From Haloarchaeobius iranensis (GTDB lineage Archaea > Halobacteriota > Halobacteria > Halobacteriales > Natrialbaceae), in NCBI RefSeq assembly GCF_900103505.1, contig NZ_FNIA01000004.1, forward strand, positions 186,001 through 250,000: a stretch of 64,000 nt of DNA, given 5' to 3'. Shown here piece by piece: positions 1 to 64,000 of the stretch; within the stretch, counting starts at the first letter, position 1; each line of letters opens with the position of its first letter. A model generated the notes under the pieces. That model was given only the letters and a program-made list of their open reading frames with translations, ran no database searches and was not told the origin of the DNA. Position numbers and translations under genes: made by a program.

Positions 1-78
1 CGGCGGCCCTAACGCCTTCGCTTTCGGTGGGTGAGCCGAACACCGCCAACTTATCGGTCCGGCCCCCCGAACACCGGT

Positions 79-876
79 ATGCTCACCTTCATCGGTCTCG
101 GCCTGTACGACGAACGGTCCATCACCGTCGAGGGCCAGGCGGCGCTCCGGGCAGCCGACGCCGCCTACGCGGAACTGTACACCAGCAAGCTCGTCGGCGC
201 GTCCATCGAAGACGTCGCCGAGTACCACGACGCCGACATCGAGGTGCGCGACCGCGCCGGCGTCGAACAACAGCCAGGGGAGATCCTCGACGCCGCCGAA
301 GACCAGGACGTCGCGTTCCTCACCGCCGGCGACACGATGATCTCCACGACCCACGTCGACCTCCGCCTCCGCGCCCACGAGCGCGGCATCGACACCCGCG
401 TCGTCCACGGGACGACCGCACAGACCGCGACCAGCTCCCTCACCGGACTCCAGAACTACCGGTTCGGCAAGGCCACCACGCTCCCGTTCGAGTACGCACA
501 CGGCGGAAACGGCGTCCCCCAGAGCGTCCTCGACACCATCGCGGACAACCGCGAGCGCGGCCTCCACACCGTCGTCTACCTCGACATCAAGGTCGGCCGC
601 GGCCCCGATGGCGACGACCCCGCACACGAGGAGTACATGACCGCCGACCACGCAGCCGGCCAGCTGGCCGAGCACCTGCCGGACACGCTCGGCGTGGTCG
701 TCGCCCGCGCGGGCAGCCCCGACCCACTCGTCACGGCCGACCGCCTCAGCGCACTCGCAGACCGCGAGTTCGGCGACCCGCTGCACCTGCTTCTCGTCCC
801 CGGCGACCTCCACCCCATCGAGGCCGACGCGCTCGGCGAACTCGCCGATGCGCCCTCCGAACTGGTCCAGTACTGA
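79..876 (+). CDS. dph5: Diphthine synthase
   Basis: This 265-residue protein is a SAM-dependent tetrapyrrole-methylase-fold enzyme that methylates the diphthamide precursor on translation elongation factor 2. The N-terminus MLTFIGLGLYDERSIT, the TAGDTMISTTH loop and the HGTTAQTATSS segment are typical of archaeal Dph5, and the length fits the family. The reading frame is open to position 31, but the ATG at 79 gives the family N-terminus. An AT-rich element (aacttatcgg) about 28 nt before it fits a leaderless transcript. It stands alone and converges on the S-layer gene. No odd features were seen. Confidence 0.93.
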   Translation: MLTFIGLGLYDERSITVEGQAALRAADAAYAELYTSKLVGASIEDVAEYHDADIEVRDRAGVEQQPGEILDAAEDQDVAFLTAGDTMISTTHVDLRLRAHERGIDTRVVHGTTAQTATSSLTGLQNYRFGKATTLPFEYAHGGNGVPQSVLDTIADNRERGLHTVVYLDIKVGRGPDGDDPAHEEYMTADHAAGQLAEHLPDTLGVVVARAGSPDPLVTADRLSALADREFGDPLHLLLVPGDLHPIEADALGELADAPSELVQY

Positions 877-960
877 AATCGACTCGTTCTCCTGGTTGCC
901 CACCGTGACGAGTGCCGACGGTCGCGAGAATCGACATCGCTACCGCTGGTGGGTGTGGCG

Positions 961-1005
961 TCCGAAAGAAAGCGAAGTACCGCGAAGGACCGGACGAAGT
1001 CCGGT
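961..1005 (-). terminator. Probable terminator of the S-layer gene
   Basis: Just past the S-layer stop codon, 989-995 and 999-1005 form a perfect 7-bp inverted repeat (accggac / gtccggt) with a 3-nt loop. Read on the minus strand, it is followed by a pyrimidine-rich tract with runs of T. A hairpin plus T tract downstream of a highly expressed gene suggests a terminator. Function is inferred from position and shape only. Confidence 0.45.
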
Positions 1006-1018
1006 TAGTTAGCGTTCG

Positions 1019-3391
1019 TTAGTTCTGACGGCGGAGCGCGAGGAGCGCTGCGCCCATCAGAGCGACGAGTGCGACACCGATGCCGAAGCCGGGCTGACCA
1101 CTGTCATCGCCGTCGTCAGTCTCGGTCGGCGTGTCGGTCGGCGCGTCCGTCTGCGTTGCCGTCGGCGTCGCCGTCTCGGTCGGAGTCGGCGTCGCCGTCT
1201 CGGTCGGCGTCGGCGTGGTATCTGCCTCGACCGTTATCTCAGCCGTCTGGCTGGAGTCGCCCGCGGAGATACCGTGTTCGTAGGTATCCGCGTCGACGTC
1301 AGCCGTGATGCTGAACTCGACGGTCGTGGACTCGCCGGGTGCGAGCGTGACTTCCTGAGAGTCGAGGACGTCACCGCCGAACGTGAATTCGACAGTCGTC
1401 GTGCCCTCGGTGCCACCGTTGTTCGCGACGGTGGCCGTGGCGGTCACTTCGTCACCGACCATGACCGTACCGGGTGCGCTGAGGTCGGAGACCTCGAACG
1501 AAGCCGGTGCGGCTGCCTCCTGAACGGAGCCGTCAGCCGTCGCGGCACCGTTGTTCACGTTGACCGTGAACTCGCTGCCGGCGGCGATGTCGCTGAAGTT
1601 GACGCTGGTGGACCAGGTGCCGTCAGCCTGAACCGTTGCCGTTGCCGGCTTCAGGAAGGCGACGCCCTCGTCCTGACCGTTGACACGGATGTTGAGCGAC
1701 GTACCGGGTGCGAGCGTCGACGTACCGGAGATGGTCTCGCCGTCCTCGGCGGAGACGTTGACCATGTCGTCGTCGTTCGTGTCAATCTCGATGTTCCGCT
1801 GGGCGAGTTCCCAGGTCGCAGTGACCGATTCGTCGGCAGAGGCGAGCTGGCTCTCCTCTGCGATCATGAACTCGGCCTCGTACTCACCGTGGGACGGCAT
1901 CGCGCTGATGTCGTCGGTGTCGGTGATGAGGTAGTAGACGTCCTCGCCTGCGATGACGTCCGTGTTCGTGTCGTTAATGTTGACCGTGCGAGCCGGCTGG
2001 TTGCGGGCGGGCTCGACTTCCGTGACGGTCAGGCTAACGTTGTAGATGCCGTCGTTGTCGCCGATGACGCCGAAGATGCCGTTCGAGTCGTTCTCGATGA
2101 CACCCTCGAGGCCCGTTGCGTCGAGCTCGTGGATGAGGTAGTCGCCCTTCGCGACCGTGCCATCCTGCGTGATGGTACCGTCGTCGACTGCGGAGGCAAC
2201 GCCCTCAGCGTCGGTCGGGAGGGACGCGGCGCCGGGTGCAGTCCACGTGTTCAGCTCGTTGGTCGTGCGCGGCTGGATGTCGAACGTCCCGACGTTCTGG
2301 GAGTTGACATCGTAGTCGGTGCCGGTTGCGACCTCGACGTTGTAGCCACCGGTGGCGATGAGGGAGCCACCGAGGTCACCGTACTCTTCGTTGCTGATCG
2401 AGTCGTCATCGTTGGCGACGGTGAACGTGTCACCGTTGCCAGTCCCCATGAGGAACGTGTTCACGTTGACGACGACCTCGCCGTCACCGTCACCGTCGGT
2501 GATCGTGAGGTTCGCTTGGTAGTTGTCGGACGCCTTGTCACCGATGCGGACGACACCCTGCGAGGTGTCCTCAAGCGTGAAGGTGATCGAAGCGACGTCA
2601 CCGATCTCGTCGGTGTAGAGGTTCTCACCCAGCGCGACCGTCCCGGTGGCGGGCTTCGTGACGTTGACCGTCGTGGAGTTCGAGATACCGGTGTCAGCGG
2701 CAGCGAACGTGTAGTCGTACGAGCCAGTGGCGATGCCGGTGAAGTTACCGGTCACCGTCTCGCTGGTGTCGAACGTGCTCGAGACCAGCAGTGCGTCAGC
2801 CTCGTCGGTGGCGTCGGCGTTACCGTCATCGTCCCAGTCGACGGGCGTACCCGTGACGCTGGTGAAGGTGGAGTTGATCTCGTTCGGGGTGAAGTCATCG
2901 TTCGCGATGATGAGGCTCCAGCTCGGACGGTTCGACGTCACGGTGACCGTGGTCTGGTTGGCCGCACCAGCGTTTTCCACGGCGACCGGATCGGCGGATG
3001 CCGTTACCTTCTGCGTACGGAGCGCGAACGTGTAGTTGCCGTCCACAGTGCCACCGTTCGTCTCTTCGACGAAGCGGTAGTCACTAGTGCTGTAACTGCT
3101 GGTGTCGAGAACGATGTCGTTCCCGCTGTCGACGTCAACGAACGTCTGGAACTCCCAGTTACCGTTACTGTTCTTCTTCTCGAGAATCACTTCGTCGTTT
3201 GAATCGAAGTGGTCGAGTACTGCGATAGTCTGTCCCGACCAGGCGGATCCCCCGTTGGAGATCGCCTTGTCGTAATCGCCAGAGTTTGCCGCGGCGACAC
3301 TTCCCGAGAACGCTACGACGCCCGCGAAGACGGACGTAATCATGAGCGCGGCCAGGAAGAGGCCACGGACCTTGTCTTGTGTTCCTGTCAT
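1019..3391 (-). CDS. csg: S-layer glycoprotein with PGF-CTERM anchor
   Basis: This 790-residue secreted protein is the likely cell-surface layer subunit. The ATG at 3391 gives MTGTQDKVRGLFLAALM followed by a hydrophobic stretch ending near AVAAA, a Sec-type signal of the kind seen in haloarchaeal S-layer glycoproteins. The mature part is acidic, rich in Thr, Val and Asp, and has several N-X-S/T sequons for AglB. Near the C-terminus is a Thr/Pro-rich spacer (TPTPTETATPT repeats), probably O-glycosylated. It is followed by the PGF tripeptide at 767-769, a hydrophobic helix and a basic end, which is the PGF-CTERM signal processed by archaeosortase ArtA. An upstream in-frame start at 3502 was rejected because it would bury the signal peptide. 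N-glycosylation genes lie at 18-40 kb. Confidence 0.93.
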   Translation of the reverse strand: MTGTQDKVRGLFLAALMITSVFAGVVAFSGSVAAANSGDYDKAISNGGSAWSGQTIAVLDHFDSNDEVILEKKNSNGNWEFQTFVDVDSGNDIVLDTSSYSTSDYRFVEETNGGTVDGNYTFALRTQKVTASADPVAVENAGAANQTTVTVTSNRPSWSLIIANDDFTPNEINSTFTSVTGTPVDWDDDGNADATDEADALLVSSTFDTSETVTGNFTGIATGSYDYTFAAADTGISNSTTVNVTKPATGTVALGENLYTDEIGDVASITFTLEDTSQGVVRIGDKASDNYQANLTITDGDGDGEVVVNVNTFLMGTGNGDTFTVANDDDSISNEEYGDLGGSLIATGGYNVEVATGTDYDVNSQNVGTFDIQPRTTNELNTWTAPGAASLPTDAEGVASAVDDGTITQDGTVAKGDYLIHELDATGLEGVIENDSNGIFGVIGDNDGIYNVSLTVTEVEPARNQPARTVNINDTNTDVIAGEDVYYLITDTDDISAMPSHGEYEAEFMIAEESQLASADESVTATWELAQRNIEIDTNDDDMVNVSAEDGETISGTSTLAPGTSLNIRVNGQDEGVAFLKPATATVQADGTWSTSVNFSDIAAGSEFTVNVNNGAATADGSVQEAAAPASFEVSDLSAPGTVMVGDEVTATATVANNGGTEGTTTVEFTFGGDVLDSQEVTLAPGESTTVEFSITADVDADTYEHGISAGDSSQTAEITVEADTTPTPTETATPTPTETATPTATQTDAPTDTPTETDDGDDSGQPGFGIGVALVALMGAALLALRRQN

Positions 3392-3510
3392 AGTTTGCTT
3401 GGGTTCCGCGTGGTTCGAGCACCTTTCTCGCTCGGCGCCTGTGGGGGGACGCGAACGGTAGTCAGTACTGTCACCGTGGGTAGGGGTACAGTACAAACGC
3501 ACGAACCATT

Positions 3511-3520
3511 GTTATAAATG
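3511..3520 (-). promoter_or_regulatory. S-layer promoter TATA box
   Basis: On the minus strand the sequence catttataac forms a strong archaeal TATA box, about 125 nt before the start codon. Transcription would begin roughly 25 nt downstream, giving an untranslated leader of about 95 nt. Long leaders are known for some haloarchaeal S-layer mRNAs, whereas most genes in this window look leaderless. A second minus-strand TATA-like element (gtttaagta) lies near 3625-3635. Confidence 0.6.
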
Positions 3521-3730
3521 CTTTGTGGTGGGTGGGTGTGGTGTCAAGCGTTCACACACCCGCTCAAACCCGGGAATTTCGGGGTCGCGGCGTCCCGGTC
3601 ACCCGAGGAACCACCCCCACAGAGTACTTAAACGGAACTGTGTTTCGAGCCGACAATCACCGGTTGTGACCTCTGGGGAGTGACGAAATCGGCCGTCCGC
3701 CGGATTCCGTTCCCGCCGTCGTTTACCCCT
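3521..3730. other. Intergenic region upstream of the S-layer promoter
   Basis: No coding region is supported here. The stretch lies between the S-layer TATA box and the end of the glyoxalase-like gene on the same strand. Apart from a weaker TATA-like element around 3625-3635, I see no repeat or hairpin of note. Confidence 0.5.
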
Positions 3731-4489
3731 TCACTCCCGCGTGACGATCTCGACTTCCTGCCCGTCGGGCGTCTTGGTGAACGCGTAGCGGTCGTTGCAG
3801 GACTCGGGGTCGCGGTAGTCCGCCGCGCCGCGCTCAAGCAGCGTGGTCCACGTCCCGTGGAGGTCGTCACAGCGGACGGCGACGTGGCCCCAGGCGTCGC
3901 CCACGTCGTACGTGCGACCGTCGTAGTTGTAGGTGAGCTCGACGCTCATCGCCTCGGCGGCGGCGTCCTCGGGTTTGAGGAAGTAGAGCGCGAAGTCGTC
4001 GAACTCCTCGCGGCGGAACAGCTCGTACTCGAGCTTGCGGGTGAACCACCCGATGGCGGCGTCGGCGTCCTCCACGCGCAGCATCGTGTGGTCGAGGCTG
4101 AACCTGGCGCCGTGGTCGCGCTCGACGAGTTCGACCTCGTGGCCGTCGGGGTCGCGGACGAACGCGTACGAGCCACCACAGGAGTCGGGGTCGCGGTAGT
4201 CGTCGACGCCCTCGTCCATGAGTCCCGCGTAGGCGTCGTAGACGTCCTCGACCCGGACCGCGATGTGCCCCCACGCATCGCCGTGGTCGTACGTGCGGCC
4301 GTCGTGGTTGTAGGTGAGTTCGAGCAGCGCACCCTCCTCGTGGACGTCCTCGGGGCCGAGGAACACGTTCGTGAACGTGTCGGCCTCCCAGCGACCCTTC
4401 TCCTCGTAGTCGAGGTGTGTGGTGTACCAGTCGAGGCTCGCGTCGAGGTCCTCGACGCGCATCATCGTATGGTCGAGCGTGGCCTGCAT
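3731..4489 (-). CDS. Tandem-domain glyoxalase/VOC protein
   Basis: This 252-residue protein has two vicinal-oxygen-chelate domains in tandem. Each carries the lactoylglutathione-lyase pattern: LDHTMxRVEDxDA at the start, ELTYNxDGRTYDxGDAWGH in the middle, and a C-terminal PDGxEVE metal-ligand Glu. The domains cover about residues 1-125 and 126-252 and clearly derive from duplication. In glyoxalase I two such domains build the active site, so methylglyoxal or a related substrate is likely, but which thiol cofactor is used cannot be read from sequence. The ATG at 4489 is chosen because the 35 upstream in-frame residues are Ser-rich and unlike the family. It is monocistronic. Confidence 0.85.
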   Translation of the reverse strand: MQATLDHTMMRVEDLDASLDWYTTHLDYEEKGRWEADTFTNVFLGPEDVHEEGALLELTYNHDGRTYDHGDAWGHIAVRVEDVYDAYAGLMDEGVDDYRDPDSCGGSYAFVRDPDGHEVELVERDHGARFSLDHTMLRVEDADAAIGWFTRKLEYELFRREEFDDFALYFLKPEDAAAEAMSVELTYNYDGRTYDVGDAWGHVAVRCDDLHGTWTTLLERGAADYRDPESCNDRYAFTKTPDGQEVEIVTRE

Positions 4490-4627
4490 GGCCAGACGTA
4501 CGGCCAGACCGTTGAAACCAGTAGCGGATGCGGAACTCGAGGGGCTCACCTTCGGGTGATTGGAGCAACTACTGCTGTTTTCCATCGCGCACACGCGAGA
4601 GGGCGCAGCCTGTCGAGCCGCGGTCGC

Positions 4628-5737
4628 CTACTTCCTGAGCACGAGCTTCAGCACGTCCTCGTCCTCCAGGACGTGGTCCTCGCCGACCTGCTGCCCGTCG
4701 TGCTTCGCGCTCGGGCCGCGGATTCGGGCGAACCGGAACCGGTCCTCGAAGTCGCCGCCGAGCTTCGAGAGCGCGTCCCCGATGGTCGCCCCCTCGGAGA
4801 CGACGAGTGGCTCCTCCCAGTCGACGCCGCGGCCGGGCTTGTCCATGTAGACCCGGATGAGCCCGAGGTTGTTCCAGATGCGTTCTTTCAGCGCGTCGAG
4901 ACCCTTCTCCTCCGCGGCGGAGATGAACGTCGCCTCCTCGGGGTCGATGTCGCGTTTCCGAAGCTCCTCGTCGACCTGTTCCTTGTAGGAGGGCTCGATG
5001 AGGTCGGTCTTGTTGACGGTCACGATGGACGGCGTGTACACCCGGTTGTCCATGATGCCGTCGATGAGCCGGTCGATGTCGAGTTCCTCGCCGAGGTTGA
5101 TGTCCGCGTTGACGTAGCCGTGTTCGCGCAGGACCTGTTTGATTGTGTCGTCGTCCATCGGCTGGTCGACCGTCGAGGTCACCTTGATGCCGTCTTTGAT
5201 CTTCTTGCGGATGGTGACCCGTGGGGGCGTCTGGTCGATCCGGATCTTGTTGTTGTACAGTTCCTCGCGAAGTCGGTCGTACTGCTCGATCTCGAACACG
5301 GAGAGCATGAAGATGAGGAGGTCGGCGCTCCGAACGACCGAGAGGACCTCCTTCCCGCCACCGCGGCCGTCCGCCGCACCCTCGATGAGACCGGGCACGT
5401 CGAGCAGCTGGATGTGGGCGCCGTTGATGTCGACCATCCCGGGGTTGACGGTCAGCGTCGTGAACTCGTACTCGCCGGTCTCCGAGTCGGCGTTGGTCAT
5501 CGCGTTGATGAGCGTCGACTTGCCCACGCTGGGGAAGCCGACGAGTGCGACCGAGGCGTCGCCGTGTTTCTCGACCGCGTAGCCCTGGCCACCACCGCTG
5601 CCCGACTGGTTCTCAAGCTTCTCCTTCTTCTGGGCGAGCTTGGACTTCAGCCGCCCGATGTGGGCCTCGGTGGACTTGTTGTAGGGCGTGTTGGCTATCT
5701 CCTCCTCGATCGCCTCGATCTCGTCTTCGAGCCCCAT
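4628..5737 (-). CDS. DRG-family GTP-binding protein
   Basis: This 369-residue GTPase of the DRG/Obg class has an N-terminal coiled-coil-like helical segment (residues 1-45), the G1 motif GFPSVGKS at 67-74, G3 DVPG at 113-116, an NKTD G4 motif, and a C-terminal TGS domain. Archaeal DRG proteins associate with ribosomes and RNA, though their exact role is unresolved. Length and domain order match the family. The start at 5737 gives MGLEDEIEAIEEEIANTPYNK, the conserved N-terminus. The longer frame to 5833 adds 32 basic residues and is rejected. Confidence 0.93.
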   Translation of the reverse strand: MGLEDEIEAIEEEIANTPYNKSTEAHIGRLKSKLAQKKEKLENQSGSGGGQGYAVEKHGDASVALVGFPSVGKSTLINAMTNADSETGEYEFTTLTVNPGMVDINGAHIQLLDVPGLIEGAADGRGGGKEVLSVVRSADLLIFMLSVFEIEQYDRLREELYNNKIRIDQTPPRVTIRKKIKDGIKVTSTVDQPMDDDTIKQVLREHGYVNADINLGEELDIDRLIDGIMDNRVYTPSIVTVNKTDLIEPSYKEQVDEELRKRDIDPEEATFISAAEEKGLDALKERIWNNLGLIRVYMDKPGRGVDWEEPLVVSEGATIGDALSKLGGDFEDRFRFARIRGPSAKHDGQQVGEDHVLEDEDVLKLVLRK

Positions 5738-5863
5738 CGTTGCACTCTCCGCCGTGGGAGCCGAAAAACCTGTCCACTCCGTCCTGCTGCCGACGCGACT
5801 CCTGGGCGTCTTCGTCCACTTCGGTACGTTCATCAGTCTCCGAAATAAACACCCGGGCAGAGG

Positions 5864-6064
5864 ATGCCCGACCCGACGCAGTTACGCGATAGCACCCAGA
5901 TAGTCCTCCCGGATGGAACGCCGCGTGCGTTGCTGGCGCGGCTGGACGAGGAGTTCGCGCTGACGCTGCTCGAGGAAGACGGGACGTACCGGCTCGTCGG
6001 GAGCCCGGTCGAGATCGACCGCGCCAGCGACTACCTCGTCAGGCAGGGCATCCCCGTCGCCTGA
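5864..6064 (+). CDS. Small conserved haloarchaeal protein
   Basis: This 66-residue soluble protein starts MPDPTQLRDSTQIVLPDGTP and ends LVRQGIPVA. It is acidic, has no membrane segment or cysteines, and looks like one small alpha/beta domain. I do not recognise a named family, but the composition is haloarchaeal and the frame fits between two well-defined neighbours. It is divergent from the DRG GTPase and converges on the phosphatase gene. Function is unknown. Confidence 0.65.
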   Translation: MPDPTQLRDSTQIVLPDGTPRALLARLDEEFALTLLEEDGTYRLVGSPVEIDRASDYLVRQGIPVA

Positions 6065-6076
6065 CCGGTGCCACGG

Positions 6077-6751
6077 CTACGCCCGGAGCCGCGCGAGCGC
6101 GTCGAGCGTGCCGTCCGCGTGTGCACCGTCCAGCGTCACGTCCGCCGCGGCCAGTGCCCGGTCGTCGGCGTTCGAGGGCGCGAAGCTCCGGCCGACCCGC
6201 TCGAACGTGGAGACGTCGTTCTCGGAGTCGCCGACGGCAGCGAACGCCGCGGGCTCGTAGCCCAGCCGGTCGGCGACGCGTTCGAGCATCAGTCCTTTCG
6301 ACATGTCCGGTTGCTTGAGGTGGAACGCGTAGCCGGTGTCGACGACCTCGAGGTCGTGCTCCGCGGCGACCTCGCGGAGCAGTGCTTCGTCCGCGTCGAG
6401 GGTGACGGCGACTTCGGTCTCGCGCCAGCGGTTCACGAGGTCGACGTCCCCCCAGCCGAGGTCGCCGCCGGCGGCCTGGAACGCCTCGACGGCGGCGGTC
6501 GTGCGCTCCCTGTCGCCGTGGACCAGCACCTCGTCGTTCACGTGCGCGATACCCCCGTTCTCGGCGATGACACGTTCCTCGATGGCCATGAAGGTACAGA
6601 GCGAAACCGGATACGGGAACGCCTTCCCCGTCGCCAGCACGACGGGCGCGGGCCACTCCCGCACCGGCTCGAAGACGCGCGGGTCGATACCCCCCTCCGG
6701 CCGGGTGAGCGTGCCGTCGATGTCGAGCACGAGCGGCGGGGCGTCGGTCAT
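6077..6751 (-). CDS. Phosphoglycolate phosphatase, archaeal HAD type
   Basis: This 224-residue HAD-superfamily hydrolase removes phosphate from 2-phosphoglycolate. The nucleophile motif LDIDGTLT is at the N-terminus. Motif II sits in VVLATGKA, the catalytic Lys in QPDMSKG, and motif IV in VGDSENDVSTF. The IIB-type cap between them matches the archaeal TA0175-type phosphatase. The ATG at 6751 directly precedes the motif I strand. Upstream in-frame sequence to 6907 is Arg-rich and is rejected. It lies just downstream of the Orc1/Cdc6-like gene on the same strand, with a 31-nt gap. Confidence 0.9.
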   Translation of the reverse strand: MTDAPPLVLDIDGTLTRPEGGIDPRVFEPVREWPAPVVLATGKAFPYPVSLCTFMAIEERVIAENGGIAHVNDEVLVHGDRERTTAAVEAFQAAGGDLGWGDVDLVNRWRETEVAVTLDADEALLREVAAEHDLEVVDTGYAFHLKQPDMSKGLMLERVADRLGYEPAAFAAVGDSENDVSTFERVGRSFAPSNADDRALAAADVTLDGAHADGTLDALARLRA

Positions 6752-6782
6752 ACCTCCCCTGGGGCGACCGACGGTAAATGGC

Positions 6783-7976
6783 TCACGTTCTCGAGTCGCT
6801 CTCGTGTTGCAGCTCGTAGAGCCGGCTGAACACGAGCGTCGGGAACCGGGGTTCGAGCCTGCTCGGCGGCCGGCCCGCGCTCTCGGCGTCCCGCTCGGCC
6901 GTGACACGCTCAGTGATCCCCTCCTCGGCCAGCTCGTACAGGTACCGCTTCACCGTCGAGGGCGAGAGGTCGATGCCCGGCGCCGCCGCGACGGACGCCG
7001 CCGCGTCCCCCACCGTCGTCGTCGCCTCCTCGGGCAGGTCGACCAGCGTCCGCAGCACGAGCTGTCGGTTCTCGGGGAGCGTCAGCACCCGCCCGAGCGC
7101 GACCGTGGGCCGCGGAACCGCGTCGAGCCCGGCCTCCAGGTCGCGTTCGGTGATTCGCTCGTGGCTCTCCCTGGTCGCCACCTCGGCCGCCCCGAACAGG
7201 GCGGTGAGCGCGTCGTGGGCGTCCCCCTTCGCCCACTCCGCGATGCGCCTGATCTGTTCGTGGTCGAAGGCCTGCCGGGCGAGGCCGTCCGAGGCTCTCC
7301 CCGTCAACAGGTCGACGAGCGCGTGCTGCTGGTACGGCGGCACGTGGATGTGCTCCGGTGGCAGCAGTTCGCTCGACAGCTCCTCGGGCGGGGTCCGGCC
7401 GACGGCGATCCAGCTGAGCCGGCCGTCCATCCCGTCGAACGCGCCGTGGAGCGTGGAGAGCCCGAGCGTGTCGAACTCGTCGACGTGGTCGACTGCCACG
7501 ACCGCGCGGTCGCTGCCCGACAGGCGCTGTATCAGCCGCGACCGGAGCGAGTCCGTCCGGACGCCCTGCTTCGGCACCTGTTCCTCGACGAGCGCATCGA
7601 GCACCGTGTGGTAGAGCGCGAACTCGCTGTCGTCGACACGGGCGTCGACGTAGACGAAGTCGGGTGCGGGCGTCGAGCGAGCCCGCGTCGTGGTGTGGAT
7701 GACCCCCCCGGTCCCCGTCAGCAGCCGGTCGAGGTGGTCGAACAGCGCGGTGACGACTGCCGACTTGCCGACCCCCCCGTCCCCCCAGACGTAGGCTGTC
7801 GGCGGCAGTGACCGCTCGAATATCGGGTCCAGATGGTCGAGCAACTGCTCGAGGACCGGCCCCCGTCCCGACGGAGCTTCGACGTGGACGACCGGGGACA
7901 GGGCGTCGTAGTCCTTCACGATGCTGGGTTCGCCGCTGCGCCGTTGTCGTCGTCTGATTCGTGCTTCGATATCCAT
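6783..7976 (-). CDS. Orc1/Cdc6-family AAA+ ATPase
   Basis: This 397-residue protein has an AAA+ core followed by a winged-helix-like C-terminus, the layout of archaeal Orc1/Cdc6 replication initiators. Walker A is GDGGVGKSA. The Walker B region is VVAVDHVDEFDT, where the usual DE(x)D pattern is relaxed. A sensor II-like stretch GDAHDALTALFGAAE follows. The wHTH lies around DLSPSTVKRYLYELAEEGI. Haloarchaea carry many Orc1/Cdc6 paralogues and only some act at origins. I see no clustered origin-recognition repeats next to this gene, so a role at a local origin is unsupported. Confidence 0.85.
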   Translation of the reverse strand: MDIEARIRRRQRRSGEPSIVKDYDALSPVVHVEAPSGRGPVLEQLLDHLDPIFERSLPPTAYVWGDGGVGKSAVVTALFDHLDRLLTGTGGVIHTTTRARSTPAPDFVYVDARVDDSEFALYHTVLDALVEEQVPKQGVRTDSLRSRLIQRLSGSDRAVVAVDHVDEFDTLGLSTLHGAFDGMDGRLSWIAVGRTPPEELSSELLPPEHIHVPPYQQHALVDLLTGRASDGLARQAFDHEQIRRIAEWAKGDAHDALTALFGAAEVATRESHERITERDLEAGLDAVPRPTVALGRVLTLPENRQLVLRTLVDLPEEATTTVGDAAASVAAAPGIDLSPSTVKRYLYELAEEGITERVTAERDAESAGRPPSRLEPRFPTLVFSRLYELQHESDSRT

Positions 7977-8020
7977 GCGATAGGTCGGTTCGGTTGTGGT
8001 AGCTCGGTCCGTCCAGTTCT

Positions 8021-8045
8021 AAAAGCCTCGGGGGTGCACCGAGGC
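8021..8045 (-). terminator. Intrinsic-type terminator after the glpK operon
   Basis: On the minus strand, a perfect 7-bp stem (gcctcgg / ccgaggc, 8025-8031 with 8039-8045) with a 7-nt loop is followed directly by TTTTA. It lies 37 nt past the stop of the membrane-protein gene and before the Orc1/Cdc6-like gene. This looks like a bacterial-type hairpin plus U-tract. Confidence 0.55.
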
Positions 8046-8081
8046 CGTGCCGGTGGCGACGCCCCCGCGGGCATGGCCGCC

Positions 8082-9182
8082 TCAGAGGTAGCCGGCGTTC
8101 GGCAGCACGGAGACTATCTCGAGGAGCGCCACGGCGACCATGGCGATCGCGATGGCCATCGCGGGCGGGTCGACGTGGGTCCCGGAGTGCGCGTAGAAGA
8201 GGCGCTGGGTCACCTCGCCGAGGAGCCCGCTCACTGCGCCGAAGACGCCGGCCGCAAGCAGCGCGACGACCGGACCGAACTCGGGCTGCAGCACGACCGC
8301 CCCGACCGCCCCGATGAGCGTGATGTGGTGCGTCACCGGGATCTTCTCGACGCCGAGGTTCAGGAACAGCAGGCTCATCGCCGAGATGGCGTAGCCGAGG
8401 AAGATGCTCCCCGTCAGGATGTAGATGTACCCGCCGAGGATGCCGCCGACGAGCCCGATGGCCGTGACCCCCGACCACTTGTACTGGTGCGGGAGCCACG
8501 GCTCGGTCGCCAGCCGCCCCTCGTGCTCTATGGGGACCTCACCGCCGTCAGCAACGGTCCGGGGCTCCTCGCGCTCGAACGGCGACATGTCGAGGATGCT
8601 CGAGCCGGCGGACTTCCCGACGATGGGGTAGCCGAAGACGGCCCGTGCGACGAACGCACTCACGACGACCGTCAGGGCGATGGAGTCGGTGACGCCGGTG
8701 CCACTGACCACCAGGAGTGCGCCGGCGAACTGGTTGAACAACGCCCCGAACACGCCGAAGATGGCACCGACCGCGAGGATGTCGGGCTTGGTGCCGAAGG
8801 CGTACAGGATGTTCTTCCCGAAGTGGTAGTCCCAGCCCTCGGGCTCCATCTCGGGGTACTTCTTCCCGGCGTAGGCCGAGGCGGCGACACCACCCGCGAA
8901 CGCGATGTGCGGGCCGGTGACGGCACCGAAGCCGATGATGCCGGACAGGCCGCCGACGAGTTCGCCCTGTCCGACCGCGATGTCGGTCCCGCCGAGTTGC
9001 CGGTTGACGATGCCGAGTCCCTCACCGAGGAAGACGACGAACCCGGTGAAGATGAACGCCGGCAGTGCGCCGATGGCGGCCCCGAACGCGCCGCCGGCTG
9101 CGGCCGCGATGACCAGCAGCAGGAACGTCTCGACGCTGATGTCGATGACTGGCACCATCGTCTGGATTGCGACCTCGAACAT
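8082..9182 (-). CDS. Multi-pass membrane protein of the glycerol operon
   Basis: This 366-residue integral membrane protein has about eight to ten hydrophobic segments and a hydrophilic, acidic central loop (roughly residues 200-235). It starts 3 nt after glpK ends, so the two are almost certainly cotranscribed. From memory, a membrane protein occupies the same place next to glpK in other haloarchaea, where it is annotated glpX (unrelated to the fructose bisphosphatase). It has been suggested to help glycerol uptake. The Gly/Ala-rich helices and small-residue motifs are compatible with a channel or transporter, but no transport family is recognised. A terminator follows it. Confidence 0.75.
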   Translation of the reverse strand: MFEVAIQTMVPVIDISVETFLLLVIAAAAGGAFGAAIGALPAFIFTGFVVFLGEGLGIVNRQLGGTDIAVGQGELVGGLSGIIGFGAVTGPHIAFAGGVAASAYAGKKYPEMEPEGWDYHFGKNILYAFGTKPDILAVGAIFGVFGALFNQFAGALLVVSGTGVTDSIALTVVVSAFVARAVFGYPIVGKSAGSSILDMSPFEREEPRTVADGGEVPIEHEGRLATEPWLPHQYKWSGVTAIGLVGGILGGYIYILTGSIFLGYAISAMSLLFLNLGVEKIPVTHHITLIGAVGAVVLQPEFGPVVALLAAGVFGAVSGLLGEVTQRLFYAHSGTHVDPPAMAIAIAMVAVALLEIVSVLPNAGYL

Positions 9183-9184
9183 CG

Positions 9185-10726
9185 TCAGTCACCCCCGTCC
9201 TGCGCCCAGTTCAGGCTGCGCTCGACCGCGTCACCCCAGCGGTCGTACTTCGCGTCGAGCTCCTCCTGGTCGCCTTCGGGGTCGAACGCGCGGTCCACCT
9301 GCCAGTTTTCCCGCAGCTCGTCGACGGTCTCCCAGTAGTCGACCGCCAGCCCGGCGGCGTACGCCGCACCGAGCGCCGTTGTCTCGTCGACCTCGGGTCG
9401 GACGATGTCGGTCCCGAGGATGTCGGACTGGAGCTGGCAGAGGAAGTTGTTCTTCACCGCGCCGCCGTCGACCCGGAGTCGGCCCATGTCGATGCCGGCG
9501 TCGGCCTCCATCGCCTCGGCCACGTCGCGGGTCTGGTAGGCTATGGACTCGAGCGTGGCACGGACGATGTGCTCGCGCTCGGTGCCGCGGGTCATCCCGA
9601 CGATGGTGCCACGGGCACGGCCGTCCCAGTGGGGTGCACCGAGACCCGTGAACGCCGGGACCACGTACACCCCGTCGGTCGAGTCGACGCTCCGGGCGAG
9701 TTCGGCCGTCTGGACCGGGTCGTCGATGAGCTTGACGTCCTCGAGCCACTCGATGGCCGCGCCGGTGATGAAGATGGCACCCTCCAGCGCGTACTGGACG
9801 GGCTCACCGGAGCGCTGGAACCCGATGGTGGTCAGCAGGCCGTGGTCGCTCTTGACGGCCTCCTCCCCCGTGTTCATCAGGAAGAACGACCCCGTGCCGT
9901 AGGTGTTCTTCGCGTCTCCCTCGTCGAAGCAGGTCTGGCCGAAGAGCGCGGCCTGCTGGTCACCGAGCGCCCCCGCGACGGGCACCTCCGCCCCGAGGAA
10001 GCCCTCCGCGTCGGTGGAGCCGTAGGTCGCGTCGTCGCTCGACGGCCGCACCTCGGGCAGCAGCGTCTGGGGCACGTCGAACTCGTCGAGGAGCTCCGGG
10101 TCCCACTCCATCTCCCGGATGTTGTACAGCATGGTCCGGGAGGCGTTCGTGACGTCCGTGATGTGGTTGCCGGTCAGCTTGTAGATGAGCCAGGTGTCGA
10201 TGGTGCCCATCAGGAGCTCGCCGCTCTCCGCGCGGTCGCGCAGGTCCTGCGGGAGCGTCCGCTCCATCTTCATCGGGTCGGCGTTGTCCAGTAGCCACTC
10301 CACCTTCGTCGCCGAGAAGTAGGCGTCGGCCTCCAGGCCGGTCTTCTCCCGGATCCACTCCACCTTGTCCTCCGATTCGAGCTCCTCTACCCTGTCGGTC
10401 GTCCGCCGGTCCTGCCAGACGAGGGCGTTGTGGACCGGTCGGCCGGTCTCCGAGTCCCAGAGCAGTGTCGTCTCGCGCTGGTTCGTGATGCCCAGCGCGG
10501 CGAGTTGCTCCGGGGCGAGGTCGGCCTCGGTGAGTGCTGCCTCGACGACCGACTTCGTGTTCTCCCAGATCTCCATCGGGTCGTGCTCGACCCAGCCGGG
10601 CTCCGGGTATATCTGTTCGTGTTTCTCGTATGCGTTGGCGACGACCTGTCCGGCGTGGTCGAACACCATGAATCGAGTGCCTGTCGTCCCCTGGTCTATC
10701 GCGCCGACGTAGTGCTTGCCTGCCAT
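9185..10726 (-). CDS. glpK: Glycerol kinase
   Basis: This 513-residue FGGY-family kinase phosphorylates glycerol with ATP to sn-glycerol 3-phosphate. The N-terminal phosphate-binding segment is AIDQGTTGTRFMVFD. Substrate residues sit in NQRETTLLWD, and the C-terminal FGGY signature is around GLRAxGGAVKNNFLCQLQSDILG-like sequence (LRVDGGAVKNNF). Length matches the family. The ATG at 10726 starts MAGKHYVGAIDQ. The 15 extra upstream residues are rejected because they run into the operator-like repeats. The product feeds GpdABC, which is transcribed divergently from the next promoter. Confidence 0.96.
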   Translation of the reverse strand: MAGKHYVGAIDQGTTGTRFMVFDHAGQVVANAYEKHEQIYPEPGWVEHDPMEIWENTKSVVEAALTEADLAPEQLAALGITNQRETTLLWDSETGRPVHNALVWQDRRTTDRVEELESEDKVEWIREKTGLEADAYFSATKVEWLLDNADPMKMERTLPQDLRDRAESGELLMGTIDTWLIYKLTGNHITDVTNASRTMLYNIREMEWDPELLDEFDVPQTLLPEVRPSSDDATYGSTDAEGFLGAEVPVAGALGDQQAALFGQTCFDEGDAKNTYGTGSFFLMNTGEEAVKSDHGLLTTIGFQRSGEPVQYALEGAIFITGAAIEWLEDVKLIDDPVQTAELARSVDSTDGVYVVPAFTGLGAPHWDGRARGTIVGMTRGTEREHIVRATLESIAYQTRDVAEAMEADAGIDMGRLRVDGGAVKNNFLCQLQSDILGTDIVRPEVDETTALGAAYAAGLAVDYWETVDELRENWQVDRAFDPEGDQEELDAKYDRWGDAVERSLNWAQDGGD

Positions 10727-10742
10727 AGGTTCCTCCGTGTCC

Positions 10743-10784
10743 GCGGGCCAATGTTTACTCTTGGCCCGCAACCAGTAGTAAACA
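10743..10784. promoter_or_regulatory. Overlapping inverted repeats upstream of glpK
   Basis: Two perfect inverted repeats overlap 17 to 58 nt upstream of the glpK start. The first is gcgggccaa (10743-10751) with ttggcccgc (10761-10769), 9-bp arms and a 9-nt spacer. The second is tgtttact (10752-10759) with agtaaaca (10777-10784), 8-bp arms. Further gtaaac copies occur near 10790 and 10932, the latter toward gpdA. Position and symmetry suggest binding sites for a regulator of the divergent glpK/gpdABC operons. The factor is unknown. Confidence 0.5.
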
Positions 10785-10975
10785 CTATGGTAAACCCTGA
10801 TAAAACTTGTGCGTGTTGTTCACAACCAGAGCAATATAGGGGCCACAGACGAGAGAATCAGCCGAACGGGTTTGGAACTAGCGCGAAACGTTGGAATAGT
10901 TTGTACTGAGTTACTGACGGCTGGGGTACCAGGGTAAACAATGAAGTACTCGCGGTCCCCAGTGTCGATATCCGG

Positions 10976-12670
10976 ATGGCAACGACTACCGAAGTACTCG
11001 TCATCGGCGGCGGGTCCACGGGCGCGGGCATCGCACGCGACCTCGCAATGCGCGGAGTCGACGTGACGCTCGTCGAGCAGGGCAACCTGACACACGGTAC
11101 CACCGGGCGCATGCACGGGTTGCTCCACAGCGGCGGCCGGTACGCCGTCGCCGACCAGGCGAGCGCGAGGGAGTGCATCGAGGAGAACAGGGTCCTGCGC
11201 GATATCGCCGGCCACTGCGTCGAGATGACCGGCGGACTGTTCGTTAAGCGGCCGGAGGACACCGACGAATACTTCCAGGAGAAGCTGCAGGGGTGTCGTG
11301 AGTGTGGCATCCCGGCCGAGGTCCTGTCCGCGGCGGAGGCACGCGAGGTCGAGCCGTACCTCGCGACGGACATCGACAAGGCCATCGAGGTTCCGGACGG
11401 GGCGGTCGACCCGTTCCGGCTCGTCGTCGCGAACGCCGTCTCCGCCGAGGAGCACGGCGCACGCATCGAGACCCACGCCGAGGTCGTCGACCTCCTGACC
11501 GACGGCGACGAGGTCACGGGCGCACGCGTCCAACACGACTCCGGCCCGGGCAAGCGCGAGCACGGACTGCCGGGGGAGACCGAGGACATCCACGCCGAAC
11601 ACGTCGTCAACGCGGCCGGCGCGTGGTCCGGCCAGCTCGGGGAGATGGCCGGCGTCGACGTCGAGGTCCGCCCGTCGAAGGGCGTCATGGTCGTCATGAA
11701 CGTCCGGCAGGTCGACACCGTCGTCAACCGCTGCAAGCCGAAGGGCGACGCCGACATCGTCGTCCCGCACGAGACCACCGCCATCCTCGGGACGACCGAC
11801 GAGGAGGTCGAAGACCCCGAGGACTACCCCGAGGAGGGCTGGGAGGTCGACCACATGATCGACGAGCTCTCCGAGCTCGTCCCCATCCTCTCCGACGCGC
11901 GGACCATCCGCTCGTTCTGGGGCGTCCGCCCGCTGTACGAGCCACCGGACACCGGGACGACGGACCCCACGGACATCACGCGGGACTTCTTCCTGCTCGA
12001 CCACGCGGACCGCGACGGCGTCGACGGCCTGACGACGGTCGTCGGTGGCAAGTTCACCACCTACCGGATGATGGCCGAGGACGTGACCGACCACGTCTGC
12101 GACCTCCTCGGCGTGCGGGCGTCGTGCACGACCGCCGACGAACCCCTCCCGGGGAGCGAGAACCTCGACCGGCTCGAATCGGCGATGGACGACTACGGGC
12201 TCCGCTCGCCGGTCGCGCGCCGGAGCAAGGAGCGACTCGGCTCGTACGCCCCGGAGGTGCTCGGCACCGACGAGCCGAACCCGGTGCTCTGCGAGTGCGA
12301 GGCCGTCACCCGCGCCGAAGTGCAGCACGCCATCGGCCAGGCCGGCACCGACCTCAACGCGGTCCGGCTCCGGACCCGCGCCTCGATGGGGAACTGCCAG
12401 GGCGGCTTCTGCTGTCACCGGGTGGCGAACGAGCTCCATCCCGAGTACGACGCCGAGACCGCCGACGCCTCGCTCGACGAACTCTGGCAGGAGCGCTGGA
12501 AGGGCCACCGGCACGCGCTCTGGGGCGAGCAGCTCTCCCAGGCGATGCTGAACCACACGCTCCACGCGACGACCTGGAACCGCGACGGCGACGACGCGGA
12601 CGTCGACTGGGACGCCTTCGCCGGCCCGACACGGACCGCCACAGACGGGGGGAGCCATGATCGGGACTGA
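10976..12670 (+). CDS. gpdA: Anaerobic-type glycerol-3-phosphate dehydrogenase, subunit A
   Basis: This 564-residue FAD enzyme oxidises glycerol 3-phosphate to dihydroxyacetone phosphate. The N-terminal Rossmann motif [16 protein letters not shown] binds FAD. The catalytic DAO domain follows ([26 protein letters not shown]). A C-terminal BFD-like [2Fe-2S] domain has LCECEAVT and [10 protein letters not shown] cysteines, as in bacterial GlpA. It is the first gene of gpdABC and overlaps gpdB by 14 nt. Divergent glpK supplies its substrate. In haloarchaea this operon is glycerol-induced, and the shared upstream region probably holds the control sites. Confidence 0.95.
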
Positions 12671-13931
12671 GGTGCTCGTCGTCGGTGGCGGACTGGCCGG
12701 CTCGGTCGCCGCGCTCTCGGCCGCCCGCGACGGTGCGCGCGTCACGCTCGTCTCGAAGTCCGAGAGCACCCTCAGGCAGGCCTCCGGGCTCGTCGACGTG
12801 CTCGGTCGTGTCGACGGTGACCTCGTCGCGGACCCGTTCGCCGCCATCGAGGACCTCCCGGAGAGCCACCCGTACTCGGTCGTCGGGACCGAGGCACTCC
12901 GCGAGGGCCTGGCCCTGTTCGACGACGTGACCGGCGACCGCTACCGTGGCGGCGACCGGAACGCGCTCGTCCCGACCACGCAGGGGACCGTCAAACCGAC
13001 GCTCCGGTACCCCGCGAGCGTCGCACCCGGCATCGCGGGCGACGGGCACGAGACCCTGCTCGTCGGCATCTCGACCGACCCGGACTTCGACGCGAAGCGA
13101 GCGGCGGACACACTGGCCGGGACCGTCCCAGGCGAGGTGCGCGGCGTCACCGTTCGGTTCCCGCGGCTCCGTGACGACGCCAAGCGCACCCGGTACGCGA
13201 AGCTCCTCACCGAGGACGCGGAGTTCCGCGACGCCCTCGTCGAGAAGATCGCCCCGAAGGTCGACGGCGCGGACCGCGTCGGCTTCCCGGCGGTGTTCGG
13301 CGAGGACCCCGCGTTCGTCCGGGCCGAACTCGAGGCGGGCTTCGACGCGGCCGGCGAGCCGGTGTCGGTGTTCGAGGTGCCGACCGGCCCGCCGAGCATC
13401 CCGGGGACGCGGCTCCGGGACCTGCTCCGCCACGAGCTCGAGGCGGCGGGCGTCGAGCTGGTCACCGGCGTCCCTGTCGTCGACTTCGAGGCCGAATCGG
13501 CGGGGTCAGGGGACGAGGACGGCGAGCGCGTCACGTCTATCGTCGTCGACCGCAACGGCGCACGGGTGCCGTACGCGCCCGAGCAGGTCGTGCTCGCGAC
13601 CGGCGGCCTCGTCGGCGAAGGCATCGACTCCGAGCGCGACCGCGTCTACGAACCCGTCTTCGACCTCCACGTGCCACACCCCGAGGACCGGTACGACTGG
13701 TCCGAGGAACCAGCGTTCGGCGACCACGCGTTCGCCCGGTTCGGTGTGCGAATCGACGACGACGCACGGCCGCTCGACGCCGACGGGGCGGTCGCCTACG
13801 AGAACCTGCGCGCGGCCGGGGCGGTCGTCGGCGGTGCGGACACGGCGACCGGGAAGGCGGCGAGCGGCGTCTCGCTGGCGACGGGCTCGCGAGCAGGGAC
13901 ACGGGCAGCCACAGCAGTCACCCAGTCATGA
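12657..13931 (+). CDS. gpdB: Glycerol-3-phosphate dehydrogenase, subunit B
   Basis: This 424-residue flavoprotein is the GlpB-type subunit, with the FAD-binding motif [18 protein letters not shown] at the N-terminus. It is thought to pass electrons from GpdA to the iron-sulfur subunit. A C-terminal FAD/NAD-fold segment ([22 protein letters not shown]) fits the family. Its start lies within gpdA and its stop overlaps gpdC in an ATGA arrangement, so translation is probably coupled. No defects seen. Confidence 0.92.
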
Positions 13932-15220
13932 GTACGGACAACGAGGACGACTTCGAACCGATCCAGGTGTTCCCCGAGGGCGACGCGGACCTGCGCCCCG
14001 GGGCGGACAGTTGCTACAAGTGCTCGACGTGCGACTCGTCGTGTCCCGTCGCGGAGGTCGACGACGACTTCCCCGGCCCGAAGTTCCAGGGCCCCGAGCA
14101 GTGGCGGCTCACGCGCAAGGAGGACCAGGAGATCGACGACTCCATCATGAAATGTTCGAACTGCATGCGCTGCGACGGCGCGTGCCCCTCCGACGTGCCG
14201 CTGAGCCAGATGCACAACACGGCCCGTGCCCAGTACGTCGAGGAGTCGATGAGCAAGCTCTCGGTGGAGTACTGGCGCAACCGACTGCTCGCGAACTACG
14301 GCACGATGGCCCGGTTCGGCTCGATGTTCCCGCGGCTCACCAACGCCGTCATGGGCAACTCGCTCGTCCAGAAACTCAACGACCGGTTCGTCGGTATCAC
14401 CAGCGAACGCGACTTCCCCGAGTTCGCCACCGAGACCTTCCGCGAATGGTGGGCAGACCGCGGCGGGGCAGCCGTCGAGAGCGACGAGAAGCGCGTCGCC
14501 TACTTCCACGGCGACTACGCGAACTACAACACCCCCGAGGTCGGCAAGGCGATGGTCCGCGTCTTCGAGCACTTCGGCTACGAGGTGGCGGTGCCCGAGC
14601 AACGCTGCTCGGGCACGCCGATGTTCGCCAACGGGATGCTCGACGACGCTCGTCGTGCCGCACGGTTCAACGTCGAGACGTTCGCCGACCTCGTCGACGA
14701 CGACTACGATATCGTCTGCTCGTGTACCTCCTGCTCGATGGCGCTCCGGCAGGAGTACCCCGAGCTGTTCGACTTCGACGACACCGAGCGCGTCTCGGCA
14801 CACACCTACGACGCCGTCGAGTACCTCCGTATCCACGAGGACTTGGACGGCGAACTGGAAGCCGTCGACGACGTCGATGCCCCCGACTTCGCGTACCACG
14901 CGCCCTGTCACGCCCGCAACCAGGGCCTCGACGGGCAGACCACCGCCGTGCTCTCCAACCTCGGCGACGTCGACGCTCACGACGTCGGCGAGTCCTGCTC
15001 CGGCATCTCCGGCACCTACGGCTGGAAGTCGGAGAACTACGACGCCTCCATGGCTATCGGCGAGGAGATGTTCGAGCACATGGACGAGGCCGAACCCGAA
15101 ACCGGTCTGACCGAATGTCCGACCTGTGCGATGCAGATGGAACACGGCAGCGACTACCCCGTCAAGCACACCTTGCAGGTGCTCGAAGCCGCGCTTACCG
15201 ACCGCCCGCTCCCGGCCTGA
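13928..15220 (+). CDS. gpdC: Glycerol-3-phosphate dehydrogenase, iron-sulfur subunit C
   Basis: This 430-residue subunit anchors the complex and hands electrons to the quinone pool. Near the N-terminus are two ferredoxin-type cysteine clusters, CYKCSTCDSSCP and CSNCMRCDGACP, for two [4Fe-4S] centres. The C-terminal half has two CCG-type cysteine-rich domains (CSGTPMFANG/CSCTSCSM and CHARNQG/CSGISGTYG/CPTCAMQ), as in GlpC and heterodisulfide reductase HdrB. It overlaps gpdB by 4 nt and ends the operon. Confidence 0.93.
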   Translation: MSTDNEDDFEPIQVFPEGDADLRPGADSCYKCSTCDSSCPVAEVDDDFPGPKFQGPEQWRLTRKEDQEIDDSIMKCSNCMRCDGACPSDVPLSQMHNTARAQYVEESMSKLSVEYWRNRLLANYGTMARFGSMFPRLTNAVMGNSLVQKLNDRFVGITSERDFPEFATETFREWWADRGGAAVESDEKRVAYFHGDYANYNTPEVGKAMVRVFEHFGYEVAVPEQRCSGTPMFANGMLDDARRAARFNVETFADLVDDDYDIVCSCTSCSMALRQEYPELFDFDDTERVSAHTYDAVEYLRIHEDLDGELEAVDDVDAPDFAYHAPCHARNQGLDGQTTAVLSNLGDVDAHDVGESCSGISGTYGWKSENYDASMAIGEEMFEHMDEAEPETGLTECPTCAMQMEHGSDYPVKHTLQVLEAALTDRPLPA

Positions 15221-15481
15221 GCCGGCAGCGTCCCCCGTCCCGTCTGCGGTAACCCGACGTTAGTGATTGCCGATTGATACAACCAGCAGCAGGAAATTTA
15301 AGTAGCACGACGGGTATCTACAGTTAACGACCACGACGGTACCCCGGCACTGCTCGGGCCACACGAGACGGTCACGACTGGCGAACCATCCCCCTCCTCC
15401 CCCGAGATACGGCACGACAGGGGTGGCGTAGTCGGCCGCGGACCCCACGGCAGAACCCGTCGATGGTATCGCCGGCACATC

Positions 15482-17554
15482 ATGAAGGTCAGTTACAAGG
15501 AGACGGACGACCCCTGCGGCGTCGCCATCACGGACCAGATCAAGCAGCGACGCCTGCAGGTGCTGACCGACGAGCCGGTCTCACCGACTCCGACCGACGC
15601 CGAGTCCTTCGAGTTCCCCGTGGACGAGGCGTTCACGATCGTTGCCAGCGAGCTGGCTATTGCAAGAGCGGAGGAGGTCTACCTCCGAAGCGAGTGTGGT
15701 ACGTACGACGGTCCAGTGAGCGCCCACACGAGCACGGAGCTGGAACGCAACGTCTACAGCCTCGACATCTCCGCTCCCGTCAAACTGTACTGGCAGTTCG
15801 ATGGAGCGCCGAACATCACGAAAGGGGCTGATTCCACCCGCGTGTCATTCCAGAGCCCGACGCTCGTCGAGTTCGGCGTCCGAACGTATCACAAACACCC
15901 CGCCGGGACAATTACAACCACGAGCGACCCCGGCGACGTGATGCAGGCGTTGAGCACGCTCTCCTCCGCACTCAAGACGACAGCGAGCGAGCGGTCCTAT
16001 CCGACACTTCGTGGGCATCCCCCACTGGTCGAACTTGGCGAGGAACTGCAGATACCGGACGGGTTCTCGCCCCCGGACACCGGTGTCGAACTCGTAATCC
16101 CGCCGGCGTTTCAGTATATCTACCCGGCAGCCCCCCTCGCGTTCTATCTGGGTGCTGACCTCGTCCCGGGGAAGGAACCCACGATTCGGACGGCGCAGTT
16201 CGAGCACGAACTCAACAGTGGACAGTGCTTCGAGGACGACGTCGCGACGCTACTGAAACGGATCCTGTTCCTCGACTGTATCGTTCGGACCGAGGGAATC
16301 CATCAGGTCGAACTCTACGAACGGAAACAGGTCGAACCGGAACTCCCGTTCGATATCGGGTCGATGTACGGCCGTCCGCTGGTGGAACAGCTCGAATCGT
16401 ATCTCACTGTTTCGCAGGAGACCGTCGAACCGTACCTGCCACGGTGGTGCTTGACAGCACATCTCCCACACAAGGCAGACAAGGTGGTAGCTGTGCCACA
16501 CATAGTCAACGATCTCGGAGTAATACGTTCGACGAACGGACAGACGCACTCTGTCTCGCGAACGGCGAACACTGTGGATTCGAGGGGTCGTGTACGGCGG
16601 TCTGCTCGGAACTCCGTCCCCGAGGAAGTATCTCTCCAGCTCGTCGAGCCGAAGGTGAACGACGAATCCATCGAACATGCGTGGTTCGGCGACCAGCTAC
16701 CGATGGGTGCGTCGAAGGCCTCCGTGAACTCCTTCGAACACCAGTTGAAGCAGGGGCAACGCAGCGAGTCGATCAACATCACCGTCGTCTGTAACGACCC
16801 ACGGATGCTGGACGAACAGGTCAGTCTGGACGACGTCTACGGCGACAGGGACGACCAGCCCTACAACATCGACTCTCACTTCGGTGTGCCACAGGACGAA
16901 CTCGCCGATCTGTTGACCGATAACTCGTGTGACTTCCTGCACTACATCGGCCACGCGACACCGACCGGGCTACGATGCACGGACGGCGAACTCGATGTCA
17001 GGGAACTCGAAACGGTCGGGGTGAACGTCTTCCTCCTCAACGCGTGCCGTTCGTTCGAACAAGCCGAGGCGCTGGTCGAAAAAGGTTCCTTCGGTGGTGT
17101 GGCGACACTCGGCGACATCGTGAACGAACATGCCGTCGAGATTGGACACGCCGTCGCTCATTTTCTGAATCTCGGGTTCCCACTACGAGCCGCGATCGAA
17201 CTCGTCCACGAGCACACCCACATCGGCGAGCAGTACCTCGTCGTGGGTGACGGCTCGGTCGATGTCGTCCAGTCCGACGGTGGTCCACCGATGGTCTGTC
17301 ACGTGGAGGCCGTGGGAGGGACCTCGTACGAACTCAGCATCCAAACGTATCCGACGAAGGAACTGCAACTCGGGTCACGCACTGTTCCAACACTCGACTC
17401 CGTCGAGGAGTACTATCTGCTGCCTGGACGCATGAAGACCCTCGAACTCGAGGAGCAAGCGCTCGTCGATTACCTCACGTGGACGATTTCACCAGTCGAG
17501 TTCGAAGATGAACTCTACTGGAACAACACCATCGGTACTGTGGACTTCCAGTAA
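15482..17554 (+). CDS. CHAT-domain (caspase-like) protein
   Basis: This 690-residue protein has a C-terminal CHAT peptidase domain. The segment DFLHYIGHATPTGL places a catalytic-type His at 491, and VFLLNACRSFEQA places Cys at 522, the His/Cys dyad of caspase-like proteases. It is followed by GSFGGVATLGDIVNEHA and a helix typical of CHAT. Residues 1 to about 420 form a haloarchaeal-specific region with no domain I recognise, probably sensory or substrate-binding. I recall similar proteins, often in several copies, in haloarchaea. GC is slightly below neighbours and an AT-rich gap follows, so the locus looks accessory. A TATA-like element at 15294-15303 would leave a long leader. The convergent membrane peptide gene starts 22 nt beyond its stop. 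Confidence 0.8.
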   Translation: MKVSYKETDDPCGVAITDQIKQRRLQVLTDEPVSPTPTDAESFEFPVDEAFTIVASELAIARAEEVYLRSECGTYDGPVSAHTSTELERNVYSLDISAPVKLYWQFDGAPNITKGADSTRVSFQSPTLVEFGVRTYHKHPAGTITTTSDPGDVMQALSTLSSALKTTASERSYPTLRGHPPLVELGEELQIPDGFSPPDTGVELVIPPAFQYIYPAAPLAFYLGADLVPGKEPTIRTAQFEHELNSGQCFEDDVATLLKRILFLDCIVRTEGIHQVELYERKQVEPELPFDIGSMYGRPLVEQLESYLTVSQETVEPYLPRWCLTAHLPHKADKVVAVPHIVNDLGVIRSTNGQTHSVSRTANTVDSRGRVRRSARNSVPEEVSLQLVEPKVNDESIEHAWFGDQLPMGASKASVNSFEHQLKQGQRSESINITVVCNDPRMLDEQVSLDDVYGDRDDQPYNIDSHFGVPQDELADLLTDNSCDFLHYIGHATPTGLRCTDGELDVRELETVGVNVFLLNACRSFEQAEALVEKGSFGGVATLGDIVNEHAVEIGHAVAHFLNLGFPLRAAIELVHEHTHIGEQYLVVGDGSVDVVQSDGGPPMVCHVEAVGGTSYELSIQTYPTKELQLGSRTVPTLDSVEEYYLLPGRMKTLELEEQALVDYLTWTISPVEFEDELYWNNTIGTVDFQ

Positions 17555-17575
17555 TACGATCTGCTGCCGCAGAGT

Positions 17576-17713
17576 TTACGGCCCGGGACTTGCTTCCGCG
17601 CCGGTCGCGACGACGGGAGCTGCCTGCATCAGCAGCAGGCCGATCATGAACAGGACGCCGATCATACGGGGGTGCTCGGACAGCCAGTCTGACATCGTGC
17701 CTTTGTCGGACAT
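17576..17713 (-). CDS. Small single-pass membrane peptide beside the CHAT gene
   Basis: This 45-residue ORF was found by reading the gap. It starts MSDKGTMSDWLSEHPRMIG, has one hydrophobic helix (about residues 17-36, VLFMIGLLLMQAAPVV) and ends GAEASPGP. The SEHPRMIGVLF motif followed by a helix and a small Gly/Pro-ending tail matches a family of very short haloarchaeal proteins I recall as DUF7503. It converges on the CHAT gene with a 21-nt gap and has its own TATA box. It could be a substrate, effector or anchor for the CHAT protease, but this is inference from adjacency. Confidence 0.7.
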   Translation of the reverse strand: MSDKGTMSDWLSEHPRMIGVLFMIGLLLMQAAPVVATGAEASPGP

Positions 17714-17953
17714 TGTACTTGCATGGTTCGCGGGCACATACATCAAATTATCTTAATATTACTTATAAAATTTCATGGTTTTTTACACTATTGGTTTAGA
17801 AATGTCTTGTAATTCAGCAAAATGGGTAACAAATATCCATTCATAACGCCAGGTACCCGAAGTACAGCCAAAAAGTACAAATAATGGTTTACGCTCGGGC
17901 AGTTCCAATATCGTACAGTAATCACCAATCAACGCACCGGCAGTAGTCGGGCA
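17714..17953. other. AT-rich intergenic tract
   Basis: This gap between the membrane peptide and the DUF368 gene is markedly AT-rich, with many runs of A and T around 17745-17850. It holds the TATA box described separately. No other ORF, repeat array or RNA gene is evident. Confidence 0.5.
17762..17770 (-). promoter_or_regulatory. TATA box of the small membrane peptide gene
   Basis: The minus-strand sequence ttttataag is a good archaeal TATA box about 53 nt before the peptide ATG. It predicts a short leader of about 25 nt. It lies in an AT-rich tract unlike the surrounding GC-rich DNA. Confidence 0.5.
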
Positions 17954-18880
17954 CTAGTAGTCGATTTCTTCCGTGAAGAAGTCGACGCCGAGCACCATCC
18001 CGCCCCCGATCAGCGCGAACACGACGACACCAGCGACGTCTGCCGTGGCACCGAACTGGGCCTCGGTCGTGATGGTCGTCGCCGGCTTCACGAGACCACC
18101 GACCATCAGGCTCACCAGGAACGTGAGGGTCCCAGCACGGTACTCCTGGAAGGCCCACTTCACCACGCGGGCCATCGTCAGCAGCCCCAACAGTGCCCCG
18201 GTACAGAACGTGACGACGACCGTGAACGACTCCGTGAGCGAGGCCAGATTCCCGCCATCCGCGAGACCGATGACGCCATCGACGAACGCCGTGAGATTCG
18301 TGATCATGTAGTCGTACTGATTCAGGACGTAGAGGAGGAACGACCCAGAGACGCCGGGGAGTATCATCGCGCAGACGGCGATTGCCCCCGCGATGAAGAC
18401 GACGAAGTAGGAACTCCCTATCGCACTCTCGGGGAGGCTCGACACACCCGCCGCGAGGGCGATACCAACCAGCGCGACTGCCAGGCGTTGTGGCGTCCCC
18501 ACGTCGACCTCGGAGTAAAGCACGACGGCGGAGGCACCGATCAGACCGAAGAAGAAGGCCGCGGTGAACGCCGGGAACTGTTCGAGCGTGTGTTCGAGGA
18601 CCCGGGAGAGCGTGAGCACCGCGGAGGCGATGCCGAACCCCAGTACCATGAGGAACACCCCATCAGCTCTGACGAACAGGTCACGGAGATCACCCCGACC
18701 CTCCGTCGTGTGGAGTTCCAGCATGAGCCGGGCATCTGCAGGGTCGACGCTCGTGATTGCCTCGATGAGTCGTTCGTAGATACCGGTGATGAGGGCGATG
18801 GTCCCACCGGAGACGCCGGGAACCGTGTCCGCGGCGCCCATGAGGAACCCCTTCAGGTAGACGGAGAGTGACGGACGCAT
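17954..18880 (-). CDS. DUF368 polyprenyl-phosphate transporter
   Basis: This 308-residue membrane protein has about eight to ten helices and two copies of the family signature: GAADTVPGVSGGTIALITGIYE near the N-terminus and MILPGVSGSFLLYVLNQYDYM near residue 180. Bacterial DUF368 (PopT) proteins recycle undecaprenyl phosphate across the membrane. Here the gene lies directly downstream of aglB, which releases dolichyl (pyro)phosphate on the outer face. Recycling of the dolichol carrier is therefore the natural inferred role. The gap to aglB is 49 nt on the same strand. Confidence 0.87.
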   Translation of the reverse strand: MRPSLSVYLKGFLMGAADTVPGVSGGTIALITGIYERLIEAITSVDPADARLMLELHTTEGRGDLRDLFVRADGVFLMVLGFGIASAVLTLSRVLEHTLEQFPAFTAAFFFGLIGASAVVLYSEVDVGTPQRLAVALVGIALAAGVSSLPESAIGSSYFVVFIAGAIAVCAMILPGVSGSFLLYVLNQYDYMITNLTAFVDGVIGLADGGNLASLTESFTVVVTFCTGALLGLLTMARVVKWAFQEYRAGTLTFLVSLMVGGLVKPATTITTEAQFGATADVAGVVVFALIGGGMVLGVDFFTEEIDY

Positions 18881-18929
18881 CGGTCGGTGGTAACCACCGT
18901 AGTGGGGAAAACAGTTCGCTTTCGGCCCG

Positions 18930-21905
18930 CTACGCGAGCGGTGCGTGGTGACGGACCGGGAGGAGCGCCCCGTCTGTCCGCTCTACGTCCTCGGCGGACC
19001 CCTCGGACTCGTCGCCCGACGACGTCGATGCGTTCTCGTCGAACGTGACCTCGATGGGCGAGCTATCCTCGTCGACGACCGCCGTCTCCGGGACCGAGAT
19101 CCGAGTCGACTCGTTGTCGTACGTGACCTCGTAGTCACCGGTCGGCTCGACCGCCACGTCGGTCGCGCCGTCCTCGGGACCGAGTTCGTCGTTCGTCGCG
19201 TACGGCACCGTAATCTCGAAGCTGCCGTCCGCGTCGGTCCGGACCGTCTGCGTGTAGTTGAACGTCCGGTTCAACGTGTCCGAGGTGAGCTCGACGCGTG
19301 CGGTGACGTTCGTCGGACTGCTCACGTCGGCCTGCCCGGTGAGCGTCGCACCGGGGACCCGTTCGTAGGTCTTCACGGTCGACTCGGCCTGGGTGTTGTA
19401 CGTCTCGAACTGCGGCCGGAGCTGGTACTGGAAGTACTGCTGGACCGGAAGCGGCTGGTTCACGAACCGCGACGGCTGTAGCGTCCCCGACTCGTTGATC
19501 GCGATGGACGTGAACACGCGCTGGTTCGACGCCTCGTGCACCAGGCGGTAGTGCTCCATGCCCTCGGCGTCGTCGAAGTAGAGCCGCGAGAGCATCGTGT
19601 TCTCGTAGGAGTCCGAGCGCGTCGGCAGCGCGGCCTGCTGCCCGCCGACGGTCACGTTCTCACGCTGGTTGTAGTACGACCCCGGACCCGGGCCGGTCCA
19701 GGTCGCGATAGCACCGAACTTGCCACCGGCCATCTGGTAGTCGATGACGACGTACTGGGTGTCCTCGCTCGCTTCCTGTTCGGTCTGCTCGTCGATGAGG
19801 CTCCGGAGCTCCTCGTTGCTGAGGTTGTAGATCGGCTCGTCCGCATCGTCCGAGTTCGGCATCGCCTCGAGCAGGAGGTTCGCACGCGTCTCGTTCTGCG
19901 CCTGGAGGTACGCAGACGAGATGCGTGCGTTGTGCTGGAACGGATTCGCCACCGGAACCCGCTCGCTCTTGGTCGTGATCCAGTGTCCGTAGTCCCACCA
20001 CGACATCACGCCGTACGCGCCGTCCGGGTACTCGAAGTCGTCCTGGTTCGGGTACTGGTCGTAGTAGCCCAACTCGTTGTCCGCGTCACCGTACTGACCG
20101 GGTTCGGGCGTGTTCTCCTGCATCCACTCCGTGCTCTCGTTCCAGACGAGCACCGAGCCCGGGGAGAGGCCCTGTGCCTGCTTGTCGACCGTCGTCGAGG
20201 TCATGTTCGTCCCGGGAGTCAGCGGGACGAGCAAGAGCATCACCACCGCCACGATGGTGATGACCTGGTACAATTCGAAGTTGTACGACTCGGAGGAGAT
20301 CTCCGTCAGCCCGATGAAGGAGACGATCCGACCCAGGAACCAGCCGTTCAGTGCCGCGATAGGCACGACGAGGTAGTAGTTGAATCGAACCTGCGTCAAC
20401 GCCATCATGAACGTGAACAGGGTCCAGACGGCGACGAGGAGGTACTCCGCCCGGTACTCCTCACCAAGATACAGGTAAGAGAGGAGCCACACGAGCGCGA
20501 CGAGGGCCAGGATGTAGCTCAGTCCGTACTGCGAGCCGAAGAACTCCGTCGCGGTCTGGAAGAACGGTTCGCCAGCACCGATGACGGACTGCGCTTCACC
20601 GATAGTGAGCGTCGTGTCACTCTGATTCAGTGCGACCGTCTGATTGAGACTACTGATGATCTGATTGTACACCGAGGGTGCGATGAATCGGGTCCCGACA
20701 AGACCGAGGATCAACAACGAGCCGACGCCGAGCGGGAAGTGGGCACGACGTTCGTCATCGTGCACGTAGTAGGACCCGAACGCAAGGGGCCCGGCGATGA
20801 GGAAGACGATAGCGAACGGATACGGGAGGAACGCGAACCCGAGGATTGGCGCCAGCAGGAGCGCGAGCAGGAGGACTGCGCTCAACGGCAGAACGACCGA
20901 TCGAAGTGTTCGGACTTCCATATCGTCCCAGAGGCGTCCGAGGTAAGCAAGGAAGGCCGACCCCCCTGCGAGGCCGAGCGAGATACCGACCTGCAGCGGC
21001 GAGAGCGACGTGACGCCGAGGCTGAACTGATCGATATTCAGGAGGACCACCACTGCGCTTACAACACCGATGACGACACCGGTGTATGCGAGGTGGTCAG
21101 GAGACCGTCCAGCCTGGTATTCGATGACGAGCGCGATGGTGAAGAAGACCCCGAGGATACCGACGATGACCGCGGCAGGTGGCCAGACCCACATGTAGAG
21201 ACCGACACCGAGGCCAGCGAGTGCGGCCCACTTCGTCGGTTCACGGAGTGCATCCCAGTCGCGGTCGAGCAGTAGTTCGAAGACGGGCTTCTCGCGTTCG
21301 GCCGACCGAAGGGCGACCATCACGGCGAGAACGGCGAAGGCCTGGAAAAGGACCTCTGCGACGTGGTGGTCGGAGAATCCGGCAGTGCTGCGACGGAGGA
21401 AGACGCCAGGAAGAAGTGCGAGGACCAGCGCTGCCGCGATTCCGCCCGAGCGGCCGCCGAGTCGCTTCCCGATGAAGTAGGTGGGAACGGCGACGAGCGC
21501 CCCGAACAAAGCCGGGGCGACCAGCAGTGTCATCCCGATTGTCTGCTGGGACGGGTCACCGAGCCCGACGACGAGAGCGGCCGTAGCGACGATCTGGTCG
21601 AACAGCGTCCCGAACTGGTCGGCCCTGACGCCGGTTGGGAACTCCGAGTAGACGTCGTAGGGTATCGTCCACGGCCAGTTCCGGGTCGTCCACGACACCT
21701 GCCGGTAGTGGTACCAGGCGTCGTTCCCGGCGAAGAATATCTCGCCGTTCCGCGTGAAATTGTCGAGCGGTTGGAGCCGAATCCACAGCATGAACAGCAT
21801 TATCAGGCCCACGCTCGGCACGTGATACCAGCGTTCGATAGCTTCGAGGAGGGAGCCCGAGGTGGCTTGCTCGGTGTCGGCCTCCTCTCCGGTCGACGTA
21901 CTCAT
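18930..21905 (-). CDS. aglB: Dolichyl-phospho-oligosaccharide-protein glycotransferase AglB
   Basis: This 991-residue STT3-type oligosaccharyltransferase transfers the lipid-linked glycan to Asn in N-X-S/T sequons of surface proteins. The N-terminal half has about 12-13 membrane helices with acidic loop residues (FAGNDAWYHYR near the first loop, STAGFSDHH later). The catalytic signature WWDYG is at 636-640, followed by a large extracellular domain. The ATG at 21905 is about 28 nt from a TATA box, so the extra 27 residues of the longer frame are rejected. It is divergent from aglG. The S-layer glycoprotein at 1-3.4 kb is a likely client. Confidence 0.97.
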   Translation of the reverse strand: MSTSTGEEADTEQATSGSLLEAIERWYHVPSVGLIMLFMLWIRLQPLDNFTRNGEIFFAGNDAWYHYRQVSWTTRNWPWTIPYDVYSEFPTGVRADQFGTLFDQIVATAALVVGLGDPSQQTIGMTLLVAPALFGALVAVPTYFIGKRLGGRSGGIAAALVLALLPGVFLRRSTAGFSDHHVAEVLFQAFAVLAVMVALRSAEREKPVFELLLDRDWDALREPTKWAALAGLGVGLYMWVWPPAAVIVGILGVFFTIALVIEYQAGRSPDHLAYTGVVIGVVSAVVVLLNIDQFSLGVTSLSPLQVGISLGLAGGSAFLAYLGRLWDDMEVRTLRSVVLPLSAVLLLALLLAPILGFAFLPYPFAIVFLIAGPLAFGSYYVHDDERRAHFPLGVGSLLILGLVGTRFIAPSVYNQIISSLNQTVALNQSDTTLTIGEAQSVIGAGEPFFQTATEFFGSQYGLSYILALVALVWLLSYLYLGEEYRAEYLLVAVWTLFTFMMALTQVRFNYYLVVPIAALNGWFLGRIVSFIGLTEISSESYNFELYQVITIVAVVMLLLVPLTPGTNMTSTTVDKQAQGLSPGSVLVWNESTEWMQENTPEPGQYGDADNELGYYDQYPNQDDFEYPDGAYGVMSWWDYGHWITTKSERVPVANPFQHNARISSAYLQAQNETRANLLLEAMPNSDDADEPIYNLSNEELRSLIDEQTEQEASEDTQYVVIDYQMAGGKFGAIATWTGPGPGSYYNQRENVTVGGQQAALPTRSDSYENTMLSRLYFDDAEGMEHYRLVHEASNQRVFTSIAINESGTLQPSRFVNQPLPVQQYFQYQLRPQFETYNTQAESTVKTYERVPGATLTGQADVSSPTNVTARVELTSDTLNRTFNYTQTVRTDADGSFEITVPYATNDELGPEDGATDVAVEPTGDYEVTYDNESTRISVPETAVVDEDSSPIEVTFDENASTSSGDESEGSAEDVERTDGALLPVRHHAPLA

Positions 21906-21928
21906 TGTACGGGAGAAGTCCGAACCCA

Positions 21929-21937
21929 CGAATAAGC
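21929..21937 (-). promoter_or_regulatory. aglB TATA box
   Basis: Minus-strand gcttattcg is centred about 28 nt before the aglB ATG, so the transcript is probably leaderless. The same nonamer occurs as the TATA box of the divergent aglG gene. Confidence 0.6.
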
Positions 21938-21989
21938 CTTGTGTAATCGTTTCGGAGAGGAACAGGTTGTGAAAAGCGCGATGCAAAAC

Positions 21990-21998
21990 GCTTATTCG
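21990..21998 (+). promoter_or_regulatory. aglG TATA box
   Basis: Plus-strand gcttattcg is centred about 28 nt before the aglG ATG, indicating a leaderless transcript. It is an exact copy of the divergent aglB element, about 60 bp away. Confidence 0.6.
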
Positions 21999-22021
21999 CG
22001 CTTCGGGGGTGAATCCGAACG

Positions 22022-22960
22022 ATGAACGTCTCCGTCGTCATCTGTACGTATCCGACGGACCGCTACGAGGTCTTCTCCGACGCCGTCGAGAGTGTACTTA
22101 ATCAGACATACGACGACATCGAGGTCGTCCTCGTCATCGACGGTAACGAAGAGGTACACGAACGGGCGGTCGCGGACTTCGGTGACGAGGAGACCGTCCG
22201 CATCCACTGCAACGACGAGAACCGCGGCATCTCCTACTCGCGGACGAAGGGTGCCCAACTCGCTTCCGGGGAGGTCGTCGCGATGATCGACGATGACGCC
22301 GAGGCCGAACCCGACTGGGTCGAGACGCTGGTCGAGACGTACGAGGAGACCGACGCAGTCGCCGTCGGCGGGCAGGTGCTCCCCGACTGGCAGGTCGAAA
22401 AGCCCGACTTCTTCCCCGACGAGTTCTACTGGCTCGTTGGCTGCGACGAGAAGGGCTTTGGCGAGCACATGGAAGAGATGCGCAACACCTACGGCTCCAA
22501 CATCTCGTTCCGCCGCAAGGTACTGCTGAACGTCGGCGGCTACGACGAGAACACCGGCCGCAAGGGTGACAAACACATTCAGGCCCACGAATCCACTGTC
22601 GGTGCGAGGATTCGTCGCGAGTACGGACGTGGCGTAATCTATGACACCGACGCGAAGGTCCACCACAAGCTCTTCGAGTACCGCGGCGACTTCCGGTGGC
22701 TCGCGAGCCGGTCCCTCTGGCAGGGCTACTCCAAGCGCATCATGGACCACATCATCCCCGAAGCAGCGGGCGACAAGAACGAGTACCTCGCGGACCTGCT
22801 CACGAAGCACGTCCCCGAACGGCTCGTCTCCCTCGTCAGAGAGCCCGAGCCTGCGAAGGTGAAACAGCTCGTCGCGCTGTTCGTCTTCACCGCGATGGTC
22901 GGGTTCGGGTACGTCTACGCCATCCTGAAGCCGAACCTGCTCGACGACTACGAGGACTGA
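22022..22960 (+). CDS. aglG: GT2 glycosyltransferase, probably AglG
   Basis: This 312-residue enzyme has an N-terminal GT-A fold: MNVSVVICTYPTDRYEVF, the ENRGISYSRTKGAQ loop and the DDDA metal-binding motif. A C-terminal hydrophobic segment (LVALFVFTAMVGFGYVYAI) probably tethers it to the inner membrane face. Divergent placement beside aglB and overall length match Haloferax AglG, which adds the second sugar (a hexuronic acid) to the dolichol-linked S-layer glycan. AglI is a close relative, so the exact step is inferred. Confidence 0.78.
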   Translation: MNVSVVICTYPTDRYEVFSDAVESVLNQTYDDIEVVLVIDGNEEVHERAVADFGDEETVRIHCNDENRGISYSRTKGAQLASGEVVAMIDDDAEAEPDWVETLVETYEETDAVAVGGQVLPDWQVEKPDFFPDEFYWLVGCDEKGFGEHMEEMRNTYGSNISFRRKVLLNVGGYDENTGRKGDKHIQAHESTVGARIRREYGRGVIYDTDAKVHHKLFEYRGDFRWLASRSLWQGYSKRIMDHIIPEAAGDKNEYLADLLTKHVPERLVSLVREPEPAKVKQLVALFVFTAMVGFGYVYAILKPNLLDDYED

Positions 22961-22969
22961 TGAGCTCGC

Positions 22970-24145
22970 TCAGGCGATATCGTACTCGTCGTACCAGTCC
23001 GGACGGATCGTTGCCTCCGATACTGCCTCCCTCGCCACCGCTTTCATCCCCTCGTGGAACGACTCGACCGAGAACCGATCGGCGAACGAGGCGATCTCCG
23101 CTGCGGACCACTCCACGCCCTCGTCCTCGAACCGTTCGACGCTCTCGCGGATGGTCGTCCCCGTGTCATCGCGTTCGTGATGGTAGCCGTTCTTCCCGTC
23201 GAGGACCTGGAACTGCGTCATCCCCTCCGCCACCCCCAGAAGCGGCGTCCCAGAAGCGAGTGCCTCGACGGGTGCGATACCGAAGTCCTCGTCTCGGGCG
23301 TTGAACACGAACGCCTTCGCTCCCGCTAGCAGTCGTCGCTTCTCCGACTCGTCGACGAACCCGGCGAACTCGACGTTGTCACCGGCCATGGATTCGAGCC
23401 GCTCGCGCTCCTCACCGTCACCTGCGACGATCAGGCGCTCGTCGAGTCCGTCGAACGCTCGGACGATACCGTCGATGTTCTTGTGCCAGTCGAGCCGAGA
23501 GAGCGTCAGGTAGTGGTCGCCGTCCTCGGCGTCTCCGGGGTCGAAACTCCCCGTCTCGACGGGCGGGTACACGACGCGGATCTTCTCCGCTGGCACTCCC
23601 CAGTAGCGAACCAGACGGCGCTCGACCACCTCCGAGTTCACCACGAACAGATCGGGCTTGTGGGTATTGTGGTCGTACGCGACCCGCATCGCGTAGTACA
23701 GCAACAGCTTGACCGACTCGAACCGCGACGACGCCAGTTCAGTTATTTGGTCCGACTGCCGCCGGTTCGTGTGGTGGATGTACGCTACCCACGTCTGGTC
23801 GTCCGGCGCGACGTAGAACAGGGGCTCGTTCCCGCTGGTTACCAGGAGGTCGTACTCCCGGAGTTCGGGAGCGATCTGCCAGCCGATCAGGTGGGCGAGC
23901 TGTCGAAGCATCCCACCGCGGCGGAGCCCGAAGTTCAGGAGTTGCCCATCGATCAGCTGCTCCGACTCGATGTCGTCCGGTTCGATGGATTCGTCGACCC
24001 ACCCCGCGTAGTACGACGAGTCCTCGAAGACCCTGGCGAGCTCCCACGCCAGGCGGTCACCGCCACCGTTGGCGTGCTCACCCCAGTGAGCGACCGCCAG
24101 ACTCCGGTTCGAGAGTTCCGACGCTCCGTCAGACTCGTCGGTCAT
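22970..24145 (-). CDS. GT4 glycosyltransferase
   Basis: This 391-residue GT-B glycosyltransferase has a C-terminal GT4 domain (HYLTLSRLDWHKNIDGIVRAF, the ARDEDFGIAPVEALASGTPLL donor-binding segment with conserved Glu). The N-terminal AHWGEHANGGGDRLAWELAR segment is the acceptor side. It has no membrane helix. The ATG at 24145 is about 28 nt from a TATA box (gatatagcc) and is preferred over the one five codons upstream. It lies tail-to-tail with aglG. It probably adds a sugar to the N-glycan or another surface glycan; donor and acceptor are unknown. Confidence 0.85.
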   Translation of the reverse strand: MTDESDGASELSNRSLAVAHWGEHANGGGDRLAWELARVFEDSSYYAGWVDESIEPDDIESEQLIDGQLLNFGLRRGGMLRQLAHLIGWQIAPELREYDLLVTSGNEPLFYVAPDDQTWVAYIHHTNRRQSDQITELASSRFESVKLLLYYAMRVAYDHNTHKPDLFVVNSEVVERRLVRYWGVPAEKIRVVYPPVETGSFDPGDAEDGDHYLTLSRLDWHKNIDGIVRAFDGLDERLIVAGDGEERERLESMAGDNVEFAGFVDESEKRRLLAGAKAFVFNARDEDFGIAPVEALASGTPLLGVAEGMTQFQVLDGKNGYHHERDDTGTTIRESVERFEDEGVEWSAAEIASFADRFSVESFHEGMKAVAREAVSEATIRPDWYDEYDIA

Positions 24146-24212
24146 CGTCTTCCACCTCAAATCGGAGGGCTATATCTGTCACGACTTTCGGACGGCACCG
24201 GCGTCGGCCACC

Positions 24213-25331
24213 TCAGACCAGTTCCTCGTAGGCCGAGATGAACTGGGGCACGACCGCATCGGGGTGGTACGTCTCCTCGACGTACTCGCGATTGGCAGGT
24301 CCGATACTGTCCCGTCGCTCGTAGGCCTCCTGGATGGCCTCCGCCAGCCCAACGGGGTCTTCGGGTGGACACAGCAGGTCCGGCTGTTGCACCGTCTCCG
24401 CCGGACCGCCGACGTTCGTCGCGACGACCGGGAGCCCGGCCTGCATCGCTTCGAGTATCGTGCGACCGAACGGTTCCGGCCACACCCCGGAATGGACGAA
24501 CACGTCCGCAGTCGCGTACGACCGCGTAACCTCCTCGTACGGTATCTCTCCGGTGAACCGCACCCGGTTCGAGAGCCCCTTCTCCGAGACGCGACGCTCC
24601 AGGTCCTCCCGCTTCGGTCCGTCACCGACGATCTTCACGTCGAGGGGCGAAGAGAGGTGCTCTATCGCGTCGATCAGGTAGCGAACGCCCTTTGAATCCC
24701 GGAGATATCCCACGTAGAGCAGTTCCGGAGCGTCCTCTTCGTCGGCGGCAGCGGGAACGTCGAAATCGTCGTCCAGCATGTTGGGTACGACCCGGTAGTC
24801 AGCTCGGTCGAACCCATGGTCACGGTACACCCGCTCCACCGCGCCGCTCAACGGCAAGAGCAGGTCGATGTTGTGGATCTGGCGCCGCAATCTCGGCCGT
24901 TCGAGACGGAGCACCGTCGACTCGTAGATCCGTCGCTGAAGCGACGGTGTGACCCCGATGTCCGCCCAGTTCAGCAGTGGGTACGCGTTCAGGGTGCCCA
25001 CCGCGGGAACGTTCCGCTCCGAGGAGAGCCGCCCCACCGCGGGATGGAGATGCATGTTGTACGCGTGCAGGAGATCGAAATCGAGGTCCTCCGCCCCGAG
25101 TTTCCGGTACGCGATCTCGTTGGGCAGCGTGTACGGGTACTGCGGGACGTCGTACAGTCGCTCGACGCTCACGCCCTCGACCGTCTCGCTCGAACTCCCA
25201 TCGAAGGAGAACACCCGAAGTCCGTCAACCGCCTCGTGAGACCGCAGCTGGTTCGCCAGGAGCTGGACGCTTATTTCCCCACCACCAGCGTGGGTGGGCG
25301 GATACCGTGGCGTCACGATTCCAATCTTCAT
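24213..25331 (-). CDS. GT4 glycosyltransferase
   Basis: This 372-residue GT-B enzyme starts MKIGIVTPRYPPTHAGGGEI, the Gly-rich loop of GT4 enzymes. It has LLYVGYLRDSKGVRYLIDAI at the start of the donor domain and PEPFGRTILEAMQAGLPVVA with the E-x7-E-type donor-binding motif. A TATA-like sequence (gctaaaaagg) lies about 28 nt before the ATG. It is not closely similar to the adjacent GT4, so it probably acts on a different linkage in the same pathway. Specificity cannot be told from sequence. Confidence 0.86.
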   Translation of the reverse strand: MKIGIVTPRYPPTHAGGGEISVQLLANQLRSHEAVDGLRVFSFDGSSSETVEGVSVERLYDVPQYPYTLPNEIAYRKLGAEDLDFDLLHAYNMHLHPAVGRLSSERNVPAVGTLNAYPLLNWADIGVTPSLQRRIYESTVLRLERPRLRRQIHNIDLLLPLSGAVERVYRDHGFDRADYRVVPNMLDDDFDVPAAADEEDAPELLYVGYLRDSKGVRYLIDAIEHLSSPLDVKIVGDGPKREDLERRVSEKGLSNRVRFTGEIPYEEVTRSYATADVFVHSGVWPEPFGRTILEAMQAGLPVVATNVGGPAETVQQPDLLCPPEDPVGLAEAIQEAYERRDSIGPANREYVEETYHPDAVVPQFISAYEELV

Positions 25332-25358
25332 CTAGGCGTACAACGTCAGTGAGCCTTT

Positions 25359-26168
25359 TTAGCTACTGCGGGTCGCCCTGATGAAGTAGTTGTCACGTCG
25401 CTCTCCCAGCACCTCTATCTCGAACCCCAGGTCCCGCAAGAACGCTTCGACGCGGTCCGGAGACCCGCCGATGTCAGCTATCTTCTCGGTGTGAATCTCA
25501 CAGTAGACGACACGGCAGTCGGAGTTCCGAAGCGTCTCTTCGAGTCCCGAGAGTGCGAGATACTCCGCCCCCTCGATGTCGATTTTACAGACATCCGGAA
25601 CCGGTATCTCCCCGTCCTCGACCAGTGAATCGGCCCGGGTCGTCTCGACGGTCAACGTGGTCTCGTCGCGCGTGGATACCAACTGGTGACCGGTGTACCC
25701 TCGGGAGACCATCGCCACGGTCCCATCGTGGTCCGAGAGAGCGACGTTCTGCAGCGAGCCGGAGACGTCGTTCTGGTCCGCGTTCCGCTGGAGTACGTCG
25801 AACATCTCCGGGTGTGGCTCGAACGCGACCACCTGCCCGGACTCCAATTTATCGGCGACCAAGCACGTGTAGATACCGACGTTCGCACCGATGTCGTAGA
25901 ACACGTCGTCCGGCTCCACGTCGTCGAGAACGGCGGTGATGAGGTCTCTCTCGGAACGCATGTCATCGACGAAATCGTACTGTCGGAGCGAACGGGTGGT
26001 CGTACTGAACGATGCGGTCGTGTCTCCGACCGAGTACGTTCGGAAGCTCGGTTTCAGAACCTGATAGAGCGGGTCGATCGGGCGGATGCTCCGGTCGATG
26101 CCCCGACCGACAAGCTCCACCAAGCCGTCGTCACGGGCGATCTCAAGCGCCTTTGCCGTGGTGCTCAT
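25359..26168 (-). CDS. FkbM-family methyltransferase
   Basis: This 269-residue SAM-dependent methyltransferase of the FkbM type has the SAM-binding motif VFYDIGANVGIYTCLVADKL, the acidic residue in VVAFEPHPE, and the family motif VCKIDIEGAEYLALSGLEETL. FkbM enzymes usually O-methylate sugars or polyketides. In this cluster it is a candidate for methylating a glycan sugar, as AglP does for a hexuronic acid in Haloferax, though AglP is a different protein family. The ATG at 26168 follows a TATA box (tctatatcgg) by about 28 nt. Confidence 0.87.
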   Translation of the reverse strand: MSTTAKALEIARDDGLVELVGRGIDRSIRPIDPLYQVLKPSFRTYSVGDTTASFSTTTRSLRQYDFVDDMRSERDLITAVLDDVEPDDVFYDIGANVGIYTCLVADKLESGQVVAFEPHPEMFDVLQRNADQNDVSGSLQNVALSDHDGTVAMVSRGYTGHQLVSTRDETTLTVETTRADSLVEDGEIPVPDVCKIDIEGAEYLALSGLEETLRNSDCRVVYCEIHTEKIADIGGSPDRVEAFLRDLGFEIEVLGERRDNYFIRATRSS

Positions 26169-26270
26169 GACAGATAGGACGGCACACACCGATATAGACG
26201 TCAGCAAGAGCTTGGAACTCGATTCGAGACTCGAATCGAGATTCGAAACGTCCGAAATCGGCGCGAAGGG

Positions 26271-27284
26271 TTACTTGTATCCGAGCGCTTCCAACTGGCG
26301 GTCGAGTTCCTCCTTCGACTGAGAAGCCCCGGGTGGGTCGTGAACCGGTGTGTACTCCCCCCTATCCTCCGCTGTGGTCGTCACCCAGGGGACCGTCCGC
26401 ACGTGCGGGTGGAGACTGCCGTTGTTGTGACCGAACTCCCAGTACTCCCCGAACGCCTCACCGTGGTCGGAGGAGATGGCGACCGTTCCGGCGTCCAGGT
26501 TCTCCAGCAGGAGCTCGACGTCGTCGAGGACGTATCGCAGTTCGTCGAGGTACGCGTTCCAGACGGTCTCCTTGTCGTTCGTCTCCGCGAGGTATCCCCA
26601 CCAGTCCGTCTCGTACTGTTCGAGGGGTCTGTCCTCGTCGATGCCGTTCGCCATGTACGGGGAGTGCGGCTGGAGGTAGTGGAGGATCATCCGGTCGAAG
26701 TCGTGCTCCCGCCAGACCGCTATGCCCCTGTCGGTGACGTACCGGGGTGGGGTGCCACCGTCGACGTGACCGAGCGGCCCCTCCTCGCCGACGCCTTCGT
26801 AGGTGAAGAGGTACTCGCATCGCCCGAGAGCGTCGACGTCGACGTTCGGGATCCGTCCCAGCAGTCTGTAACTCAGGTTCGTCTCGCTCAGGGGGATCGT
26901 CTCGTGTTCCCTGTCCTCGAGGATCTGGTCGGTGTAGACGTTGGCGGACAGGTACGCCGTCTCCGCGATCGTGTCGCGGTAGTCCTCGTGGAAGGTCTTC
27001 GCGATCCACTCGGGGGAGCGCCCACCGACGGACCGTATCTTTCCGACGTCACCGAGGAAGTCATACTCGTCGGCCACTTCCCGGAGTGCATCGACTCGAC
27101 ACGTATCCAGAATCAGCAACACGTCCCACTCCTCGTCGAAGACGTTGGTCCCGATTGTCGTGAGCGTGTTGAGGTAGGTCGCGGGAATGCGGTAGAAGAG
27201 CTCGTAGACCGTCGCGTCGAACGCCTGGTCTGGGGCCTGCAATCCCTTTCGCAGGGTATCGAGATTCAGGTCGTGACGCAGCAT
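26271..27284 (-). CDS. Alkaline-phosphatase-superfamily (sulfatase-like) protein, paralogue 1
   Basis: This 337-residue protein has the AP-superfamily metal sites: LLILDTCRVDA with Asp60 near the N-terminus and AISSDHGEAFGE in the C-terminal third. HYLQPHSPYM lies between. The type I sulfatase C/S-x-P-x-R signature is absent. A conserved Ser90 (GGRSPEW) lies where a nucleophile could sit and is shared with three nearby paralogues. No signal peptide or membrane helix is seen. It is closest to the gene at 29.8 kb (both have TIGTNVFDEEWD) and ends LEALGYK. A phospho- or sulfo-group transferase or hydrolase acting on surface glycans is possible; the substrate is unknown. Confidence 0.78.
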   Translation of the reverse strand: MLRHDLNLDTLRKGLQAPDQAFDATVYELFYRIPATYLNTLTTIGTNVFDEEWDVLLILDTCRVDALREVADEYDFLGDVGKIRSVGGRSPEWIAKTFHEDYRDTIAETAYLSANVYTDQILEDREHETIPLSETNLSYRLLGRIPNVDVDALGRCEYLFTYEGVGEEGPLGHVDGGTPPRYVTDRGIAVWREHDFDRMILHYLQPHSPYMANGIDEDRPLEQYETDWWGYLAETNDKETVWNAYLDELRYVLDDVELLLENLDAGTVAISSDHGEAFGEYWEFGHNNGSLHPHVRTVPWVTTTAEDRGEYTPVHDPPGASQSKEELDRQLEALGYK

Positions 27285-27299
27285 GACTTAGGGGTTCAC

Positions 27300-28780
27300 G
27301 ACAGCGTGTTTAACGGTTTTGATGGCTTTTTCGGTTGTAGATGGGTCTAATGGTCTAGCCAAGAAGATAATATTGTCCGAGTAAGGATAACTTCATGTCG
27401 ATATACACAGTAGGATGTGCTTCGAGAGAATCATAGCGTTATTATCCTCGAACGAACTCTGACTCCCTATGCGCCATCATCTCAGAAAAGCTCGCGAAAT
27501 ATATTCTGAGAAGGGGTTTCTCCAAGCGAGCAAGAGCGCTCTTCGGTATGTCCCAATCGAAATAAATAATTTCTACGTCAGACTCAAATATGGCCGTGGG
27601 GCTCGCGTTGCTGAGGAAGATTGGGATAATCTCATAATCCTCGATGGGTGCCGCTACGACATGTTCTCGGATCGAAACTATCTAGACGGAACTTTAGAAT
27701 CGAGAATCTCGTTGGGTTCAAGCAGCGAGGAATTTCTCGAACGAAATTTTGACTCTGGAACTTACTACAATACCGTGTACGTGAACGGCAACCCATATAT
27801 TCCGAAACTGGGACTTGATCAGGGAACGTTCCATGCAGTGGTCGATTGTCTTTCCGATTGGGACTCCAGCCTACAGACTCTGCCACCCGAAAGCGTCGTA
27901 GAGAACGCCCGAGAAGCGATGGTTGAGTTTCCAAATAAACGTTTGATAGTCCATTTTATGCAACCCCATACGCCCTTTATTGGTGAAGTTGGGAGAAGTA
28001 TCGCGGGCGGAGGTTGGACGATGGACCACGATATAAAAGAAGAGCCAGGTATCTGGAACCAACTTCAGAATGGTAAAGCTGATATTCCACTTGAGACTGT
28101 CTGGGAGGCATACAACGAAAATCTCGATCTCGTTTTGGCGGAAGTCGAAAGCCTACTGGGAGAGCTCGAAGGAAAAACCGTCATCACGGCAGACCACGGA
28201 AATCTTGTTGGCGAACGCCTCTCACCTATTCCTACACGGAGAAAATACGGACATCCATATGGAGTCCATGCACCCGAACTTGTCAAGGTTCCTTGGTTTG
28301 TCGTCGATGGAAACGAACGACGAAAGATTCAGTCGGATCCACCAGTAGAAACAGAAAGTATCTCTGGTGAGAAAGTCGATGCGAGACTCAAGGCACTTGG
28401 ATACCGTTGATTCAATGCGTTCACAGTTGAACATTTCGATGTCAAAAGTTCTTTTACAATAGTGAAGGATGGTTTCCTCGGAATTCACAGTCAAGAAATT
28501 AAAACGGAAAATCAAATCAGATGGTGTCAAACAGTCATTTATTTCAGCAGGTGACTTAATTACTCGGAAGAAGCTCGGCCGCCCAGTCTTTGATTGGCTT
28601 GTCCGCATTGGAATAATCAAGACGATCCCGAGAGGGAATCTTGAATCGAAGTCAGATGAAACATTACATATCTCTTATCAATCGGAACCGTATTTCGTAT
28701 CTGTAATCAATTGTGGAGTAGTACTTTCTGAGACAGGATTGGTCCTATCTGACCAGTCCGAAATCATCGAAGAGAGTGCT
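27300..28780. other. AT-rich island inside the glycan cluster
   Basis: Base composition drops sharply here. The line 28501-28560 has 20 G/C in 60 bases, while 28981-29040 has 41 in 60. The island covers one complete sulfatase-like gene and the first 100 or so codons of the next gene. The right boundary falls inside that coding sequence near 28780. This suggests DNA acquired from a lower-GC source and joined by recombination. No insertion sequence, direct repeat or tRNA marks its ends. Confidence 0.6.
27469..28410 (+). CDS. Alkaline-phosphatase-superfamily protein, paralogue 2
   Basis: This 313-residue protein is encoded by AT-rich DNA with codon use unlike its neighbours. It shares the metal-site segments LIILDGCRYDMF (Asp59) and TVITADHGNLVGE, the HFMQPHTPF segment, the candidate Ser86 (SSSEEF), and a C-terminus ending ALGYR. 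It is most like the gene at 30.9 kb (both have DWDNL-LD-CRYD). A TATA-like element (gttattatcc) lies about 28 nt before the ATG. It is probably a recently exchanged variant within the surface-glycan locus. The reaction is unknown. Confidence 0.76.
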   Translation: MRHHLRKAREIYSEKGFLQASKSALRYVPIEINNFYVRLKYGRGARVAEEDWDNLIILDGCRYDMFSDRNYLDGTLESRISLGSSSEEFLERNFDSGTYYNTVYVNGNPYIPKLGLDQGTFHAVVDCLSDWDSSLQTLPPESVVENAREAMVEFPNKRLIVHFMQPHTPFIGEVGRSIAGGGWTMDHDIKEEPGIWNQLQNGKADIPLETVWEAYNENLDLVLAEVESLLGELEGKTVITADHGNLVGERLSPIPTRRKYGHPYGVHAPELVKVPWFVVDGNERRKIQSDPPVETESISGEKVDARLKALGYR

Positions 28781-29608
28781 GCCGAGCCAACACAGGCCAT
28801 GCAGGCGATGATGGCGATGCTCTCCAGGGAGCTCTTCTTCGGCCAGTTCCCCCTGAAGGCACTCGTTCGAAAGACTGCTCCCGAAGCAGCTGGGTCGCTC
28901 GGAACCGCCGCACCGCTCATCCCCCGGTACCCGAACTACTACCACTGGATGGTCGAGACGGTCCCGAAAATCCGGTACCTCCGTCGGTTCGAGGAGTCCA
29001 CGGGCGAGAGCGTGACGCTGGTCATCCCCCAGGATTCCCCCCCGTTCGTGGGTGAGACGCTCCAGGCCCTCGACTGGCCGGAGTCGAGGATAGAACGTGC
29101 GACTGAGCCGGCGTACGCGGTGGAGAACCTCGTCGTCCCGTCGTTCCCCCAGCGCCGGGCTGCCGACTTCGAGTGGATACGGCGCCGGATTCTCGGTGAG
29201 AGTGCAACGTCACCCGAGGCGGACGCCAACAACGTCTACATCTCGCGGGCCGGGGCAGTCGAACGGCAGGTACTGAACGAGGATGCGGTGATGGAGATGC
29301 TATCGGACCACGGATTTGAGCGGTACAGGCTCGAAGACCGGCCCCTCATGCGGAACGCCCGGCTGTTCAGCGAGGCCGACATCGTGGTCGCCCCTCATGG
29401 CGCGGGAATCACCGACATCGTCTTCTCGACCGACTGTACCGTCATCGAGCTCTTCGGTGACAAGGTCAAACAGCCGTACGAGATACTGGCCTCGGTTCTC
29501 GACCTCGACTATCGAGCGGTCTACTGTGAGGCCGAGTCAGCAGACATTCGCGTCGACGTGGACGAGCTTGAGAAGGTGGTAGCGGCGGTCGAACGAGAGG
29601 ATCAGTAG
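28469..29608 (+). CDS. GT61-family glycosyltransferase, compositionally mosaic
   Basis: This 379-residue protein belongs to GT61 (DUF563). The motif PNYYHWMVETVPKIRYLRRF lies near residue 155, and APHGAGITDIVFS near residue 310 is the usual C-terminal signature. GT61 enzymes transfer sugars such as xylose or GlcNAc. The first hundred or so residues (Lys/Ile/Ser-rich) are encoded by AT-rich DNA. From about 28780 the DNA becomes GC-rich and the residues become Arg/Ala/Glu-rich. The frame is intact across the junction, so the gene looks like a recombinant that is still functional. Confidence 0.82.
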   Translation: MVSSEFTVKKLKRKIKSDGVKQSFISAGDLITRKKLGRPVFDWLVRIGIIKTIPRGNLESKSDETLHISYQSEPYFVSVINCGVVLSETGLVLSDQSEIIEESAAEPTQAMQAMMAMLSRELFFGQFPLKALVRKTAPEAAGSLGTAAPLIPRYPNYYHWMVETVPKIRYLRRFEESTGESVTLVIPQDSPPFVGETLQALDWPESRIERATEPAYAVENLVVPSFPQRRAADFEWIRRRILGESATSPEADANNVYISRAGAVERQVLNEDAVMEMLSDHGFERYRLEDRPLMRNARLFSEADIVVAPHGAGITDIVFSTDCTVIELFGDKVKQPYEILASVLDLDYRAVYCEAESADIRVDVDELEKVVAAVEREDQ

Positions 29609-29778
29609 TTCGGTCCAGGTAGCGGGGAGACGCCGTGCCGGTCCGAGGACCGTCCTGGCAAATCGACGCTGCGTCATCGACAGTTCTGACGGTGGGCTGT
29701 CGAGTCCTCAGCCACATCGTCTTCGCGACGTGCGAGACTACGAACGATTTATACTCCTGAGAGGAGCATCAATGCTCA

Positions 29779-30792
29779 ATGAGCGACTCCGGTTCGACCG
29801 TGGACAAACTGCAGAAGGGTCTCCGAAACCCGTCACGGATTCTCGACAATATCGTCTTCGAGTATCTCTATCGAACGCCGGCCATCGCTGCAAACGGCGT
29901 CCGGACGATCGGGACCAACGTCTTCGACGAAGAGTGGGACCTGCTCATCGTACTCGACACCGCCCGGGTCGACGCGATGCAGGCCGTCGCAGACGAATAC
30001 GATTTCATCGGCGACGTCGACAGCATCTGGTCGGTTGGCGGTGCGTCGGCGGAGTGGCTCGCCCGGACGTTCGACGAGCAGCACGTGGACCAGATACGCG
30101 AGACAGCGTTCTTATCCGCACAGAGCCACATTCAGGAGATCCTGGATACGAAGGCACACGTCAACGACTCTCGGAGGCCACTCCCCTTCAAGACCCTCCG
30201 TCTGCTGCCGTCGGTCGACATCGACACGTTGGGGAAGGCAGAGTACCTGTTCAAGTTCGAGACCGTCGGTGAAGAGGGTCCCTACGGGCATACACGGGGG
30301 AACACGCCCCCGGAGTACGTCACCGACCGAGGGGTCGCAGTCGGTCGAGAACATGACTTCGAGCGACTCATCCTCCAGTACCACCAGCCCCACACCCCGT
30401 GGTTCTCACAGGCACTCGCGGAAGACCGCGAGCTTGAGTACCACGAATACGACTGGTGGAACTACTACTACGAAACGGGCGACCTCGAGAATATCTGGGA
30501 CGCCTACATGAGCGACTTGCGGTACGTGCTGGACGAGATCGAGGTTCTCCTCCAGAACGTCGACGCCGAGCGGGTCGTCATAACGTCCGACCACGGAGAG
30601 GCCTTCGGTGAGTACGGCGTCCTCGGCCACAACCTGGGAAGCCTCCACCCACAGGTCCGAAAGGTTCCGTGGGTGACGACGACCGCCGAGGACACCGGAA
30701 CCTACGAACCAACCGTCGAGGAGCCGACGAACGAGAAGATGGGCCGGGACGAACTCGACAACCAGCTGGAAGCGCTCGGCTACAAGGTGTGA
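29779..30792 (+). CDS. Alkaline-phosphatase-superfamily protein, paralogue 3
   Basis: This 337-residue protein is the close partner of paralogue 1, with the same length and the same TIGTNVFDEEWD block. Metal-site segments are LIVLDTARVDA (Asp60) and VITSDHGEAFGEYG. Candidate Ser90 is in GGASAEW. It ends ALGYKV. At the site of Cys62 in paralogue 1 it has Ala, so that Cys is not required. A TATA box (tttatac, 29748-29754) is centred 28 nt before the ATG, indicating a leaderless mRNA. Substrate unknown. Confidence 0.78.
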   Translation: MSDSGSTVDKLQKGLRNPSRILDNIVFEYLYRTPAIAANGVRTIGTNVFDEEWDLLIVLDTARVDAMQAVADEYDFIGDVDSIWSVGGASAEWLARTFDEQHVDQIRETAFLSAQSHIQEILDTKAHVNDSRRPLPFKTLRLLPSVDIDTLGKAEYLFKFETVGEEGPYGHTRGNTPPEYVTDRGVAVGREHDFERLILQYHQPHTPWFSQALAEDRELEYHEYDWWNYYYETGDLENIWDAYMSDLRYVLDEIEVLLQNVDAERVVITSDHGEAFGEYGVLGHNLGSLHPQVRKVPWVTTTAEDTGTYEPTVEEPTNEKMGRDELDNQLEALGYKV

Positions 30793-30886
30793 TGGGGGCG
30801 GGAGACGGACCCCACCGGCTCCGACAGGAAAGGAATTATCAGAAGGGTTTTGCTCGAACGTCACCAATCGAACCAGAACGCGCCCG

Positions 30887-31828
30887 ATGAAGAACCACTA
30901 CACGCTCGAGAACCTGCGGCGAGCAATCGGCAATCCTATCCTGTTCGGCCGTGAAGGTCTTCGACTAGCGAGTTGGCCGATACACCGGGGCTACGGACGG
31001 TATCTCGATCGGAAGTACGACGGCGGAATCGACGTCATGGAAGCGGACTGGGACAACCTGCTCGTCCTGGACGCGTGCCGGTACGACTACTTCGAGGAAC
31101 TGAACACCCTCCCGGGTGAGCTGCGCAGGGAGGTGTCGAAGGGGAAGAAGAGTTGGGACTTCATCCGTCACAACTTCGTTGGACGGGAGTTGCACGATAC
31201 GGTGTACGTCACCGCGAACCCGTTCTCGACCGACATCGAGGACGACACGTTCCACGACATCGACCATCTTCACATGAACCGCTGGGACGACGAGATAGGG
31301 ACCGTCCAGCCGGAGGACGTCGTCGATGCGGCGGTCGAAGCGAACGAGACGTATCCCGACAAGCGACTCGTCGTCCACTTCATGCAGCCGCACCGTCCGT
31401 ACATCGGTGAGATGGCAAACGAGCTCCGTCGGCGCGTCGACCTGCAGGGATACGGCGACCACGACGACGGGATCCAGATATGGGGAGCGGTGAAGCAGCG
31501 CGAGGTGTCGGTCGACGAGATACGGACGGCGTACAGGCAGAGCCTCCAGCTGGTGCTCGAGTCGGTCGAGGGGCTGCTGGAAGAACTCGACGGGAAATCC
31601 GTCGTCACGGCTGACCACGGGGAGATGCTCGGGGAACGGGTGCTCCCAGTAACGACCCGAGTGTGGGGACACATGGAGGGATTCAGCACCCCCACCCTCA
31701 GGGAGGTACCCTGGCTGACCATCGAGGCCGAGGCCAGACGCGACGTCGTCGCCGAGGAGCCGGTCGCCCAATCGAGTTTCGACGAGGACGCCGTTTCGGA
31801 CCGGCTCTCCGCACTCGGTTACAGGTGA
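30887..31828 (+). CDS. Alkaline-phosphatase-superfamily protein, paralogue 4
   Basis: This 313-residue protein pairs with paralogue 2, with LLVLDACRYDYF (Asp62), VVHFMQPHRPYIGE and SVVTADHGEMLGE. Candidate Ser89 is in KKSWDF. It ends SALGYR. It is GC-rich, unlike paralogue 2. The four proteins therefore form two subtypes interleaved along the cluster. The nearest TATA-like element (aattatcag, near 30834) lies about 50 nt upstream of the ATG. It may act with the flippase gene that follows. Confidence 0.77.
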   Translation: MKNHYTLENLRRAIGNPILFGREGLRLASWPIHRGYGRYLDRKYDGGIDVMEADWDNLLVLDACRYDYFEELNTLPGELRREVSKGKKSWDFIRHNFVGRELHDTVYVTANPFSTDIEDDTFHDIDHLHMNRWDDEIGTVQPEDVVDAAVEANETYPDKRLVVHFMQPHRPYIGEMANELRRRVDLQGYGDHDDGIQIWGAVKQREVSVDEIRTAYRQSLQLVLESVEGLLEELDGKSVVTADHGEMLGERVLPVTTRVWGHMEGFSTPTLREVPWLTIEAEARRDVVAEEPVAQSSFDEDAVSDRLSALGYR

Positions 31829-31942
31829 ACTCGGGCCCGGTTGCGCCTCGACCAGTCGCAGACGGGACACCGATGCGAACGACAACAGAAGGATTATGAC
31901 CGTCACGATTCCAACTGCCCGTACCCCCGCCCTCCCAGTACG

Positions 31943-33397
31943 ATGAACCTCGGTCAAACCTCCGTCGTCTACTTCATCTCTCGAATCGTCGCGACCGCGT
32001 TCGGGTTCCTCTCGACGATCTACCTGGCCCGGATTCTCGGTGCGGACGTGCTTGGCGTCTACTACCTGGTCGTCGGTCTCGTCGCGTGGCTCTCGATCGT
32101 CGGTCACGTCGGCTTCTCGAAGGCCATCTCCAAACGCATCAGCGAGGGCGTCGAGCAGGGCGAGTTCGTGGCGGCTGGTGCGTTCATCATCGCGGTGATG
32201 TTCGGGATTATCACCCTTGGCTTACTAGTCGCGCGGCCCTACGTCAACGACTACATCGGGACGTCTGCGACGGTGTACGTGGCACTCGTACTGTTTGCCA
32301 CACTTGCCAACTCGACGACGTCGTCGATGCTGACCGGGTTCGGGCTGGTCCACGTCGACGGTGTCCTCACGACGGTGAAGATCGGCCTGCGGAGCCTGTT
32401 CCAGATCGGTGCGGTCATGCTCGGGTTCAAACTCACCGGGCTATTCCTGGGCTATCTGGGTGGTTATCTGGTCGCCATCGGGATCGGTCTCTACTTCGTG
32501 GTGCGTGGAGTCGAGCGCTTCTCGCTCCCGAGCAGGCGGCACTTCGAGAGCCTCGCTGGCTACGCGAAGTTCTCCTGGATCGGCAACCTCCGCTCGAAGA
32601 TGTTCAGCTTCACCGACATCCTCGTACTGGGGTTCTTCGTCCCGTCGTCACTGATCGGCATCTACTCCATTGCGTGGAACATCTCGGAGTTCCTCATCAT
32701 CTTCTCGGGGTCCATCAGCACGACGCTGTTCCCGAAGATAAGCGAGCTATCGGCCAACGAGGAGGTCGGTGCAGTCCGGAACCTCGTCGAGGACTCGCTG
32801 GCGTATGCCGGCCTGTTTCTGGTGCCCGGCATCGTCGGTGGTGCGATTCTCGGACGGCGCATCCTCCGCATTTACGGGGGGGAGTTCACGCAAGGGGCGA
32901 CGATACTGGTCATCCTCATCGTCGCGAACTTCGTCATGAGCTACCAGAACCAGATACTCAACACGCTGGACGCCATCAACAGACCGGACCTGTCCTTCCG
33001 GGTGAACGGCCTGTTTGCGGTTGCGAACCTCGTACTGAACGTCGCACTCATCCCGACGTTCGGCTGGCGCGGGGCCGCCGTCGCGACGACGCTTTCGGTG
33101 GCGGTCAGTCTCCTGCTCGGCTACTACTACCTCGATACAGTCATGACCTTCTCCGTCCCGTACGCAGAGTTCTCCCGTCAGTGGGCGGCGGCGCTCGTTA
33201 TGGGCGTCATCGTGTACCAAGGTCTCCAGTTCGAACGCTCGTTGGGTCTCCTGTCCCAGAACTTCGTCATCGTACTCGTGTTCGTCGGTCTCGGGGCCGG
33301 GGTGTACTTCGCTGTCTACCTCCTCCTCTCGGACCGCTTCCAGCGGACCGTCTCGGACAATCTTCCGTTCGAAGTGCCGTTGCTATCGAAACTCTGA
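31943..33397 (+). CDS. Oligosaccharide flippase (Wzx-like)
   Basis: This 484-residue membrane protein has about 12-14 helices and belongs to the polysaccharide/oligosaccharide exporter branch of the MOP superfamily. The N-terminus MNLGQTSVVYFISRIVATAFGFLS and the FLSTIYLARILGADVLG-type repeat are typical. It probably flips a lipid-linked glycan to the outer face, where AglB acts, a role proposed for AglR in Haloferax. The ATG at 31943 is chosen because the first helix begins right after it. The frame extends 34 polar residues further upstream. Confidence 0.87.
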   Translation: MNLGQTSVVYFISRIVATAFGFLSTIYLARILGADVLGVYYLVVGLVAWLSIVGHVGFSKAISKRISEGVEQGEFVAAGAFIIAVMFGIITLGLLVARPYVNDYIGTSATVYVALVLFATLANSTTSSMLTGFGLVHVDGVLTTVKIGLRSLFQIGAVMLGFKLTGLFLGYLGGYLVAIGIGLYFVVRGVERFSLPSRRHFESLAGYAKFSWIGNLRSKMFSFTDILVLGFFVPSSLIGIYSIAWNISEFLIIFSGSISTTLFPKISELSANEEVGAVRNLVEDSLAYAGLFLVPGIVGGAILGRRILRIYGGEFTQGATILVILIVANFVMSYQNQILNTLDAINRPDLSFRVNGLFAVANLVLNVALIPTFGWRGAAVATTLSVAVSLLLGYYYLDTVMTFSVPYAEFSRQWAAALVMGVIVYQGLQFERSLGLLSQNFVIVLVFVGLGAGVYFAVYLLLSDRFQRTVSDNLPFEVPLLSKL

Positions 33398-33452
33398 GTA
33401 AATCGACGGCAGAACGACAGCGACGGCGTTCCGGAGCGATGGGGGGATGGAA

Positions 33453-34649
33453 CTACCCGTCCACGTCCCGGAGCACCGCTTCTCCGGGCCTGCTCGTCGC
33501 ACCCGTCCCCATCGTCACACCGGCGTTCAGGCTCGAGTTGATCCCGGTCTTCGCGCCGTCCCCACACACAACGCCGAGCTTGCGCCGGCCAGTGTCCACC
33601 CGCTCGCCTTTCACGGTTAGCCGGACGTTCTCGTCGTCGTGCCTGAGATTGGCGACCTTCGTCCCCGCCCCGAAGTTCACATCGCGACCAAGCACCGAAT
33701 CACCCACGTAGGCATGATGCGCGACGTTCGTGCCGCGCATCAGGACCGAGTTCTTGACCTCCACCGCATTACCAACCCGAACATCCGGACCAACGACCGT
33801 CGCACCGCGAACGAAGCAGTTCGGGCCGACGTCCGCGCCAGACTGCACCACCACGGGGCCCTCGATGTACGCGCCGTCACGCACACGAGCCCCCTCCTCG
33901 ACGACGACCGGGCCCGACAACGTTGCACCGTCCTCGACCTCACCCTCGATTCGACCTTCCAGCCCCTCCAGTATCGTCTCCGTCGCCGAGAGCAGTTCCC
34001 AGGGCCGACCGACATCCAACCAGGGACCGTCGTACTCGACCACCGAGACCTCCTCGCCGTCGTCGAGCAGGTGCCCGATGGAGTCGGTGATCTCGTACTC
34101 GCCGCGCTCGCTCAGCTCGGTGCGGTCGATGGCGTCGAAGACGGACTCCTCGAACGCGTACAACCCCAAATTCGCGAGGTTCGACGGTGGCTCCTCGGGC
34201 TTCTCGACCAGTTCGGTGAGCCGGCCGTCGTCGTGGCTGACGACGCCGTAGTTCGACGGGTCCGGGACGGGCTTCGTCGCGACGGCCGTTCCACCGGCGT
34301 CAACCAGCCCGGCCACCAGTTCGTCGGTGACGACCACATCCCCGTTCAGCACGAGGAACCGCCCGTCGACAGCGTCCGCGGCCCGCCCAACGGCGTGTGC
34401 GGTCCCGAGCTGTTCGTCCTGCTCGACGTACTCGACGGGGAGTCCACGATACTCCTCGCCGACGAGGTCGCGGATGACCTCGTCGCGGTAGCCGACGACG
34501 AGCACGTAGCCGTCGACGTACGGTTCGGCCACATCCAGCACGCGTTCGACGAGCGGCGTCCCGGCGACCGGGAGCGTCGGCTTCGGCCGGTTCGCGGTCA
34601 GCGGTCGCATGCGGGTCCCTTCGCCGGCGGCGACGACGACCGCCTGCAT
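33453..34649 (-). CDS. glmU: Bifunctional sugar-1-phosphate nucleotidylyltransferase/acetyltransferase
   Basis: This 398-residue protein has an N-terminal nucleotidyltransferase domain (AVVVAAGEGTRMRPLTANRPKP, LVLNGDVVV, WLDVGRPW) and a C-terminal left-handed beta-helix of hexapeptide repeats (from about residue 240, e.g. GPVVVEEGARVRDGAYI). This is the archaeal GlmU-type design, which makes UDP-GlcNAc from GlcN-1-P through acetyl and uridylyl transfer. The aglF stop codon directly abuts its start with no gap, so both are cotranscribed. The exact sugar is inferred. Confidence 0.88.
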   Translation of the reverse strand: MQAVVVAAGEGTRMRPLTANRPKPTLPVAGTPLVERVLDVAEPYVDGYVLVVGYRDEVIRDLVGEEYRGLPVEYVEQDEQLGTAHAVGRAADAVDGRFLVLNGDVVVTDELVAGLVDAGGTAVATKPVPDPSNYGVVSHDDGRLTELVEKPEEPPSNLANLGLYAFEESVFDAIDRTELSERGEYEITDSIGHLLDDGEEVSVVEYDGPWLDVGRPWELLSATETILEGLEGRIEGEVEDGATLSGPVVVEEGARVRDGAYIEGPVVVQSGADVGPNCFVRGATVVGPDVRVGNAVEVKNSVLMRGTNVAHHAYVGDSVLGRDVNFGAGTKVANLRHDDENVRLTVKGERVDTGRRKLGVVCGDGAKTGINSSLNAGVTMGTGATSRPGEAVLRDVDG

Positions 34650-35441
34650 CTATTCGGACCCGCTCCCGGCGGTGGCTTCCTCCGTGTCCTCGGCGTCGGC
34701 GGACGCGTCGCCGCTCTCGGCGGCGGTGTCCTCGGCCTGGAGCTTGCGCTCGGCGTCGTCGCGGTCCTCGGGGTAGCCGATGTCGGTGCGCCAGCCGTCG
34801 ATGCGGATGGCGTCGATGGTCCGCCCGCTCTTGATGAGCAGGTCGACCGCGTCGCTGATCTCGTACTCGCCGCGGTTCGACGGCTGGACGAGGTGGCAGG
34901 CGTGGAAGATGGCGGGCGAGAACGTGTAGAAGCCGGTCATCACGAGGTTCGACGGCGGGTCCTCGGGCTTCTCGACGACGTCGACGATCTCGCCGTACTT
35001 GTTGGTGTCACAGACGCCGTAGCGGCTCGCCTCCTCCCAGGGGACCTCCTCGACGAGGAAGGCGGCGTCGGCGCGGTCCTCGCGCTGGCGGCGCACGACG
35101 TCCTGGAGGTTCGCACGGAAGATGTTGTCGCCGAGGATGAGCATGAAGTCGTCGTCGATGTACTCCTCGACGGTCAGCAGCGCGTGGGCGAGGCCCTTCT
35201 GCTCGCGCTGGTGGGCGTACGTGATGGGGATGCCCTCGAACTCGTCGCCGTAGTGGCTGATTATCTTCTCCTTGAGGTAGCCGACGACGACGACGAACTC
35301 GTCGGCACCGAGGTCGCGCAGCTGTTCGAGGCAGTGCGTGATGATGGGCTTGCCGTTGACCTCGACCATCCCCTTCGGTTTGTCGTCGGTCAGCGGTCGC
35401 AGACGGGTCCCTTTCCCGGCCGCGAGTACGACTGCTTTCAT
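34650..35441 (-). CDS. aglF: UTP-glucose-1-phosphate uridylyltransferase AglF
   Basis: This 263-residue nucleotidyltransferase has the signature KAVVLAAGKGTRLRPLTDDKPKGM, the metal-site segment MLILGDNIF, and GWRTDIGYPEDRD. In Haloferax AglF makes UDP-glucose for the N-glycan pathway. AglM, at 39.3 kb here, then oxidises it to UDP-glucuronate. The ATG at 35441 follows a TATA-like element (aagtatttac) by about 29 nt. The long frame to 35999 runs antisense to aglJ and is rejected. The C-terminal 30 residues are a low-complexity acidic tail. Confidence 0.88.
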   Translation of the reverse strand: MKAVVLAAGKGTRLRPLTDDKPKGMVEVNGKPIITHCLEQLRDLGADEFVVVVGYLKEKIISHYGDEFEGIPITYAHQREQKGLAHALLTVEEYIDDDFMLILGDNIFRANLQDVVRRQREDRADAAFLVEEVPWEEASRYGVCDTNKYGEIVDVVEKPEDPPSNLVMTGFYTFSPAIFHACHLVQPSNRGEYEISDAVDLLIKSGRTIDAIRIDGWRTDIGYPEDRDDAERKLQAEDTAAESGDASADAEDTEEATAGSGSE

Positions 35442-35538
35442 ACCCACATATCGGCCGCCCCGGCTGTAAATACTTTTAGTCCTCGGGAGCCGCGGCCGAC
35501 AGCAACTCTTTTGCGGCCACCACGTCGAAGTCCGTGCG

Positions 35539-36501
35539 ATGGCCGAGACGGACGACGACGTCTGTGTGCTGGTGCCCACGTACAACGAGGCGGCGACCAT
35601 CGGCGAGGTCGTGTCGGGCCTGCGCGACGAGGGGTTCGACAACGTCCTCGTCGTCGACGGCCACTCGACCGACGGCACCCGCGATATCGCCGCCGAGCAC
35701 GGCGCACGCGTCGTCCTCCAGACGGGGAGCGGGCGCGGCTCCGGCAAGGGCGAGGCGGTCCGCGAGGGCGTCGAGCACAGCGACGCGGAGTACGTGCTGA
35801 TGCTGGACGGCGACGGCACGTACAAGCCCGAGGACGCCGAGGCGATGCTCGAACCGCTCCGCTCGGGCCGCGCGGAGCACGTCGTCGGCGACCGCTTCGC
35901 GGACATGGAGGCCGGCGCGATGACCCGGCTCAACCAGTTCGGCAACCGCGTCATCAACGCCGGGTTCCGACTCATCCACCGGCAGGACTTCGGCGACATC
36001 CTCTCGGGCTACCGGGCGTTCACGCGGGAGTCGTTCGAGCTGATGTCGCTCAGCGCGGAGGGGTTCGGTATCGAGACGGAGCTCGCCGTCGAGTGCGCGC
36101 GCCACAACATCACCACAGAGGTCGTCGACATCACCTACCTCGCGCGGCCCGACGGCTCGGAGACGAACCTCCGCCCGTTCCGCGACGGTGGTGGCATCCT
36201 GTTGACGCTGTACCTGCGTTCGAAGACCCACAATCCGCTGTTCTACTTCGGGACGGTCGGTGGCGTGGTCGGGACCACGGGTGTGTTCGTCGCCGCGTTC
36301 GTCGCCTACGACTGGTTCGTCAACAATGTCCCCCACGACGTGCTCGCGATGCTGGCGGGCGTTCTGTTGCTCGTCGGAGTCCAGCTCGCGATGTTCGGCG
36401 TGCTCGCGGACACCATGGTCGTCCTGCATCGCGAGCAGCGCGAGCGCCTCGAACGACTGACGGAGCGGCTGGACCTCGACGAACAGTACGACGACGACTG
36501 A
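35539..36501 (+). CDS. aglJ: Dolichyl-phosphate glycosyltransferase AglJ
   Basis: This 320-residue GT2 enzyme has VCVLVPTYNEAATIGEVV, the SGKGEAVREG loop and the DGDGTYKPED metal-binding motif. Two C-terminal membrane helices follow (roughly residues 230-260 and 270-300). AglJ loads the first sugar onto dolichol phosphate for S-layer N-glycosylation in Haloferax. The two-helix tail and the FGDILSGYRAFTRESFELMS segment fit that subgroup. It is divergent from aglF, which makes the UDP-sugar. Confidence 0.92.
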   Translation: MAETDDDVCVLVPTYNEAATIGEVVSGLRDEGFDNVLVVDGHSTDGTRDIAAEHGARVVLQTGSGRGSGKGEAVREGVEHSDAEYVLMLDGDGTYKPEDAEAMLEPLRSGRAEHVVGDRFADMEAGAMTRLNQFGNRVINAGFRLIHRQDFGDILSGYRAFTRESFELMSLSAEGFGIETELAVECARHNITTEVVDITYLARPDGSETNLRPFRDGGGILLTLYLRSKTHNPLFYFGTVGGVVGTTGVFVAAFVAYDWFVNNVPHDVLAMLAGVLLLVGVQLAMFGVLADTMVVLHREQRERLERLTERLDLDEQYDDD

Positions 36502-36528
36502 GAGCGGCGACCCACCAGTGCGGACGGG

Positions 36529-36849
36529 TCAGAACGGCAGGCTCGACCGGAGTCGGTCGAAGACGGTCCCCTTCTCGCGACGACGCTCGAAGACGGGGTG
36601 GAGCGCGTTCAGCAGCGCCTGTTCGTCGGCGAACTCGCTCTGCTCGACCCGCTCGAGCGCGTCGCGCATCGACAGCGTGTTCCCCTTCATGTCGTAGGCG
36701 ACGTCGAGGTGGCCGACTCGCCGCTTGAGGTCGTGTTTCGACACCGGGTACGAGATGTCGTACTCGTCGAGTCTGGCGTCGACCGCCGCGATGCCGAACT
36801 CGACCGATGTCGGCTCCTCCGTGTCGTTGGACGGCGGGCGCATTCCCAT
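36529..36849 (-). CDS. DUF5789-type conserved haloarchaeal protein
   Basis: This 106-residue soluble protein contains DARLDEYDISYPVSKHDLKRRVGHLDVAYDMKG-like sequence that I recall as DUF5789, and ends RLRSSLPF. It is mostly helical, with no membrane segment. The start at 36849 gives MGMRPPSNDTEEPTS; a second ATG two codons later is equally possible. Sequence further upstream is Arg-rich and antisense-like. It converges on aglJ. Function is unknown. Confidence 0.72.
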   Translation of the reverse strand: MGMRPPSNDTEEPTSVEFGIAAVDARLDEYDISYPVSKHDLKRRVGHLDVAYDMKGNTLSMRDALERVEQSEFADEQALLNALHPVFERRREKGTVFDRLRSSLPF

Positions 36850-36944
36850 CGTTGGTGGTGCGTTACGGCTCGTGGGGCAAAACGCTTCGGCCACGGCGTC
36901 GGGGCTCCGCAAGGCCCAATAGCGACGCCGCGCTCTGGGCGCAC

Positions 36945-37154
36945 GTGACCGAATACACAACCGTCTCCATCCCGAAGGACCTCGCGGACCGCGTCGAGGA
37001 GACGATCGAGGGCACGAGCTTCTCCTCGACGTCGGACCTCGTGCGGTTCCTGCTGCGTAGCATCGTCATCCAGCACCAGCGGCGGGGCGAGCTCACCGAG
37101 GCGGAGTTCGAGGAGATAACGGAACAGCTGCGGGACCTGGGCTATCTGGAGTAG
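36945..37154 (+). CDS. Ribbon-helix-helix DNA-binding protein
   Basis: This 69-residue protein starts at GTG and reads MTEYTTVSIPKDLADRVEETI, a ribbon-helix-helix (CopG/MetJ-type) N-terminus. The beta strand TTVSIPK and two helices are followed by a Glu-rich C-terminal helix. RHH proteins of this size bind DNA as dimers. The frame extends upstream in Arg-rich sequence, which is unlike the family. It is divergent from the DUF5789 gene. Its target is unknown. Confidence 0.78.
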   Translation: MTEYTTVSIPKDLADRVEETIEGTSFSSTSDLVRFLLRSIVIQHQRRGELTEAEFEEITEQLRDLGYLE

Positions 37155-37182
37155 CCACCCGACGGTCGGGCCCGCGCCAGGC

Positions 37183-37596
37183 TCAGTCGAGCGAGCCCTC
37201 GGGCGGCACCGCGTCCACGACGTGCATCTCCTGGCGGCGACCGGAGCGGTCGAACGCGCGGACGTTCTCTAGCCCCCAGGGCGGGACGGCGACGAAGACG
37301 ACGGCGTGGAGGTCGTCCTCGCGGGAGACCGCCAGCTCGCCCGTCGCGTGCGAGACGAACCGCCCGTGTGTCTGCCCGGGCGGGGTCGAGAGGTCGACGC
37401 CGAACACCGCCGAGACCGAGCCGCCGGCGTCGGGCAGGTAGAAGTCCGTCAGCACGGGAGTCTCCGGCGAGAGTCCCTCGGCACCGTCGAGGTCGCCGGC
37501 GGCCGTCGCGGCGAGTGACACGGTCACGTCCTCCGGGTCAGCCTCGCGTGCGAAGTCGAGCAGTGTCTCGAGCAGTCCCCGTGTGAGATATACCAC
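37183..37596 (-). CDS. Degenerate MPN/JAMM-like protein
   Basis: This 137-residue protein resembles the archaeal MPN (Rpn11/JAMM) fold in its arrangement: an N-terminal helix (LTRGLLETLLDFAREADPE), central strands, and GRFVSHATGELAVSREDD where JAMM proteases have HxHPSGxxxPSxxD. The first His is replaced by Val and the Pro by Ala, while Ser and Asp remain. Zinc binding is therefore doubtful and it is probably a non-catalytic member. The GTG start at 37596 follows a TATA-like element (ctttaacg) by about 28 nt. Confidence 0.55.
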   Translation of the reverse strand: MVYLTRGLLETLLDFAREADPEDVTVSLAATAAGDLDGAEGLSPETPVLTDFYLPDAGGSVSAVFGVDLSTPPGQTHGRFVSHATGELAVSREDDLHAVVFVAVPPWGLENVRAFDRSGRRQEMHVVDAVPPEGSLD

Positions 37597-37651
37597 GTCG
37601 ATTGGTAGCAGGCCTACGCGTTAAAGGGGTTTGGTCGTCGGCAGCCGCAGG

Positions 37652-39136
37652 TCAGTCGTCGGCCGTCGTGCCGGTGCTCGACCGCGGGACGCCGGTCGAT
37701 TTGCCGCTGGTATCGAACCCGAATCCGAGCACCGCGCTCCCGAACAGGACGAGCGGCGAGAGGTACGCGAAGAAGTAGTACGGCGCGAAGCCGGCCAGCC
37801 CGTACTCGCCCGCCCACGGCGGCACGCCGAACACGCCGGCCATGTAGACGCTGCCGGCGTGCCACGGGATGAGCGCGCCCGTCGGCGTCCCCGCGGCCTC
37901 GACGGCCTGCGAGAGGTCGTCGCTGTCGAGCCCGTACTCGTCGTAGAGGTTCCGCAGGGTCATGCCGGGGACGACGATGCTCATGTACTGCTGTGCGGAG
38001 AAGGCGTTCACGACGATCGCGGAGACGCCGGTCCCGGCGACGAGGCCGCGCGGGCCGCGGACGGCGGCCGCGAGCCGGTGCGCGAGGACGGCGAGCACGC
38101 CGACGCGTTCGAGCAGGCCGCCGAGTGCGAGGGCGGCGACGACGACCGAGATGGTCCACGCCGAGCCGGCGAGCCCGCCGCTGACCAGCAGGTCGGTGAC
38201 GACCGGGACGCCGGTCTCGGGGCTGGTCCCGTTCAGGAACACGTCCCAGGCCGCGGTGAACGCGGTGCCCTGGACGAGCACGGTCGTCGCGACGCCCGCG
38301 AACACGCCGGCGACCAGGGTTGGGAGGGCGGGGTAGCCGTACAGCGCGAGGCCGAACGTGACGACCAGCGGGAGCACGACGAGCATCGAGAGGTCGTAGG
38401 TCCCGGCCAGCGCGCCCTGTATCTCGGCGACACGGCCGGCGGGAATCGCCCCGCCGGCGCGGAGGCTGAGGACGGCGTACGCGAGCACGGCCAGCCCGAA
38501 GGCGAGGGCCGTGCCGTTGCGCATCGCGTGGATGTGGTCGTAGAGGTCGGTGTCGGTCACCGCGGCCGCGAGGTTCGTCGTGTCCGAGAGCGGGGACTGC
38601 TTGTCGCCGGCATATGCGCCGGAGAGGATGGCCCCGGCGGTCATGGGTGCGGGGATGCCGAGTCCCGACCCGATGCCGATGAAGGCGACGCCGAGGGTGC
38701 CGGCGGTGGTCCACGACGAGCCGATGGCGAAGGCGACCAGCGCCGCGAGCACGGCCGTCACCGGGAGGAACACCGCGGGGCTCAGCACGGAGAGCCCGTA
38801 GTACATCAGCCCCGGAATCGTCCCCGCGCTGATCCACGTGGCGATGAGCGCGTAGATGACGAACAGGATGAGGATGGACTGCAGCCCCATCAGGAGGCTC
38901 TCGGCGATGCCCTCGTAGAGGTCGTCCCAGCTGTAGCCGAGCCAGTGCTTGCCGACCGCGGCGGTCAGGACGATGCTCCACAGCAGCGGGCCGTGCGGTG
39001 CGAGCCCGAGGTAGCCCGAGCCGATTCCCAGGAAGACCACGACGCCGAGTACCGGGACGAGCGCCTGGCCGAGGCTCGGTCGCCGGGCGGGGTCGAGGTC
39101 CGCGTACGTTCGCGGGTCGAAACTGCGTTCAGTCAC
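37652..39136 (-). CDS. nhaC: NhaC-type Na+/H+ antiporter
   Basis: This 494-residue membrane protein has about 11-12 helices and the NhaC/ion-transporter family segments SILILFVIYALIATWISAGTIPGLMYYG, AIGSSWTTAGTLGVAF, GAYAGDKQSPLSDTTNLAAA and TPTGALIPWHAGSVYM. NhaC exchangers extrude Na+ against H+, important at high salt. Length fits the family. A TATA element (agtttaatta) lies about 28 nt before the ATG. It sits between glycan genes but has no evident link with them. Confidence 0.9.
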   Translation of the reverse strand: MTERSFDPRTYADLDPARRPSLGQALVPVLGVVVFLGIGSGYLGLAPHGPLLWSIVLTAAVGKHWLGYSWDDLYEGIAESLLMGLQSILILFVIYALIATWISAGTIPGLMYYGLSVLSPAVFLPVTAVLAALVAFAIGSSWTTAGTLGVAFIGIGSGLGIPAPMTAGAILSGAYAGDKQSPLSDTTNLAAAVTDTDLYDHIHAMRNGTALAFGLAVLAYAVLSLRAGGAIPAGRVAEIQGALAGTYDLSMLVVLPLVVTFGLALYGYPALPTLVAGVFAGVATTVLVQGTAFTAAWDVFLNGTSPETGVPVVTDLLVSGGLAGSAWTISVVVAALALGGLLERVGVLAVLAHRLAAAVRGPRGLVAGTGVSAIVVNAFSAQQYMSIVVPGMTLRNLYDEYGLDSDDLSQAVEAAGTPTGALIPWHAGSVYMAGVFGVPPWAGEYGLAGFAPYYFFAYLSPLVLFGSAVLGFGFDTSGKSTGVPRSSTGTTADD

Positions 39137-39303
39137 GGTTGTCGGGGGTAACTACTGAGAGTAATTAAACTAGGCGGTTTTATTCGCGTAGGGCATGGGT
39201 TTTGGTCCCACCTCCCACGGGACGTGCTGGCGTCGGTGTCGGTGGTGGGCCGAACCGGTGGAGACCATCACCGTCATTAGCCGCCCCGATGAACTGGTCG
39301 GCA

Positions 39304-40608
39304 ATGGACGTCAGCATCATCGGGAGCGGCTACGTCGGGACGACGGTCGCGGCCTGTCTCGCCGACGACGGCCACGACGTGGTCAACGTCGACATCGACG
39401 AGGAGATCGTCGCGGCCATCAACGAGGGTCACTCGCCCATCCACGAGCCCGGCCTCGACGACCTGCTCGCCGAGCACGCGGGCGGCCGACTCCGCGCGAC
39501 GACGGACTACGCGGCAGTGCGCGAGACGGACGTGACGTTCCTCGCGGTCGGCACACCCTCCCGCGACGACGGCAGCATCGACACGGGCGTCGTCGAGGCG
39601 GCGACGCAGTCGCTCGGCGAGCAGCTCGGCGCGAAGGACGACGACCACCTCGTCGTCGTCAAGAGCACGGTCGTCCCCGGCACCACGGACGAGCTCGTGA
39701 TTCCCGCTCTCGAAGCAGCGCTCGGCGAGCCCGTCGGCGAGTCGGTCCACGTCGCGGTCAACCCCGAGTTCCTCCAGATGGGGTCGGCGGTCGAGAACTT
39801 CCGGACCCCCCAGAAGATCGTCTTCGGGGTCGACGACGGCGACCAGTGGGCCCTGGACCGGCTTCACGAGCTGTACGCCGGCGTCGTCGAGGCCGCCGAC
39901 CCAGCCGTCGTCGAGACGGGCCTGCGCGAGGGCGAGATGATAAAGTACGCCAACAACGCGTTCCTGGCGAGCAAGGTCAGCCTCATCAACGATATCGGGA
40001 ACGTCTGTAAGGAGTTCGACGTCGACGCCTACGAGGTCGCCGACGCCATCGGGCTGGACGACCGCATCGGCGAGCGCTTCCTCCGGTCGGGCCTCGGCTG
40101 GGGCGGCTCCTGCTTCCCGAAGGACGTCGCCGCCATCATCGCCGCCGCCGAGGGGGCGGGCTACGAGCCGCCGATGCTCACCGCCGCCGTCGAGGTGAAC
40201 GACCGCCAGCCCGAGCGCCTGCTCGACCTGCTCGCCGACCACACGGACCTCGACGGAGCGCGCGTCGCCGTGCTGGGCCTCTCGTTCAAGCCCGGCACCG
40301 ACGACGTGCGTGGCTCCCGCGCGATTCCGGTCGTCGAGGGCCTGCGCGAGCGCGGCGCGACCGTCGTCGCCTACGACCCCGTCGCCACCGGGAAGTTCCG
40401 CGAGAAACACCCGGATGTGGACATCGAGTTCGCGGACTCCGCTGCGGCCGCGCTGGACGGTGCGGACGCCTGCGCCGTCGTCACCGACTGGGACGAGTTC
40501 GCCGCGCTGGATGCCGAGTTCGACTCGATGGCGAGTCCCGTGGTGGTCGACGGTCGGCACGTCGTCGAGCGGCGTGAGGGCATCACGTACGAAGGGCTGA
40601 CCTGGTAG
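39304..40608 (+). CDS. aglM: UDP-glucose 6-dehydrogenase AglM
   Basis: This 434-residue NAD-dependent enzyme oxidises UDP-glucose to UDP-glucuronate. The N-terminal Rossmann motif is [24 protein letters not shown]. The central dimerisation helix includes [21 protein letters not shown]. The catalytic Cys270 is in [10 protein letters not shown], and the C-terminal UDP-binding domain has [15 protein letters not shown]. The ATG at 39304 follows a TATA-like element (cattagcc) by about 29 nt and gives the standard N-terminus. In Haloferax AglM supplies the hexuronic acids of the S-layer glycan, fitting with aglF, aglG and aglJ nearby. Confidence 0.92.
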
Positions 40609-40695
40609 CGACCACGGTAAGGTCGAGCATCCGTCCCGACCGTTGCACCCGGACGGAACACAAAACGTATATATCGGCAGTCAGGAACGAAACCC

Positions 40696-41979
40696 ATGCG
40701 ACGCCGTGCCCTCCTCGCTTCTCTCGCTGGCGGCGTGGCGACAGGTGCCGCAGGCTGTAGCTCCAACGGCGGCTCCTGTGGCACCCCTCCAGCGACCGTC
40801 GATAGGCCGAACGCCGGGTGGCCACTGGTCGGCAATGTCCCGACGAACACCGGACACGCACCGGTGGGCCCAGGGCCGTCAGATGAACAGTGGGCGACCG
40901 ACCGGGAAGTTCGAGACCGCGAGTACCTGTTCGGCTACTTCAGCACGCCGCTCGTCGGCGACGGACGGGTGTACACGGCGATGCGGGACTCGCTGTACTG
41001 GTCGGAATCGATGGCCGACCCCGGACACGTCGTCGCCTACGACGACGAGGACGGTACCGAGGCGTGGCGCGTCGAACTGCCACGGCTGGCCGGCGGGTCA
41101 CCGGCGCTGGCCGACGACAGGATGTTCGTCGGCGACACCTCGGGTACCCTCCACTCGGTCTCGACCGACGGTGACCGATTGTGGACGCACGATCTCGGGT
41201 CGCCGGTGCGGGGGTGTACGGTGGCCGGTGACCACTGCTATGTCGTCGACGATTCGGCGACGCTGCACGCGTTCACGCTGGGCGGGGAGCGCTGCTTGTA
41301 CCGGGACCGGTCCGGGGCGCTCGATGGACTCCTGGGTGGCACGTCGTTCCAGGTCGACAGCGCGCCCGCGGTCGACTCGTCTGGTGTCTACGCGAGCGTG
41401 CTGGCGGACCCGGAAGGGAGCAGGCGGGCCCGACTCCTGGCCTACGAACACGACGGGACCCAGCGGTGGTCGTACGGCTTCCCGATATCCCGCGGCATCC
41501 CGAACACCCCCGCAGTCGTCGACGACCTCGTGTTGGTCACCGCAGGCGGGGAGATCCACGCAGTCGAAGCCGCGACTGGCGAGCGACGCTGGCGGTTCGT
41601 GACCGGCTCCGACACGACGGGTGCACCCGCCTCGGACGGCGAACGGGCGTACGTCGGGGCGAAGAACCTGTACGCGCTCTCCCTCGCCGACGGACACGAG
41701 CAGTGGCGGGTCGTCAACGAGGCGGTCGACGGGAGTTTCGGGTACGAGCACGGGGTTCCCTTCATCGCACGCCCGGCCGTGACGGACGACGCAGTGTACC
41801 TCCGCGCCGGAGCGTTCGACCCGACGGACGGCTCGCGGCTGTGGGGCGACCTGGGGCGACCGGAGTCCGAGGACGCCGCCACCGCGGTGTTCGGGCAGCG
41901 CCCCCTGGTGTCCCCGGCTGTGACGGCCGACGCGCTCTACCTGGCTCACCAGCAACGAGGGGTGCTGAAGCTCGCATGA
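40696..41979 (+). CDS. PQQ-like beta-propeller lipoprotein
   Basis: This 427-residue secreted protein has a Tat signal with lipobox (MRRRALLASLAGGVATGAAGC), so it is probably lipid-anchored on the cell surface. The rest is a series of beta-propeller repeats with DGxExWRxxLxxxxxxSPALADDR-like blocks, of the PQQ/YrzR type, with no quinoprotein-specific active-site disulfide seen. A TATA box (gtatatatcg) lies about 28 nt upstream. The next gene encodes a second such protein and overlaps it by 4 nt. Confidence 0.85.
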   Translation: MRRRALLASLAGGVATGAAGCSSNGGSCGTPPATVDRPNAGWPLVGNVPTNTGHAPVGPGPSDEQWATDREVRDREYLFGYFSTPLVGDGRVYTAMRDSLYWSESMADPGHVVAYDDEDGTEAWRVELPRLAGGSPALADDRMFVGDTSGTLHSVSTDGDRLWTHDLGSPVRGCTVAGDHCYVVDDSATLHAFTLGGERCLYRDRSGALDGLLGGTSFQVDSAPAVDSSGVYASVLADPEGSRRARLLAYEHDGTQRWSYGFPISRGIPNTPAVVDDLVLVTAGGEIHAVEAATGERRWRFVTGSDTTGAPASDGERAYVGAKNLYALSLADGHEQWRVVNEAVDGSFGYEHGVPFIARPAVTDDAVYLRAGAFDPTDGSRLWGDLGRPESEDAATAVFGQRPLVSPAVTADALYLAHQQRGVLKLA

Positions 41980-43193
41980 AGCGCCGTCGGCTTCTCCGGA
42001 GCTTCGCGGCCGCGGGCACCCTGGCGACCCTCGGGGGGTGCAGCGACATCGGTAGCAACGGGGACGACGCGCCGGGCGTCGGCCGCGCCGAGGGCTGCGG
42101 ACCGTACGACCCCACGGTCGAGGGGACGACGGAGTGGCGCTCGGTCTGTGGCGACCCGGCCGGGACCGGCGTCGTCCCGACTGCCGATGCGCCGGCGCCA
42201 CCGCTCTCCCACGACTGGTCGTTCCCTATCGACGGTGTCATGGGGACCACGCGCCCCGTCGTCGCGGATGGACGGGTGTACACCCACGACCTCGACACGA
42301 ACGTCTACTGCGTCGACGCCGCGACGGGCGACGAAGTCTGGAGCCGGACCCCCACGGACCCCCAAGGCTCTCCAGCGGTCGGCGAGGACGCAGTCATCGT
42401 GCCGAGCGGCGAGCACGTCCTCGGTCTCGACCCGGCGAGCGGGGAGACGCTGTGGACCGGCCCCGCGGTCCGGAGCACGGTGTTCGCCCCCAGTCCGGTC
42501 GTGCACGACGGCGTTGCGTACGTCCCGTACGGGCTCTCGCTGTACGCCATCGACGCCGTCGACGGGACCACGCTCTGGGAGCACACGACCGGGCACGAGA
42601 CGACGGGGACGCCGGCAGTCAGCGACGGGACGGTGTACTACGGCGACGAGGACACCTACGTCTACGCGCTGGACGCGGCGACGGGTGCGGAGCAGTGGCG
42701 GTACAAGACCGACGGCCACCTGGAGTGCAACGCCGCGGTTGCCGACGGGTTGGTCTGTACTGCGACCCGTGATGGCGAGGTCCTCTGTCTGGACGCGACC
42801 ACCGGCGACCGGCACTGGGCGTATGCCGTCGACTCCCAACCGGAGGTCGTCGGGGTCGACGGTGCCCAGACCTACGTCGGGACCCAGAACCGGCTGTACG
42901 CCTTCGACCTCCGGACGGGAACGGCCTGCTGGTCGACCGGCACGTACGCCGGTCGCTACGGGAGTGGCCTGTCCGTCGGTGACAGTCGGGCGTACGTATC
43001 GACCGGTGGTTCGAGGAACCGGTACAACGGCAGCCCTGCCGTGCTCGACGTTGGAAGTGGCCGGACGCGCTGGACACCGGACGAGCGCGACGACGGTGAG
43101 TTCGCCCTCGAGATGGGTCCCGTCGTCGTCGACGGTGCCGTCTACGCCACGGGTGGCGGCGCGCAGACGCTCCAGCTCGTCCGACTGAGCTGA
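41976..43193 (+). CDS. PQQ-like beta-propeller lipoprotein
   Basis: This 405-residue protein starts MKRRRLLRSFAAAGTLATLGGC, a Tat lipoprotein signal, and continues as beta-propeller repeats (YALDAATGAEQWRYKTDGHLECNAAV-type). The ATG overlaps the stop of the previous gene as ATGA, and the protein is about as long. The two are likely ancient duplicates and translationally coupled. Such propellers act as surface scaffolds or binding proteins. Which partner they bind is not visible. Confidence 0.85.
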   Translation: MKRRRLLRSFAAAGTLATLGGCSDIGSNGDDAPGVGRAEGCGPYDPTVEGTTEWRSVCGDPAGTGVVPTADAPAPPLSHDWSFPIDGVMGTTRPVVADGRVYTHDLDTNVYCVDAATGDEVWSRTPTDPQGSPAVGEDAVIVPSGEHVLGLDPASGETLWTGPAVRSTVFAPSPVVHDGVAYVPYGLSLYAIDAVDGTTLWEHTTGHETTGTPAVSDGTVYYGDEDTYVYALDAATGAEQWRYKTDGHLECNAAVADGLVCTATRDGEVLCLDATTGDRHWAYAVDSQPEVVGVDGAQTYVGTQNRLYAFDLRTGTACWSTGTYAGRYGSGLSVGDSRAYVSTGGSRNRYNGSPAVLDVGSGRTRWTPDERDDGEFALEMGPVVVDGAVYATGGGAQTLQLVRLS

Positions 43194-43241
43194 ACAGCGA
43201 GAGGAGGAACAGATATACCAGACCCGTTCGAACGGCCGTTG

Positions 43242-43739
43242 ATGTCCTCCATCGGCGTCCCTTCACGGGTTCGGTCTCGGGCCCGTCGCTACCTCTCCTT
43301 CCGTGTGCTGGTGCTCTGGGGTGCGCTCACCGTCCTCGTCGTCGGGTCCGCGACCGCCGCAGTTCATCCGGCGTTCAGCCACGTCGGCGCGGCCGGGTTC
43401 GCTCTCGTGTTCCTGTTCCTCGTCGGCATCCTCGGACTCGCCGTCGGTGACCGCATGCAGGCGGTACTGTCGGAGAAGTGGCGGTCCGCACTGCTCGGCG
43501 CGGTGTCCTTCGGCGTCGCAGCGCTGCCGATTCCGTTGACCACCTGTCTCGGCGCCGGCTGCAGCGGCGTCGAAGCGCTCCACGTGTTCTACGACTGGTC
43601 GCCGGTCTTCGGGCCCGCTGTCGCTGCCTCGTTCGCCGCCGAACCCTGTGCGCACAACTGCCCACACAGAGTCCAGCTGCTCCCGCTGCTGGCCGGCTAC
43701 CTCTTCCTCGCCGAGACCATCACGTCGGAACAGCTGTAA
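43242..43739 (+). CDS. Small multi-pass membrane protein
   Basis: This 165-residue protein has an Arg-rich N-terminus and about four hydrophobic segments (VLVLWGALTVLVVGSATAA, AGFALVFLFLVGILGLAVG, ALLGAVSFGVAALPIPLTT, LLPLLAGYLFLAETI). A hydrophilic stretch has four Cys: TCLGAGCSG and EPCAHNCPH. The Cys/His cluster might bind a metal or form disulfides. A TATA-like element (gatatacc) lies about 28 nt upstream of the ATG at 43242. I do not recognise the family. Confidence 0.65.
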   Translation: MSSIGVPSRVRSRARRYLSFRVLVLWGALTVLVVGSATAAVHPAFSHVGAAGFALVFLFLVGILGLAVGDRMQAVLSEKWRSALLGAVSFGVAALPIPLTTCLGAGCSGVEALHVFYDWSPVFGPAVAASFAAEPCAHNCPHRVQLLPLLAGYLFLAETITSEQL

Positions 43740-43783
43740 AGCGGCGGCTTCGGGGTGGACCACCAGGGAGAGCGTCCCGCAAC

Positions 43784-44251
43784 TCAGACCGGTTTCTCCA
43801 TGCGGATCTCGTCGTAATCCCGGTACTCCAGCGGGTAGTCGCCGGTCTTCTCGTAGCCACGGCTCCGGTAGAACTCCGGCAGGAACGGGTGTTCGTCGGG
43901 CGTCGTCAGCCAGACCGTCTCCCGCCCCGTCTCGCGGACCCACGCCTCCGCGGCGTCGACCAATGCACTGCCGATGCCCTCCCCCTTCCGGTCCTCGTGG
44001 ACGGCGAGCCGGCTCAGCTTCACGCGGTCCGGGTCGGTGGCCGACAGCCGGACGCCGCCGACCACCTCGCCGTCGACGGTCGCGACGAGGACGTGGTGTT
44101 CCCGAATCCACCCGGTGACGGTCTCGGCGGTCGCGGACTCGGCCTTGGCAGGGAAGCCGAGCCGTCGGTTCTCGCGGTACGCGGTCCGGTAGACCGCCGC
44201 GAGCGTGTCGGCGTCCTCGACGGTGGCCGCTCGAATCGCTGGCTCTGCCAT
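43784..44251 (-). CDS. GNAT-family N-acetyltransferase
   Basis: This 155-residue protein is a single GNAT domain. Strand 4 to motif A reads VKLSRLAVHEDRKGEGIGSALVDAAEAW, containing the R/Q-x-x-G-x-G/A acetyl-CoA loop as RKGEGIG. The C-terminal segment FLPEFYRSRGYEKTGDYP is the usual end of the fold. The substrate could be a protein N-terminus, an amine or a small molecule. It lies 6 nt from the upstream metallo-beta-lactamase-like gene on the same strand, so the two may be cotranscribed. Confidence 0.87.
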   Translation of the reverse strand: MAEPAIRAATVEDADTLAAVYRTAYRENRRLGFPAKAESATAETVTGWIREHHVLVATVDGEVVGGVRLSATDPDRVKLSRLAVHEDRKGEGIGSALVDAAEAWVRETGRETVWLTTPDEHPFLPEFYRSRGYEKTGDYPLEYRDYDEIRMEKPV

Positions 44252-44257
44252 CGTCGG

Positions 44258-44944
44258 TCAGAACGGCAGCGCGTTCCGCGCCGTCCTCGCGTAGACGCCG
44301 AGCATCCGCTTTCTCGAACCGGCCAGCGCGTCCGACAGCGCCCTGCTCGCGTCCGTCGCGACGCCCTCGCCGTGGCCGACGAGCACGCGCTCCGGCGTCA
44401 GGCTCCCGAGCGCGCGCCGCGGCGGGAACGCCCGCAGCGCCGGGTGGACACCGAGGCGTTCGCTCTTCGCGAGGAAGTAGCTCGCCGCGCCGACGGACTC
44501 CGGCACCCAGAGCGTCCCCGTCTCCTCGTTGTAGAGCCCGGCCTCCTGCCAGAACCGGCCGTCGCGCAGGCGGAGCGTCCGGAAGCCCGATTCGGCGAGC
44601 TCGTTCCCGAACCGCTCGACCGGTGCGTCGAGGTCGTCCGCGACGCCCGTGAACCACATCGGCAGGTAGACGGGGACGTCGTGGCGGTTCGCCAGCGCCG
44701 CCGAGTCGCGCTTGTGCCGGTCCAGCGTCACGACGACGCCGCCGACCTCGCCGTGCTCGGCGAGCAGCTCGTCGAGCCCTGGCACGTCGACCGGGTCGCA
44801 CACCCACACCTGTTCGTCGTCGCCGACCAGCGCGGCCGACGCGCGCTGCATCTCCTCGTCCGGGTAGGCGATCCAGCCGAACCCGTGGTCGCCCTCGTGG
44901 ACGACCCGGAAGTCCTCGGCGGTGCCGGAGCCTTTCATTCCCAT
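44258..44944 (-). CDS. Degenerate metallo-beta-lactamase-like protein
   Basis: This 228-residue protein has the shape of the MBL fold but altered ligands. LDRHKRDSAALANRHDVPVYLP aligns with the HxHxDH region, where only the second His and the Asp remain. VLVGHGEGV near residue 190 resembles the usual C-terminal His. Loss of two metal ligands suggests a non-hydrolytic or altered role. A TATA-like element (gatttatcc) lies about 28 nt before the ATG. It is followed on the same strand by the GNAT gene. Confidence 0.6.
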   Translation of the reverse strand: MGMKGSGTAEDFRVVHEGDHGFGWIAYPDEEMQRASAALVGDDEQVWVCDPVDVPGLDELLAEHGEVGGVVVTLDRHKRDSAALANRHDVPVYLPMWFTGVADDLDAPVERFGNELAESGFRTLRLRDGRFWQEAGLYNEETGTLWVPESVGAASYFLAKSERLGVHPALRAFPPRRALGSLTPERVLVGHGEGVATDASRALSDALAGSRKRMLGVYARTARNALPF

Positions 44945-45205
44945 GCGTCATCAGTGGGTCCGGTCGCGGATAAATCGACGGCTCGCGGAAAGGAGTCGTG
45001 GCCGTGGACGACCGGTGGCGAGTGACCGCCGGTGGTCACGGCTCGAAGCCCGGGCGCCACCCAGTCACCCGCCGCCCCGGCCGGCAGGCGGTAGACTCCG
45101 TACAGTCTCCCGGTCGTCACCGCGGGCACATCGCCCGACTGCAGGCTCGACAGGCCGAGTCACACCTTCGGCAAACCTTTTCCGTCGGCCGTCGTGGCAC
45201 CGACC

Positions 45206-46054
45206 ATGACGGATGACACGGACCCCGAGGCGTTCTACGACGAGTACGGCGAACGGGAGTGGGAGCGACTGGAGCGGGACTTCTTCCACCGGCTGGAGTG
45301 GGAGGGAACCGTCGAGTACCTGGACCGCGACCTGCCCGGCTCGGGACACGTCCTCGACGTGGGCGGCGCGGCGGGGCGCTACACGGTCTGGCTGGCCGAG
45401 CAGGGCTACGACGTGACGCTGGTCGACCTGAGCGCGGAACAGCTCGACATCGCCCGCGAGCAGGTCGGCGAGCGCGACCTCGGCGACCGGGTGACGGTGG
45501 AGAAGGGCGACGTGCGCGACCTCGCGTTCGACGCGGACACGTTCGACGCGACGCTCTGTCTCGGCGGCCCCGTCTCGCACGTCCTTGACGAGACCGAGCG
45601 CGAGACCGCTGTCGCGGAACTCGAACGGGTCACCCGGCCCGGCGGCCCGGTGTTCGTCTCGGTGATGGGGCTGCTCTCGGCCGTCGTGAACACCGTCGAC
45701 CACACCGGCCGGGCGCGCTTCGACGGCGCGGCGGCCGACTACCCCGTCCTGCCCGCCCTCGTGGAGTCCGGCGACTACACCGGCGAGCTGTGCGCCGAGT
45801 ACGGCGTCGAACCCATGATGGCGGACTGCCACTTCTTCCGCGCCGACGAGCTGGAGTCGCTGCTCGAATCGGGCGGCCTCGCCGTCGAGAGCCTGGCCGC
45901 ACTGGAGGGTGTCGCCTCGACCCGTCGCGACGAGTTCGACGGGCTGGACGACGACCGCCGACAGGTGGTCCGCGAGGTGAACGACCGCCTGCGCGAGGAC
46001 CGGAGCGTCGTGGACCTCTCGAGCCACATGCTCGCGGTCGCGCGAGTGCCCTGA
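45206..46054 (+). CDS. Class I SAM-dependent methyltransferase
   Basis: This 282-residue enzyme has the SAM-binding motif HVLDVGGAAGRYTVWLAEQGYDVTLVDLS near residue 50 and the post-motif GDVRDLAFDADTFDATLCLGG, with a C-terminal region for substrate binding. The ATG at 45206 follows a TATA-like element (aaacctttt) by about 28 nt. The substrate is unknown. The next gene encodes a VOC-domain protein in the same direction after a short gap with its own TATA element. Confidence 0.85.
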   Translation: MTDDTDPEAFYDEYGEREWERLERDFFHRLEWEGTVEYLDRDLPGSGHVLDVGGAAGRYTVWLAEQGYDVTLVDLSAEQLDIAREQVGERDLGDRVTVEKGDVRDLAFDADTFDATLCLGGPVSHVLDETERETAVAELERVTRPGGPVFVSVMGLLSAVVNTVDHTGRARFDGAAADYPVLPALVESGDYTGELCAEYGVEPMMADCHFFRADELESLLESGGLAVESLAALEGVASTRRDEFDGLDDDRRQVVREVNDRLREDRSVVDLSSHMLAVARVP

Positions 46055-46107
46055 CGACCGCCCCGTGGCTGTCCAGGTTTAAGCCCCAGCACGCCGAACC
46101 GACCGGT

Positions 46108-46788
46108 ATGCTCGATTCCCTCTCCCGGCTCGGGCTCGAGGTGAAGTACCTCGACCCGGCCAGCGCCTTCTACGGCGACACGCTCGCCATGACCGAACTG
46201 CGACGCGACGAGGACGCCGTCGTCTACGCCGCCGGCGACACCGAGCTCGTCCTGCGGCGGCCGTCGACGGTCCCCCGCGGCGGCGTCCACACCCACTTCG
46301 CCTGCTCCATCCCCGCCGACGAGTACGACGACTGGTGGGACCGTCTCGATGGGAGGTTCGACCTCGAGGAGCACGTGTTCGGCGACGCCCGGTCGCTGTA
46401 CTGCTACGACCCCGACGGCAACTGCGTCGAGCTCGGGCAGACCGACGTCTCCGGGCCGGGCATCGACGGCGTCTTCGAGGTCGTGCTGGAGGTCGAGGAC
46501 CTCGCGCGGGCCGAATCGTTCTACACCGACCTGGGCTTCGAGCCGGTCGACCGCGGCGAGGACCGCGTCCGCACCAGGCTCCAGGGCCCGATGGCGCTCG
46601 AACTCTGGGAACCCCACCTCGGGCTCGCGGACGCCCGCGGCGGCCTGCACGTCGACATCGCCTTCGCGGGCGACCCCGCGGCGGTCAGCGAGGCCGTCGG
46701 CGACGCTGCCTGCGCTGTCGAGACAGTCGAGGACGGCGTCAGAATCCGGGACCCGGACGGCCACTACCTCACGGTGACCGAGCGCTGA
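46108..46788 (+). CDS. VOC (glyoxalase-fold) two-domain protein
   Basis: This 226-residue protein has two VOC modules. The first starts LGLEVKYLDPASAFYGDTLAM and has YCYDPDGNCVELGQ. The second has VVLEVEDLARAESFYTDLGFE and IRDPDGHYLTVTE. It resembles ring-cleavage dioxygenase or glyoxalase-like haloarchaeal proteins, distinct from the one at 3.7 kb. A TATA element (ggtttaag) lies about 28 nt upstream. The enzymatic activity cannot be assigned from these motifs. Confidence 0.82.
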   Translation: MLDSLSRLGLEVKYLDPASAFYGDTLAMTELRRDEDAVVYAAGDTELVLRRPSTVPRGGVHTHFACSIPADEYDDWWDRLDGRFDLEEHVFGDARSLYCYDPDGNCVELGQTDVSGPGIDGVFEVVLEVEDLARAESFYTDLGFEPVDRGEDRVRTRLQGPMALELWEPHLGLADARGGLHVDIAFAGDPAAVSEAVGDAACAVETVEDGVRIRDPDGHYLTVTER

Positions 46789-46789
46789 A

Positions 46790-47089
46790 TCAGACGCGGT
46801 CGGTGTCGATCTCGATGCCCGGGGGCGAGACGATGAGGAACCCACGGAAGTGGACGAGTCCGCCACCCTCGTTCCTTATCTCGCGGGCGAACCCCGCCGC
46901 GAGCTCGTTCACGTCACCCTCGACGTTGAGGACGAGGATGCGGCCGCTCATCACGGTCTCGACCCACTCCTCGTCCGATGTGGAGCCGTCCAGGTGCCCG
47001 AGTTCGACCGCGCCGGAGAGGTCCTCCTCGTCCGCCTCGTCGGGCAGGTGGTCCTCGACCGCGTTCAGGTCCAGGTCGAAGTTGCTCAT
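46790..47089 (-). CDS. DUF5779-type conserved haloarchaeal protein
   Basis: This 99-residue acidic protein starts MSNFDLDLNAVEDHLPDE and has VLVLNVEGDVNELAAGF and GGLVHFRGFLIVSPPGIEI. I recall this pattern as DUF5779, a haloarchaeal family of unknown function. It looks like a single alpha/beta domain. The start at 47089 follows a TATA-like element (gattttt). The 46 residues of frame upstream are unlike the family. It converges on the VOC gene with a 1-nt gap. Confidence 0.75.
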   Translation of the reverse strand: MSNFDLDLNAVEDHLPDEADEEDLSGAVELGHLDGSTSDEEWVETVMSGRILVLNVEGDVNELAAGFAREIRNEGGGLVHFRGFLIVSPPGIEIDTDRV

Positions 47090-47183
47090 GAGCCAGTAGT
47101 CGAATCGCCACGAGAAAAATCCTCGCCTCGTCCACGACGGAAGTAGTTTTCCCCGATTACCAGTTGCGAAGCACCATCGGCAC

Positions 47184-47210
47184 TGATATTGTCCCCCGAA
47201 CACAATATCA
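47184..47210. promoter_or_regulatory. Palindromic operator upstream of nosL
   Basis: The 9-bp arms tgatattgt (47184-47192) and acaatatca (47202-47210) form a perfect inverted repeat with a 9-nt spacer. It lies 34 to 60 nt before the nosL start and overlaps the best TATA-like sequence there. This is the expected place for a repressor or an oxygen- or redox-responsive activator of the nos genes. The regulator is unknown. Confidence 0.6.
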
Positions 47211-47243
47211 GGACGAGCGGTTTCCACGCAGACGAGTTACACC

Positions 47244-47852
47244 ATGTGCCGACACCAGCACCACCGGACGAGCCCCGCGGAGACTGACGACCACGGCGTG
47301 TCGCGACGGACGGTCCTCGGCGCGAGCGGCGCACTCGCCGCCACCGCGCTCGCCGGCTGTCTTGGAGGGAACGGTGGCGGATCCGCCCCCCCTGCCATCA
47401 CCATCGGAAGCGGCGACGCCTGCGACAACTGCGGCATGGTCATCGCGAACCACCCGGGCGCGAACGGCCAGATATTCTGGGAGGAGTACGCGCCGGCCGA
47501 GCACGACGCGCCGTTCCGGTTCGACGCGCTCAAGCAGTGCCTGTTCCCGCACCTCTTCGAGAACCGGGACCAGGGCCGGACCGCGGCGGGCATCTACGTC
47601 ACTGACTACTCCGCGGTCGAGTACAGCGTCTCGTCGTCCGACGACGCACCGTACATCAGCTCCCACCCCGAGTCCGAGGCGTTCGCACTGGCGCAGGACC
47701 TCTCCTACGTCGTCGGCAGCGAGGTCAACGGCGCGATGGGTGCGGACTTCGTCCCGTTCTCCGACGCGGGCGACGCCGACGCCTTCGCCGGGGAGTACGG
47801 CGGCGAGGTCGTCTCGTTCGACGACATCACCCCCGCGCTCGTCGGTCGGTGA
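47244..47852 (+). CDS. nosL: NosL-family copper-binding lipoprotein
   Basis: This 202-residue protein carries a Tat lipoprotein signal (SRRTVLGASGALAATALAGC) and the NosL copper motif CDNCGMVI. The C-terminal AMGADFVPFSDAGDADAF stretch is typical. NosL delivers Cu(I) for assembly of the copper centres of nitrous oxide reductase NosZ. It heads a nosLDFY operon whose promoter region holds a palindromic operator. The gap to nosD is 3 nt. Confidence 0.92.
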   Translation: MCRHQHHRTSPAETDDHGVSRRTVLGASGALAATALAGCLGGNGGGSAPPAITIGSGDACDNCGMVIANHPGANGQIFWEEYAPAEHDAPFRFDALKQCLFPHLFENRDQGRTAAGIYVTDYSAVEYSVSSSDDAPYISSHPESEAFALAQDLSYVVGSEVNGAMGADFVPFSDAGDADAFAGEYGGEVVSFDDITPALVGR

Positions 47853-47855
47853 GCC

Positions 47856-49787
47856 GTGTACGCGCGCTACCTCGTCACCGCGCTCGCCGCCGTCCTGCTG
47901 GTGACCAGCGGTGTCTTCGTCGTCGACGTCGACCCCGGGGAGGGGCCATCGGTCGTCGACTTCGACGACGCCATCACGATGAGCGACCTGACCCAGGCCG
48001 AACAGCGCGTCGTCAAGGAGCGCTCCCTGGCCGTGCCGCGGGCCGAGGTGTTCTACTCCCGCTACCGGTACGTCGTCGGCCACCAGGGGCTCTCCTCGCT
48101 CGTCACCGAGCTCGACCGGGACGGCCACGAGCGCCAGTTCGGCGTCCCGCTCTCCATCTACGTCACCGACTACGCGGACGCCGAACTCGCCGCCGGCGAC
48201 GACGGCTTCCTGCGTGTGACCGGCGGCGACACGGACTGGGTCGCCGTCGAGAGCGCTCACTTCGTCGTCGACTCCGACGCGCGACATCCCGGGGGAGCCG
48301 CCGTCGTGCCGTTCTCCGAGCGAGCAGCGGCCGAGCAGTTCACCGACAGCTTCGGCGGCACCGTCGTCGGCTGGGAGGGTCTCCAGGCCCACTCGTTCGA
48401 CCGGTCCGAGCTGTCCCTCGCCGCCGCCGAGCGACGCACTACGGATCGGCACGGCTGGGCGGACACCGCGGCGGCCGACGCCCGCCAGCTCCGTGACCGC
48501 CCCGTCTCCGTCGTCGTCGGGGAGGACGCCCCGACGCTCGCGGCGGCCATCGAACGGGCGCCGCCCAACACGACGGTCGTGCTCCCGGCCGGCGAGTACC
48601 ACGACGTGAACCGGACCGTACGCAAACCACTCACCATCCGCGGGGCCGGTGTCAACGAGACCCGGCTCGTCGGCGACGGCAACGGGAGCGTCCTGCGCGC
48701 GTTCGACGCCCGGGTCGCCGTCACCGACCTCTCCATCCGCGGCATCGGCCAGCAGCAGGCCCGGCCGAACCTGACCGTCGACGCCGACGCGTGGGACGCA
48801 CAGGTGCTCCGGGCCTACGGCTACGCCGCCTCCGGCATCGAGTTCGACGACGCTGGCGGCTCGTACGTCGCCGACGTGTACATCGAGACGCCCACGAACG
48901 GCGTGACGGTGCGCTACAGCGACGGCGTCGTCATCGAGGACGTGCGCGTCGACGGGGAGACGCCGTGGCGCGAAGGGTTCATGAGCACCATCACCGTCCA
49001 CTCGCGCATGGTCGTGCAGGACTCGACGTTCGTCGGCGGCCGCGACGGCGTCTACATGCACCTCGGCGACGGCACGGTGGTCCGGAACAACAGCTTCGCG
49101 GACCTCCGCTTCGGCGTCCACGAGATGTACACCTCCGGGACGCTGGTCGCGAACAACACCGCGACGCGGACCCGGACCGGCGTCGTCGTGATGACGCTCC
49201 CCGAGGACAACGTCGTCACGCGCAACCACGTCACCGACAGCGCCGTCGGCATCGACGTCGCCGGGCGTGCCTCCTACGTCGTCGGGAACACCCTCGTCGA
49301 CAACGAGGAGGGACTCGACGTCGGTTCGGACCGGTCTTTGTTCGCGCGGAACGTCGTCGTCGGCAACGACGTCGGCATCCGCGCTTCGACGCTCATCCCA
49401 ACGAACGTCGTCACCGCGAACGACGTCGTCGGCAACGACCGCTACGTCTCCACCTCGCTCGGCCCGGTCCGCATCTGGACCGACGACGGTGCGGGCAACT
49501 ACTGGGGTGGCGCACCCGGCGTCGACAGCGACCGCGACGGCTTCATCGACCGGCCGTTCCAACCGACCGGCGCGGTGGACCGGTACGCTGCCTCGTCGCC
49601 CGACGCCCACGTCCTCGCCACCTCGCCCGCGGTCCAGCTGCTCCGGTCCCAGGAGGGCTCGCTCCCCGGCCTCCGGAGCCGCGGGGTCGTCGACGAGGCA
49701 CCACAGGTCCGGCCGGTGCGGCCCGCGGCGGTCGCGGCCGCACTGAACACCAGCGCGACGCGAGCAGGCACGGGGGTGCTGGCATGA
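47856..49787 (+). CDS. nosD: NosD with an N-terminal NosL-like domain
   Basis: This 643-residue exported protein starts at GTG, with a signal-like helix (YLVTALAAVLLVTSGVFVV). Residues about 60-180 resemble the C-terminal part of NosL (IYVTDYADAEL and AVVPFSERAAAEQFTDSFGG match NosL IYVTDYSAVEY and FVPFSDAGDADAFAGEYGG), but the CxxCGM motif is missing. From about residue 215 it is a right-handed beta-helix with NosD/CASH repeats (VVRNNSFADLRFGVHEMYT, ATRTRTGVVVMT). NosD works with NosFY in NosZ copper-centre maturation, probably outside the cell. It overlaps nosF by 4 nt. Confidence 0.88.
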   Translation: MYARYLVTALAAVLLVTSGVFVVDVDPGEGPSVVDFDDAITMSDLTQAEQRVVKERSLAVPRAEVFYSRYRYVVGHQGLSSLVTELDRDGHERQFGVPLSIYVTDYADAELAAGDDGFLRVTGGDTDWVAVESAHFVVDSDARHPGGAAVVPFSERAAAEQFTDSFGGTVVGWEGLQAHSFDRSELSLAAAERRTTDRHGWADTAAADARQLRDRPVSVVVGEDAPTLAAAIERAPPNTTVVLPAGEYHDVNRTVRKPLTIRGAGVNETRLVGDGNGSVLRAFDARVAVTDLSIRGIGQQQARPNLTVDADAWDAQVLRAYGYAASGIEFDDAGGSYVADVYIETPTNGVTVRYSDGVVIEDVRVDGETPWREGFMSTITVHSRMVVQDSTFVGGRDGVYMHLGDGTVVRNNSFADLRFGVHEMYTSGTLVANNTATRTRTGVVVMTLPEDNVVTRNHVTDSAVGIDVAGRASYVVGNTLVDNEEGLDVGSDRSLFARNVVVGNDVGIRASTLIPTNVVTANDVVGNDRYVSTSLGPVRIWTDDGAGNYWGGAPGVDSDRDGFIDRPFQPTGAVDRYAASSPDAHVLATSPAVQLLRSQEGSLPGLRSRGVVDEAPQVRPVRPAAVAAALNTSATRAGTGVLA

Positions 49788-50581
49788 GCGAGGACGCCGA
49801 CGTTCCGGCGGCGTCCCACCCGGTCGCCACCGTCGACGACGTGGCGCTCGCGTTCGGCGACGTGACGGTCTTCGACGACGTATCGTTCACCCTCGAATCC
49901 GGCACCGTCACCGCGGTCGTCGGCCCGAACGGCTCCGGCAAGTCGACGCTCCTGCGGGTGCTCGCGGGACTGCTGCCCGCGACGGAGGGCTCGGTCGCGG
50001 TCGCGGCCACCGGCGACCGCCCGATCGGCTTCTGCCCTCAGGAGCCCGCGTTCCGGTCGGGCTTTACCGTCCGGGAGACGCTGTCGTTCTACGCCGAACT
50101 GCTCGCCGACGACCCGGACGTCGATGAGACGCTCGAACTCGTCGGGCTCGACGGCGTCGCCGACCGCCGGGTGGGCGCGCTCTCGGGCGGCATGAAGCGA
50201 CTGCTCGGGATGGCCGGTGCGGTGCTCGGCGACCCGCCGCTGCTCGTGCTGGACGAGCCTGCGAGCGGGCTCGACCCGGCGATGCGGCGCCACATCTTCG
50301 AGACGGCCGACGCGTTCGCCGACCGCGGCGTCGCGGTCGTCCTCGCGACCCACCACCTCGTCGGGGCGGAGACCGCGGACCGGCTGCTCGTGCTCGACCG
50401 GAGCGACGTCATCGCCGACGGACCGCCGCAGTCGGTCATCGAGGACGCCGGTGCGGAGACGCTGGAGGCGGCCTTCCGCGGGATGGTCGGCGACGAACGC
50501 ACGGTGCGAGCCGGACGAACCGGGACCGACGGACAGGCAGAGAGCGAGGGGTCGAACCCGGAGACGGAGGATGACGCATGA
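49784..50581 (+). CDS. nosF: NosF ABC transporter ATPase
   Basis: This 265-residue ATPase has Walker A VVGPNGSGKST, the signature ALSGGMKRLLGMA, Walker B LLVLDEPASGLDP and the switch His in LATHHLVGAE. The C-terminal 35 residues are an acidic, Glu/Arg-rich tail. It energises the membrane step with NosY for maturation of the nitrous oxide reductase copper site. It overlaps nosD by 4 nt and nosY by 4 nt, so the four genes are probably coupled. Confidence 0.92.
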   Translation: MSEDADVPAASHPVATVDDVALAFGDVTVFDDVSFTLESGTVTAVVGPNGSGKSTLLRVLAGLLPATEGSVAVAATGDRPIGFCPQEPAFRSGFTVRETLSFYAELLADDPDVDETLELVGLDGVADRRVGALSGGMKRLLGMAGAVLGDPPLLVLDEPASGLDPAMRRHIFETADAFADRGVAVVLATHHLVGAETADRLLVLDRSDVIADGPPQSVIEDAGAETLEAAFRGMVGDERTVRAGRTGTDGQAESEGSNPETEDDA

Positions 50582-51567
50582 GCGGTGAGACCGACGACCT
50601 CTTCGCCGTGGTCGAGCGCGAGCTCACCATCGTCGCGCGGACGCCGGCCTACATCGCGACCGCGGTCGGCTTCGCCGCGGTCGTCTGGTGGCTCGCCTAC
50701 GCCAGCAGCCTGACCGGCTACGTCCCGCTCGTCGCTGACCTGCTCACGCCCGTCGAGGTGCTCGTGCCGCTGCTCGCCGTGGCGTTCGGCTACCGGGCCA
50801 TCCAGGCCGACGCGGCCTCGAAGGAGCTCGACGTGCTGCGGACGTACCCGCTCCGCCCCCGGACCTACGTCGTCGGCGTGTTCGTCGGGCGGGCGACGGC
50901 GGTGCTCTCGCTCGTGTTCGTCACGTTGCTCGTCGCCGGGCTGTTCGTGCCGCTGTTCGGCCCGCCCGCGAACCCGGTCATCGCGACCCACGGCGGCGAC
51001 GGCCCCTTCGGAACCTACCTCCGGTTCGTCCTGCTCGCGACGTGCTACGCCGCCGTCGTGCTGGCCGCCGTCGTCGCCGTCTCGACGGTCGCTGCGCGGG
51101 GCCGGACCGTCATCGCGGCCGCCGTCGGCGTGTTCGTCCTCCTCACCGTGGGCCTCGACCTCGGACTGGTCGCCGCGCTCTCCTCGGGCGTGGTCGACCC
51201 CGACGCGCTCCGGTACCTGCTCGCGCTCAGCCCGAACAGCGCGTTCCGCGGGCTGACACTCGCGCTCTCCATCCGGACCGTCGAGGCCGCGACGCTCCCG
51301 GTCTCGGCCGTGCTCGCGAACGTCGTCGGGCTGGCGCTCTGGCTGGTTGGCTCGCTCGTGCTGGCGGCGCTGTCCGTCTGGTCGGACCCGCCGACCGAGC
51401 GCTGGCAGGTCGTCGAGACGCTGTCGGCCGGACGGGGGACAGATGCGTCCACGGACGCCGCCGCCGACCAGCGCGAGCCGGCGGCTGCGTCGGTCGAACA
51501 GTCAGTGGATGGCAGCGACGAGCGGTCGGGCGGAGCCGGTGCCCCCGACGGGTCGCCCGAGGACTAG
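50578..51567 (+). CDS. nosY: NosY ABC transporter permease
   Basis: This 329-residue membrane protein has six predicted helices and the ABC-2-type permease pattern, with AAVVWWLAYASSLTGY in the first helix and a hydrophilic loop (IQADAASKELDVLRTYPLRP). It partners NosF. The C-terminal 55 residues are a hydrophilic acidic tail. It ends the nos operon, and its stop codon overlaps the stop of the convergent ferritin-like gene by 3 nt. Confidence 0.9.
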   Translation: MSGETDDLFAVVERELTIVARTPAYIATAVGFAAVVWWLAYASSLTGYVPLVADLLTPVEVLVPLLAVAFGYRAIQADAASKELDVLRTYPLRPRTYVVGVFVGRATAVLSLVFVTLLVAGLFVPLFGPPANPVIATHGGDGPFGTYLRFVLLATCYAAVVLAAVVAVSTVAARGRTVIAAAVGVFVLLTVGLDLGLVAALSSGVVDPDALRYLLALSPNSAFRGLTLALSIRTVEAATLPVSAVLANVVGLALWLVGSLVLAALSVWSDPPTERWQVVETLSAGRGTDASTDAAADQREPAAASVEQSVDGSDERSGGAGAPDGSPED

Positions 51568-52016
51568 TCCTTGCGGTACTCCTTCCGGTAGCCGCGGAAC
51601 TCCGTTCGGTGGGCCTCCTCGTCGGCGAGGAGGGTCACCGCGAGGTCCTCGGTGACCGGGTCGTCGGCCGCCTCGGCCGCGTGGATGAGCGAGCGGTAGG
51701 TCTCGATGGCGTCCTCCTCGGCCTCGATGACGCCGTCGATGACCGCGAGCACGTCCGTCGTGTCCGCGGGCGGCTGGAGGCTCTCCTGGCTCGCCTCGAA
51801 CGCCATCGACCCCGGCGGGGCGTCGTCGAGCTGCTTCAGCCGCTCGCCGAGCTGGCGCGCGTGGGTGAGCTCCTCCTGGATGTCCTGGTCGAGGCTCTCC
51901 TTGATCTCCTCGGCGCGGACGCCGTCGAGCACGATGGAGTTGGACATGTAGTTCATCACGGTCTCGATCTCGTCGCCGTACGCCTGCTTCAGGAGCTGGA
52001 TTACCTGGTCCGACAT
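51564..52016 (-). CDS. Ferritin-like four-helix protein
   Basis: This 150-residue protein is helical with the ferritin-like di-metal pattern: DEIETVMNYMSNSIVLDGV in helix 1, DQDIQEELTHARQLGERL with the ExxH motif in helix 2, VIEAEEDAIETYRSL in helix 3 and LLADEEAHRTEF with a second ExxH in helix 4. Such proteins store iron, act in oxidative-stress defence, or catalyse di-iron chemistry. The exact class (rubrerythrin-like, DPS-like or other) cannot be fixed. The ATG at 52016 gives MSDQVIQLLKQAYGDE. Confidence 0.82.
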   Translation of the reverse strand: MSDQVIQLLKQAYGDEIETVMNYMSNSIVLDGVRAEEIKESLDQDIQEELTHARQLGERLKQLDDAPPGSMAFEASQESLQPPADTTDVLAVIDGVIEAEEDAIETYRSLIHAAEAADDPVTEDLAVTLLADEEAHRTEFRGYRKEYRKD

Positions 52017-52220
52017 GTGTACACTGACGGCGACCAGGCGTTTAACGCTGGGGTAGCCGGCCACCTGCGCCGGCGCTCGCCTCGGGCTGCCGCCCCGGCC
52101 GGAGCTGCAAACAATATAAGGAATGCATATCCGACAGTAGGCGACGCCCGCCCCGGATTTTCGCGACTGCCACGGTCGATGACCCGGTATCCCGCCCGAC
52201 CAGGGACCTGTCACAGCACC

Positions 52221-52232
52221 AGGCTTATATAG
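52221..52232 (+). promoter_or_regulatory. leuA promoter TATA box
   Basis: The sequence aggcttatatag contains a strong TATA box centred about 31 nt before the ATG at 52258. This predicts a transcript starting at or just before that ATG, so initiation there is expected rather than further inside. Confidence 0.6.
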
Positions 52233-52257
52233 GAGTTCGCACCTCCCAACGGGTACG

Positions 52258-53488
<1,231 letters not shown>

Positions 53489-53524
53489 TGCAGTGGGGCG
53501 GCAAGGACTGCACGACCGCCAACG

Positions 53525-53532
53525 TTTATATA
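53525..53532 (+). promoter_or_regulatory. TATA box of the ilv leader transcript
   Basis: The sequence tttatata is a strong TATA box centred about 29 nt before the ATG at 53558. The same spacing is seen for leaderless genes throughout the window. No comparable TATA box is seen before ilvB itself, so this is the likely operon promoter. Confidence 0.65.
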
Positions 53533-53557
53533 CCGGGCTCGCCCTACGTCTCCAGTA

Positions 53558-53644
53558 ATGAGACGTCGACCGACTGTCCGGGGCCTGCCCCTCGACAGCG
53601 GTCGCGCCGTCGTACGTATTCTCGGTATTGTAGGGGCCGTCTAG
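53558..53644 (+). CDS. Putative branched-chain amino acid leader peptide
   Basis: This 28-codon ORF starts MRRRPTVRGLPLDSG and ends with AVVRILGIVGAV, in which seven of the last eleven residues are Val, Ile or Leu. It is preceded by a TATA box at leaderless spacing and lies 184 nt before ilvB. Its stop codon falls at the end of the loop of a perfect hairpin. In bacteria, leader peptides rich in the pathway's amino acids control ilv and leu operons by ribosome stalling. The composition and position fit that role; no such archaeal system is known to me. Confidence 0.6.
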   Translation: MRRRPTVRGLPLDSGRAVVRILGIVGAV

Positions 53645-53654
53645 CCCCTACAAT
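53627..53654 (+). promoter_or_regulatory. Attenuator-like hairpin at the end of the leader ORF
   Basis: The arms attgtaggggc (53627-53637) and gcccctacaat (53644-53654) make a perfect 11-bp stem with a 6-nt loop. The last Ile, Val, Gly and Ala codons of the leader ORF are in the 5' arm. An upstream copy of gcccct (53587-53592) could pair instead with aggggc (53632-53637), giving mutually exclusive structures. No T tract follows, so it is not a standard terminator; the control step is inferred. Confidence 0.55.
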
Positions 53655-53828
53655 CACCCCTCCACCGACCGTTTCTGCACCGACCTCAGACCCACAGCCG
53701 AGCGTCCGTACGACACCGATGCACACCGCCGACACACCCACACGAACCACAGCCACCCGTCGCCCGCCAGCCGCGGGTGACCACCGGTATCGCCCCACGA
53801 CCAACACACCGTTCGACGGCCCGAGTCC
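53655..53828 (+). other. C-rich untranslated leader between the hairpin and ilvB
   Basis: This part of the ilv leader is C-rich and G-poor, likely unstructured, up to a weaker inverted repeat: cacccg (53754-53759) with cgggtg (53774-53779). No Shine-Dalgarno-like sequence lies just before ilvB. A longer frame through here (53488-53832) is Thr/Pro-rich and does not look coding. Confidence 0.45.
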
Positions 53829-55595
53829 ATGAGCGAACGAGCGAGCACCGCACCCACGGACGGGGCGTCAGGTGAGGCGACACCGACCGAGGACGAGGAG
53901 CCCAAGCGCCCACGCACCGGCGCGACCTCGGTCGTCGAGGCGCTGGAGAACGCCGGCGTCGAGTACTGCTTCGGCGTGCAAGGCGGTGCGATCATGCCCG
54001 TCTACGACGCGCTCTACGACTCCCAGGCGGTGCGTCACGTGACGATGGCCCACGAACAGGGCGCAGCCCACGCGGCCGACGCCTACGGCATCGTCTCGGG
54101 CGAGCCGGGCGTCTGCATGGCCACGTCCGGCCCCGGCGCGACGAACCTCGTCACCGGCATCGCCGACGCCTCGATGGACTCCGACCCGGTCGTCGCACTG
54201 ACCGGGCAGGTCCCGACCGAGTTCGTCGGCAACGACGCCTTCCAGGAGACGGACACGACCGGCGTCACGGCACCCATCACGAAGACGAACTACTTCGCCA
54301 GCGGTGCCGACACCGTCGGCGACGACGTGAGCGAGGCGTTCGGCCTCGCCGCCGCGGGCCGTCCCGGCCCGACGCTCGTCGACCTGCCGAAGGACGTCAC
54401 GCAGGACGAGACCGACCACGAACCCGGGCCGCCGACCACGCCCGACACCTACCAGGTGACCGAGCGCGCGGACCCGTCGGCCGTCCGCGAGGCCGCCGAC
54501 ACCATCGAGGCCGCGAACAGGCCGTTGCTGCTCGTCGGTGGCGGCGTCATCAAGGGCGACGCCAGCGAGGAGGTCCGGCAGTTCGCGAAGACCTACGACG
54601 TGCCGGTGACGACGACGATGCCGGCTGTCGGCGCGTTCCCCGAGGACCACGAGCTGGCGCTCGAGATGGCGGGCATGCACGGCACCGGCTACGCCAACAT
54701 GGCCATCACCCACACCGACTGCCTCGTCGCGGTGGGCTGCCGCTTCGACGACCGCCTGACCGGCGGCATCGAGACGTTCGCGCCCGACGCCGAGGTCGTC
54801 CACGTCGACATCGACCCGGCCGAGATCAGCAAGAACGTCAAGGCGGACTACCCGCTCGTCGGCGACGCCGCGACGGTCGTCACGCAGCTGGACGAGGCGA
54901 TGCGTGCCGCGCCCGAGACGAAGAAGTGGCGCGCCACCTGCCAGCAGTGGAAGTCGGAGTACCCGATGGACTACTCGACGCCCGACGACGAGCCGCTGAA
55001 GCCGCAGTTCGTCGTCGAGGCGTTCGACGAGGCGACGGAGGACGACGCCATCGTCACGACCGGCGTCGGCCAGCACCAGATGTGGGCGGTCCAGTACTGG
55101 CAGTACACCGAGCCACGCACCTGGGTCTCCAGCCACGGGCTGGGGACGATGGGCTACGGCCTGCCCGCCGCCATCGGCGCGAAGGTCGCCGCCCCCGACA
55201 CGCAGGTCGTCTCCTTCGAGGGCGACGGCTCGTTCCTGATGACGATGCAGGAGCTGTCGGTCGCGGTCCGCGAGAACCTCGACATCACCGTCGTCGTGCT
55301 GAACAACGAGCACATCGGGATGGTCCGCCAGTGGCAGGACGCGTTCTACGACCGCCGGCGGATGGCCTCCGAGTACCACTGGTGCCCGGACTTCGCCACC
55401 CTCGCGGAGGGGTTCGGCGCGAAGGGCATCACCGTCGCGGAGTACGACGAGGTCGCCGACGCAATCACCGAGGCGCTCGAGTACGACGGTCCCGCCGTGC
55501 TGGACTGCTACATCGACCCCGAGGAGAACGTCTATCCGATGGTCCCGAGCGGCGGCGACAACGGCCAGTTCGCGCTGGAGGAGGGTCACCTGTGA
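53829..55595 (+). CDS. ilvB: Acetolactate synthase large subunit
   Basis: This 588-residue ThDP enzyme makes 2-acetolactate or 2-aceto-2-hydroxybutyrate, the first common step of valine and isoleucine synthesis. The N-terminal catalytic segment is [19 protein letters not shown] with the activating Glu region [17 protein letters not shown]. The central FAD-binding domain follows, and the ThDP motif is [29 protein letters not shown]. About 35 acidic residues precede the fold. It is the first structural gene after the leader and overlaps ilvN by 4 nt. Confidence 0.96.
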
Positions 55596-56212
55596 GCTCC
55601 GGACTGCCCGGGCCCGCTCCCGACGAGCGGGCGACGCCCGAGGGCCGACGGAACGCACAGGGCATCCGCATCGACCCAGCGGTCGAAGCGGAGCCGGCGA
55701 CACGCCGTGCCGTCATCTCGGTGCTCGTCGAGCACGAGCCCGGCGTCCTCTCGAAGGTCTCCGGGCTGTTCAGCCGGCGGCAGTTCAACATCGAGAGCCT
55801 GACCGTCGGCCCGACCGAGGACGACTCCCGCGCCCGCATCACGGTCGTGACCGAGGAGTCCGACCCCGGCATCGACCAGATCGAGAAGCAGCTCCGGAAG
55901 CAGATCCCGGTCATCTCCGTCAAGGAGCTGCCAGGCAACGCCATCAACCGCGAGCTGGCGCTCGTGAAGGTCGAGGCCGAGAACCCCGACGAGGTCGCCG
56001 CGGTCGCGGAGATGTACGACGCGAACACCGTCGACGCGTGCCCGGAGACGGTCACCGTCGAGATCACCGGGAGCCGCCAGAAGATCGCCGCGGCCGTCGA
56101 CACGTTCGAGCGCTTCGGCGTCCGCGAGGTCACCCGGACCGGCACCGCCGCGCTCGCCCGCGGCACCGAATCGACTACCGACGACACCACTCCGCAATCC
56201 ACCAACCAATGA
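55592..56212 (+). CDS. ilvN: Acetolactate synthase regulatory subunit
   Basis: This 206-residue subunit starts at GTG inside the ilvB stop codon. It has an ACT domain ([33 protein letters not shown]), which in the family binds valine for feedback inhibition, and a C-terminal ALS-type domain ([26 protein letters not shown]). The first 40 residues and last 20 are haloarchaeal extensions rich in charged residues. It overlaps ilvC by 4 nt. Confidence 0.94.
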
Positions 56213-57267
56213 CGACAGACGACTCCACGACGACGACAGTGTACACCGACGACGACGCCGACGCGAGCTACATCGACGGCAAGACCGTCGCCGTGCTCGG
56301 CTACGGCAGCCAGGGCCACGCCCACGCACAGAACCTCGCCGACAGCGGGGTCGACGTGGTCGTCGGCCTGCGCGAGGACTCCAGTTCCCGCGCGGCCGCC
56401 GAGGCCGACGGCCTGCCGGTCGAGACCCCACGCGACGCGGCCGAGACCGCCGATATCGTGTCGGTGCTCGTCCCCGACACCGTCCAGCCGGCGGTGTACG
56501 AGGAGATAGCGCCCGCGCTGGAGCCGGGTGACACCCTCCAGTTCGCCCACGGCTTCAACGTCCACTACAACCAGATCCGCCCCGCCGAGGGCGTGGACGT
56601 GACGATGATCGCGCCGAAGTCCCCGGGTCACATCGTCCGGCGCAACTACGAGCGCGGCGAGGGCACGCCCGGCCTGCTCGCGGTGTACCGGAACGCGACT
56701 GGTGAGGCGACCCAGGAGGCACTCGCGTACGCCCATGCCATCGGCTGCACCCGCGCGGGCGTCGTCGAGACGACGTTCCGCGAGGAGACCGAGACCGACC
56801 TGTTCGGCGAGCAGGCCGTCCTCTGTGGCGGCGTGACCTCGCTCATCAAGCAGGGCTACGAGACGCTCGTCGACGCGGGCTACAGCCCCGAGATGGCGTA
56901 CTTCGAGTGCATGAACGAGATGAAGCTCATCGTCGACCTCATGTACGAGGGCGGGCTCGGCGAGATGTGGGATTCGGTCTCCGACACCGCCGAGTACGGT
57001 GGTCTGACCCGCGGCGACGAGATCGTCGACGAGCACGCCCGCGAGAACATGGAGGAGGTGCTCGAGGCCGTGCAGGACGGCACCTTCGCCCGCGAGTGGA
57101 TCACCGAGAACCAGGCCGGCCGGCCGAGCTACGACCAGCTCCGGCAGGCCGAGACGGCCCACGACATCGAGGCCGTCGGCGAGGAGCTGCGCGGGCTCTT
57201 CGCGTGGGCCGACGACGAACCGACCGAACAAGAGGAGGACGCGACCCCGCCACAGGCGGACGACTGA
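56209..57267 (+). CDS. ilvC: Ketol-acid reductoisomerase
   Basis: This 352-residue enzyme converts acetolactate to dihydroxyvalerate (and the isoleucine analogue) with NAD(P)H and Mg2+. [30 protein letters not shown] is the nucleotide-binding domain. The metal and catalytic segments are [13 protein letters not shown] and [19 protein letters not shown]. Length fits class I KARI plus a short acidic tail. The start overlaps the ilvN stop as ATGA. Which nicotinamide cofactor is used is not certain from sequence. Confidence 0.95.
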
Positions 57268-57269
57268 CA

Positions 57270-57623
57270 ATGACCGAACGCACCCGCAAGCGAGAGACCA
57301 GCACCCAGAACCGAGCGATGAGCGACGTGAGCCACACCAACCCATACACCGGCGAGAGCATGGGGAAGGTGTTCGACCACGGAGTCACCATCGTCGCCGA
57401 CGGCGGCCGCGACCCGACGCGTGAGGACGAGCGGCGGGCCGAACCGTTCGACGCCGACCCGGACGAGGACGGCGCGTCCGAGTCGCGCGACGACACCGAC
57501 GGAGACGAGTCCGACGACGACCCGGACGTCATGGCCGACGTACGCCATCGGACCACGGAAGACGCCGCCGCCAACCGCGTGTTCGAGCGCGGGGGCGAGC
57601 ATAGCGAACGGGACGACGACTGA
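57270..57623 (+). CDS. Acidic small protein between ilvC and leuC
   Basis: This 117-residue protein has a conserved-looking N-terminal stretch ([19 protein letters not shown] from an internal Met, and [11 protein letters not shown]) followed by a very acidic, probably disordered half ([25 protein letters not shown]) and a short [12 protein letters not shown] end. It starts 2 nt after ilvC and overlaps leuC by 1 nt, so it is part of the operon. From memory, a similar protein sits between ilvC and leuC in other haloarchaea. Function unknown. Confidence 0.7.
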
Positions 57624-59053
57624 TGTCGAAGGGCACGCTCTACGACAAGGTCTGGGACCGCCACACGGTCACGGAGCTGCCGACCGGACAGACGCAGCTG
57701 TTCGTCGGCCTGCACCTCATCCACGAGGTGACGAGCCCGCAGGCGTTCGGGATGCTCGAGGAGCGCGACATGGCGGTCGCGTACCCCGAGCTCACGCACG
57801 CCACCGTCGACCACATCGTCCCCACGGCCGACCAGTCGCGTCCCTACGCCGACGATGCGGCCGAGCGGATGATGGCGGAACTGGAGGAGAACGTCCACGA
57901 TGCGGGCATCGAGTTCTCCGACCCGACCTCGGGCAACCAGGGCATCGTCCACGTCATCGGGCCGGAGCAGGGGCTCACCCAGCCCGGCAAGACCATCGTC
58001 TGTGGCGACAGCCACACCTCGACCCACGGCGCGTTCGGCGCGCTCGCGTTCGGTATCGGCACGAGCCAGATCCGCGACGTGCTCGCGACCGGGACCATCG
58101 CGATGGAGAAGAAGGACGTGCGCAAGATCGAGGTAACGGGAGAACTCCCCGACGGCGTCGGTGCGAAGGACGTCATCCTCGAGATCATCCGGCGGCTCGG
58201 CACCGACGGCGGCGTCGGCTACGTCTACGAGTACGCCGGCGAGGCCATCGAGAACCTCGACATGGAGGGTCGCATGTCCATCTGCAACATGAGCATCGAG
58301 GGCGGTGCTCGCGCGGGCTACGTCAACCCCGACGAGACCACCTTCGAGTGGCTGCGGGACACGGAGTACTTCCAGAACAACCCCGAGACGTTCGACGAGC
58401 TGCTGCCGTACTGGGAGTCCGTCGCCAGCGACGACGACGCCGAGTACGACGACGTGGTCACCATCGACGGCAGCGAGCTGGAGCCGGTGGTCACCTGGGG
58501 CACCACGCCCGGGCAGGGCGTCGGCGTCACCGAACCCATCCCGGCTCCCGAGGACCTGCCCGCCGACAAGGCGGACACCGCCCGTCGCGCACAGGAGCAC
58601 ATGCGCGTCGAGCCCGGCGAGACGATGGACGGCTACCCCATCGACGTGGCGTTCCTCGGCTCCTGTACGAACGCCCGACTGCCCGACCTGCGCCGCGCGG
58701 CACGGGTCGTCGAGGGCCGCGAGGTCCACCCGGATGTCCGCGCGATGGTCGTCCCGGGCAGCCAGCGCGTCGCGCGGGCCGCCGAGGCGGAGGGCCTGCG
58801 CGAGGTCTTCGAGGCCGCCGGCTTCGACTGGCGCAACGCCGGCTGCTCGATGTGCCTCGGCATGAACGAGGACCAGCTGGAGGGCGACGAGGCCTGTGCC
58901 TCCTCCTCTAACCGGAACTTCGTCGGCCGCCAGGGGAGCAAGGACGGCCGCACCGTCCTGATGAACCCCCGGATGGTCGCCGCCGCGGCCGTCGAGGGCG
59001 AAGTGACCGACGTTCGCGAGGTCGAGAACACGGAGGTGGTCGTGGATGACTGA
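57623..59053 (+). CDS. leuC: 3-isopropylmalate dehydratase large subunit
   Basis: This 476-residue aconitase-family subunit isomerises 2-isopropylmalate to 3-isopropylmalate. The [4Fe-4S] cluster cysteines are in [13 protein letters not shown] and [51 protein letters not shown] and MTDGPAETV-proximal sequence at the end fit LeuC. It starts at ATG overlapping the previous stop codon and overlaps leuD by 8 nt. The subunit alone lacks the small swivel domain, which LeuD provides. Confidence 0.95.
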
Positions 59054-59660
59054 TGGCCCTGCGGAGACCGTCGAACACGTCTCCGGCTCGGGTATCCCGG
59101 TGCGGGGCAACGACATCGACACCGACCAGATCATCCCGGCGCGGTTCATGAAGGTCGTCACGTTCGACGGCCTCGGCCAGTTCTCCTTTTTCGACCAGCG
59201 GTTCGACGACGACGACAACGAGAAGGACCACCCGATGAACGAGGACCGCTTCCGCGACGCCTCGGTGATGGTCGTCAACGCGAACTTCGGCTGTGGCTCG
59301 TCCCGCGAGCACGCCCCGCAGGCGCTCGTGCGCTGGGGCATCGACGCCATCGTCGGCGAGTCGTTCGCGGAGATCTTCGCGGGCAACTGCCTCGCGCTCG
59401 GCGTGCCGACGGTGACGGCCGACGCCGAGACCGTCGAAACCATCCAGGACTGGGTGGACGACAACCCGGACGGCGACGTCGACGTCGACGTCGCGGCCGA
59501 GACGGTCACCTACGGCGACACGACCGTCGATGTCACCGTCGACGACGCCCAGCGCAAGGCGCTCGTCGAGGGCGTCTGGGACACCACGGCGCTGATGAAG
59601 GCGAACGCCGAGGCGGTCGCGGAGACCGCCGCGAGCCTGCCGTACGTCGACACCGCCTGA
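59046..59660 (+). CDS. leuD: 3-isopropylmalate dehydratase small subunit
   Basis: This 204-residue swivel-domain subunit has [38 protein letters not shown] and [17 protein letters not shown], all hallmarks of LeuD. Together with LeuC it forms the isomerase of leucine synthesis. It ends the operon, 4 nt before a convergent gene. The next pathway enzyme, LeuB (3-isopropylmalate dehydrogenase), is not in this window. Confidence 0.95.
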
Positions 59661-59664
59661 CCGG

Positions 59665-60918
59665 CTACGTTTCTCCCGTTTCCGTCGTCCCGAGCCCATC
59701 CGCGAGGAACGCCTTCACACGCGGCCAGGAGTCGGCCGCCGCGTGCGCCGTCGCCTTCGCGCGGTCGGCGGGCCCGACACCGGCCATCGGGACGTACGGC
59801 CGCCCGATGTAGTGGCCGGCGCCGTCGTAGGTGTGGTGCTCGAACCGGTGTGGGAACTCGGCCGCCTCCAGCCGGTCCATCGCGAGGGCGGAGAGGTACC
59901 GGGCCTGCCACACCTCATCGTCGCCGCCGGAGAGCAGCAGCACGGGGCCGTCCGTCTCCTCGACGTGGACCGTCGCGCGCTCGAGCTGCTCGTCGGTGAG
60001 CCCCTGTTCGACGGACGCGCCGGGTACGGGGTCGGCGACGACGTGCGGGACCGGTTCGCCGTCGTCCGTCCAGGCGGGCTCGCCCGAGGGCGTGTCCCAC
60101 ATGACGGCGCTGCCGGCGTACGAGACAACCGCGCCGACCCAGTCCCGGCGGGCGCCGAGCAGGAGGGCGAGTTCGGCGCCGCGCGACGCGCCGACGAGCC
60201 CGACCGGTCCCTCATGGACCCCAAGCTGGTCGCGCAGCCAGTCGACGGCGGTGTCGAAGTACGACAGCGGGACGTTGCGGTGGTCGTCGGGAATGGGGCC
60301 GCCCTCGCCGAAGTAGTCGATGGCGAGCGTGGCGTACCCCTCGTTCGCGAGGGCCTTCGCGGTCGAGTCCGAGAGCCGCCCGGCGGAGCCGTGGAGCTCG
60401 ACGACGGCCGGGTGGGGCCCCTCGCCGGGTGGCTCGTACAGCGTGCCGACCACGTCGTCGTGGTCGACCGGGCGGGCTGTCACGCTCTCGTCGTACACCT
60501 GGCGGGTGATTGTCCGGCTCGCGGACCGGTCGCCCGCGGTGGCGCGGAGCTCGACGTCGATGGTCGGCTCGTCGCTGACGGCGGGGAAGCGCGTCTCCTC
60601 GTCGTCGGCGGCCATGGACCAGTACCACCCCATCGGCTCGACGCCGCCGTAGCTCCCCGATTCGGGGGCGTGGTCGGCGAGCGAGACGGTCCCGTCCCCG
60701 TCGGCGGTGAACGTCGCCTCGGAGCGCCAGGTCACGCCGTCGTGGGCGACGAGTTCGGCGGTGACCGTGACGGGCTCCCCGGCGGCGAGTCCGGACACCG
60801 CGACGGCGATTGCTTCGTCGTTCGGGCTGTGGGCTGGCGCGTGGACGGTGAGGCCGTCGGCGGCGGTCGGTGGCTGGTCGTCGACTGTACCGGGGTTCTG
60901 TGGTGTGTGTTCTGCCAT
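59665..60918 (-). CDS. Acyl-CoA thioesterase/BAAT-family alpha/beta hydrolase
   Basis: This 417-residue protein has an N-terminal beta-sandwich like the Bile_Hydr_Trans domain (LTVHAPAHSPNDEAIAV, MGWYWSMAADDEE) and a C-terminal alpha/beta hydrolase domain of the BAAT_C type. The nucleophile elbow is VGLVGASRGAELALLL with Ser. The acid is in LLLSGGDDEVWQ and the His in YDGAGHYIGRPY. In eukaryotes this family hydrolyses or transfers acyl-CoA thioesters. In archaea the substrate is unknown. It converges on leuD and is not expected to join leucine synthesis. Confidence 0.82.
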   Translation of the reverse strand: MAEHTPQNPGTVDDQPPTAADGLTVHAPAHSPNDEAIAVAVSGLAAGEPVTVTAELVAHDGVTWRSEATFTADGDGTVSLADHAPESGSYGGVEPMGWYWSMAADDEETRFPAVSDEPTIDVELRATAGDRSASRTITRQVYDESVTARPVDHDDVVGTLYEPPGEGPHPAVVELHGSAGRLSDSTAKALANEGYATLAIDYFGEGGPIPDDHRNVPLSYFDTAVDWLRDQLGVHEGPVGLVGASRGAELALLLGARRDWVGAVVSYAGSAVMWDTPSGEPAWTDDGEPVPHVVADPVPGASVEQGLTDEQLERATVHVEETDGPVLLLSGGDDEVWQARYLSALAMDRLEAAEFPHRFEHHTYDGAGHYIGRPYVPMAGVGPADRAKATAHAAADSWPRVKAFLADGLGTTETGET

Positions 60919-60991
60919 GGTTGTCGATGGTCGCGGGGTGGTCGTGGGCTGTGCTGGCTCTGGGCCGGTCGCGGGGAGGACCGTCGCGGGG

Positions 60992-61519
60992 TCAGTCGAG
61001 GAACAGGCCCACGTCGTCGCCCGAGGGGCTGTCCTCGTCGAGCATGTGGTGGGGGTAGCTGTCGACCCACTCGACGGTCCACGACCCGTCCTCGGGTGGT
61101 GCGAGTTCGGGGTCGGCGGCGACCGGTTCGGCCGCGAGAACGAGGTGGGTCGTCACGTCGGCCGGGTCGCCCCCGCCACCGAGGACCTGCTCGGCGTGCC
61201 TGAGGCGCTCGACGCCGGTGATGCGGACGTCGATGCCGGCGACCTCGGAGACCTCGGCGCGTGCTGCTTCGGCCCAGTCGTCGTCGTGTTCGACCTTCGG
61301 GCTCGGGAGGACCGCGTTCTCCCCGCCACCGGCGACGATGAGCAGCAGGTCGCCCGCGTCGGTGGTGACGCCGACGATGGCGCGGCCGGCGTACTCCTCC
61401 TCGCAGTAGTCGTGGTCCTCGTGGACGAACTGCTGGGTGACCTCCTCGACGTCGTCGCGGGCCGCGAGTTCGGTCGGGTCGTTCGGCACTACAGTCGTGT
61501 CGTGTGTCGTGTCGTGCAT
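60992..61519 (-). CDS. Nudix-like protein with a degenerate Nudix box
   Basis: This 175-residue protein has the Nudix-fold pattern AIVGVTTDAGDLLLIVAGGGENAVLPSPKVE, but the box that should read REUxEExGU reads AEVSEVAGI. Arg is replaced by Ala and one of the paired metal-binding Glu by Val. Catalysis of pyrophosphate hydrolysis is therefore in doubt. The ATG at 61519 gives MHDTTHDTTVVPNDPTE. It lies behind the thioesterase-like gene on the same strand. Confidence 0.68.
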   Translation of the reverse strand: MHDTTHDTTVVPNDPTELAARDDVEEVTQQFVHEDHDYCEEEYAGRAIVGVTTDAGDLLLIVAGGGENAVLPSPKVEHDDDWAEAARAEVSEVAGIDVRITGVERLRHAEQVLGGGGDPADVTTHLVLAAEPVAADPELAPPEDGSWTVEWVDSYPHHMLDEDSPSGDDVGLFLD

Positions 61520-62266
61520 CTGTAACGTGGGCAGCGGGGTCGCGTATCTCGGTCGACGAGCGACGTGGCTGTCGCTCGTCGTCGGGCGGTACACTGTCGT
61601 CAGCGGGAGTCCTGGCCTGTCGTGGGTGCCGGCTCGCTACCGGGAACAGTTGCTACTGGGGACTGATACAAGAAACTGCTGATTTCTATTCGCACTGCTC
61701 CTGCGTGTAAATATTCACATCCCGGGGATAAAAGTGTTGTGGTGGTGGCGTGGTCTCGGCGCGGCGCGCTGCCGCGACGATGGGGCCGTTCCCCCTCGGG
61801 TTCCACTGTCAGCGGGTCGGAGTGGGACGCCGGGCGTCCTGAGAGGCGACGTGGCGTCCCAACGGCTGCCGACGTTCGGTGTCGCGAGCATCGACCTGGA
61901 GCCGACTGCACTGAGCCGGTGTCGACGACCGTCGGCCGAACGGTCCCCCAACCGTCCAGCCGGCGACCGCCGACGGCATCGAGTGTCCGTGGTCGACAGG
62001 TGGTCTCGGGGTCTCCCCTGGTACGGTGGTCGGTGTCAGCGGACCACAGGACGACGGGCCCAGATGGGCACGGCGCGGGCGGTGGCTCCCGATGGGTCGT
62101 GACTGCGACGTCCCCTCCATCGGCGTCCGTCTCGTTGTGGGCCACGTGTACTTATCTCACCGACTGAGAGCGTGTTCACGCCGTGCCGAGAAGTATCAGA
62201 ACCGATATGATTGTAGTGTGGCACCTCGTCGCAAAGATTTAACAGAACTCCCTCCCGTGGCACGAT
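61520..62266. other. Long intergenic region without a supported gene
   Basis: About 750 bp contain no frame with haloarchaeal composition. Frames on both strands here are Arg/Pro/Ser/Thr-rich, as expected of out-of-frame GC-rich DNA. AT-rich promoter-like patches occur near 61710-61735 (gtaaatattcac) and 62150-62158 (cttatc). No tRNA, CRISPR array or inverted repeat was found. An unrecognised small RNA is possible but cannot be shown. Confidence 0.45.
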
Positions 62267-64000
62267 ATGGACCTGTCGGCCGAACCCGACGAAATCGAAG
62301 TCATCGCACGACGGGTCGAGTTCCTGGAGCGCCTGCAGACCGGCCCCGCCCACAAGCCCGACCTGGTCGAGAGCCTCGACCACTCGCGCTCGACGGTCGA
62401 CCGGGCGGTGAAGGAGCTGGACGAGGCCGGACTGGTGACCCGGGAGACCGAGGGGTACGTGACGACACAGGCCGGACGGCTCGCGGCCGAACGATACCGG
62501 TCGTTCCTTCTCGACCAGCAGCAGATACTCGCCGCCAGAGACGTGCTCGAGGCCATCCCCCCGGACCGACCGGTACCGCTCGAACTGGTCACCCGGGCCA
62601 CCGAGGCCTCGACGGACGGCCCGTACCGGCTGTTCGAACATCTCGCCGCCCGCCTGCGCGATGCCGACCGCTATCGTGCCGTCGTCCCCCACTTCGCGGA
62701 CTCGCGACACCTGCGTCTCTGCCACGCCCGGGCGGTGCGCGACGGGACCCCTGTGACCGTCCACACGAGCGCGGACGAGCTGTCGCGACTCCGCGAGGAG
62801 TTCCCCTACATGGTCGCCGAACTCGCCGACTCGTCGGCGTTCAGCGCCCGGACCGGCGACGTCCCGCCCGTGGGGCTCGTCCTCACCGACGCCCCCGAGA
62901 CGGCGGTCACACTGGTCGCCTACGGCGGCGACGACGTCGCGGGGTTCCTCCACACCGACGACGAGGACGCCGTCGCGTGGGCGGAGCAGCGGTACGAGTC
63001 GATCGCCGCGGACACCCACGAGGCGACCGCGGCGCTCCGGGACGCGGCCACGGACACGGACCTGCCGTCGCTGACCGGCGGGCGTCTCCCGACGACGCTC
63101 CGTTCCGAGGGATTCGTCCGGGTGGACGACCGCTACTTCGAGCGCCGGGAACCGATGTCGCCGGCGACCGCGTGTCGGGCCGGACTCGGACTTCCCGAGG
63201 TCCACGCCGGCTACGCCGTCGACCGGACCAGGGACGGCGATTCGGTGACCGGGACACTCCTCGACCGCGTCCGCGACGGCGAGTCGGTCGCGCTCGTCGG
63301 GCCGCCGGGGACCGGCAAGAGCACGCTCTGCCGCCGCGTCGCCTGCCGGTTCAACGAGCACGACGACGCTGCCGTGCTCTACCGGCGGAGCGCGGGCGGC
63401 CAGCCGTTCGAGTCGCGCGCCACCCTCGACGCGTTCATCGAGACGACCCGGGGCCCCGTCCTCGTCGTCGCCGAGGACGCGGTCCGCGCGACCGCGAACA
63501 CGGTGTTCGAGGTGATGCGGGACTTCGACGGCGACGACGACGTTGCGTTCCTCGTCGACGCCCGCGAGTCGGAGTGGCGCGACCCCGACGAGTTCCCGAT
63601 GGACGCGCGCCTCGAGTCGTTCCGCCACGAGGCTGTCGAGACGGTGACGATGCCGCCGCTCACCGACGCCGACGTCGAGCGCGTGGTGGCGCGCGTCGAC
63701 GACCTGACCGACGAGGCGCTCGCCGTCCCCGTCGCGGACGTCGTGCGCGACGTGCGGTCGGAGAGTCCCGGCACCATCTCGCTGCTGTTCCACCGCCTCG
63801 CGAGCTACGTCGAGCCACTCGCCCCCTACGAGCCCGGGACGCCCTCGACCCTCGACGAGGACGTCGACCGGCTCCGACGGGACCTCGACGACTGCGGCGA
63901 CCTGGCAGTCGAGGTCGGCATCCTCGCGAACGTGCTCAACGCGGCCGGCCTCCCGGTCGCGGAGCCGTACCTGCGTGCGGGCGGCCGCGACCCGGACGAC
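62267..64000 (+). CDS. HTH-FilR1-domain regulator fused to a P-loop ATPase (partial, runs off the end)
   Basis: The open frame gives 578 residues to the window end. Residues about 10-75 are a winged HTH (LVESLDHSRSTVDRAVKELDEAGLV). Residues about 130-245 resemble the FilR1 middle domain of haloarchaeal transcription regulators (YRAVVPHFADSRHLRLCHARAV, VGLVLTDAPETAVTLVAYGG). From about 325 there is a P-loop domain with GPPGTGKS at 345-352 and a Walker-B-like VLVVAED near 395. The usual FilR1 regulators end before this point, so the ATPase is an added module. A TATA element (gatttaac) lies about 28 nt upstream. Target genes are unknown. Confidence 0.78.
   Translation, partial: MDLSAEPDEIEVIARRVEFLERLQTGPAHKPDLVESLDHSRSTVDRAVKELDEAGLVTRETEGYVTTQAGRLAAERYRSFLLDQQQILAARDVLEAIPPDRPVPLELVTRATEASTDGPYRLFEHLAARLRDADRYRAVVPHFADSRHLRLCHARAVRDGTPVTVHTSADELSRLREEFPYMVAELADSSAFSARTGDVPPVGLVLTDAPETAVTLVAYGGDDVAGFLHTDDEDAVAWAEQRYESIAADTHEATAALRDAATDTDLPSLTGGRLPTTLRSEGFVRVDDRYFERREPMSPATACRAGLGLPEVHAGYAVDRTRDGDSVTGTLLDRVRDGESVALVGPPGTGKSTLCRRVACRFNEHDDAAVLYRRSAGGQPFESRATLDAFIETTRGPVLVVAEDAVRATANTVFEVMRDFDGDDDVAFLVDARESEWRDPDEFPMDARLESFRHEAVETVTMPPLTDADVERVVARVDDLTDEALAVPVADVVRDVRSESPGTISLLFHRLASYVEPLAPYEPGTPSTLDEDVDRLRRDLDDCGDLAVEVGILANVLNAAGLPVAEPYLRAGGRDPDD

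Follow-up and report, generated by a model that had tools for sequence, protein, structure and literature searches.

In bacteria, stalled ribosomes are a textbook means of attenuation. Archaea couple transcription to translation, but their RNA polymerase is eukaryote-like and they are not known to have Rho. Can a ribosome reading a leader peptide control a biosynthetic operon in such a cell? The question is raised by a stretch of 64,000 nucleotides from Haloarchaeobius iranensis (the window, to which all positions refer unless stated otherwise), in which the initial annotation had read a bacterial-style leader-peptide layout in front of an ilv operon. This reading is partly supported, by the locus itself and, independently, by leaders upstream of valS (Val-only) and pheS (Phe). 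As judged from sequence comparison, the leader in the window is quite probably an amino-acid-responsive attenuator, in which ribosome stalling at Ile/Val codons would block a repressive hairpin. The locus, all of it on the forward strand, is arranged as follows.

52433 to 53488, forward: leuA-type gene (isopropylmalate/citramalate synthase family), upstream of the promoter.
53520 to 53532, forward: promoter of a leaderless transcript, CAACG (BRE-like) plus TTTATATA, read directly.
53558 to 53644, forward: ORF1, leader peptide MRRRPTVRGLPLDSGRAVVRILGIVGAV followed by its stop, 28 codons, conserved in 60 of 63 ilvB loci.
53562 to 53611, forward: hairpin A within ORF1, from folding, codon shuffles and compensatory changes.
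53618 to 53632, forward: control codons ATT CTC GGT ATT GTA (Ile Leu Gly Ile Val).
53627 to 53654, forward: hairpin B, ATTGTAGGGGC-cgtcta-GCCCCTACAAT, with the leader stop in its loop, from sequence and folding.
53655 to 53718, forward: spacer, C-rich, G-poor and unstructured, with GTTTC at 53671-53675 and the conserved GCAYCG at 53677-53682.
53719 to 53832, forward: ORF2, 37 codons, TGA overlapping the ilvB ATG by 4 nt (ATGA), probable coupling ORF.
53829 to 55595, forward: ilvB, acetolactate synthase large subunit (TIGR00118, 722 bits, over cut-off).
55592 to 56212, forward: ilvN, acetolactate synthase small subunit (TIGR00119, over cut-off), GTGA overlap with ilvB.
56209 to 57267, forward: ilvC, ketol-acid reductoisomerase (TIGR00465, over cut-off), ATGA overlap with ilvN.
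57623 to 59053, forward: leuC (TIGR00170, over cut-off).
59046 to 59660, forward: leuD (TIGR00171, over cut-off).

The operon genes were identified with NCBIfam models, and ilvB, ilvN, ilvC, leuC and leuD all lie downstream of the leader in the same direction. The truncated leuA-type ORF has 2-isopropylmalate synthase models as its top matches, below cut-off, and is adjoined by a ferritin-like (DPS-related) gene on the reverse strand (51564-52214). The ilvB/ilvN (55592-55595) and ilvN/ilvC (56209-56212) junctions are 4-nt overlaps, and coupling may extend through the operon.

ORF1 starts with an ATG at 53558 and ends with AVVRILGIVGAV (peptide ILGIVGAV) and a TAG at 53642-53644. Its TATA box, TTTATATA at 53525-53532, had been described as lying at leaderless spacing; nearly all ilvB loci have a TTAT-type box that begins at about -32 relative to the leader ATG. 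A TATA-ATG distance of about 32 nt is the spacing expected of leaderless transcripts, which make up 72% of protein-coding transcripts in Haloferax (PMC4983044). From this spacing, the ORF1 transcript would start at the ATG or a few bases from it.

The 28-codon ORF before ilvB has proved far more widespread than a single genome could tell. We read 63 ilvB loci, taken from 61 relatives plus seven additional haloarchaeal loci. The leader is present at 60 of them, as a leaderless ORF that ends in I/V-V-G-A/V and has an invariant GTAGGGG together with a CCCC arm; carriers include Halovivax, Natronolimnohabitans innermongolicus, Halorubrum salsamenti, Haladaptatus halobius, Halolamina rubra and Natrialba asiatica. 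At the three exceptions (L053-L055), a longer leuA-type ORF reaches ilvB and leaves no promoter gap. The window's genome holds the element a single time, with one match to its exact pattern. When Halobacteriales genomes were searched with a covariance model of the hairpin region, 274 of 293 gave a match (78 of 87 genera), as did 248 of the 255 that are nearly complete. Outside the order but within the phylum, about 164 genomes gave a single weak match (G453), which was taken as chance. A short ORF thus sits between promoter and operon and appears to be kept open by selection. GC-rich DNA commonly holds short ORFs and inverted repeats, so that a chance ORF and hairpin in a GC-rich gap might be invoked, but the leader is conserved over 13 families, including an AT-richer genome (L056), and the same genomes show no consistent leader of this kind at ileS, trpS, trpD or leuS. 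Conservation refutes a chance origin, to which we attach a vanishingly small probability.

The ORF is interlocked with hairpin B, a perfect 11-bp inverted repeat of ATTGTAGGGGC (53627-53637) and GCCCCTACAAT (53644-53654) around a 6-nt loop that contains the TA of the leader stop. This hairpin, recognized already in the initial annotation, folds at -22.7 kcal/mol (z = -5.66), a stability equalled by 0 of 200 shuffles, and its mean formation probability when free is 0.93. Across loci the GGGG/CCCC arms are kept and the loop measures 5-8 nt; the leader stop falls inside the loop in most loci and just past the hairpin in seven, where the hairpin is still kept. In an alignment of relatives, a check that had been proposed with the expectation of compensatory changes, the ORF, its Ile/Val end and both stem arms are conserved, but hairpin B shows no compensatory changes across the ilvB loci, because its 5' arm never varies; its pairing therefore rests on the constancy of both arms, the 3' arm degenerating at its outer bases. 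Codons and pairing do not fully account for the base-for-base invariance of GTAGGGG.

These features also bear on whether the repeat is read as DNA. The strong inverted repeat GTAGGGGC...GCCCCTAC, close to the start site, could be an operator bound by a repressor just 3' of the promoter, with the ORF incidental. Yet the spacing of the arms varies by several nucleotides, one arm is invariant while the other degenerates, the repeat always keeps frame with an ORF that has the matching codons, and the pheS leaders and a second valS design (see below) do likewise with other sequences. A DNA operator is accordingly very improbable.

How hairpin B might be switched is suggested by its position: its 5' arm directly follows the control codon, a geometry in which pairing would depend on the ribosome. 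The initial annotation had instead placed the switch in an upstream gcccct (53587-53592), a duplicate of the hairpin's 3' arm through which the aggggc arm could pair with either copy. This proposal was rejected: the duplicate is confined to the closest relatives (L001-L004), where it is part of the local hairpin A. With the ribosome footprint masked, the CCCC arm has no conserved alternative partner in the ilvB loci (mean pairing probability 0.17, scattered), and no mutually exclusive antiterminator pairing emerges there. The element therefore resembles a switch with one hairpin rather than the multi-segment design of bacteria.

Hairpin A, within ORF1, is supported by two lines of evidence. 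Folding of the 58 leaders is more stable than that of their codon-shuffled versions (mean z -1.3), the independence of these shared-ancestry sequences being overstated in such statistics. In addition, in a gap-free subset of 10 sequences, 5 of 10 pairs have compensatory changes on both sides, and 0 of 500 shuffles attain the observed score; the signal is weaker in a second subset (19 of 500). Gap-free subsets were used in place of a MAFFT alignment, which misaligned hairpin A.

GTA is present in 59 of 59 ilvB leaders, whereas it accounts for 0.5% of Val codons in the neighbouring ilvB genes, and it is preceded by ATT or ATC in 57 of 59; ATT itself occurs in 45 of 59 leaders, while its share among the Ile codons of the ilvB genes is 3.6%. 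In the ilvB leader peptides, 29% of the final six residues are Ile, against 0.2% elsewhere. The end of the peptide had been described as rich in Val, Ile and Leu, of which Ile and Val stand as consistent control residues, whereas Leu does not recur consistently across the ilvB leaders.

Second matches of the covariance model within the same genomes lie mostly upstream of valS, where the leaders end in VFVGA, VVVGA or VRVGA. The 25 valS leaders have Val codons near their end, including GTA, and Ile precedes GTA in none of them, against 57 of 59 ilvB leaders (Fisher p = 2e-19, a value that overstates independence since the sequences share ancestry). A second, shorter valS design (MEHAPVAVVRT type), with GTA GTA CGT inside a hairpin, is found in the window's own genome as MEHAPVAVVRT with GTA GTA (L313:555-590) and also in L314-L318, L320, L323 and L326. 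In many genomes (L319, L322, L329, L332 and others) a TTCGACGGATGTATTGT block follows the valS leader hairpin. Upstream of pheS, leaderless leaders of 24-29 codons ending in GFGFFFA or similar occur in 19 of 24 genomes and in each of the six named species (L229-L252, L363-L368), and Phe makes up 38% of their last nine residues against 0.6% elsewhere. The N-terminus of the pheS leaders, MAxES, is also conserved. A pairing of the pheS leader start with a block after its stop looked plausible by eye and was rejected, its mean z being only -0.23.

Codons for the relevant end product thus stand near the ORF end in each case: Ile/Val for ilvB, Val for valS and Phe for pheS. That codon identity tracks the gene, as expected for sensing of charged tRNA, is in our judgement the decisive observation, and such a match in three separate places is hard to explain except by charged-tRNA sensing during translation. 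A different use of the leader peptide would be nascent-peptide arrest, in which ...IVGA would stall the ribosome in response to a small molecule and not for lack of charged tRNA, as happens with TnaC or ErmCL. A terminal IVGA/VGA is indeed common to the ilvB leaders and many valS leaders. However, only about four terminal residues of the ilvB leaders are constant, those fixed by the hairpin arm, while upstream residues vary freely; no arrest peptide of the TnaC/ErmCL kind is conserved beyond the control codons, and the second-design valS leaders end in VVRT/VVRA without VGA. Peptide arrest is thus unlikely, though less so than a DNA operator.

Under charged-tRNA sensing, the ribosome would translate ORF1 directly from the leaderless transcript. 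When charged tRNA-Ile or tRNA-Val is short, it would wait at ATT/GTA, its footprint covering the 5' arm of hairpin B, so that the hairpin is blocked and ilvB-ilvN-ilvC-leuCD are expressed. When Ile and Val are plentiful, the ribosome would reach the stop in the loop and leave, hairpin B would form, and expression would fall. We infer stalling and this direction of control, as well as termination as the output.

The most likely output step would be that hairpin B helps transcription to terminate or pause within the C-rich, T-containing spacer ahead of ORF2. The 60 nt past hairpin B in the ilvB loci are 41% C, 19% G and unstructured, and a T run followed by C is enriched there (T4 or longer in 34% against 2.5% in shuffles, independence again being overstated by shared ancestry). 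In the window, no U run adjoins the hairpin and, as had been remarked, there is no T tract beyond GTTTC (53671-53675), whereas many relatives do have one, with T-run-plus-C signals often lying further downstream of the hairpin. In a Haloferax reporter, T stretches ending at C terminated 95% of transcripts and a hairpin motif 59% in vivo (PMC7237163). The archaeal termination factor FttA prefers U-rich RNA (PMC11616081) and alone does not fit well, as the spacer is C-rich and FttA should act when ribosomes fall behind; under a simple FttA-coupling model, stalling would decrease expression rather than increase it. A GCAYCG element about 47 nt after GTA (53677-53682 in the window) is conserved in nearly all loci.

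The spacer leads into ORF2. In 53 of 59 loci, its stop and the ilvB start codon overlap, nearly always by the 4 nt of an ATGA, the stop/start overlap of a termination-reinitiation pair. Its ATG typically lies 80-92 nt after GTA, and 57 of 65 spacer ATGs are in the ORF2 frame. Of 14 ATGA-overlapping cases tested, 13 were strictly coupled, with nine pairs from Haloferax (PMC6728339); both partners there are ordinary genes, unlike ORF2, with which they share the 4-nt overlap. The ORF2-ilvB overlap suggests translational coupling, and ORF2 would tie ilvB translation to ribosomes coming from the leader side. ORF2, hairpin A and the aminoacyl-tRNA synthetase leaders are additions to what the initial annotation described.

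The same sensor could also have a translational output, a possibility that deserves weight even though we think it clearly the less probable one: a post-termination small subunit would pass from ORF1 to ORF2 to ilvB by termination-reinitiation, with hairpin B and stalling setting the number of ribosomes that reach ORF2. The frequency of the ORF2 overlap at ilvB and its presence as ATGA in 13 valS loci, the near-constant distance of the ORF2 ATG from GTA in most loci and the strict ATGA coupling in Haloferax (PMC6728339) all agree with this. Yet stalling would then lower ilvB expression in starvation, which is the wrong direction unless ORF2 also starts independently, and the pheS leaders have no ORF2 counterpart. 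Termination is favoured because it yields the expected direction of control.

Bacterial ribosome-mediated attenuators (ilvB, ilvGMEDA, leu and pheST in Escherichia coli and relatives; ilvBNC of Corynebacterium, PMC11857589) likewise encode a short leader peptide whose final part is read from cognate, often rare codons, have RNA hairpins that overlap the leader, and share ilvB and pheS as target genes. The haloarchaeal leader differs in its leaderless start, the absence of an adjacent U tract and of conserved antiterminator pairing, the second, coupling ORF over the target start, and the archaeal transcription and translation machinery. T-box leaders control aminoacyl-tRNA synthetase and amino-acid genes in Firmicutes and are specific to tRNA charging. 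As there, one principle would serve synthetases and biosynthetic operons alike, but the haloarchaeal leader has no tRNA-binding RNA fold and would read charging through a translated ORF; Rfam, T-box included, gave no match up to E = 1 in 53400-54000. In Haloferax volcanii, a 26-codon uORF with a mapped transcript start precedes pheS, comparable to the pheS leaders described here; no function or amino-acid match was assigned to it, and ilvB and valS were not listed (PMC4983044, Table 2).

Taken across the order, these leaders probably form a haloarchaeal network that would put the branched-chain operon and two aminoacyl-tRNA synthetases under the control of leaderless leader peptides. Their rare cognate codons would sense the charged forms of tRNA-Ile, tRNA-Val and tRNA-Phe, and a single hairpin would act without antiterminator, a second ORF coupling the outcome at ilvB and many valS genes. 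Like bacteria, archaea thus appear to use stalled ribosomes to sense amino acids. No description of archaeal leader-peptide attenuation was found in the literature searched, from which subscription papers were out of reach, so that an earlier report may exist. If true, the network would be the first case of codon-specific attenuation on record for Archaea, the same logic having evolved or been kept with different parts; as a natural switch, it opens archaeal transcription-translation coupling and termination to direct tests in Haloferax volcanii, and it suggests a function for uORFs such as the mapped one before pheS.

Between ilvC and leuC, the window encodes a small acidic protein (57264-57620) that has no Pfam or NCBIfam match and whose C-terminal ANRVFERG motif recurs elsewhere. 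At two reverse-strand loci (L188 and L189, in genomes G066 and G213), an extra leader ending in LIVGV, with the same hairpin, precedes a small ORF ending in GANRVFERG, the motif that it has in common with this intervening protein.
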